A DNA stretch of 35,530 bases from assembly GCA_019510095.1 (NCBI GenBank), contig JAEKLB010000028.1, positions 1-35,530 of the forward strand, read 5' to 3'. Source of the DNA: Acidobacteriota bacterium (GTDB taxonomy: Bacteria > Actinomycetota > Acidimicrobiia > Acidimicrobiales > CADCSY01). The notes beneath the pieces are model-generated. The model was not told the DNA's origin and ran no database searches. It saw only the letters and a list, made by a program, of their open reading frames with translations. Of this stretch, positions 1-35,530 are shown one piece after another. The first letter of the stretch is position 1, and each line of letters starts with the position of its first letter. The position numbers were made by a program, and so were the translations under genes.

Positions 1-112
1 GCCGCGCCCGGCCGCCCTCCGACGCCACGAACGCCACCCGGTCGCCGGCCGGCGACAACCGGGCGTCCCCCAGCACCCGCCCCGAGGCGCACATGGCGGC
101 GGTGATCGGCAC
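1..112 (-). CDS. Partial S9 (prolyl oligopeptidase-like) peptidase, N-terminus only
   Basis: The minus strand from a GTG at 112 reads without a stop off the left edge of the window. The translated start contains [16 protein letters not shown]. This is the usual opening of a PD40/WD40-like beta-propeller blade in S9-family peptidases and TolB-like proteins (family pattern: a few residues, LGDPRLSPDG..VAFV). Only about 37 residues are visible, so the catalytic domain cannot be seen and the protein could be another propeller protein. It diverges from glpX with about 50 bases between the starts, which supports the later glpX start at 165. Confidence 0.55.
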
Positions 113-164
113 GGCTGGTGATCCTGACAGGTGGGGCGGAATCCCTTCACTAAGGTCCGCCTTG

Positions 165-1166
165 ATGCCGGAGAGCCGAAAGCAACAGACGCTCGATCGC
201 AACCTCGCCATGGAGCTGGTGCGGGTCACCGAAGCGGCCGCGCTGGCGGCCTCCCGCTGGGTCGGCAGGGGTGACAAGGAGGGTGCCGACGGTGCCGCCG
301 TCGATGCCATGCGGGTCACGCTCCAGACCGTCCCCATGGACGGCGTGGTGGTGATCGGCGAGGGCGAGAAGGACGAAGCCCCCATGCTCTACAACGGCGA
401 GCGCATCGGTGACGGGACGCCGCCGCAGACCGACATCGCCGTCGACCCGGTGGAGGGGACGTCGCTGACGGCCCACGGCCTGGGCAACGCCATCTCGGTC
501 ATCGCCGTGTCGGAGCGAGGGACCATGTTCGACCCCGGTCCCTGCTTCTACATGGAGAAGCTGGCCGTCGGCCCCGAGGGGATCGGCGTCGTCGACATGT
601 CGCAGACGGTCGCCGAGAACCTGCACGCCCTGGCCAAGGCCAAGGGCGAGTCGGTCCGCGACCTCACGGCAGTGATCCTCGACCGTCCCCGCCACGCCGA
701 GCTCATCGCCGAGGTCCGGGCCTCCGGTGCTCGCATCCGGCTCATCTCCGCCGGCGACGTGATCGGTGCCGTCTCCACCGCCTGGCCCGAGAGCGGCGCC
801 GACATCCTGTTCGGCATCGGCGGCACACCCGAGGGCGTCATCACCGCCGCGGCCATGAAGTGCATGGGCGGCGAGATCCAGGGCCGGTTGTGGCCGCAGG
901 ACGATGCCGAGCGCCAGGCCGCCGTCGCCGCCGGCTACGACCTCGACCGGATCCTCACCGCCAACGACCTCGTGCGGGGCGACAACTGCTTCTTCGCCGT
1001 GACTGGCATCACCGACGGCGAGGTGTTGAAGGGCGTGCACTACTACCCGTGGGGCGCCACGACCCAGTCGCTGGTGATGCGCTCGAAGTCGGGTACCGTC
1101 CGGCTGATCGACGCCCGCCATCGGCTGCAGAAGCTCAACGAGTACGCCGCCGTCGACTTCGGCTGA
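165..1166 (+). CDS. glpX: Class II fructose-1,6-bisphosphatase
   Basis: Hydrolyses fructose 1,6-bisphosphate to fructose 6-phosphate in gluconeogenesis, in the cytoplasm. The 333-residue product has the class II (GlpX) pattern: a metal-site segment [10 protein letters not shown] at about residues 65-74, DPVEGT at 94-99, and [18 protein letters not shown] in the C-terminal half. The length is normal for the family. An upstream in-frame ATG at 93 would add 24 residues that lack family character and would overlap the divergent partial gene. ATG 165 is preceded by AAGG nine bases upstream and is preferred. Actinobacteria generally rely on GlpX as their main FBPase. The gene converges on the 2H-GNAT gene with only 15 bases between stops and no obvious terminator. 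Confidence 0.95.
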
Positions 1167-1181
1167 CCGGCACCGGTCTCC

Positions 1182-2159
1182 CTACAAGAACTTCCTGAGC
1201 TGGACGAAGTCCCGTCCTGCCCGCCACTCAGGCAGTGAGTACCAGCGCTCGAAGCCGAGGCGCTCGTAGAAGGGCAGCGACGGGCCGCCGTCCTCGGTGT
1301 TGAGCGAGAGGAAGGTGGCGCCCCGCTCGGCGGCGACGGAGCCGAAGGCGGCGACGAGCTGCGCGCCCACGCCCTCGCCCCGGACGTCGGGTGCCACGAT
1401 GAGGCGGGCAAGGTAGGCCTCGCCGGTCGACCGCACGTCGCCGTCGGCGGTGCCGACGATGCGACGGTCGCGGCGGGCAGTCACCGAGAGGGGCTCGGGC
1501 TTCCACGGCGCGCCGAAGCGGGCGAGCTGGTGCTCGTCGAAGGCGCGGTCGCGGAAGGCGGCCTCCTGGCGGCCGAGAGTGCCGCCCACGGACAGCTCGA
1601 GCTCGAGGCCGCCCCGACCGACGACCGCCGGCGCGCCGAAGACGATCTCGGTGACCGGGCGCCACAGCCGCTCGCCGTCGTCGCGCTTGTGCTCCTGGAG
1701 CAGGTGCACCCGGTCGATGGTGACCTCGACCGTCCACCCGGCCAGCGCGTCGACCGCGGCCCGGATGCGGTCGTCGCTGCCACCGTCGAGGAGGGTGACG
1801 TGGGGCTGGAAGGGCCAGGTGAGCGGCCGCTCGAGGGGCGGCCGGAACACCCGGTTGCGCAGGGCGTCGACGGCGGCCACGTCGCCGTTCACGGCGAGGA
1901 AGAGCACCGGGTTGGTCGGCAGGAACGTCGACGGCGGCCCGAGGACCAGGCGGATCGGACGGGCGTGGGCAGCGCCGTCCCGGAGCCGGTCGATGGCGTC
2001 GTCGAGCTCGTCCTCCCGCACGTTGATCGGCGGCACCAGCGTGAGGTGCGAGGGCAGACGGTCGACGTCGTCGGCCCCCACCGCCGCCCGCAGCGTGTCG
2101 ACGGCGACGCCGGCAGCGCCGGGGATCAGGAGGGCCACTCCCAGGCGGCGACGGGGCAC
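1182..2159 (-). CDS. Fusion of a 2H phosphoesterase (LigT-like) domain with a GNAT acetyltransferase
   Basis: One 325-residue frame carries two recognisable enzymes. Residues 1-180 look like a 2H phosphoesterase / 2'-5' RNA ligase-like fold, with both catalytic motifs present: H38-L-T40 (SHLTLVPP) and H120-V-T122 (QPHVTLL). Residues 200-325 look like a GNAT N-acetyltransferase. These have an acetyl-CoA binding loop RGEGVGAQL at about 260-268 after the strand YLARLIVAPDV, and the typical ending SLPFYERLGFERWY. 2H enzymes act on 2',3'-cyclic phosphate or 2'-5' linkages, and GNATs acetylate amines. The substrates cannot be told from sequence. Nothing suggests a frameshift: the frame is continuous and both halves have normal high-GC codon use. 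It stands alone on the minus strand between glpX and the lipoprotein gene. Confidence 0.85.
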   Translation of the reverse strand: MPRRRLGVALLIPGAAGVAVDTLRAAVGADDVDRLPSHLTLVPPINVREDELDDAIDRLRDGAAHARPIRLVLGPPSTFLPTNPVLFLAVNGDVAAVDALRNRVFRPPLERPLTWPFQPHVTLLDGGSDDRIRAAVDALAGWTVEVTIDRVHLLQEHKRDDGERLWRPVTEIVFGAPAVVGRGGLELELSVGGTLGRQEAAFRDRAFDEHQLARFGAPWKPEPLSVTARRDRRIVGTADGDVRSTGEAYLARLIVAPDVRGEGVGAQLVAAFGSVAAERGATFLSLNTEDGGPSLPFYERLGFERWYSLPEWRAGRDFVQLRKFL

Positions 2160-2203
2160 GCAGGGAGCCTGCCAGACGAACTCGATTCGCCAATCAGTCC
2201 CTC

Positions 2204-2232
2204 TTGACCAGATTCATACGATTTCATAGGTT
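2204..2232 (+). promoter_or_regulatory. Probable sigma-70-type promoter giving a leaderless lipoprotein mRNA
   Basis: TTGACC (2204-2209) and TAGGTT (2227-2232) are separated by 17 bases. The ATG of the lipoprotein gene begins at 2239, six bases after the -10 box, so transcription would start at or next to the start codon. No Shine-Dalgarno sequence is visible. Leaderless transcripts are common in actinobacteria. The call rests on motif matching only. Confidence 0.4.
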
Positions 2233-2238
2233 CTGCGC

Positions 2239-2718
2239 ATGCGCCGTGTCATCGCCATCGTGCTCGTGGCCCTGACCCTGGGCGCCTGCTCGTCCGGCGG
2301 CGGCGCCAAGGGCCCCTCGGCATCGGTCACGGTGACCACGCTGTCCCCCGTCGAGCGCGAGGTCGAGGCCGCCTACCTCAAGAGCTGGGACGTCTACGCC
2401 GACGCGATGCTTCGCCTCGACACGAGCCGCCTGTCAGCCGTCTTTGACGGCGCCGCCTTGCGCGTTAAGACGGCGGAAGTAAACGATCTTCGATCAGCTG
2501 GACACCGCGGCCGCATGTTTGTCGAACATCACGTGTATGGCTTGGAGGCCGGCAGCGGGAGCGCTGAACTTCACGATGACTATCTAAACCACAGCGTGAC
2601 TTTGGACGCGACTACCCGTGAGCCAACTGAACCTGATCCGAATCAACGGATTCGTCGTCTCTATCGACTGCACCAATCTGGAGGCGTGTGGAAAGTCGTA
2701 GAAGTTCTTTCGTTCTAG
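2239..2718 (+). CDS. Small lipoprotein with NTF2-like appearance
   Basis: A 159-residue exported protein. The start MRR plus a hydrophobic run leads to the lipobox L-G-A-C at residues 14-17, followed by a Ser/Gly-rich linker. It is therefore expected to be lipidated and anchored outside the membrane. The rest, from about residue 36, has alpha helices followed by beta strands (AYLKSWDVYADAM ... RRLYRLHQSGGVWKVVEV) and resembles NTF2/SnoaL-like ligand-binding domains. No catalytic residues can be assigned. From about base 2440 the codon choice becomes noticeably less GC-rich than in the first third of the gene and than in neighbours. The stop TAG at 2716-2718 overlaps an in-frame GTG of the next gene, and that gene probably starts further upstream. 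Confidence 0.75.
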   Translation: MRRVIAIVLVALTLGACSSGGGAKGPSASVTVTTLSPVEREVEAAYLKSWDVYADAMLRLDTSRLSAVFDGAALRVKTAEVNDLRSAGHRGRMFVEHHVYGLEAGSGSAELHDDYLNHSVTLDATTREPTEPDPNQRIRRLYRLHQSGGVWKVVEVLSF

Positions 2719-3458
2719 TGCTCGTGGCCGCCCTAGCAATGCTGGGCGCGCCCACAAAGGCCCTCGCGTTGGAGGAACGCGTAACAGGGCATGCCAACAC
2801 GTCGGGCCAGGGTGTCGACTACGGGGCCGAGGCGCGCTTTGACGACAGTCCTGACGCGACCCATCACCGAAGCAGCGGGTGCCGGTACCACGTCGAGTAC
2901 GGCACGCATGGCGAGGCCCCCAGCACCGGCGCCATCACCTTCATGGTGTACTGCGGCGACACGCTGATCCGGTCGGGCTGGCGCATGCCCAACGAACGCG
3001 ATGCAGCCGATGCCATGCCCATCGTGCAGCGACTGATCGACCGGCTCGAGGTCGAGGACAAGTCCATCGACATCAGGCCCAACCACGCCGGCGTGGTCGC
3101 CGTTCCGGCGTACTACTGGGTGACCGGCTACGACGGAGGGGATGTCTCCCAGACCGACACCGTCGGCGGCATCGACATCACCGTCACCGCCCACCTCACC
3201 AACGTCGTGTGGAACTTCGGCGACGAAGCCGACTCGCAGCACGGGGGGCTCGGCCAACCCTGGCCCCAACGGTCCGACGTGCACCACAGCTACCGCTACC
3301 CCGCGCCGGCCGGTGATCCCTACGTGATCACCGCCACGCTGTGGTTCCAGCCCACCTTCACCGTCGGCGGCCAACCGGGCGCCGCCCTCGACCCGTTCCC
3401 CGTCACCTTCACCCGCGCCTATCCCGTCCGCGAGATCCAGGCGGTGCAGCACCACTGA
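2688..3458 (+). CDS. Secreted protein with a PKD-like domain
   Basis: A 256-residue protein with a clear Sec signal: MESRRSS, a hydrophobic core, then a TKALA cleavage-type end at about residue 27. The GTG at 2688 is preferred because it supplies the arginines of the signal peptide and has GGAGG just upstream (2680-2684, tight spacing). A GTG at 2718 overlapping the previous stop would give a signal lacking positive charge. The C-terminal 90 residues contain WNFGDEAD, then a HHSYRYPAPAGDPYVITATLWF segment. This matches the W-x-F-G-D ... H-x-Y ... Y-x-V pattern of PKD domains, which mediate extracellular protein or carbohydrate contacts. The central part is unrecognised. It overlaps the lipoprotein gene by 31 bases, so the two are probably co-expressed and may act together at the cell surface. 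Confidence 0.75.
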   Translation: MESRRSSFVLVLVAALAMLGAPTKALALEERVTGHANTSGQGVDYGAEARFDDSPDATHHRSSGCRYHVEYGTHGEAPSTGAITFMVYCGDTLIRSGWRMPNERDAADAMPIVQRLIDRLEVEDKSIDIRPNHAGVVAVPAYYWVTGYDGGDVSQTDTVGGIDITVTAHLTNVVWNFGDEADSQHGGLGQPWPQRSDVHHSYRYPAPAGDPYVITATLWFQPTFTVGGQPGAALDPFPVTFTRAYPVREIQAVQHH

Positions 3459-3468
3459 CCCACACCCC

Positions 3469-3521
3469 CCGTTCTGCGGTATCGGCGGTCCGCTCAGCGG
3501 ACTGCGGCTACCAAAGAACGG
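3469..3521. terminator. Imperfect 53-base inverted repeat between convergent genes (copy 1 of the GTTCTTTG-tipped family)
   Basis: An inverted repeat centred near 3495: outer arms CCGTTCT/AGAACGG, then GGTA/TACC, then GTCCGCT/AGCGGAC, with a few internal mismatches. It fills the space between the convergent PKD-like gene (stop 3458) and atpC (stop at 3525-3527), so a bidirectional transcription terminator is the simplest reading. Its right arm, read as the reverse complement, begins CCGTTCTTTGG. The same tip occurs at two further places in the window (18438-18488 and 24829-24877). Confidence 0.6.
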
Positions 3522-3524
3522 AAA

Positions 3525-5368
<1,844 letters not shown>

Positions 5369-6349
5369 CTACTGGTGCGCGTGCGGGGTGGCGTGGTCGT
5401 GCTGCTCGAACAGGTCGGGCGGGAAGGTGCGGTCGAGCAATAAGTCGACAGGCGAGCCCTTGTCGGCGGAGAGCGCCTCGGCGCCGCCGACGATCTCCAT
5501 GATCTCGGAGGTGATCGAGTCCTGGCGGGCGCGGTTCATGATCCGCGACAAGCGGGTGATGAGGTCGTCGGCGTTGTCCGTGGCCGACTTCATGGCTCGC
5601 TGGCGGTTGGCGTGCTCCGACGCCGAGGCGTCGAGCAGGGCGGCGAACAGGCGGGCCTCGGCATAGCGGGGCAGCAGGCGCTCGAGGATGGCGCCGGGCT
5701 CGGGCTCGAACTCGTACGCCGGCTTCGGGCCTTCGCTGGCGGGCGCCGCCTCGAGCTGCGAACGGTCGAGCGGCATGAAACGGGCGCTGACCACCCGCTG
5801 GGTGCCGACCGAGAAGAACTGGGTGTAGACGAGCTGGACGGCCTCGTACTCGCCCGACTCGAACTTCTCGGTGACGAACGAGGCAACCTCGCGGGCGTTC
5901 TCGTAGGTCGGCAGATCGGTCATGCCGACGAATGACGCATCGACCGCCTCGCCCCGGAACCGGAAGTAGCTCTGGGCCTTCTTGCCGACGACGACGAGGC
6001 GGGTGTCCTGGCCGGCCGCCTTGGCCGCGCGGATCTCCCGCTCAGCGAGGCGGATGACGTTGGAGTTGTAGGCGCCGGCCAGCCCACGGTCGCCGGTGAT
6101 CACGAGGAAGGCGATGGTGGCCGGGTTGTCGTTGATCTGCAGCAGCGGAGAGCTGACCTCGGCGCCGGCGCCAGCGAGGTTGCCGATCACGTTGGTGATC
6201 TGCTCGGCGTAGGGGCGCGCGGCGGCGACCCGCTGCTGGGAGCGGACGATGCGGCTGGCAGCGATGAGCTCCATCGCCTTGGTGATCTTCTTCGTGTTCT
6301 GGACGGACTTGATCCGTCGCCGAAGAATCCGCTCCTGACCGCCTGCCAT
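5369..6349 (-). CDS. atpG: F1Fo ATP synthase gamma subunit
   Basis: Rotor shaft of F1. The 326-residue product starts with the family signature AGGQERILRRRIKSVQNTKKITKAMELIAASR and ends with the complementary helix SATDNADDLITRLSRIMNRARQDSITSEIMEIVGGAEAL, which together form the coiled coil. An unusual short tail after the second helix is rich in His (HDHATPHAHQ). The total is somewhat longer than typical gamma subunits (about 290-305). A charged, low-complexity segment (AAPASEGPKPAYEFEPEPG) sits in the middle domain. It is separated from atpA by six bases. Confidence 0.97.
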   Translation of the reverse strand: MAGGQERILRRRIKSVQNTKKITKAMELIAASRIVRSQQRVAAARPYAEQITNVIGNLAGAGAEVSSPLLQINDNPATIAFLVITGDRGLAGAYNSNVIRLAEREIRAAKAAGQDTRLVVVGKKAQSYFRFRGEAVDASFVGMTDLPTYENAREVASFVTEKFESGEYEAVQLVYTQFFSVGTQRVVSARFMPLDRSQLEAAPASEGPKPAYEFEPEPGAILERLLPRYAEARLFAALLDASASEHANRQRAMKSATDNADDLITRLSRIMNRARQDSITSEIMEIVGGAEALSADKGSPVDLLLDRTFPPDLFEQHDHATPHAHQ

Positions 6350-6355
6350 GGTTGG

Positions 6356-7885
6356 TTACTCCGTGGCCTGGAACTGGTCGGCGAACGCCTTGATGCCGGC
6401 CTCGAACACCGCCTCGTCGGGGATCGCACCGGTGCTGCGAATGGCCTCGAGGATGTCGCCGTGACGGGTGCGGAACCAGTCGATGGCCTCCCGCTCGAAG
6501 CGCGCCACGTCAGCCACCGGGAAGGCGTCGAGGAAACCGTGCGTCGCCGCGAACAGCACCACGACCTGCTCCTCCACCGGCATCGGCGAGTTGAGACCCT
6601 GCTTCAGCAGCTCGGTCAGCCGGTAGCCGCGGTCGAGGGCCGCCTGGCTGATCTTGTCGAGCTCGGAGCCCAGGGCGGCGAACGCCTGCAGCTCGCGGAA
6701 CTGCGCCATGTCCGACTTGAGCAGGCCGCCGCCCGAGCCCACCGCCGACTTCATGGCCTTGACCTGGGCCGCGCCACCCACGCGCGACACCGACAGGCCG
6801 ACGTCGAAGCCGGGCCGGATGCCCGACTTGAACAGGTCCTCCTGAAGGAAGATCTGGCCGTCGGTGATCGAGATCACGTTGGTGGGGATGTAGGCCGAGA
6901 TGTCGCCGGCCTTGGTCTCGATGATCGGCAGGGCCGTGAGCGAACCCGCGCCCTTCTCGTTCGAGAGCTTGGCGGCCCGCTCGAGCAGGCGGGAGTGGAG
7001 GTAGAAGACGTCGCCCGGGTAGGCCTCGCGGCCCGGCGGGCGGCGCAGCAGCAGCGCGATCTGGCGGTAGGCCTCGGCCTGCTTCGACAGGTCGTCGTAG
7101 ACGGCCAGGGCGTGCTCGCCGTTGTCCATCCAGTGCTGGCCCATGGCGCAGCCGGCGTAGGGGGCGAGGTACTTGAACGGAGCCGGGTCGGACGCGGGGG
7201 CAACCACCACGACCGTGTACTCCATGGCGCCGCGCTCCTCGAGCGTGGCAACCGTCGACGCCACCGTCGAGCCCTTCTGGCCGATGGCGACGTAGACGCA
7301 CTTCACGCCCAGCCCGCGCTGGTTGATGATCGTGTCGATGGCGATCGTGGTCTTGCCGGTCTTGCGGTCGCCGATGATCAGCTCGCGCTGGCCTCGGCCG
7401 ATCGGCGTCATCGAGTCGATGGCCTTGATGCCGGTCTGCAGCGGCTCGTGCACCGGCTGGCGGCCGACGATGCCCGGCGCCTGGATCTCCATGCGGCGGG
7501 AGGTGACGTTGGTGAGCGGGCCCTTGCCGTCGATGGGCTCGCCGAGGGCGTTGACGACTCGGCCGAGCAGGCCGTCGCCGACGGGGAGGGAGAGGATGCG
7601 CCCGGTGGCCCGGACGTTCTGGCCCTCCTGGATGCTGTCGACCTCGCCGAGCACGACGGCGCCGATCGACTCCTCGTCGAGGTTCAGGGCGAGGCCGACG
7701 GTGCCGTCCTCGAACTCGAGCAGCTCGTTGACGGCGGCGCCGGGGAGCCCGCTCACGCGGGCGATGCCGTCGCCGACCTCGATGATGCGGCCGACGGTCG
7801 CGACCTCGGTGACGGGCGAGTAGCCCTCCAGGTTCTTGCGGAGGGCGGCGCTGATCTCGTCGGTGTTGAAGGTGAGCTCTGCCAA
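6356..7885 (-). CDS. atpA: F1Fo ATP synthase alpha subunit
   Basis: Non-catalytic nucleotide-binding subunit of F1, 509 residues. It has the P-loop GDRKTGKT at 172-179, the GQKGSTVA segment, and [16 protein letters not shown]-type residues near the adenine pocket. The start codon is TTG (7883-7885) with GAGG about seven bases upstream. The reading begins [22 protein letters not shown], as in actinobacterial relatives. It sits 10 bases downstream of atpH. No anomaly was seen. Confidence 0.98.
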
Positions 7886-7895
7886 GACGGTTCCT

Positions 7896-8429
7896 CTACT
7901 GAATCGCAGCGCGGAGCTGCTCGAGACGGGAACGGACGGTGCCGTCGATCACGGTGTCGCCGACCTCGGCGACGATGCCGCCCATGACGGTCGGGTCGAC
8001 GACGACCTTGACCTCGACCTGCTTGCCGGTGGCCTTGCCGAGGGCCTCGGCCAACCGGTCACGCTGGTCGTCGGTGAGGGGAATGGCCGACCGCACGTTG
8101 GCGACCACGCGACTCTTCTCGGCCGCCGCCCGCTGGACGAGGCGGTCGATGATGGCCGGCAGGTCGCGAGCGCGGCCGATGGCGACCACGAACGACACCA
8201 GCGCGGTGGTGACCGGCGAGGCCTTGTCGCCCAACAGGTCCTGCACCACACCGAGGCGGCGCTCGGAGGGAACGGCCGCGTCGGTCAGCACGCCACGCAG
8301 CTCGTCGTTGCCCTCGAGGGTGCGGGCGAAGCGGAACAGCTCGTCCTCGACCTCGCTCAGGCTGCCTTCGACCCGCGCCACCTCGAAGAGGGCGTTGGCG
8401 TAACCGTCGATGCGAGCGTCATCAGCCAT
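7896..8429 (-). CDS. atpH: F1Fo ATP synthase delta subunit (OSCP-type)
   Basis: Peripheral-stalk subunit that links the b subunit to the top of F1. The 177-residue product has the N-terminal six-helix domain ([32 protein letters not shown]) and the C-terminal signature ending [28 protein letters not shown], which matches the conserved OSCP/delta C-terminus. It is a stand-alone delta of bacterial length, unlike the b-delta fusion of mycobacteria. Together with the separate atpF upstream it shows the standard eight-subunit set. Confidence 0.96.
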
Positions 8430-8432
8430 GGG

Positions 8433-9094
8433 CTATCGGGTCCCGCTGCCGACCGAGTCGATGTAGCTCTCGATGAGCCGCTGGTTGGTCTCCTGGTCGA
8501 GGTTCGACTCGACGACCTTGCCGGCCAGCTCGATGGCGAGCACGCCGACCTGGGTCCGCAGCTCGCCCAGCACCCGGTCACGCTCGCCGGCGATCTGGTC
8601 GGCGTTGCGCTGGCGCAGCTCAGCGGCCTCGGCCTCGGCTCGGGCGGTCAGGTCACGGCGGACCTGGTCGGCCTGCTGCCTGGCCTCCTCGATGATCCTG
8701 GTGGCTTCGGTGCGGGCCTCGGCCAGCTGGCGCTGGTAGTCGGCCAGCACGCCCTCGGCCTCGGACCGGGCCCGGTCGGCGCCGTCGAGGTCGTTGCGGA
8801 TGCGCTCGGTGCGGGCGTCCATCATCGACTTGATGGCCGGGTAGCCGAACTTGCCCAGCACCCCGAAGAGGATGATGAACGACAGGGCGCCCCAGACGAT
8901 CTCGTTCTTGGCCGGCAGGATCGGCTTCGGAGCCGTCTGGCAGGCCGCCGGATCGTCCTTGGCCTCGACGTTCTTGATGCACTCCTCCGACGCCGTCGAG
9001 AGCTGCCGCTCCGCGGCACTGGCGAAGCCCGCGAAGGGCAGAGCCAGCGCTGCGCCCGCGACAGCGAGCCCGAGGACGATGCGACGGGTGCGCA

Positions 9095-9095
<1 letters not shown>
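8433..9095 (-). CDS. atpF: F1Fo ATP synthase b subunit with an N-terminal signal-like extension
   Basis: Peripheral-stalk membrane subunit, 220 residues. The classical part starts near residue 63: a membrane span (about 66-84, IVWGALSFIILFGVLGKF) followed by a long charged coiled coil (ARTERIRNDLDGADRARSEAEG ...). Ahead of it are about 62 extra residues. They comprise an Arg-containing start, a hydrophobic run with an Ala-rich end (residues 1-28, like a signal peptide), and a 35-residue segment with cysteines at 39 and 52. If the first helix is cleaved or acts as a second span, this segment would lie outside the membrane. The ATG at 9095 overlaps the atpE stop by one base, so starting this far upstream is natural for the operon. 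Confidence 0.93.
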
Positions 9096-10160
<1,065 letters not shown>

Positions 10161-10163
10161 TGC

Positions 10164-10601
10164 TCAGGCTCCTTTTCCGGCCGTGGGCTTGAGGCCCGGG
10201 AAGGCGAGTGAGGCGGAGACGTAGCGCGTCTCCCAGAACAGCGAGGCGAGGCTCGTGCCGAGCACCGTGACGGCGAGCGGCACCAGCTTGACCCAGGTGG
10301 CGTCCTTGACGACGACGACGGCCACGGTGACGAGACCCATCCGGACGAGGAATCCACCGAGGGCGGCAGCCATCAACGTCGACGGGCCCCGCCGGGCCCC
10401 CCAACCGAGCATGGCGGCGGACAGGAGCAGGTTCACCAGCACGATCGCCACGGCGTAGCCGGCAGAGGCGGCGCCCTTCCAGCCGGCGACGAGGCCGGCG
10501 ACGACCAGCACGACCGGCACGAAGGGCAGGCCGCGGCGGATCATGTCGCGGGCGATCTCCCGCTCGACGGCGGGCACCTCGATCTCGGGCGCAGCCGTCA
10601 C
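10164..10601 (-). CDS. atpI: ATP synthase subunit I-like membrane protein
   Basis: A 145-residue protein with about four hydrophobic segments (PFVPVVLVVAGLVAGW, YAVAIVLVNLLLSAAML, ALGGFLVRMGLVTVAVVVV, LVPLAVTVLGTSLASLF). It lies between the small atpZ-like gene and atpB. Position, size and topology fit the ATP-synt_I family, whose members help assemble the c ring or handle Mg2+ in other bacteria. The GTG start overlaps the preceding stop in GTGA, so it is translated with its neighbour. Sequence conservation in this family is low, so the name rests partly on context. Confidence 0.8.
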   Translation of the reverse strand: MTAAPEIEVPAVEREIARDMIRRGLPFVPVVLVVAGLVAGWKGAASAGYAVAIVLVNLLLSAAMLGWGARRGPSTLMAAALGGFLVRMGLVTVAVVVVKDATWVKLVPLAVTVLGTSLASLFWETRYVSASLAFPGLKPTAGKGA

Positions 10602-10858
10602 GTGCGGCTCCGGCTGGCGGTGAGGACCCGGGCCTGCTCAGCATCCATGGTCCGGGCGTACTCGTAGTAGGCCTTGGCGCCCTCGCCGACGACGGCGAGC
10701 AGGCCGAACACGATGGCCACGAGCTTGCCGGTGCCGAGGGCGTGGTCGACGAGGAGCCCGAGGGCGGCGAAGACGAGCGGGGTCACGACCAGCTCGAACG
10801 CCCGCGAGAAGGCGCGACCAAATCCGTTGTACGTGTCCTGCCGGGCCCTGAGGTCCAA
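10598..10858 (-). CDS. Small AtpZ/AtpI-type ATP synthase accessory protein
   Basis: An 86-residue protein with two hydrophobic helices (FELVVTPLVFAALGLLVDHALG and KLVAIVFGLLAVVGEGAKAYY). This two-helix plan, with Gly-rich helices and position at the very front of the atp operon, fits the AtpZ (ATPase_gene1) family that precedes atpI. In other bacteria these small proteins are thought to form a Mg2+/Ca2+ channel with AtpI or assist Fo assembly. That role is by analogy only. It is the first gene after the proposed operon promoter. Confidence 0.75.
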   Translation of the reverse strand: MDLRARQDTYNGFGRAFSRAFELVVTPLVFAALGLLVDHALGTGKLVAIVFGLLAVVGEGAKAYYEYARTMDAEQARVLTASRSRT

Positions 10859-10888
10859 GGTTTCCGCTCCGCTCGTGAAACTTTTCGC

Positions 10889-10917
10889 AATCTAAACGTG
10901 AGGTTTCAGGGTCGCAA
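10889..10917 (-). promoter_or_regulatory. Candidate promoter for the atp operon
   Basis: On the minus strand TTGCGA (10912-10917) and TAGATT (10889-10894) are spaced by 17 bases and lie about 30 bases before the first gene of the operon (ATG at 10858). The stretch 10859-10920 is visibly richer in A and T than its surroundings. The -35 box overlaps the last codons of wecA, so read-through from wecA is also possible. Confidence 0.4.
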
Positions 10918-12051
10918 ATTTGCTTCTCGCCCGAGGTCGAGCTCGAGCTGCTCGGCCCGGGCCCGCCGAACTTCGGGATGCAGCACCGTATAGAGGGCGA
11001 TGGCCAGGGCGGCGAGGGCGAACGGCACCAGGCCGTTGCCCCGGTTGGAGTACACCGGCCACAAGGCGAGCCCCGAGAGCGATGCCGTCCAGGCCCACAG
11101 GATCAGCACCGAGCGGCGATGGCCGTGTCCCAAGCGCTGGAGCCGGTGGTGGAGGTGGTCGCGGTCGGCCTTGGCCGCCGATTGTCGCTTGCTGGCGCGG
11201 CGGACGATGGCGAAGGCGGTGTCGAAGATCGGCACACCCAGGATCACGATCGGGATGAACAGCGGGGCGAAGAAGAAGTAGGTCGAGCCGCTGACGCTCT
11301 CGGCGGTCTGCCCCCCGACGAGCAGCGTCGAGGCCGCCATGAGCAGGCCGAGCAACGAGGCGCCGCTCTCCCCCATGAAGATCTTGGCGGGATGGAAGTT
11401 CCACGGCAGGAAGCCAAGGCAGATGCCGAGCACGATCACCGCCAGCAGCGGGCTGATGCTGTTGGAGTCGTTGGGCAGCAGGCCCTTGTCGAAGAGCCGG
11501 TCGCCATAGAGGGCGAAGGCGCCTGCGGCGATGCCGACGATGCCGGCCGCCAAGCCGTCGAGGCCGTCGACCCAGTTGACGGCCGTGACCATGCCCACCA
11601 CCCAGAGCACGGTGAGGAAGAAGGCCATGTCGGGCGACAGCGAGATGATCCCGCCGAACGGCACCCGGAAGAACAACATGGTGACGCCGAGGAAGGCGAG
11701 GGTGCTGCCCGCCAGCACCTGGCCCGACATCTTGGCGGGCGGCGACACCTCCCGGAGGTCGTCGACCACACCGACCAGGAAGATCACCGTGGCCCCGAGC
11801 ACGATGGCGAGCGGCTCGGAGTTGCCGGAGAACACCGGGTCGAACTGGGACACCTGGGTTGCCGTGGCCATGCCGGCCAGGAAACCGAGGTACATGGCGA
11901 AGCCGCCCAGCACCGGCGTCGGCCGCTCGTGGACCCGGCGCTCGTCTGGTGTCTGGACCGCCCCGGCCCGGATGGCGATGCGGCGGACCACCGGGGTGGT
12001 AGCAAGCGTCGTGCCGACGGCGACCGCTAGCACCACCAGATAGCCACCCAC
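10906..12051 (-). CDS. wecA: Undecaprenyl-phosphate GlcNAc-1-phosphate transferase-type enzyme (WecA/Rfe)
   Basis: Polytopic membrane enzyme that loads a sugar 1-phosphate onto a polyprenyl phosphate, the first step of cell-envelope glycan synthesis. The 381-residue product has the MraY/WecA superfamily hallmarks: VVDDLRE with the Asp pair at 97-98, NWVDGLDGLAAG at 159-169, FMGESGASLLG in the middle, and the His-rich loop DRDHLHHRL that is typical of WecA rather than MraY. About ten hydrophobic helices are visible. In mycobacteria the rfe/wecA gene also stands directly before the atp operon, which supports the name over MraY. The GTG start has no strong ribosome site. The precise sugar cannot be read from sequence. 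Confidence 0.9.
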   Translation of the reverse strand: MGGYLVVLAVAVGTTLATTPVVRRIAIRAGAVQTPDERRVHERPTPVLGGFAMYLGFLAGMATATQVSQFDPVFSGNSEPLAIVLGATVIFLVGVVDDLREVSPPAKMSGQVLAGSTLAFLGVTMLFFRVPFGGIISLSPDMAFFLTVLWVVGMVTAVNWVDGLDGLAAGIVGIAAGAFALYGDRLFDKGLLPNDSNSISPLLAVIVLGICLGFLPWNFHPAKIFMGESGASLLGLLMAASTLLVGGQTAESVSGSTYFFFAPLFIPIVILGVPIFDTAFAIVRRASKRQSAAKADRDHLHHRLQRLGHGHRRSVLILWAWTASLSGLALWPVYSNRGNGLVPFALAALAIALYTVLHPEVRRARAEQLELDLGREANLRP

Positions 12052-12096
12052 GGGCGCCCAGCCTCGCGCACCCGTCGCCCCCCGCCGCCCGCGGGG

Positions 12097-12264
12097 TCAG
12101 GTGCCGCAGCTACCGAGACGCCAGCGGGGCGTCGGGTTCAGGACGCCGCCGCACGTCGTCCGGGTGCACAGCATCAATCGCCCGGCGCTCGTGTAGCCGA
12201 TGGTGTCCTCCGAAGTACACGGCTCACCCGCGGCAGACACCTTCGGCTTTGGAGCAACGGCCTG
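12097..12264 (-). pseudogene. Remnant of a secreted or repeat-type protein C-terminus
   Basis: The 320-base stretch between wecA and vapC (12052-12371) has no intact gene. On the minus strand, between a TAA at 12265-12267 and a TGA at 12097-12099, a 55-codon frame reads like a real C-terminus: TIGYTSAGRLMLCTR and PTPRWRLGSCGT, with four cysteines. This resembles the short Cys-containing C-terminal modules of actinobacterial exported proteins (C..-G-x-T-S-x-G-x-x-x-x-C..W pattern). An in-frame stop directly upstream and the lack of a proper start suggest a decayed gene end. The rest of the gap shows nothing recognisable. Confidence 0.35.
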
Positions 12265-12371
12265 TTACGTCGCAGCGCCGTCACCGACCGCCATGACGCT
12301 CGACGACTCCTTCGTCCACGGTTGATCCAGCCATCGTGCTGCCACCCCGCCAACGATTGGTGGCGGTTGCG

Positions 12372-12719
12372 CTACCCCATCTGGCGGACGCGGAGTCCGC
12401 GCACCAGGTCGAAGTCACGAGTGTTGCGGGTTGCGACGTCGAGCTTGTGCTCAAGCGCAGTGGCCGCGATGAGCGCGTCGGGCAGGCGGATGCCTGCCTC
12501 GCGGCGCACGCGCCCGGCGCGTTCAGCGATGGCCCGGTCGATGTGGACCTCACGAAGCGGTCCGAGGAGCTGCGATACGAGGTCGGTCGCCGTGCTGCCG
12601 GCGAAGAGCTCGGCCCGGGTGATGACCGAGTAGTGGAGGCGATGACGGCCTACCTTCAGCTCGATCGCCCCGCGCAGGTGATCGATGAAGACGTCCGTGT
12701 CGACGAGGACGTCAGCCAC
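12372..12719 (-). CDS. vapC: VapC-type PIN-domain toxin
   Basis: A 115-residue PIN-domain ribonuclease, the toxin of a type II toxin-antitoxin pair. The acidic residues expected for the metal site are present: D7 in VLVDTDVFID, E37 in VITRAELFAG, D81 in LPDALIAATA, and D102/D104 near the end (TRDFD). The start is a GTG at 12719 that overlaps the vapB stop by eight bases. Earlier in-frame starts would only extend back through vapB and give a non-PIN N-terminus. VapC toxins cleave tRNA or rRNA sites, and the target is not predictable here. Confidence 0.9.
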   Translation of the reverse strand: MADVLVDTDVFIDHLRGAIELKVGRHRLHYSVITRAELFAGSTATDLVSQLLGPLREVHIDRAIAERAGRVRREAGIRLPDALIAATALEHKLDVATRNTRDFDLVRGLRVRQMG

Positions 12720-12930
12720 GTTCCCACTCGTCACGAGACGGGGCGTCGGCGTTGGGGTCCCGGCCGAAGGTGGCGGCGAGCGCTTCGGTCGGATCGGCAC
12801 TGTCAGCGAGATATTCGTCCAGCGCGGTCCGGATCACCTCGGCCATGGTGACCCCCTTCGATCGAGCCACCCGATCGATCCGCTCACGCTGAGCCTGGGT
12901 CAGGTACACCTGCGTTCTCGTCGCCGACAT
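12712..12930 (-). CDS. vapB: VapB-type ribbon-helix-helix antitoxin
   Basis: A 72-residue antitoxin. The N-terminus has the ribbon-helix-helix pattern (TRTQVYLTQAQRERIDRVARSKGVTMAEVIRTALDEYL, residues 4-41), which dimerises to bind DNA. The acidic C-terminal tail (DPNADAPSRDEWERG) would wrap the toxin. The order antitoxin-toxin and the eight-base overlap with vapC are typical. Antitoxins of this kind usually repress their own promoter. Confidence 0.9.
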   Translation of the reverse strand: MSATRTQVYLTQAQRERIDRVARSKGVTMAEVIRTALDEYLADSADPTEALAATFGRDPNADAPSRDEWERG

Positions 12931-12938
12931 ACATCATT

Positions 12939-12944
12939 ACTATA
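12939..12944 (-). promoter_or_regulatory. Possible -10 box of a leaderless vapBC promoter
   Basis: The minus strand shows TATAGT at 12944-12939, eight bases before the vapB ATG at 12930. It lies in a conspicuously AT-rich island (12928-12960) in an otherwise GC-rich sequence. No convincing -35 was found at the usual distance. If used, the mRNA would begin at or next to the start codon. Autoregulation by VapB at this island is expected from the family, not shown. Confidence 0.3.
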
Positions 12945-12959
12945 CAGCACTGCTCCGTA

Positions 12960-14123
12960 TCAGCCGGGCGGGCCCGACCACTCGACGAGCACGACGGTGG
13001 CGTCGTCTTGGAGGTGGGTATGGCGGTGCTCCAAGACGCTGTGCACCAGCTGACGGACGATTTCCTCGGGCAGCAGCTGATTCGACGCGCACTGTCCCAC
13101 CAAGTCGGCCAGTCGGCCCAGGCCGAACTCCTCGCCAGACGGCGTGCGGGCCTCGATGACGCCGTCGGTGAAGAAGAGGACGCCGTCGCCCGGCTCGAGC
13201 GCTTCCTCGGCCGGGCGAGCGGGCTCGCTGCCGAGTCCCCACGGGAGGCTGACGTGGGCAGTCAGCTCCTTGACGACCTGGCCATTCCTGATGAGCAGTG
13301 GGAGCGGATGACCAGCGTTCATCCAGCTGATGACGCCGGTCGCGAGCTCCAGCCGGGCGAGCTGCCCCGTGGCAAAGCCCTCGCCCCGCAGCTGCTGGCT
13401 GACCACCTCGTCGATGGCTTGGTGGATCATCTCGAGGCCGTGGCCTTCGCGACGGCCATGCCGGTAACAGCCCACCGCCAGGGCGGCAATCGCTGCAGCT
13501 GCCACCCCGTGACCCATGGCGTCGATCAAGGCCACGTCGAGCACGGGTCCGTTGACCGCGTAGTCGAAGCAGTCACCACCGACCTCGTAAGCCGGCTCGA
13601 GGCGCGCCGCGACCTGACAGCCCGGGGCCTGGAGCACGAGCGGCGGGAGGAGATCCCACTGCATGCTGGCGGCCAGCGACATCGACTTGCGGCGCCGGTG
13701 TAGCTGGTACACGTCGGTGCAGCGGGCGTGAGCAGCGATCAGGTAGCCGGCGAGGATGCCCAGGTCCATGCACTCATCGAGCGTGGTGTCGTCAGGCTCC
13801 TGCACGGTCATGGCCACGACGCCCGTTCGGTCAGAACCCTCGAGGATCGGCACCCACACGCGGCTGCCGTCATGCCGCTCAACCGTGACCGCCTCTCGGC
13901 TGAGGAACGCCCGGCCCGCCATCGTCGCGGCTACGACCTCGGCCGCCGGCACGTCGGCGTGCGTCCCGTGGTCGGGCAGGGGCTCGAGCACGAGCTGCTC
14001 GAAGTCGACGAGGTAGGCAATGACGTCACTGGCGCCGAAGTCGCGTGCCGCAGCCGCGACGAGGTCAGCAACCGCTGCCGGATCGGCAGTCTGTGCCATC
14101 CGAAGCACGGCGGCGACGTCCAT
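12960..14123 (-). CDS. PP2C-type (SpoIIE/RsbU-like) serine phosphatase with an N-terminal GAF-like domain
   Basis: A 387-residue protein. Residues 1-135 look like a GAF-type sensory domain (AAVADLVAAAARDFGASDVIAYLVD ... GVVAMTVQEPDD). Residues 145-387 form a SpoIIE/PP2C phosphatase: start helix AASMQWDLLPP, metal-site GGDCFDY (183-189), IDAMGHG with D201, WMNAGHPLPLLI (267-278), FFTDGVIEA with D320, and DDATVVLV with D373/D374. All expected metal-binding residues are present, so it should be active. Such enzymes dephosphorylate anti-anti-sigma factors, but no partner (STAS or anti-sigma kinase) lies nearby. The start ATG 14123 has AAAGGTGA eight bases upstream. A GTG at 14135 is also possible. 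Confidence 0.88.
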   Translation of the reverse strand: MDVAAVLRMAQTADPAAVADLVAAAARDFGASDVIAYLVDFEQLVLEPLPDHGTHADVPAAEVVAATMAGRAFLSREAVTVERHDGSRVWVPILEGSDRTGVVAMTVQEPDDTTLDECMDLGILAGYLIAAHARCTDVYQLHRRRKSMSLAASMQWDLLPPLVLQAPGCQVAARLEPAYEVGGDCFDYAVNGPVLDVALIDAMGHGVAAAAIAALAVGCYRHGRREGHGLEMIHQAIDEVVSQQLRGEGFATGQLARLELATGVISWMNAGHPLPLLIRNGQVVKELTAHVSLPWGLGSEPARPAEEALEPGDGVLFFTDGVIEARTPSGEEFGLGRLADLVGQCASNQLLPEEIVRQLVHSVLEHRHTHLQDDATVVLVEWSGPPG

Positions 14124-14195
14124 GCGCCTGTTCACCTTTCGACTCTACGAGGACAAGTCCGGCAATTTGCCGAGGGGTGCCGCTACCGTCCGATC

Positions 14196-14462
14196 GTGGT
14201 CAGCACGCGAGTCCCCGGTGGGGTGGTGCACAAGCTCCCGAGCGACCTGCGCAAGGCCCTGGTCGCCAACGGAATGGCGCTCGATGCGTGGAACGACATC
14301 ACCCCGCTGGCCCGCAACGAGTTCATCTGCTGGGTCGACGATGCCAAGCAGCAGGTGACCCGCGAACGCCGGATCCGCCGGACCCAGGAGGAACTAGAAG
14401 AGGGCCAGCGCCGGCCCTGCTGCTGGCCGGGGTGCAAGCACCGCGAGCGCAACGGCAAGTAG
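14196..14462 (+). CDS. Small YdeI/OmpD-associated-type protein
   Basis: An 88-residue protein that corresponds to the C-terminal YdeI/OmdA module. It has KLPSDLRKAL near the start, then the most recognisable part, NEFICWVDDAKQQVTRERRIRRTQEELEEG, which matches the family pattern (EYVxWIxxAKxxxTRxRRIxxxxxxLxxG). It ends in a Cys-containing tail CCWPGCKHRERNGK. Family members are linked to stress or antimicrobial-peptide resistance in other bacteria, without a known biochemical activity. The start is uncertain: GTG 14196 has no good ribosome site, and two GTGs follow about nine codons later. It diverges from the PP2C gene. Confidence 0.7.
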   Translation: MVSTRVPGGVVHKLPSDLRKALVANGMALDAWNDITPLARNEFICWVDDAKQQVTRERRIRRTQEELEEGQRRPCCWPGCKHRERNGK

Positions 14463-14473
14463 GGAGCGACCGC

Positions 14474-15781
14474 CTATCCCGCTTCGCTGTGGGTGACGGC
14501 AGGCTCGCCCATCCACTCGCGAAGGGTGTTCTTGAGCTTGGTCTGCTGGATGAAGATGTCGTGCTCGGGCGGCAGGGCGGGGTCGACGGTCTGCGGGCTC
14601 TTGAAGTAGAAGCTGAGCCACTCCTGCACGCCCTTCGCCCCGGCGCGCGCCGCGAGATCGAAGAACAGGGCGAGATCGAGCACCAGCGGCGCGGCCAGGA
14701 TCGAGTCCCGGCACAGGAAGTCGACCTTGATCTGCATCGGGTAGCCCATCCACCCGAAGATGTCGATGTTGTCCCAGCCCTCCTTGTTGTCACCACGGGG
14801 CGGGTAGTAGTTGATGCGCACGACGTGCGAGATGTCGCCGTACAGCTGGGGGTACTCCTCCGGCTGGAAGATGGTCTCGAGCACGCCCAGCTTGGAGACC
14901 TCCTTCGACCGGAAGTTCTCGGGCTCGTCGAGCACCTCGCCGTCACGGTTGCCGAGGATGTTGGTCGAGTACCACCCGTTGAGCCCGAGCATCCGGCTCT
15001 TGAAGCCGGGGGCGAGGATGGTCTTCATGAGGGTCTGGCCGGTCTTGAAGTCCTTGCCGCCGATCGGCACACCGTTGCGGTCGGCCAGCTCGATCATGCA
15101 GGGCAGGTCACAGGTGAGGTTCGGCGCGCCGTTGGCATAGGGAACCCGGCTCTGCAGGGCCGCATACGCGTAGATCTGGCTCGGGCTGATCTCGGCGTGG
15201 CTCTCGCGTAGGCCGCGCTCGAAGGTCTCGATGCTCTGGTGCACCTCGACCGGTTCGCGGTAGGCCTCGGTCGAGCCGCACCACACCATCACGAGGCGAT
15301 CACATCCGTTCTCGGTGCGGAACCTCTCGATGTCGGCCATCAGCTGCTCGGCGAGGTCCATCTTGGTCTCGCCTGTCTTGACCCGGAACCCGTCGAGCCG
15401 CTTGACCCACGCCTGGTCGAAGACGGCATTCATGGCGACGACGCCCTCGAGGGCGCCGCTGATCGGGGCGAGGTCGCGCTCGTCGAGGACGCCACAGGTG
15501 CGGGCGGCCTCGAGCGCGTTGGCCGAGATCGGATCCCAGCCTCCGAACACGAGGTCGTCGAGCTGGGCGAGCGGCACGAAGTCCTTGATGTAGGGGTTCA
15601 CGCCGTCACCACGGCTCCCGAGGCGGATCTTCGCCATCTGGGTGATCGAGCCGATCGGCGGCTCGCCGGTCTGCTTGGCGGTCTCGACGCCCGCGATGAG
15701 GGTGGACGACACGGCACCGAGGCCCGGGAGCAGCACACCGAGCTTGCCGGTGGCCGGGGCGATCTGGCGGGGTTCAGACAT
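14474..15781 (-). CDS. ino1: Myo-inositol-1-phosphate synthase, long form
   Basis: Converts glucose 6-phosphate to inositol 1-phosphate, the precursor of phosphatidylinositol and mycothiol in actinobacteria. The 435-residue product begins with an NAD-binding segment LGVLLPGLGAVSSTLIAG (14-31) and contains the hallmark GKDFKTGQT(LMKT), GWYSTNILGNRDG, and the Asp/Lys-rich active-site region (SHVVRINYYPPRGDNKEGWDNIDIFGW). Mycobacterial Ino1 is about 365 residues. This version is closer in length to the longer bacterial forms. It is single on the minus strand, flanked by the YdeI-like gene and a hairpin region after glyA. Confidence 0.93.
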   Translation of the reverse strand: MSEPRQIAPATGKLGVLLPGLGAVSSTLIAGVETAKQTGEPPIGSITQMAKIRLGSRGDGVNPYIKDFVPLAQLDDLVFGGWDPISANALEAARTCGVLDERDLAPISGALEGVVAMNAVFDQAWVKRLDGFRVKTGETKMDLAEQLMADIERFRTENGCDRLVMVWCGSTEAYREPVEVHQSIETFERGLRESHAEISPSQIYAYAALQSRVPYANGAPNLTCDLPCMIELADRNGVPIGGKDFKTGQTLMKTILAPGFKSRMLGLNGWYSTNILGNRDGEVLDEPENFRSKEVSKLGVLETIFQPEEYPQLYGDISHVVRINYYPPRGDNKEGWDNIDIFGWMGYPMQIKVDFLCRDSILAAPLVLDLALFFDLAARAGAKGVQEWLSFYFKSPQTVDPALPPEHDIFIQQTKLKNTLREWMGEPAVTHSEAG

Positions 15782-15800
15782 GCGGCCACCATAAGTTGCG

Positions 15801-15835
15801 GGGAGCAGGGGAACCGCTCCCGGCTCCGCCGAGCC
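15801..15835 (-). terminator. Hairpin region downstream of glyA
   Basis: Two adjacent GC stems fall in the 57-base gap after the glyA stop: GGGAGC (15801-15806) with GCTCCC (15816-15821), and GGCTC (15822-15826) with GAGCC (15831-15835). No U-tract follows. It could end glyA transcription or be a processing structure. Confidence 0.3.
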
Positions 15836-15838
15836 CGG

Positions 15839-17086
15839 TCAGTACGAGAGGCCGGGGTACGGCTCGAAGCGGGCGCAGAGCTCGGCGACCTCGCGCCGCA
15901 CGGCGGCGATCACCTCGGCATCGCCGGGGGCCTGCAACACCCGGTCGATGAGGGAGGCGACCGTCGCCATCTCCGTCTCGCGCATGCCCTGGGTGGTGAC
16001 CGCGGGGGTCCCGATCCGAAGTCCGCTGGTGATGTACGGCGGCCGCGGGTCGTCGGGCACGGTGTTCTCGTTGAGGCTGATCCCCGCCTTGTCGAGCGCG
16101 GTACGGGCCTTCTTGCCCGAGAGGTCGGCGTTGAACGGGCGAAGGTCGACGAGCATGAGGTGGTTGTCGGTGCCGCCGGAGACCAGCCGTTGACCGGTGC
16201 CCGCCAGCCCCTTGGCCAGCGCCGAGGCGTTGGCGACGATCTGCTGGGCGTACTGCTTGAACTCGGGCCGGGCGGCCTCGCGGAAGGCGACCGCCTTGGC
16301 CGCGATGACGTGATCGAGTGGGCCACCCTGGAGGCCGGGGAACACCGCCTTGTCGATGGCCTCGGCATGCTCGGCTGTCGAGAGGATGCAGCCACCGCGG
16401 GGGCCGCGGAGCGTCTTGTGGGTGGTGAAGGTGACGATGTCGGCGTAGGGCACGGGGTTCGGGTGCACGCCACCAGCGATGAGGCCGGCGATGTGAGCGG
16501 CATCGAACATGAACAGCGCGCCCACCTCGTCGGCGATCTCGCGGAACGGCTGGGCGTCGATGATCCGGGGATACGCCGTGGCGCCGGCCACGATCATCTT
16601 GGGCTGCTCGCGCTTGGCCACGTCGCGCACCTGGTCGAAGTCGATGCGCTCGTCGCTCGGCGTCACGCCGTAGGCCACGAACCGGTACAGCTTCCCCGAG
16701 GCGTTCACCGGCGAGCCGTGGGTGAGGTGCCCGCCCTGGTCGAGGCGCATGCCGAGCACGGTGTCGCCCGGCTGGAGCAGGCCGAGGTACACCGCCATGT
16801 TGGCGTTGGCGCCGGCGTGGGGTTGGACGTTGGCGTGCTCGGCGCCGAAGAGGTCCTTGGCTCGCTGCCGAGCGAGCTCCTCGACCTCGTCGATCACCTC
16901 GTTGCCGCCGTAGTACCGCTTGCCCGGATAGCCCTCGCTGTACTTGTTGGTGAGGACCGAGCCGGTCGCGGCCAACACCTCGGGGGACGTGAAGTTCTCC
17001 GAGGCGATCAGCTGGATCGTGCCGTTCTGGCGGTCGACCTCGCGGTTGAGGATGGAGAACAGCTCGTCGTCGCGGTCCGGGGTCAC
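15839..17086 (-). CDS. glyA: Serine hydroxymethyltransferase
   Basis: Interconverts serine and glycine with tetrahydrofolate, feeding one-carbon units. The 415-residue product shows all family landmarks: [15 protein letters not shown], the [15 protein letters not shown] box, [27 protein letters not shown], and the PLP-binding Lys K224 in [14 protein letters not shown]. The GTG start at 17086 gives the standard N-terminus. In Streptomyces a glyA gene also lies between sua5 and wecA, so its presence fits the conserved block. Confidence 0.97.
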
Positions 17087-17148
17087 CCCGACAGCGTACG
17101 GCCACCGATCAGGCCGACCGGCCCAGTTCGCCCGCCCTCAGGAGGCGG

Positions 17149-17820
17149 TCAGGAGGCGATGAGGTGCTGGCGGAGGGTGGCCAGCTTCGTCGCCACCAGC
17201 TCGGGCGACATGGCCGCCTCGGAGCGGGCGGCAAGATGGTCGAGCCACCGGGCGGCGTTCTCCCGCTCGCCCCGCAGGACGCTGATGGCAGCGATGCGGC
17301 TGATGGTGAAGAGCTCGCTCTCGTCGGGGATGCCCCGGCTCGGCTCGAGGTGCTCGTACAGGTGGTCCTGGACGGCGGCCGGGTTCGCCAGCAGGTCGAA
17401 GATCGGCACGACCTCGGCGGCCACCCGGGCCAGGACCGAGCGCGCGGTCGACGCGTCGGCCAACGCCGATATCGGCCACGGCTGCGCCTTCACCTCGAAC
17501 CAGGCCGGCTCGATCCGGCCCTGATGCTCGCCGAGCCGTCCCTGCACCGCGCAGGTGTCAACAGAGGGATGAACCGGGTCGAACTCGCCCATGGCCGCGT
17601 GGATCCCAGGCACATACACGCCCCACGACACGCCGAAGCACACCCGCTTCGGCGTCGACCACGGGGCGATGTCGAGATCGAGCATCCAGAACACACCGTC
17701 GGCGGCCGCCGCGACCAGCGTGCCCGGCAGCGGCTCGAAGCCGAGACCCTGGAGCCCAGGGAGGAGTCGCTGGCGCACGAGCTCACGGAACCGCCCAGCT
17801 GCGCCCGCACCCCCTTGCAC
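17149..17820 (-). CDS. Protein of unknown function (possibly DUF4304-like)
   Basis: A 223-residue protein without signal peptide or membrane span. The first half (RFRELVRQRLLPGLQGLGFEP, then VFWMLDLDIAPWST, RVCFGVSWGVYVPG) is reminiscent of DUF4304-type proteins. These start with a helix, a GF-containing turn and beta strands. The second half is helical (ARSVLARVAAEVVPIFDLLANPAAVQDHLYEHL ... NAARWLDHLAARSEAAM). No catalytic motif is seen. It starts with GTG 20 bases upstream of nothing recognisable and ends before glyA. It may be co-transcribed with sua5. Confidence 0.65.
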   Translation of the reverse strand: MQGGAGAAGRFRELVRQRLLPGLQGLGFEPLPGTLVAAAADGVFWMLDLDIAPWSTPKRVCFGVSWGVYVPGIHAAMGEFDPVHPSVDTCAVQGRLGEHQGRIEPAWFEVKAQPWPISALADASTARSVLARVAAEVVPIFDLLANPAAVQDHLYEHLEPSRGIPDESELFTISRIAAISVLRGERENAARWLDHLAARSEAAMSPELVATKLATLRQHLIAS

Positions 17821-17840
17821 GAAGCGTCACGGTATGACCG

Positions 17841-18464
17841 TCAACGAACGGCATCGCGGATGGTCTCGGCCGCGATGCGACCTTCGCGCAGCACGACGGC
17901 ATCGAGGTCGGTGCACGCGACCACCGTCGACGGCGCGCCTTCGCAGCGTCCACCGTCGAGGACCACGGCCACGCCCGCGTCACCGAGCTGGGCCATGACC
18001 TCCTCGGCGGTCGGCGGCGTCGTCCGGCCGTGCAGGTTGGCGCTGGTCGCGGCCAGCGGCCCGACCCGCCTTGCCAACTGGCGAACGAGGTCGTGATCGG
18101 GGACCCGGACGCCGATGGTCGTGTCGTCGGCCCCGCCGAGGTCGAGGGCCAGGCCCGACCGGCGAGGAACCACGAGGGTGAGGCCGCCGGGCCAGAACCG
18201 GCGGGCGAGTCGCGCAGCAGGCTCGGGCACGGTCGCGGCCAACCCGAAGGCCGACGCCTCGTCGGCGGCCAGCACCGGAAGGGCGGCGTCGGTCGGCCGC
18301 TCCTTGATGGCAAACAGCCGGCCGGTGGCACCGGGCCGCCGGGGATCGACCGCCAGCCCGTACACGGTGTCGGTCGGGATGAGCACGACGAGTCCGGCCT
18401 CGAGCGCGGCGACCGCCTCCTCGAGGTCTCCCCCTCCCGTTCTTTGTCGACTGAGGGGGCTCAC
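17841..18464 (-). CDS. sua5: L-threonylcarbamoyladenylate synthase (Sua5/YrdC/TsaC family)
   Basis: Makes threonylcarbamoyl-AMP from threonine, bicarbonate and ATP for the universal t6A37 modification of ANN-decoding tRNAs. The 207-residue protein contains IPTDTVYGLAVDP (about 29-41), KERP at 54-57, WPGGLTLVV, and ATSANLHGRTTP (the SxN motif). The short single-domain length matches TsaC/YrdC. The start GTG at 18464 overlaps the prmC stop in GTGA, so translation is coupled. The first residues (SPLSRQR) are encoded by one arm of a long inverted repeat and do not resemble the usual family N-terminus. Confidence 0.93.
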   Translation of the reverse strand: MSPLSRQRTGGGDLEEAVAALEAGLVVLIPTDTVYGLAVDPRRPGATGRLFAIKERPTDAALPVLAADEASAFGLAATVPEPAARLARRFWPGGLTLVVPRRSGLALDLGGADDTTIGVRVPDHDLVRQLARRVGPLAATSANLHGRTTPPTAEEVMAQLGDAGVAVVLDGGRCEGAPSTVVACTDLDAVVLREGRIAAETIRDAVR

Positions 18465-18488
18465 GCGCCCATCAGTCGACAAAGAACG
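18438..18488. repeat. Long inverted repeat across the prmC/sua5 junction (copy 2 of the GTTCTTTG-tipped family)
   Basis: Arms CGTTCTTTGTCGACTGA (18438-18454) and its near-perfect complement at 18472-18488 (one end base differs), with an inner stem GGGC/GCCC (18457-18460 and 18467-18470). The hairpin covers the last codons of prmC, the GTGA overlap and the first codons of sua5. The outer tip CGTTCTTTG is shared with the repeats at 3469-3521 and 24829-24877. Confidence 0.75.
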
Positions 18489-19306
18489 AACCGGGGGCGG
18501 GCGCTGAGGTCGAGGCCCACCTCGACCTCGTCGAAGCCGGCGGCCTCGGCGAGGCTGGCGACGACCTCGGTCTGATGGGGCGCGCACTCGACGACGAGGG
18601 CGCCGGGGCGATCGAGCCACGCCGGCGCCTCCTCGACGATTCGGTCGAGGTCCTCGATGCCGCTCGGTCCGGCGATGAGCGCCCCGTGCGGCTCCCAGTC
18701 CCGGACCTCGGCGGGGAGGACATCGTCCTCGGCGACGTACGGGGGATTGGCCACCACGACCTGCAGCTGGCCGCGGAGCTCGGCCGGCAGCGCGTCGAAC
18801 CAATCGCCTTCGGCGATGCGCACCCGGGCACCGGGCCGGCCGATCCCGGCCAGGTTGGCCCGCGCCACCTCGAGGGCCAGCGACGACCGGTCGACCGCCC
18901 ACACCGACGCGGCCGGCACCTCGGTGGCGATGGCGAGGGCGATGGCACCCGAGCCGGTGCCGAGGTCGACGGCCGTGCCGCCCCCCAGCGCCCGCAGCTC
19001 CTCGATGGCGACGCCGGCCACCACCTCGGTCTCCGGCCGGGGGATCAGCACCCGCCGGTCGACCAGGAGGTCGAGGGAGCGGAAGCCCCACGAGCCGAGC
19101 ACGTACTGCAACGGCTCGCCGGACCGGCGGCGGGCAAGCATGGCGTCGAAGTAGGCGAGCGCCCGCTCCCCCACCGGCCCGTCGACATCCGGCGCCGCCG
19201 CCGCCACCAACCACCGGGCGTCGGCGTCGGGGCTGGGCACACCGGCATCCCGAAGGCGCGCCGCCGCCTCCGTGCGGAGCGTCGACCAGGTGACCGCCTC
19301 GGCCAC
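18461..19306 (-). CDS. prmC: Release factor glutamine methyltransferase
   Basis: Methylates the Gln of the GGQ motif of release factors RF1/RF2 using S-adenosylmethionine. The 281-residue protein has an N-terminal helical domain and the PLQYVLGSWGF segment. The class I methyltransferase motifs follow: DLGTGSGAIALA (about 114-125) and the catalytic NPPY at 187-190. It starts with GTG 19306, seven bases after the prfA stop, and ends in an overlap with sua5. The C-terminal FVLCRLMGA is encoded by an arm of the inverted repeat. The pairing with its substrate gene prfA is conserved in bacteria. Confidence 0.95.
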   Translation of the reverse strand: MAEAVTWSTLRTEAAARLRDAGVPSPDADARWLVAAAAPDVDGPVGERALAYFDAMLARRRSGEPLQYVLGSWGFRSLDLLVDRRVLIPRPETEVVAGVAIEELRALGGGTAVDLGTGSGAIALAIATEVPAASVWAVDRSSLALEVARANLAGIGRPGARVRIAEGDWFDALPAELRGQLQVVVANPPYVAEDDVLPAEVRDWEPHGALIAGPSGIEDLDRIVEEAPAWLDRPGALVVECAPHQTEVVASLAEAAGFDEVEVGLDLSARPRFVLCRLMGA

Positions 19307-19311
19307 GCTCG

Positions 19312-20373
19312 TCAGCCCGCCTCGAGCTGGCGCTGCCGCTCGTCCTGGAGCAGGGCGCCGACCAGATCGTCCAGCTCGCCGGCCAACACCTTGTCGAGGT
19401 TGTAGGCGGTGTAGCCGATGCGATGGTCGGTGACCCGGTTCTCCTTGAAGTTGTAGGTGCGGATCTTCTCCGACCGCCCGCCACCACCGGTCTGGGCCCG
19501 CCGCTGGCCCGACAGCTCGGCGGCCTGGCGGTCCTGCTCGAGCTTGAGCAGCCGGGCCCGGAGCACGACGAGGGCCTTGGCCCGGTTCTGGATCTGGCTC
19601 TTCTCGTCCTGCATGGCCACCACCAACCCGGTCGGCTTGTGGGTGACCCGCACCGCCGAGTCGGTGGTGTTGACGCTCTGCCCACCCGGGCCGCTCGAGC
19701 GGTAGACGTCGATCTGGAGCTCGTTGGGATCGATCGACACCTCCACCTCCTCGGCCTCGGGAAGAACGGTCACGGTCGCCGACGACGTGTGGATGCGGCC
19801 CTGGCTCTCCGTCACCGGCACCCGCTGCACGCGGTGCGGGCCGCCCTCGTGCTTCATGTGGCTCCACGCGCTGGCGCCCCGCAGGGTGAAGGTCACCGAG
19901 TCGAGCCCACCCATGTCGCTGTTCGACGACTCCATCACCTCGAGCCGCCAGCCCTGGCGACCGGCGTAGGCGAGGTACATGTCGTAGAGGTCCTTGGCGA
20001 AGAGGTTGGCCTCCTCGCCACCCTCGGCCCCGCGGATCTCGACGATGACGTTGCGGCCGTCGTTGGGGTCCTTGGGCAGCAGGAGCAGCTTGAGCTCCTC
20101 ATCCAGCCGGGCGATGGTGGCCTCGGCCCCGGCGATCTCGGCCCGCAGCACCTCACGGTCGTCACCGGTGGCGCCCTCGCTCATCTCCCGGGCAGCGGCC
20201 AGATCATCCGACGCCTGGCGGTGGGCCCGGACTGCAGCCACGATCGGCTCCAGCTCCTTGTGGCGGCGAGTCAGGGCGACGTACGCAGTGTTGTCCGAGA
20301 AGACGTCAGGGTCGGAGAGGCGGGCTTCGAGCGCCCGGAACTCCTCCTCCAGCGCCTCGAGACGGTCGAACAC
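19312..20373 (-). CDS. prfA: Peptide chain release factor 1
   Basis: Recognises UAA/UAG stop codons and triggers peptide release. The 353-residue protein has the N-terminal coiled domain, the PxT codon-recognition motif (PVT, 186-188, within RVPVTESQGRIHTS), and the GGQ motif at 230-232 in RSSGPGGQSVN. Length is normal for RF1. The GTG start at 20373 gives the conserved start FDRLEALEEEF. Upstream in-frame residues look random, and an ATG two bases away is out of frame. Its Gln is the substrate of the adjacent PrmC. Confidence 0.96.
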   Translation of the reverse strand: MFDRLEALEEEFRALEARLSDPDVFSDNTAYVALTRRHKELEPIVAAVRAHRQASDDLAAAREMSEGATGDDREVLRAEIAGAEATIARLDEELKLLLLPKDPNDGRNVIVEIRGAEGGEEANLFAKDLYDMYLAYAGRQGWRLEVMESSNSDMGGLDSVTFTLRGASAWSHMKHEGGPHRVQRVPVTESQGRIHTSSATVTVLPEAEEVEVSIDPNELQIDVYRSSGPGGQSVNTTDSAVRVTHKPTGLVVAMQDEKSQIQNRAKALVVLRARLLKLEQDRQAAELSGQRRAQTGGGGRSEKIRTYNFKENRVTDHRIGYTAYNLDKVLAGELDDLVGALLQDERQRQLEAG

Positions 20374-20392
20374 ATGTCGAATGTACGAGGGG

Positions 20393-21346
20393 TCAGGCGA
20401 TGCCGACGACCCCGGCCGGCTCCGCCAGCATCCCGGCCAACGCCAGCGTGACCGGATGACGGTCACGCTGAGGCACCGCCAGCACGAGGCGGGCACCCCC
20501 GGCCGGGAACGCGGCAAGCCGGCTGTCGGCTGCCGCCGGCACCAGGTCGAGGTCGACGCCAACCGAGCACACCACGACCACCGGGCGACCGTCGGGGTCG
20601 AGGCCGGTTGCCGGCGCCGGCCACGGCGTGCGGAGGTCGGGCGCCTCGACCACGAGCGCCATCGGCACCAGATGGTCGACGCCCACCAGGCCCGGCGCGC
20701 GCACCAGTTGGGCGCGGAGCCGGCGGGCCGCGGCCAACAGGTTCAGCGGATGGTGGCCCTCGCCGCCGCCGGTCCGGTGACGGCGGACCAGCTCGACGAC
20801 CTGGCGGAGGGTGGCGTCCGTCGGCTGGCCGGCCGAGAGGAGCGCGTGTGCTTCGCGGTCGAAGCGACCGACGCCGACCTCCAGGCGGGGCTCCCCGTCG
20901 AGGATCGTGACCCGGGCAACCTCGAGGCCCTCGACCTCGCCGATCAGGCGACCGTGCTCGACCACCGGGTCGGCGCCGGCCGCGGTGAGCACGTCGGCAA
21001 ACGGCGCAGTCCGGGGATCGAGCGGCGGCGGGACCGGAAGCGGTTCCGCGCCGGCGGCAACGAGCCTGGCGCCCTCGACGACCCAGACCGTCGGCACCAC
21101 GCGGAACTGCGAGGCCCGCCGGGCGAGCAGCCCGCCGGCGCCGTCGACCACGAGATGCAGCGGCTCGTCGGGGGCGACCTGGCGGGCCAGGGCAAGGGCG
21201 GGACCGAGGGCCCGTTGGGGCTCGACGTCGGCCAGCACCCAGAGGCCGTCCGGCCCGACGAGGCCGGCGCCGCCGTGGAACGCGACAGACCGCCGGTCAG
21301 CCTGACCGGCGGTCGTCTGGACCAGCGTCGTGAGCTTGGCGGCCAG
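20393..21346 (-). CDS. Unknown protein between rpmE and prfA, start not resolved
   Basis: An open frame of coding character ends at 20393 and runs up to the end of rpmE. Its translation is Ala/Val/Leu-rich with plausible secondary structure (SVAFHGGAGLVGPDGLWVLADVEP, EPLHLVVDGAGGLLAR, LVPMALVVEAPDLRTPW, GRPVVVVCSVGVDLDL), no signal peptide and no known motif. No ATG, GTG or TTG exists between the rpmE stop and a GTG at 21238. A CTG at 21346 is taken here as a tentative start because the protein-like sequence begins before 21238. A hidden frameshift or a noncanonical start are alternatives. The position in the conserved rho-rpmE-prfA cluster suggests a translation-related or housekeeping role, but none can be claimed. 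Confidence 0.55.
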   Translation of the reverse strand: MAAKLTTLVQTTAGQADRRSVAFHGGAGLVGPDGLWVLADVEPQRALGPALALARQVAPDEPLHLVVDGAGGLLARRASQFRVVPTVWVVEGARLVAAGAEPLPVPPPLDPRTAPFADVLTAAGADPVVEHGRLIGEVEGLEVARVTILDGEPRLEVGVGRFDREAHALLSAGQPTDATLRQVVELVRRHRTGGGEGHHPLNLLAAARRLRAQLVRAPGLVGVDHLVPMALVVEAPDLRTPWPAPATGLDPDGRPVVVVCSVGVDLDLVPAAADSRLAAFPAGGARLVLAVPQRDRHPVTLALAGMLAEPAGVVGIA

Positions 21347-21369
21347 GAGGGCCGCCCGCTGCGACGGTT

Positions 21370-21591
21370 CTACTTCTTCGCGCCCTTGCGCTCGCCGTAG
21401 CGGCGCTGGAAGCGCTCGACCCGGCCGCCGGAGTCGACCAGGCGCTGCTTGCCGGTGAAGAACGGGTGGCACACGTTGCACAGCTCGACGTGCAGCTCGT
21501 CGCCGCCGACGGTGGAGCGGGTCTCGAAGCTGCTGCCGCACGAGCAGCGAGCGGTGACGGTCTTGTACGCGGGGTGGATGTCTGCCCTCAT
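21370..21591 (-). CDS. rpmE: 50S ribosomal protein L31, zinc-binding form
   Basis: Large-subunit protein at the subunit bridge. The 73-residue product is of the zinc-containing (C+) type: C16-S-C18 and C38-N-V-C41 form the metal site. The core [24 protein letters not shown] and the [24 protein letters not shown] segment are diagnostic. The order rho then rpmE is conserved in actinobacteria. The C+ form is the one usually replaced by a zinc-free paralogue under zinc starvation in other bacteria. Confidence 0.97.
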
Positions 21592-21603
21592 GGTCTCTCC
21601 AGG

Positions 21604-23346
21604 CTAGGCGCCGCTGCCGGTCTTGGCGGCTTCGGCGAGGAACTCTTCGTTGGACTTGTACTGGCGGAGGCCGTCGAGCAGGCGCTCGAGTGCGGCACCC
21701 GGGGAGGCGCCGTCGGCCGACAGGGCGTTGAGCGCCCGCCGCACCCGCCACACCTGCTGGAGCTGCTTCCGGTCGAAGAGCAGCTCTTCGTGCCTGGTCG
21801 ACGAGCCGTCGACGTCGATCGCGGGGTAGACCCGGCGCTCGGCAAGGCGGCGGTCGAGCCGGAGCTCCATGTTGCCGGTGCCCTTGAACTCCTCGAAGAT
21901 CACCTCGTCCATGCGCGACCCGGTCTCGACAAGGGCGGTGGCGAGGATGGTGAGCGACCCGCCCTCTTCGATGTTGCGGGCTGCCCCGAAGAACTTCTTG
22001 GGCGGGTAGAGGGCGCCGGTGTCGATGCCGCCGGACATGATCCGGCCGGTGGCCGGTGCGGCCAGGTTGTAGGCCCGGGCCAGGCGGGTGATGCCGTCGA
22101 GGACGATCACCACGTCCTTGCCCTCCTCGACCAGCCGCTTGGCCCGGTCGATCACCAGCTCGGCGAGCTGGGTGTGCTCATCGGCGGGCCGGTCGAAGGT
22201 GGAGGCGATGACCTCACCCTGGGTCGACCGCCGCATGTCGGTGACCTCCTCGGGGCGCTCGTCGACGAGCAGCACCATGAGGTGGACCTCAGGGTTGTTG
22301 CGCTCGATCGACTGCACGATGTGCTTGAGGACCGTGGTCTTGCCTGCCTTCGGCGGCGAGACGATCAGGCCGCGCTGACCCTTGCCGATCGGCGAGATGA
22401 GATCGACGATGCGCGCCGTCATGTCGGCGGTGGGCGCCCCCGGCGTCTCCAGGCGCAGCTTCTCGTCGGGGAACAGCGGCGTGAGGTCCTCGAACTTGGG
22501 CCGGGCCCGGGCGACCTCCGGGTCGCGACCGTTGACCACGTCGATGCGCAGCAGCGCCGGGTTCTTCTCGTTGCGGTTGGCCGGGCGGCTGGCGCCGGCG
22601 AGGTGGTCGCCCTTGCGCAGGCCGAACTGGCGTACCTGCTTGACCGAGACGTAGACGTCGTCCTTGCTCGGCAGATAGCCCTTGGTGCGGAGGAACCCGT
22701 AGCCCTCGTCGCGGAGGTCGAGCAGACCGGCGACGGCGATGGGCTCACCGGTGAACGGCTCCTCGGGGCGGTCGCGCTCGCCGCCCTGGCGGTCGTTGCC
22801 GCCGCGCTCGTTGCCCGGGCGGTCGTTGCCCGGGCGGTCGTTGCCAGAGCGGTCGTTTCCGGCGCGATCGTTGCCGGGGCGATCGCCGCCCGGCCGGTCA
22901 CGGTCGCGTCCCCGGCGGCGGCGGCCTCGCCGGTTGCCCGGATCGCCGTCGTCGTCACGCCAGCCCGGCTGCTCGCGATCGCGTGATCGGTCGCCGTCGT
23001 CGCTGGCCACCGCGTTGGTGGCCCCGGCCGGTGCCTCGGCCGCCTCCGCGGGCGAGCCGTTGGTCGCCGGGACGAGGGCCTCCTCGTCGGCCAGGAGATC
23101 GGCGATGGCCTCATCGATCACCGCCGGCTTGGCCGAGCGCACGACACGGGTCGGCGCTGGCGCCTCGGCCGCCGTGTCGCCGTTGGGCGAGCCGGTGGTG
23201 ATGCCCGCGGTCGTGAGGATGAGATCGACGAGATCGGCCTTCTTCGCCCGAGCAGTGGGCTTGGCGCCCAGAGCCTTGGCGATGGTCTGCAGCTCGTCCC
23301 GCTCTTTTCGCTCGAGCACGGATCGCTCGAGGACGGGATCACTCAT
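21604..23346 (-). CDS. rho: Transcription termination factor Rho with a disordered Gly-Asn-Asp-Arg insertion
   Basis: Hexameric RNA helicase that ends transcription. The 580-residue protein has a Rho_N-type start ([34 protein letters not shown], residues 11-44) and a long acidic then Arg-rich disordered region to about 195. The RNA-binding cold-shock-like domain ([33 protein letters not shown]) follows, then the ATPase with PPKAGKTT (331-338) and [11 protein letters not shown]. Residues 153-192 consist of eight five-residue units of the GNDRx type. Actinobacterial Rho proteins commonly carry such insertions. A purine-rich GGAGAGGA lies nine bases before the ATG. The gene starts after a 154-base leader. 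Confidence 0.97.
22771..22890 (-). repeat. 15-base tandem repeats inside rho
   Basis: Eight consecutive 15-base units, each coding for Gly-(Asn/Gly)-(Asp/Glu)-Arg-x, form an uninterrupted in-frame array. The fourth and fifth units (both PGNDR type) are almost identical at the DNA level. The array lies in the disordered N-terminal region of Rho, where length variation by slippage would be tolerated. Confidence 0.85.
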
Positions 23347-23500
23347 GCTGCGTCCTCTCCGAGGACTGCATGTCCTCTCAGGGTTTTGACGACAACCAGC
23401 GCGGCGAACGCGACACCGGAGGGCCCGGAATCGGGCAGAGGGGCTCGTTCCGTCCGGTTGCGCACCGGGCCTCAGAACGTGCGAGCCAGTGTAGCGGGCA
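23347..23500. other. Leader/intergenic region upstream of rho
   Basis: The 154 bases between the rhomboid gene stop and rho contain a duplicated purine motif (GAGAGGAC twice within about 25 bases of the rho start, with GGAC/GTCC able to pair). No clear promoter was found. The minus-strand TACACT at 23493-23488 is the best -10 candidate but lacks a fitting -35. Rho genes often carry a long, self-regulated leader. Nothing here proves it. Confidence 0.3.
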
Positions 23501-24223
23501 TCACCCGTGACGCGACGGGCGGAACAGCACCGACCCCAGGGCGGCGCCGGTCACGAGCCCACCGAGATGGGCCCCGATCGAGATCCCGGGAACGGCAAAG
23601 GTGAGGATGAGGTTGAGCACGAGCAGGCCACCCAGCCCGGTCTGCATGGGGTTGACCCCGCGGCGCCGCAGCCCGAGGACGGCTGCCGCCAGCAATCCGA
23701 AGACCGCACCCGACGCGCCAACGGAGAGCACGTTGGGCTCGAGCAGCAGCACGCCGGCCGAGCCCCCGAGCAGGGACGCCGCGTAGAGGAGGGCGAACCG
23801 CCACCGGCCGAGAGCACCCTCCAGCAGCAGCCCCAACTGGTAGAGGAGCAGGCAGTTGAAGCCGACGTGCATGAGGTTGACGTGCACGAAGCCGGAGGTG
23901 ACCAGCCGCCACCACTCCCCGCCGGCAACCGCCGGGCCGTACAGGCCGAACCGGTCGATGATGTCGTGGCGGCCCTGGGTGACCACGAAGACGGCGACGT
24001 TGGCCGCCACCAGCCCGATGGTCACGACCGGATCGGTCTGCAACGAGCGCAGCGAGCGCACGGGCGGGGCCTGGCGGACGCACTCGGGGCACTGGAAGCC
24101 CACCGGGGCAGTGATCATGCAGCTCGGGCAGATGGCCCGCTCGCACCGCCGGCACTTGACCCCTGCGTCCCGGTCGGGATGGCGGTAGCAGTGCCACGAG
24201 AGGTCGTCCTCGGTGGCAGCCAT
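23501..24223 (-). CDS. Rhomboid-family intramembrane serine protease with an N-terminal zinc-finger
   Basis: A 240-residue membrane protein. Residues 10-50 hold a B-box-like cysteine/histidine cluster (H11, C12, H15, C24, C27, C32, C35, C45, C48) expected to bind zinc in the cytoplasm. The rest forms six hydrophobic helices with the rhomboid landmarks: HVNLMHVGFN (with N123), the catalytic Ser171 in GASGAVFG, and His219 in GAHLGG. All catalytic residues are present. It would cleave membrane proteins within the bilayer. The start ATG at 24223 begins just before the zinc-finger, and longer in-frame starts run through the divergent hemerythrin gene. Confidence 0.92.
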   Translation of the reverse strand: MAATEDDLSWHCYRHPDRDAGVKCRRCERAICPSCMITAPVGFQCPECVRQAPPVRSLRSLQTDPVVTIGLVAANVAVFVVTQGRHDIIDRFGLYGPAVAGGEWWRLVTSGFVHVNLMHVGFNCLLLYQLGLLLEGALGRWRFALLYAASLLGGSAGVLLLEPNVLSVGASGAVFGLLAAAVLGLRRRGVNPMQTGLGGLLVLNLILTFAVPGISIGAHLGGLVTGAALGSVLFRPSRHG

Positions 24224-24254
24224 GACGAGCGACGGTAGGGGGTAAGTCGCCGCC

Positions 24255-24821
24255 ATGGACGCACACGAGGTGTTGATGGCCGACCACAACCGGGTACGCG
24301 GGCTGTTCAAGCGGTTCCACGCAGCCGAGAAGGGCGACGACCGCGCCACCATGGGCCAGCTCGCCGACAAGATGGCGAAGGAGCTCGAGATCCACACGGC
24401 GATCGAGGAGGAGATCTACTACCCGGCCGTGAGCGACCTCTCCGAAGAGGTCCACGACCTGGTCGCCGAGGGGCTGCAGGAGCACCATGTCGCCAAGGAG
24501 CTCATCTCCGAGCTCGGCGCGGTCGAGCGCGACAGCGAGCAGTGGGTCGCCAAGGTGAAGGTCCTCATCGAGGCGATCGAGCACCACGCCGGTGAAGAGG
24601 AGACGGAGATGTTCCCGGGCGTGAAGCGGGTGATGTCCGACGACGACCTCACCACGCTCGGCAACCGACTGATGGATCGCAAGCGCCAGCTCGGCGCACC
24701 GGAGCCGCTCATCGACCTCACCAAGGAGGAGCTGCTCGCCAAGGCTCGCCAGCAGGAGATCCCCGGTCGCTCGAAGATGTCGCGCCAGGAGCTGGCCCTG
24801 ACCGTCGACCCTCGCGGCTGA
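24255..24821 (+). CDS. Hemerythrin-like protein with a Rho-N-like C-terminal tail
   Basis: A 188-residue cytoplasmic protein. Residues 1-125 form a hemerythrin HHE four-helix bundle with candidate iron ligands H11, H47, E51, H77/H78, H110/H111 and E115. Such proteins bind O2, NO or store iron in stress responses. The last 35 residues (DLTKEELLAKARQQEIPGRSKMSRQELAL) resemble the Rho_N/SAP-like helix-extended-helix motif (pattern ELxxxAkxxxIxGrSkmxkxEL). A similar motif occurs at the start of the neighbouring Rho. It diverges from the rhomboid gene with only 31 bases between starts, so the promoters must overlap. It ends at a large inverted repeat. Confidence 0.88.
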   Translation: MDAHEVLMADHNRVRGLFKRFHAAEKGDDRATMGQLADKMAKELEIHTAIEEEIYYPAVSDLSEEVHDLVAEGLQEHHVAKELISELGAVERDSEQWVAKVKVLIEAIEHHAGEEETEMFPGVKRVMSDDDLTTLGNRLMDRKRQLGAPEPLIDLTKEELLAKARQQEIPGRSKMSRQELALTVDPRG

Positions 24822-24828
24822 CGGATCC

Positions 24829-24877
24829 GTTCCTTGGCGACTCGTGGCCGGTACGGCCCCACGAGTCGCCAAAGAAC
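24829..24877. terminator. Long inverted repeat between convergent genes (copy 3 of the GTTCTTTG-tipped family)
   Basis: Arms GTTCCTTGGCGACTCGTGG (24829-24847) and CCACGAGTCGCCAAAGAAC (24859-24877) pair over 19 positions with one G-T-type exception, around an 11-base loop with its own small CCG/CGG pairing. It sits eight bases after the hemerythrin stop and a few bases before the stop of the facing gene, as expected for a bidirectional terminator. The arm tip matches those at 3469-3521 and 18438-18488. Confidence 0.7.
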
Positions 24878-24880
24878 ACG

Positions 24881-25306
24881 TCAGTCCAGGGGTGGGAGCG
24901 ACATCTCCTCGGGATGCAGGACCCACACGTCGATGCGGCGGTGTGACTCGTCGTCGACCATGAGGTCGATGACGTGGCGCCCGTAGGTGTTCACCACCGC
25001 GTCGCGGAAGGGAAACGACATGGCGATCGAGTGCTCCTCGTTGGGCTCGAGCCTCGCCCCGCCGTTGTACTGCACGACCCCGCCGACCTCCATGATCGAG
25101 CTGACGTCGGGGCCGTAGAGCACGGCCCGCACGTTGTGGGGGCCGTCCTGCTCGGCCTGGTCCATGCTCAGGAGGAGGGCGAGGTCGACCCCGAGGGCCG
25201 TCGGCACCTCTGTTCGCCAGATGCGGGTGACGCCGCCACCCAGCACGTGCAACAGTCCTTCGCGGACGGTGGCTGCGTCGCAGAGCAGGGCGCTGGTGAC
25301 CCGCAT
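24881..25306 (-). CDS. Small protein of unknown function (DUF6941-like)
   Basis: A 141-residue soluble protein predicted to be mostly beta strands. The opening VTSALLCDAATVREGLLHVLGGGVTRIWRTEVP matches a widespread actinobacterial small-protein pattern (lcD.A....gkl.vlGgg...i....P) that I associate with DUF6941. The family name is from memory and unverified. No catalytic residues are evident. It lies seven bases downstream of the ApgM-like gene, so it is probably the last gene of the threonine operon. Confidence 0.65.
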   Translation of the reverse strand: MRVTSALLCDAATVREGLLHVLGGGVTRIWRTEVPTALGVDLALLLSMDQAEQDGPHNVRAVLYGPDVSSIMEVGGVVQYNGGARLEPNEEHSIAMSFPFRDAVVNTYGRHVIDLMVDDESHRRIDVWVLHPEEMSLPPLD

Positions 25307-25313
25307 CGCCCGG

Positions 25314-26474
25314 TCAGGCCCGACCGACGAGGCGGCCCATGAGCGAGTGCCCGGGCACCGGCGGGATGCCGGCGACGCCGGACTCGGAGTACGAGCCTCC
25401 GGGGCCGTCGTGCGCGCTGTCGACCAGCAGCCACGGCACCGGATCGGGCGTGTGGGTCTTCAGTCGCAGCGGCGTCGCGTGGTCGGGCAACAGCAGGAGC
25501 CGCCACGGCCCGATGGCGTCGAGGCCGTCGACCAGCGGCGCAAGGATGCGACGGTCCCAGTTCTCCAGGGCGGCGACCTTCTCGCCAACGTCGCCGGCAT
25601 GGCCGGCTTCGTCGCTGGCCTCGACGTGGATGACGAAGAGGTCGGTGTCGCCGGTCAGCGCCGCCAACGCCGCGTCGCGCTTGCCCTCGTAGTTGGTGTC
25701 GTACCAGCCGGTCGCGCCCGGCACCTCGACCACGTCGATGTCGGTGAGGACGCCGAGGCCGCGCACGAGGTCAACCGCCGTGCACAGCCCGGCATGGAGC
25801 CCGTAGGCATCGCGGAACGATGTCATGTGCGGCTGCGGGCCCTGGCCCCACAGCCAGACCTGGTTCGCCTTCAGGCCGAACCTCGGGACGATGTCACGAC
25901 TGGCGTCCATGACCGCCTGCAGCTTCTGGGCCGACGGGCCAGCCGGCCACACCGCCGGCTTGTCGGAGAGATCGTGCGGGGGGGTGCAGTCGGCGTCGCC
26001 CCAGCTGTCGGGGGCGACCACGATGTGGCGGTACTGCACGCCGGGATGGAACGAGATCTCCTCGGTGCCGAGCTCGGACTGCAGCGCCTCGATGACCGCG
26101 CTGGCCTCCTCCGTCGACGGGTGGCCCCCGGCGAAGTCGAGCATGGTGCCGTCGTCACCGACGGTCACCAGGTTGCAGCGGTAGGCGACCTGGTCGGGGC
26201 GGATCTTCAGGCCGAGGGCCGCCGCCTCGATCGGCGCCCGACCGGTGTGGTAGCGGGCCGGGTCGTAGCCGAGGATCGCCATGTTGCCGACGTCGCTGCC
26301 CGGTGGCATCCCCGGGGGGATCACCGCAGCCCGGCCGACCTCACCCCGCCGCGCCAAGGCGGCGAACGTCGGCAGGTCCGCCGCCTCCAACGGCGTGCGC
26401 CCGCCCAGCTCGTCGACGGGCTCGTCGGCGCAGCCGTCGGGGACGCACACGACGTACTTCATGGCGGGGCTCAC
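25314..26474 (-). CDS. ApgM-family protein in the thrB position, candidate homoserine kinase
   Basis: A 386-residue member of the alkaline phosphatase superfamily, branch of archaeal-type 2,3-bisphosphoglycerate-independent phosphoglycerate mutases. Landmarks are VPDGCADEP (metal-binding D13), PPGSDVGNMAILGYDP with the nucleophile Ser60, HVEASDEAGHAGD and LLPDHATP (metal ligands). The start GTG at 26474 overlaps the thrC stop in GTGA. An alternative ATG lies at 26462. Related actinobacteria have the homoserine kinase gene thrB here, and no GHMP-type ThrB exists in the window. From memory, a subfamily of this ApgM group (TIGR02535) was proposed as an alternative homoserine kinase because of the same context. 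A phosphoglycerate mutase role cannot be excluded. Confidence 0.85.
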   Translation of the reverse strand: MSPAMKYVVCVPDGCADEPVDELGGRTPLEAADLPTFAALARRGEVGRAAVIPPGMPPGSDVGNMAILGYDPARYHTGRAPIEAAALGLKIRPDQVAYRCNLVTVGDDGTMLDFAGGHPSTEEASAVIEALQSELGTEEISFHPGVQYRHIVVAPDSWGDADCTPPHDLSDKPAVWPAGPSAQKLQAVMDASRDIVPRFGLKANQVWLWGQGPQPHMTSFRDAYGLHAGLCTAVDLVRGLGVLTDIDVVEVPGATGWYDTNYEGKRDAALAALTGDTDLFVIHVEASDEAGHAGDVGEKVAALENWDRRILAPLVDGLDAIGPWRLLLLPDHATPLRLKTHTPDPVPWLLVDSAHDGPGGSYSESGVAGIPPVPGHSLMGRLVGRA

Positions 26475-27862
26475 CCCTCCATTCTGGACGAGGAGGCAAC
26501 GTGAGCCTCCACCGCCGCCAGATCGTTGGCGACCACCTCGTACCGCTCCGGCCGTTCGAACAGGTCGCCGAGGAAGTCGGGAAGCTCGGGCCGGATGCCG
26601 ATGGCCTCCTCGACGGCGTCGGGGAACTTGGCCGGATGGGCGGTGGCTAGCGAGACGATCGGTGTCGCCGGGTCATGATGGAGGAGGCCGGCGGCGCCGA
26701 GGCCGACCGCGGTGTGCGGGTCGACGATCCTGCCGGTGCGCTCATAGGTGGCAGCGATGACGCGGAGCACCGCATCGTCATCGATGCGGGCAGCGTCGAA
26801 GATCTCCCGCGCCATCCCCAGCCGGCTCTCCCCCATGTCGACGGTGCCGTCGGCGCGGAACCGGGTCATGAGATGAGTGACGACTGCGCCGTTCCTCCCG
26901 CAGAGCTCGAAGAGCAGGCGCTCGAAGTTCGACGACACCTGGATGTCCATGCTCGGGCTCGAGGTGGGCGTGACGCCGTGCATCGCCATCACCCCGCTCT
27001 CGAAGAAACGGGGAAGGATGTCGTTGCGGTTCGAGCCGATGACGAGCCGGCGGATCGGGACGCCCATCTGGCGGGCCGCCCAGCCGGCGAAGATGTTGCC
27101 GAAGTTGCCGGTCGGGACCGAGAACGCCACCGGGCCACCGAGCTGGGCGGCCGCCTTCACGTAGTAGACGGTCTGAGCGAGGATGCGGGCCCAGTTGATC
27201 GAGTTCACCGCAGACAGGTGGAACCGGTCGCGGAAGGGAAGGTCGTTGAACATGGCCTTCACCAGGTCCTGGCAGTCGTCGAAGGTGCCCTCGACCGCCA
27301 GGTTGTGCACGTTCGGCGACAGCACCGTCGTCATCTGCCGCCGCTGCACCTCTGACACCCGCTCGTGGGGATGGAGGATGCAGATGTCGATCGGCTCCCG
27401 GTCGCGGCACGCCTCGATGGCGGCCGAGCCGGTGTCACCCGACGTGGCCCCGACGATCGTGACCCGCTCGCCCCGCTTGAGCAGCTCGTGCTCGAACAGG
27501 TGGCCGACGAGCTGGAGGGCGACGTCCTTGAACGCAAGCGTCGGGCCGTGGAACAGCTCGAGCAGCCACACGCCGCCACCCAGCTCGACGAGCGGCACCA
27601 CGTCGGGGTGGCGGAACGACCGGTAGGCGTCCTCCACCAGCTCGACGAAGATGCCCTCGTCGATGGCGCCCTCGACGAACGGCCACATCACCTCGACCGC
27701 CACCTCGGCGTACCGCATGTCGGCGAACGCCCGCAGCCGGCTGGGCGTGATGGTGGGCCACGACTCCGGGAGGTAGAGGCCACCGTCGCGAGCCAGCCCG
27801 GTGAGGAGGACGTCGTCGAACGGGAGCACCGGCGCGGTGCCCCGAGTGCTGACGTACTTCAC
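26471..27862 (-). CDS. thrC: Threonine synthase, long form
   Basis: Converts O-phosphohomoserine to threonine with PLP. The 463-residue protein begins MKYVSTRG..., with the PLP Lys K112 in GPTLAFKDVALQ, the phosphate loop SGDTGSAAIEA and the NSINWARILAQTVYY box. This is the longer class found in proteobacteria and yeast (about 430-510 residues), not the about 360-residue mycobacterial class. The start is a GTG one base after the hom stop. The end overlaps the ApgM-like gene, which would supply its substrate if that gene is a homoserine kinase. Confidence 0.96.
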   Translation of the reverse strand: MKYVSTRGTAPVLPFDDVLLTGLARDGGLYLPESWPTITPSRLRAFADMRYAEVAVEVMWPFVEGAIDEGIFVELVEDAYRSFRHPDVVPLVELGGGVWLLELFHGPTLAFKDVALQLVGHLFEHELLKRGERVTIVGATSGDTGSAAIEACRDREPIDICILHPHERVSEVQRRQMTTVLSPNVHNLAVEGTFDDCQDLVKAMFNDLPFRDRFHLSAVNSINWARILAQTVYYVKAAAQLGGPVAFSVPTGNFGNIFAGWAARQMGVPIRRLVIGSNRNDILPRFFESGVMAMHGVTPTSSPSMDIQVSSNFERLLFELCGRNGAVVTHLMTRFRADGTVDMGESRLGMAREIFDAARIDDDAVLRVIAATYERTGRIVDPHTAVGLGAAGLLHHDPATPIVSLATAHPAKFPDAVEEAIGIRPELPDFLGDLFERPERYEVVANDLAAVEAHVASSSRMEG

Positions 27863-27863
27863 C

Positions 27864-29147
27864 TCACGCGCCGATCACGCGCAGCATGGAGGTGACCCGG
27901 TCGACCACGTCGAGCTCGCGCAGGTCGCGCAGCGTCGCCTGCATGGCCGACTCCTGCGCCTCGTGGGTGATGAACACCAGGCGGGCCTCGTCACCCAACC
28001 CCTCCTGCTCCATCGAGCGAATCGAGACACCGTGCTCGGCGAACACGCCCGACACCGAGTGGAGCACGCCGGGCCGATCGACCACGTCGATGTTGAGGTA
28101 GTACTCCGACCGGACCTCGTCGATGGGGCGGATGGCAGCACGGGGGAACGCACCGAGGTTCGCCGACGTGCCCCGCCGCCGGTTGGCAGCAGCGTCGATC
28201 AGATCACCGAGGACGGCGCTGGCGGTGGGCGCGCCGCCCGCACCCCGCCCGTAGAACATGAGCTGGCCGACGGCGTCACCCTCGACGAACACCGCGTTGA
28301 ACGAGTCGCGCACGGTGGCGAGGGGATGGGTCTTGGGGAGCATGGCCGGATGGACCCGAACGGCGACCCGCCCGTCGTCGTCACGCTCGGCGATGGCGAG
28401 CAGCTTCACCTCGTAGCCGAGCCGATGGGCGAAGTCGATGTCGTCGGCCGTCATGCCGGAGATGCCTTCGTGGTACACGTCGCCGGCGACCACCGACACG
28501 CCGAAGGCGATGGTGGCGATGATGGCGACCTTGGCCCCGGCGTCGTAGCCCTCGACATCGGCGGTGGGGTCGCGCTCGGCGTAGCCCAGGTTCTGGGCCT
28601 CGGCCAGCGCGTCGGCGTAGCCGGCACCCTCCTCGCTCATGCGGGTGAGGATGTAGTTGGTCGTCCCGTTGACGATGCCCATCACCCGGCGCAGGGGCTC
28701 GCCGACGAGCGACTCGCGCAGGGGCCGGATGAGTGGGATGCCGCCGGCCACCGCGGCCTCGAACAGAAGGTCCACGCCGGACGCCCCGGCCGCCTCGAAC
28801 AGGTCGACGCCCATGTTGGCGAGCAACTCCTTGTTGGCGGTGACCACCGGCTTGCCCGACTTGATGGCGTCGAGCAGCAGGGTCCGGGCCGGCTCGATGC
28901 CGCCGATGACCTCGACCACGACATCGATGTCAGGGTCGGCGACCAGGCCGGCGCTGTCGTGGGTCAGGGCACCCGCCGGCAGCGGCACGCCTCGGGCCTT
29001 CTCGAGGTTGCGCACCGCCACCCGGGTGATCTCCAGCCGGAGGCCGGTGCGAGCGGCGATGGCGTCCCGCTGCCGGTCGAGGAGGTCGACGAGGGCCGCG
29101 CCAACGTTCCCGCAGCCCAACAGACCGACCCGCACCAGCTCGCTCAC
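27864..29147 (-). CDS. hom: Homoserine dehydrogenase with a C-terminal ACT domain
   Basis: Reduces aspartate semialdehyde to homoserine. The 427-residue product has the NAD(P)-binding GCGNVG (11-16), the catalytic TANKELLA segment, GTTNYILTRM, and the substrate region PTADVEGYDAGAKVAI. The last 80 residues (YYLNIDVVDRPGVLHSVSGVFAEHGVSI ...) form an ACT domain, expected to mediate threonine feedback. GTG 29147 gives the standard N-terminus. Upstream in-frame residues (back to 29225) lack family character. Confidence 0.96.
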   Translation of the reverse strand: MSELVRVGLLGCGNVGAALVDLLDRQRDAIAARTGLRLEITRVAVRNLEKARGVPLPAGALTHDSAGLVADPDIDVVVEVIGGIEPARTLLLDAIKSGKPVVTANKELLANMGVDLFEAAGASGVDLLFEAAVAGGIPLIRPLRESLVGEPLRRVMGIVNGTTNYILTRMSEEGAGYADALAEAQNLGYAERDPTADVEGYDAGAKVAIIATIAFGVSVVAGDVYHEGISGMTADDIDFAHRLGYEVKLLAIAERDDDGRVAVRVHPAMLPKTHPLATVRDSFNAVFVEGDAVGQLMFYGRGAGGAPTASAVLGDLIDAAANRRRGTSANLGAFPRAAIRPIDEVRSEYYLNIDVVDRPGVLHSVSGVFAEHGVSIRSMEQEGLGDEARLVFITHEAQESAMQATLRDLRELDVVDRVTSMLRVIGA

Positions 29148-29199
29148 GGCAGCGGAGGCTACCGGGAGGGCTTTGGGCCCCTGGCGCAGTTCGTGGCTC

Positions 29200-29460
29200 T
29201 CACTCCGAGCGTTCGCGACTCTCACGCATTGCTTCCCGCACTCGGGCCCGCCGGGCCCGTGCGGCCTCCGCTCGCTCGTCGGTCACCGCGAAGGCCGCGC
29301 TCTGGCGGGCACCGCCCACCGCCAACACGACCAGGATGCTGGCGATGGCGGCCCCGGTCACCAGTCCGGCGACCAGGCTCCCGGTGAGGGCGTCGACCAA
29401 CCATCCGAGGAACGTCCCCGACGCAAGGCCGACGCCCCCAACCGCGTACCACCGACCCAC
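29200..29460 (-). CDS. Small two-helix membrane protein between lysA and hom
   Basis: An 86-residue protein from the GTG at 29460, which overlaps the lysA stop in TAGTG. A GTG at 29478 is possible. Two hydrophobic segments (VGGVGLASGTFLGWLVDAL and VAGLVTGAAIASILVVLAVG) are followed by a highly charged Arg/Glu helix (ERAEAARARRARVREAMRESRER), so a membrane anchor with a cytoplasmic tail is likely. No family is recognised. Its place inside the lysine/threonine block suggests co-transcription only. Confidence 0.65.
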   Translation of the reverse strand: MGRWYAVGGVGLASGTFLGWLVDALTGSLVAGLVTGAAIASILVVLAVGGARQSAAFAVTDERAEAARARRARVREAMRESRERSE

Positions 29461-30731
29461 TAGTCGAGGTCGAGCCACAACAGATCGTCGAGCACCTCGC
29501 GGCGCACGACAACGCGGTACTCGCCGCCGCTCACGAAGACGACGGGCGGGCGAGGCACCTTGTTGTAGTTCGAGGCCATCGAGTGGCCGTAGGCGCCAGT
29601 GACCGGGGTGGCCAGGACATCGCCGACCTCGAGGTCGGCGGGCAGGCGGGCGTCGCGCACGAGCACGTCGCCCGACTCACAGTGCTTGCCGACGACGGTG
29701 GCGACCAGCGGCCGCTCGGCGTCGGTGGCGCGGGGCAGGAAGGTCTCGTAGCCGCTGCCATAGAGCACCGGCCGGGGGTTGTCGCTCATGCCACCGTCGA
29801 CGGCCACATAGGTGCGGATGCCGGGCAGCTCCTTGATGGTCCCGACGCGGTAGAGGGTGACTGCCGCCGCGGCCACGATGGCCCGACCAGGCTCGACGAC
29901 CAGGCTCGAGCGGATGCCGGCCTCGGCGCAGCATCGCTTCAGGAGGCCGGCCCACTCGGTGATCGACGGGGTCTCCTCGCCGTCGACATAGGCCACGCCG
30001 AGGCCCCCGCCGAGGCACAGCTCGGGCAGGTCGAGCTCGTTGACCAGCGGCGCCAGCCGGTCGACCGCCTTCTCGTAGCCCGACAAGAGGAAGATGTTGG
30101 AGCCGATGTGGGCGTGCAGGCCGACCAGGTCCATCGACCGCGACGCCTGCACCCGCTTGACCGCGGCTGCTGCCGCCCCGCTCTCGAGACTGAAGCCGAA
30201 CTTGGTGTCCTCCTGGCCGGTCATCACGTACTCGTGGGTGTGGGCCTCCACCCCGGGCGTCACCCGCAGCAGCACGCGCGGGACGTCGAAGCCTTCGTCC
30301 TCGACCAACCGCTCGATGCGACCGATCTCCTCGTCGCTGTCGATGACGATCCTGCCGATGCCGGCGGCCAACGCCATGCCGAGCTCCGCCTCCGACTTGT
30401 TGTTGCCATGGAGCACGATCCGCTCACCGGGCACGTCGGCCGCCAACGCAACATGGAGCTCACCACCGGTTGCCACGTCGATGCGCATGCCCTCCTCGAC
30501 CACCAACCGGGCCATCGCCCGGCACAGGAAAGCCTTCGACCCGTAGGTCGCGCCGTCACCGAAGGCAGCGACGGTCTCGCGGCATCGCTCCCGCAACTGC
30601 TGCTCGTCGTAGACGAACACCGGCGTGCCGTGGACCTCGGCGAGCTCGAGCAGGTCGCAGCCGCCGATCTCGAGGCGCCCGCCCACGACCCGGGCGGAGT
30701 CGGGCAGGAGGTGCCGGGCGAGCGCGGTCAC
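29460..30731 (-). CDS. lysA: Diaminopimelate decarboxylase
   Basis: Last step of lysine synthesis, removing CO2 from meso-diaminopimelate with PLP. The 423-residue product has K66 in YGSKAFLC as the PLP Lys, HIGSN for phosphate binding, EPGRAIV, KHCESGDVL with the active-site Cys, and GAYGHSMASNYN near the C-terminus. All are family hallmarks. The GTG start overlaps the stop of the response regulator in GTGA, an unusual partner for lysA. In actinobacteria lysA is classically followed by hom, as here after the small membrane gene. Confidence 0.97.
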   Translation of the reverse strand: MTALARHLLPDSARVVGGRLEIGGCDLLELAEVHGTPVFVYDEQQLRERCRETVAAFGDGATYGSKAFLCRAMARLVVEEGMRIDVATGGELHVALAADVPGERIVLHGNNKSEAELGMALAAGIGRIVIDSDEEIGRIERLVEDEGFDVPRVLLRVTPGVEAHTHEYVMTGQEDTKFGFSLESGAAAAAVKRVQASRSMDLVGLHAHIGSNIFLLSGYEKAVDRLAPLVNELDLPELCLGGGLGVAYVDGEETPSITEWAGLLKRCCAEAGIRSSLVVEPGRAIVAAAAVTLYRVGTIKELPGIRTYVAVDGGMSDNPRPVLYGSGYETFLPRATDAERPLVATVVGKHCESGDVLVRDARLPADLEVGDVLATPVTGAYGHSMASNYNKVPRPPVVFVSGGEYRVVVRREVLDDLLWLDLD

Positions 30732-31099
30732 GAGCGGTCGAGGAGCTTGGTGATCCGTTCGACCAGCTCCAGCGGCTCGAACGGCTTGGTCAGGTAGTCG
30801 TCGGCGCCCGCGTCCAGGCCCTCCCGCACGTCGGCGGCCTGGGCCTTGGCCGAGAGCAGGAGCACTGGGATGGTGGCGGTGGCGCCGCCGGCCTTGAGCG
30901 CCCGCACCAGCTCGATGCCGTTCATCTTCGGCATCATCACGTCGCTGACGACGACGTCGGGGGCGGCGGTCGCGGCCACCTCGAGCGCCTCGGCGCCGTC
31001 GCTCGCCATCACCACCGCGAACCCCTCCATCTCGAAGTTCACCTGCAGCAGCCGCAGGATCACGGGGTCGTCGTCGACCACCAGCACCGTCACGGCCAT
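30728..31099 (-). CDS. Single-domain response regulator (receiver only)
   Basis: A 123-residue CheY-like receiver. The acidic pocket D9-D11 (VVDDDP), phospho-acceptor D53 (VVSDVMMPKMNG), S83 (LLLSAKA) and K105 (YLTKPFEP) are all present, so it should be phosphorylatable. There is no output domain and no sensor kinase next to it. The start ATG at 31099 matches the beginning of the fold. Longer in-frame starts lie in the thiolase gene. It overlaps lysA by four bases, so its expression is coupled to lysine synthesis. It may act through protein-protein contacts. Confidence 0.9.
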   Translation of the reverse strand: MAVTVLVVDDDPVILRLLQVNFEMEGFAVVMASDGAEALEVAATAAPDVVVSDVMMPKMNGIELVRALKAGGATATIPVLLLSAKAQAADVREGLDAGADDYLTKPFEPLELVERITKLLDRS

Positions 31100-31142
31100 C
31101 GGGTGATGGTAGTGATCAGGCCCGCGGGGGCCGTGGTCGTTG

Positions 31143-32318
31143 TCAGTCGGTGCGGAGCACGAGTCCCTGGGCGTTGAAGAACATGCCGCCCGGCGTGAGG
31201 AAGGCGTTCTTGGCCCCGGCCACCTGGCGCTCGCCGGCATCGCCGCGGAGCTGGGTGATCGCCTCGCGGATGTGGCCAGAGCCCTGGGTGCCACCCTCGG
31301 AATGGTTGCCGCCGTGGGTGTTCATCGGGATGCGACCGTCGATCATGATCCGCTGGTTGGCCTCGTCCCAGTTGTCCTTGAGGAAGTCGTAGCCCTCGCC
31401 CGGCTTGCACCAGCCGGTGTTCTCGATCCATTGCAGGGTGATCGGCGTGAACCCGTCGTACGGGAAGTACACGTCGATGTCCGGGATCCAGATGTCGCTC
31501 TTGGCGCGCAACGCCTCCAACACGACGTGCTGGCCGTGGTGGCGGAGGCCGTCGAGGTTCTCCTCCTTGTTGCGGGCAGTGATGCCGTTGGTGGCGGCGT
31601 GGATCAGCACCGGCTTGTGCGGCATGTCCTTGGCCCGCTCGGCGGTGGTGATCACGAAGGCATCGGCACCGTCGACCGGCACGTCCATGTCGAGCAGGCA
31701 CAGCGGCTCGCGCACCATGCGGGCCGACAGGTAGTCGTCCATGGTGATCGGCTCACGCATGGCAGCCAGCGGGTTCTTCACCGCGCCCGATCGCTCGTTG
31801 ACGGCGATCATGCCGAGCACCTCACGGGGCGCGTTGAACTCGTGGAAGTAGCGGCTCATCCACGCCGCATACCCCTCGGCACCGAGGACCTCGGGATCGT
31901 GACGGGTGGGCGCCGGCGCCGGTGACCCACCGAAGCCGAGGCCCCGGCGGAACGGGTCGTTGGCGGCCGAGCGGGAGATGGCAGGCGCTCGATAGAGCGC
32001 GTGGTACATGAGCACCGTCTCGGCGGCGCCGGAGAAGACGGCGTTCATGGCGTCGACGACACCGAACACCAGCGGCATGGGCTGGTTCGAGAAGTGAGTG
32101 ACCTTCGGCAGCCCCAGCGCCTCGACGATCTCGCGGGCTGCCGGCGCGGTGCCGACGACGCCGTCGATGTCGGCCTGGCCGAGTCCGGCATCGCGGATGG
32201 CCTTGATGCTGGCCTCGATCGCCATGTCGTTGCGGGTACGGGCGTTGGCGTCGCGGAAGAAGCCGGTCGAGCCGACCCCGACGAACGCGATCTTGTCCTT
32301 GATCGGGTTGCGGAACAT
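31143..32318 (-). CDS. Thiolase-superfamily (lipid-transfer/SCP2-thiolase-like) protein lacking the usual catalytic pair
   Basis: A 391-residue acyl-CoA-binding thiolase-like protein. N-terminal signs are IAFVGVGSTGFFRD and IEASIKAIRDAGLGQADIDGVVG. The middle holds LCLLDMDVPVDGADAFVITTAERA (SCP2-thiolase pattern). The C-terminal NTHGGNHSEGGTQGSGHIREAITQLRG is the equivalent of the conserved NxxGGxxSxGHPxGATG. The His of GHP appears as Gly here, and the expected nucleophile region (near residues 80-84, QPMPLVF) has no Cys. Such proteins often act as aldolases or lipid-transfer proteins with a DUF35 partner, and the DUF35 gene lies 10 bases upstream. Confidence 0.88.
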   Translation of the reverse strand: MFRNPIKDKIAFVGVGSTGFFRDANARTRNDMAIEASIKAIRDAGLGQADIDGVVGTAPAAREIVEALGLPKVTHFSNQPMPLVFGVVDAMNAVFSGAAETVLMYHALYRAPAISRSAANDPFRRGLGFGGSPAPAPTRHDPEVLGAEGYAAWMSRYFHEFNAPREVLGMIAVNERSGAVKNPLAAMREPITMDDYLSARMVREPLCLLDMDVPVDGADAFVITTAERAKDMPHKPVLIHAATNGITARNKEENLDGLRHHGQHVVLEALRAKSDIWIPDIDVYFPYDGFTPITLQWIENTGWCKPGEGYDFLKDNWDEANQRIMIDGRIPMNTHGGNHSEGGTQGSGHIREAITQLRGDAGERQVAGAKNAFLTPGGMFFNAQGLVLRTD

Positions 32319-32328
32319 CGCCGGCTCC

Positions 32329-32769
32329 TCAGGCCTCGGCCGGCTCGAAGACCGGATACGGCGCGCCGTAGCGCTCGACCCACGTCAGCTTCACGGGCAT
32401 CCCGATCCGCATGTCGTCCCTGGCGCAGTTCACGATCGTCGACTGGATCCGAAGGCCTTCCTGCTCCGCCAGCTCGATCGTCGCCACGGGGTGGGGCGTC
32501 GAGTAGTCGACCCCCGGTGCGGGCGGGCCTTGGTGCAGGAAGATGAGCAGGTGCACGGTGCCGCGGCCCGACACCTCGGTCGGGACCACGTTGTGCGACC
32601 AGCACTGCGGGCACCAGGCTCGCGGCGCGTGGTGCCAGAACCCGCAGTCGGCGCACCGGTTGAGCACGAGCCTTCGCTCGAGCCAGCCCCGGTAGAACTC
32701 CTTGTTGTCGTGGTCGATCAATGTGTCCGGCAGCCGCGCCAGCAGCTCCTGGTCGGTGATGGCACCCAT
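32329..32769 (-). CDS. DUF35 / Zn-ribbon OB-fold acyl-CoA-associated protein
   Basis: A 146-residue protein of the DUF35 family, which binds acyl-CoA and scaffolds a thiolase-like partner. The zinc ribbon C39-x2-C42 ... C53-x2-C56 is intact (NRCADCGFWHHAPRAWCPQC). It is followed by the OB-fold strands (GRGTVHLLIFLHQG, PVATIELAEQEGLRIQSTIVNC, GMPVKLTWVERYG). ATG 32769 with a GGGAG about ten bases upstream is chosen. Longer frames upstream overlap the divergent gene. Pairs of thiolase-like plus DUF35 proteins are known from steroid side-chain retro-aldol cleavage, but the substrate here is unknown. Confidence 0.9.
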   Translation of the reverse strand: MGAITDQELLARLPDTLIDHDNKEFYRGWLERRLVLNRCADCGFWHHAPRAWCPQCWSHNVVPTEVSGRGTVHLLIFLHQGPPAPGVDYSTPHPVATIELAEQEGLRIQSTIVNCARDDMRIGMPVKLTWVERYGAPYPVFEPAEA

Positions 32770-32790
32770 TGCCGGCAACTCTCCCACATG

Positions 32791-32828
32791 GACGGGCACG
32801 CCCGTCGGGGTACCGGTACCGTCCGGAC
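32791..32828. promoter_or_regulatory. Cluster of three palindromes in the divergent promoter region
   Basis: The 88 bases between the DUF35 start (32769) and the CoA-transferase start (32858) hold GACGGGCACGCCCGTC (32791-32806, 7-base arms), GGTACCGGTACC (32809-32820, perfect palindrome) and GTCCGGAC (32821-32828, perfect palindrome), back to back. This looks like a binding site for one or more dimeric repressors controlling both directions. No regulator gene lies within the window next to it. Confidence 0.45.
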
Positions 32829-32857
32829 CGGGAACGCGACGGATCGGGGGGACCACC

Positions 32858-35281
32858 GTGCCGAGGAGTGCCTGCGACGGCATCCAAGTCGTCGAGATGG
32901 GGGCTGGCAGCATCGCCGGGTCGTTGGCCGGGATGCTGCTGGCCGACAACGGGGCGAGGGTCGTCAAGATCGAGCCGCCGGAAGGCGACCGCCTCCGCAC
33001 CGGTTCGCCCTCGGGCTTCCTGGTCTGGAACCGCGGCAAGGAGAGCCTGGTTGCCGACCTGCGCACGGCAGGGGGACGGGACGAGGCCCGTCGGCTCATG
33101 CTGCAGGCCGACGTGGTGATCGAGGGGTTCGCCCCCGGCGTCGCCGACGGCTGGGGTCTCGGTTACGAGGATCTCCGTGCCGAGAACACCGGCCTCGTCT
33201 ACTGCTCGATCAAGGGGTTCGGTTCGACCGGCCCCTACGCCAACCTCCCGGCCTACGAAGGTGTGGTCGCCGCCAAGAGCGGCTTCTGGACGCTCGGTGC
33301 CTTCGCCATCCGCTCCGGTCCGATCTTCAACGGTGCACCGATGGCCAGCAACGGCACGGGCCACATGGCGGCCGCCGGGATCCTCGGCGCGCTGCTGGTG
33401 CGGGAGAGGACGGGGTGTGGCCAGCGGCTGGAAGCCACCATGGTCCAGGGCCTGAACCCGTTCGACTACTTCGGCACCATGACCTGGCAGCACGTGCAGC
33501 AGAAGACCGGCGGCAAGGCCCACGGCACGTCGGCCATCGCGTCGGTCATGTCGGGTGCCATCCGCACCAACTTCATCGCCCCGACCGGCGACGGTCGATG
33601 GGTCAACTTCACCCACATGATGCCGAACCAGGCCCAGGCCCTCTCTCGTGCGCTCGGCCTCGGTGACATCCTCGACGACCCGGTGTTCGCCAACCAACCG
33701 TTCTTCGCCTCCGCCGAGGACGCGGCCGAGTGGGAGAACCGGGTGTGGGAGGCGCTCCGCACCAAGAGCTACGCCGAGTGGGAGCCGATCCTCCTCGCCG
33801 ACCCCGACATCGCCTTCGAGCTGGCCCGCAAGAGCGAGGAGGGACTCGACCACGTCCAGATCCGTCACAACCACGAGGCCGTCACCATCGACGATCCCGA
33901 CGTCGGACCGGTCGAGCAGGTCGGCCCAGTCGCCTCGTTCAGCCGGACACCTGCCCAGCTGACCCAGACAGCACCCCGCCTCGGCGACCACGGCGACGAG
34001 TTCACGGCCTGGCACGCGCCGGCGTCGGAACCCACCCCGGCCCATCCACTGGCCGGCATCACCATCGTCGAGCTCGGCTACTTCTACGCCATGCCCTATG
34101 GGGTGACGATGGCCGCCGCCCTCGGCGCCCGGGTGATCAAGCTCGAGACCGAGGACGGCGACCCGATGCGGCGCAGCTTCGGCATGCCCGAGGTGAGCGG
34201 GGCCAAGTGCATGGAGGGCAAGGAGAGCCTGGCCATCGACCTCCGCACTGACGAGGGGCGCCAGATCGCGCTCGAGGTGCTGAAGACCGCCGACGTGTTC
34301 GTGGATGGCTTCCGCCCCGGCGTCACCCAGCGGCTGGGTCTCGACCAACCGACGTTGGCCAAGCTGAACCCTCGACTCCTCTACGTCCATGCCGCCGGCT
34401 ACGGGGCGAGCGGGCCCTACGCCCACCGCCCGATCTACGCCGGCGTCGCCTCGGCGCTGGCTGGCCAGGTCCACCGCCATGCCGGCTACTGGCTCGACCC
34501 GGAGCTGACGACCAGCCTCAGCGTGACCGAGGCCCAGATCGTGATCCTCCCCCGCCTCCGGGGACCCACCGACGGCGACGCCAACGCGTCGTTGGCCGTG
34601 TTCACCACGATCATGCTCGGACTGTTCGAGCGCCAACGCAGCGGTCTGGGCCAGCTGGCAACGACCACGATGATCGGCGGGAACGCGCTCGCCTACGCCG
34701 ACGACTTCAACCGGTACCAGGGCAAGCCGCCGGTGCCCCTCGCCGATCCCGAGAACTACGGGCTCCACGCCCTGTACCGCGTCTACCCGGCCGCTACCGG
34801 ATGGGTGTTCCTCGCCGCCGCCCGCCAGAAGGAGTGGGAGGCATTCGCCGCCGGGATCGATCGCGTCGATCTCCTCGATGACGACCGGTTCCGCACCCCG
34901 GAGCTGCGTACGGCCAACGACGACGCGCTCATCGCCGCGCTCGAGAGCACCTTTGCCGCCAAGTCGGCCAAGGACTGGGAGGCCATGCTGGTGCCCAAGG
35001 GCATCGCCTGCGTCGCCTCCTTCGATGCCAGCACCTCCGAGTTCACCTGCACCGACCCGGTGCTCCAGGAGACCGGCCTCGTCGTCGAGGTCGACCATCC
35101 CGAGCTCGGCCGCATCCTCCGTCACGGCCTGCCCGTCGCCTTCTCGGACACCCCCGGCCGCGTCGCGCCTGGCTCCAGGATCGGCCAACACACCGACCAG
35201 ATCCTCACCGAGCTCGGCTACGCCGACGACGCGATCGCCGCCCTGCGAGAGAAGCGGATCGTGTTCGGCCCGACCGCGTAG
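32858..35281 (+). CDS. Tandem (fused) family III CaiB/BaiF-type CoA-transferase
   Basis: An 807-residue protein made of two family III CoA-transferase domains in one frame. Half 1 is about residues 7-380 (IQVVEMGAGSIAGSLAGMLLADNGARVVKIE, then the FGSTGPYAN loop). Half 2 is about 398-800 (ITIVELGYFYAMPYGVTMAAALGARVIKLE, then YGASGPYAHRPIYAG). By alignment with the formyl-CoA transferase active-site loop (GDSNTG...), half 2 has GDANAS with D574 as catalytic Asp. Half 1 has MASNGT, where the corresponding residue is S164. The GTG start has a GGGGGG run about seven bases upstream. It diverges from the DUF35/thiolase pair, so all three probably act on the same acyl-CoA. Confidence 0.9.
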   Translation: MPRSACDGIQVVEMGAGSIAGSLAGMLLADNGARVVKIEPPEGDRLRTGSPSGFLVWNRGKESLVADLRTAGGRDEARRLMLQADVVIEGFAPGVADGWGLGYEDLRAENTGLVYCSIKGFGSTGPYANLPAYEGVVAAKSGFWTLGAFAIRSGPIFNGAPMASNGTGHMAAAGILGALLVRERTGCGQRLEATMVQGLNPFDYFGTMTWQHVQQKTGGKAHGTSAIASVMSGAIRTNFIAPTGDGRWVNFTHMMPNQAQALSRALGLGDILDDPVFANQPFFASAEDAAEWENRVWEALRTKSYAEWEPILLADPDIAFELARKSEEGLDHVQIRHNHEAVTIDDPDVGPVEQVGPVASFSRTPAQLTQTAPRLGDHGDEFTAWHAPASEPTPAHPLAGITIVELGYFYAMPYGVTMAAALGARVIKLETEDGDPMRRSFGMPEVSGAKCMEGKESLAIDLRTDEGRQIALEVLKTADVFVDGFRPGVTQRLGLDQPTLAKLNPRLLYVHAAGYGASGPYAHRPIYAGVASALAGQVHRHAGYWLDPELTTSLSVTEAQIVILPRLRGPTDGDANASLAVFTTIMLGLFERQRSGLGQLATTTMIGGNALAYADDFNRYQGKPPVPLADPENYGLHALYRVYPAATGWVFLAAARQKEWEAFAAGIDRVDLLDDDRFRTPELRTANDDALIAALESTFAAKSAKDWEAMLVPKGIACVASFDASTSEFTCTDPVLQETGLVVEVDHPELGRILRHGLPVAFSDTPGRVAPGSRIGQHTDQILTELGYADDAIAALREKRIVFGPTA

Positions 35282-35530
35282 GCGGCACCGAGCCCGGCGC
35301 GCCCGCCCGGCCTTCTCTTTGGTTGTCCAGGTGCGCGGGCACTCGGCGGGGAAGAGCCGTTGGTGCCCGAGGTGATGCGACGTGAGCTGCGCGTTGCCTG
35401 AGGGGGAAGCGAGGTGACCACATCATCCGGGTGGTGCGGGTCCGGCGCGGGCGGCGGCGGCGAGGTCTCGTGAGGTGCCGGGGTGATCGGGGTGGCCGGG
35501 TGGGACCATCGGTCGTTTCCCGGCGCCGTC
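35282..35530. other. Right-edge region, no gene supported
   Basis: These 249 bases follow the CoA-transferase stop. They are GC-rich, with a short TC-rich stretch (CTTCTCTTTGG near 35313-35323). No frame has convincing protein character. A minus-strand frame with several Ser/Arg residues may be the end of a gene entering from the right, but nothing recognisable is seen. A terminator for the upstream gene was not found. Confidence 0.3.

Follow-up and report, generated by a model that had tools for sequence, protein, structure and literature searches.

An ApgM-like protein in the threonine operon of Acidimicrobiia as a proposed homoserine phosphotransferase

Proteins of the ThrB and ThrH families give O-phosphohomoserine, and ThrH is also able to act as a phosphoserine phosphatase. 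ThrB (TIGR00191) is an ATP-dependent GHMP protein, whereas ThrH (TIGR02137) is a phosphoserine:homoserine phosphotransferase of the HAD fold; both are unrelated in fold to the protein described here. The biochemistry of ThrH has been shown for Pseudomonas (discussed in PMC1079889), and DvMF_0971 in Desulfovibrio is a shikimate-kinase-like homoserine kinase (PMC5764234). A further candidate is the protein type covered by TIGR02535, to which BT2402 of Bacteroides thetaiotaomicron belongs. Growth in minimal medium without added threonine depends on BT2402 (GapMind, PMC7311316), but an E. coli thrB mutant was not rescued by it. Those authors leave the question open and report that, according to a suggestion of the TIGRFAM curators, the donor for TIGR02535 could be a compound like PEP (PMC7311316). 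A survey of gut genomes named the TIGR02535-type protein ThrB2 on context evidence (PMC9026213), and such a protein has been noted to retain the zinc sites but not the calcium site (PMC9765024). Our literature search for homoserine kinases in Acidimicrobiia found only PMC5764234, and no paper linking ThrB2 or TIGR02535 with this class. The homoserine role of ThrB2 is already published as a proposal, unproven in vitro; the present work extends it to a new branch in the actinobacteria, where the context evidence is stronger, and adds a three-way displacement in one operon slot, the presence of GpmA and a residue signature.

The threonine operon and the slot behind thrC

In the window (the whole stretch of 35,530 nucleotides that was analysed), which comes from an uncultured actinobacterium of the class Acidimicrobiia, lysA, hom, thrC and a gene for an ApgM-like protein form a head-to-tail set on the minus strand, with rho and prfA further downstream:

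25314..26474, minus strand: ApgM-like protein, a proposed ThrB2-type homoserine phosphotransferase of 386 aa, or 382 aa if translation starts at the ATG at 26462
26471..27862, minus strand: thrC, threonine synthase of the long type with Thr_synth_N (PF14821); TIGR00260 255.7 bits, above cut-off
27864..29225, minus strand: hom, homoserine dehydrogenase with ACT domain; PRK06349 543 bits
29460..30731, minus strand: lysA, diaminopimelate decarboxylase; TIGR01048 429 bits; upstream end of the order lysA-hom-thrC-X-rho-prfA
21604..23346, minus strand: rho, downstream marker of the slot
19312..20562, minus strand: prfA, which marks the conserved order further downstream

An earlier note on this DNA had described hom and thrC as adjacent and intact, with an ApgM-type gene behind thrC at the usual actinobacterial place of thrB, and the positions of the reading frames and their HMM families bear out both statements. 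Whether the ApgM-like gene overlaps the thrC stop by four bases, as the note also described, turns on the start codon: it does so with the GTG at 26474, and with the ATG at 26462 there is an 8-base gap. Aligned homologues begin at this ATG (MKYV...), twelve bases past the GTG, and a GGAGG lies ~13 nt from it and nearly overlies the GTG; under either start codon the two genes are tightly spaced. Between the ApgM-like gene and rho/prfA lie genes for a DUF6941 protein and a rhomboid protein and an unassigned ORF. The otherwise minus-strand stretch up to rho also carries a plus-strand gene (24255-24821) for a hemerythrin-HHE protein with a Rho_N-like tail; the minus-strand ORF that overlaps it (24422-24862) matches nothing in Pfam and is likely to be spurious.

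The arrangement lysA-hom-thrC-X-rho-prfA is found repeatedly among relatives in the Acidimicrobiia. Of the 80 named loci that encode a protein closely related to the ApgM-like one, 71 have thrC upstream in the same orientation, mostly as the direct neighbour; three of the remaining loci end at a contig edge and six are without a long-type thrC there. Downstream, rho was found in 59 of the 65 named loci with enough flank. We rejected a tie between the ApgM-like gene and the long type of ThrC, since genomes of families f59, f67 and f56 carry the gene behind a short ThrC.

The slot behind thrC in this class holds one of three unrelated proteins: ThrB, ThrH or the ApgM-like protein. In genome G044 it is occupied by a GHMP ThrB (TIGR00191 135.6 bits, GHMP domains) that overlaps thrC by one base, and in genome G026 by a ThrH (TIGR02137 242 bits, cut-off 223; PRK13582 259 bits, cut-off 133), encoded on the minus strand at L085:3758-4357 and starting two bases past the thrC stop. 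Since this ThrH sits behind thrC and its genome gave no ThrB match, a homoserine role is favoured there; an Ilumatobacter ThrH has been read as a SerB substitute (PMC3910706). In Acidimicrobiia, distances among the ApgM-like proteins correlate with the thrC distances (r 0.89) and the hom distances (r 0.82), as suits a gene that has long been part of the operon and not one recently acquired. No relatives of the protein were found in a viral contig collection. Acidimicrobiia-type threonine operons also turned up in public MAG records under other names, namely L168, L170, L175 and L182 (titled Bifidobacterium breve), L154 and L163 (Acidobacteria) and L166 (Thermoanaerobacterales), and these records are probably mislabelled.

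Known and candidate homoserine-phosphorylating enzymes in the source genome and the class

The source genome comprises 2.95 Mb in 227 contigs and is 97.3% complete. GHMP ThrB (TIGR00191) gave no match in the window or the whole genome, in a search that works, as all 14 control genomes gave matches. In the whole genome, the APH-type thrB_alt (TIGR00938) reached only 19 bits and ThrH (TIGR02137) gave no match. The absence of thrB that the earlier note had read from the operon thus extends to the genome. Incomplete assembly is an unreasonable explanation, because the family's 11 other genomes all lack ThrB and ThrH, and 10 of them carry the ApgM-like gene, the exception (G010) being 71% complete. 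A search for another phosphoglycerate mutase, which the earlier note had proposed, found a canonical GpmA elsewhere in the genome, on contig C18 (TIGR01258 363 bits; PRK14120 370 bits, cut-off 366), so glycolysis has no need of the ApgM-like protein.

We then counted the three types more widely, calling a protein ApgM-like when it scored over 300 bits with TIGR02535. In 59 relatives, the ApgM-like protein was found in 20, ThrB in 29 and ThrH in 9, with none of the three in 5, and only one genome (G035, fragmented) combined the ApgM-like protein with another type (Fisher p 5e-10, or 4e-6 when each family is counted once). Among 247 genomes sampled from the class, the respective numbers were 66, 132 and 28, with ThrB present in 12 of the 66 and ThrH in none (p 1e-13, a value that still includes shared ancestry). 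The ApgM-like protein and ThrB/ThrH therefore mostly exclude each other, and the displacement of ThrB reaches beyond the source genome, being general across much of the Acidimicrobiia. Strict exclusion of ThrB was rejected in view of the twelve genomes, mostly of family f61, that hold both. Their GHMP gene scores 93-168 bits with TIGR00191, lies near ilvC or other genes and not in the slot, and is probably a real though divergent ThrB. Redundancy of this kind, between ThrB and ThrH, is known in Pseudomonas. These twelve genomes count against the proposal made below.

Four of the relatives (G028, G040, G041 and G053) carry thrC and gave no match to ThrB, ThrH or the ApgM-like protein, as did 53 of the 247 genomes in the class sample as regards the three types; the four have either a further homoserine-phosphorylating enzyme or plain incompleteness.

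A different reading is that some other unrecognised enzyme, such as a shikimate-kinase-like or APH-type kinase, makes O-phosphohomoserine, with the ApgM-like protein in an accessory role as an O-phosphohomoserine phosphatase or a regulator. This agrees with the failed complementation by BT2402 (PMC7311316), with the nine APH-fold stretches in the source genome and with the 5 of 59 relatives that have none of the three types, so that a further enzyme may exist. An accessory factor, however, is not expected to swap with ThrB and ThrH in the slot, and the thrB_alt score in the source genome is very low; we regard this reading as unlikely.

Family scores, residue signature and phylogeny

TIGR02535, which the earlier note had named as a proposed homoserine kinase subgroup, is a real model that TIGRFAM calls 'proposed homoserine kinase'. 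Scoring against this model and true ApgM, also proposed there, gave the window protein 431 bits with TIGR02535, far above its 231 and 159 bits on true ApgM models. This score is 15 bits under the TIGR02535 cut-off of 446.3, which also counts against the proposal. Class relatives in genomes G069, G096, G063 and G221 exceed this cut-off, and the proteins of L250, L251 and L252, checked among such relatives, share slot and clade with the window protein. The latter also scores 407 bits with TIGR00306 and 438.5 bits with NF003242/PRK04200, above the cut-off of 426. Since PRK04200 also takes in Bacteroidales ThrB2 proteins (583-584 bits), its mutase name is no evidence of mutase activity. Within the class, TIGR02535 scores are bimodal, with slot proteins at 380-498 bits (a few truncated ones lower) and a second group at 157-179 bits, of which three proteins from relatives exceed the PRK04135 and TIGR00306 cut-offs. 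Genomes G035 and G039 hold a slot protein plus a separate true ApgM. The AlphaFold2 model of the window protein (mean pLDDT 95.5, pTM 0.91) matched best, among PDB structures, 2zkt of Pyrococcus horikoshii (TM 0.81, 25% identity), followed by 3idd and 3kd8.

Residues were compared among 22 slot proteins, three Bacteroidales proteins, archaeal, Macrococcus and in-class true ApgM, and 2zkt/3kd8, with numbers counted from the GTG start. The key positions in the window are:

26295..26297, minus strand: Ser60, predicted phosphorylated nucleophile in PGSDVGN, invariant in the 22 slot proteins and 2zkt/3kd8
26121..26138, minus strand: DFAGGH (113-118), which replaces the mutase DRRAGR, its arginines lost
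25848..25850, minus strand: Trp209, Arg in every true ApgM compared
25620..25622, minus strand: Glu285, Lys in every true ApgM compared, three residues before the metal ligand Asp288

We take Ser60 to be the nucleophile by homology to phosphoglycerate mutases. The window protein shares with the ApgM mutases (TIGR00306, PRK04024, PRK04135; 2zkt, 3kd8) the fold, the two-metal ligands and the nucleophilic serine that mark true ApgM; D13, S60, D288, H292, D331, H332 and H341, which make up metal site and nucleophile, are kept in 22/22 slot proteins, as are R99, R149 and K299. It differs from them in having DFAGGH, W209 and E285 where true ApgM has DRRAGR and basic residues at 209 and 285, and is 31-33% identical to in-class ApgM. 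The DRRAGR arginines, R209 and K285 are replaced in all 22 slot proteins, H148 is changed to Y and D165 to P, and further fixed changes lie at 62, 207, 235, 289 and 330. Within DFAGGH, F114 and H118 are fixed, and 115 and 116 vary.

Ten diagnostic residues (V62, H118, Y148, P165, W207, W209, D235, E285, E289 and P330) are common to the slot proteins and the three Bacteroidales proteins, which are ~40% identical to the window protein. One comes from B. finegoldii and one from P. distasonis, both encoded in thrA-apgM-thrC operons; the third is from a Phocaeicola record that lacks annotation. At these positions the mutase residues are found in true ApgM from archaea, from Macrococcus and from the class itself. 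In a maximum-likelihood tree, slot and Bacteroidales proteins split from true ApgM with 100/100 support, the inner order on the ApgM side being unsure on account of long branches. The window protein thus has the marks of the ThrB2 clade: a clade shared with Bacteroidales thr-operon proteins, linkage to hom and thrC, and absence of thrB. It differs from Bacteroidales ThrB2 in its motif (DFAGGH versus NHSSGH), its score below the TIGR02535 cut-off and its gene order (hom-thrC-X-rho versus thrA-X-thrC).

Some true ApgM proteins showed deviations of their own. The in-class PRK04135-type proteins (L106:6889-8085, L115:3114-4391, L116:4460-5656) have Glu at the position of the metal ligand His292 (GTDSTGEDGD), and their metal site or activity may be different. 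An ApgM on the Macrococcus plasmid p19Msa1099-1 (L257:3998-5230) has Thr for the nucleophilic Ser (PVGTDMG); it adjoins a DASS anion symporter and a LysR regulator and is perhaps part of an organic-acid uptake cassette.

That the window protein is an ordinary phosphoglycerate mutase sitting by chance in the threonine operon, as its NCBI name ('cofactor-independent phosphoglycerate mutase'), its PRK04200 score, its 2zkt- and 3kd8-like fold and its kept catalytic residues could imply, is very improbable given the GpmA of the source genome, the basic residues replaced throughout the slot proteins, the swapping with ThrB or ThrH and not with mutases, and the two genomes that hold a separate true ApgM.

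Proposed reaction and its meaning

Our combined findings suggest, with a probability of about 0.8, that the ApgM-like protein takes the place of ThrB and supplies the neighbouring ThrC with O-phosphohomoserine, most likely by ping-pong transfer via S60, as a homoserine phosphotransferase of the ThrB2/TIGR02535 clade. The earlier note's interpretation that an ApgM-type protein supplies the thrB function is supported by the lack of thrB elsewhere and the presence of GpmA. Where the note has the enzyme act as a kinase, the chemistry is probably wrong: transfer by way of a phosphorylated enzyme serine is likelier than use of ATP. Cofactor-independent phosphoglycerate mutases carry phosphate on serine, and transfer via S60 is the likeliest route because the two-metal centre and nucleophile of the archaeal enzymes are kept. 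Phosphate would pass from a donor to S60 and on to the homoserine hydroxyl, in a reaction that is probably ATP-independent and that ThrC, by removing the phosphate, would pull forward. Candidate donors are phosphoserine, PEP or phosphoglycerate.

Homoserine, or another zwitterion of its kind, is a plausible acceptor, since the machinery is intact while fixed basic residues are replaced by glutamate, tryptophan, phenylalanine and histidine. E285 is a candidate binder of the homoserine amino group; its predicted place in the pocket, like those of W209 and H118, comes from sequence comparison. An amino-acid phosphoester of the O-phosphoserine type would be an attractive donor, as in ThrH, because donor and acceptor would take turns in one pocket. 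We tentatively raise the possibility of an ATP-free reaction in which such a donor (e.g., O-phosphoserine), a remade pocket (E285, W209, H118) and phospho-S60 phosphorylate homoserine; the ApgM fold might then have converged on the ThrH reaction, tying serine to threonine synthesis. If the proposal is right, the likeness to ThrH would lie in the passage of phosphate from a metabolite via the enzyme to homoserine, and that to GHMP ThrB in the presumed product, in addition to the slot that each occupies in one of the relatives.

Homoserine kinase is among the commonest predicted gaps in amino-acid pathways, with low confidence in 29/148 prototrophs (PMC7311316). As NCBI names such proteins phosphoglycerate mutases, many genomes are probably misread as missing a threonine step and having an extra glycolytic enzyme. 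The Acidimicrobiia provide a natural experiment, with three unrelated enzymes in one slot and a short list of residues that separates the candidate from true mutases.
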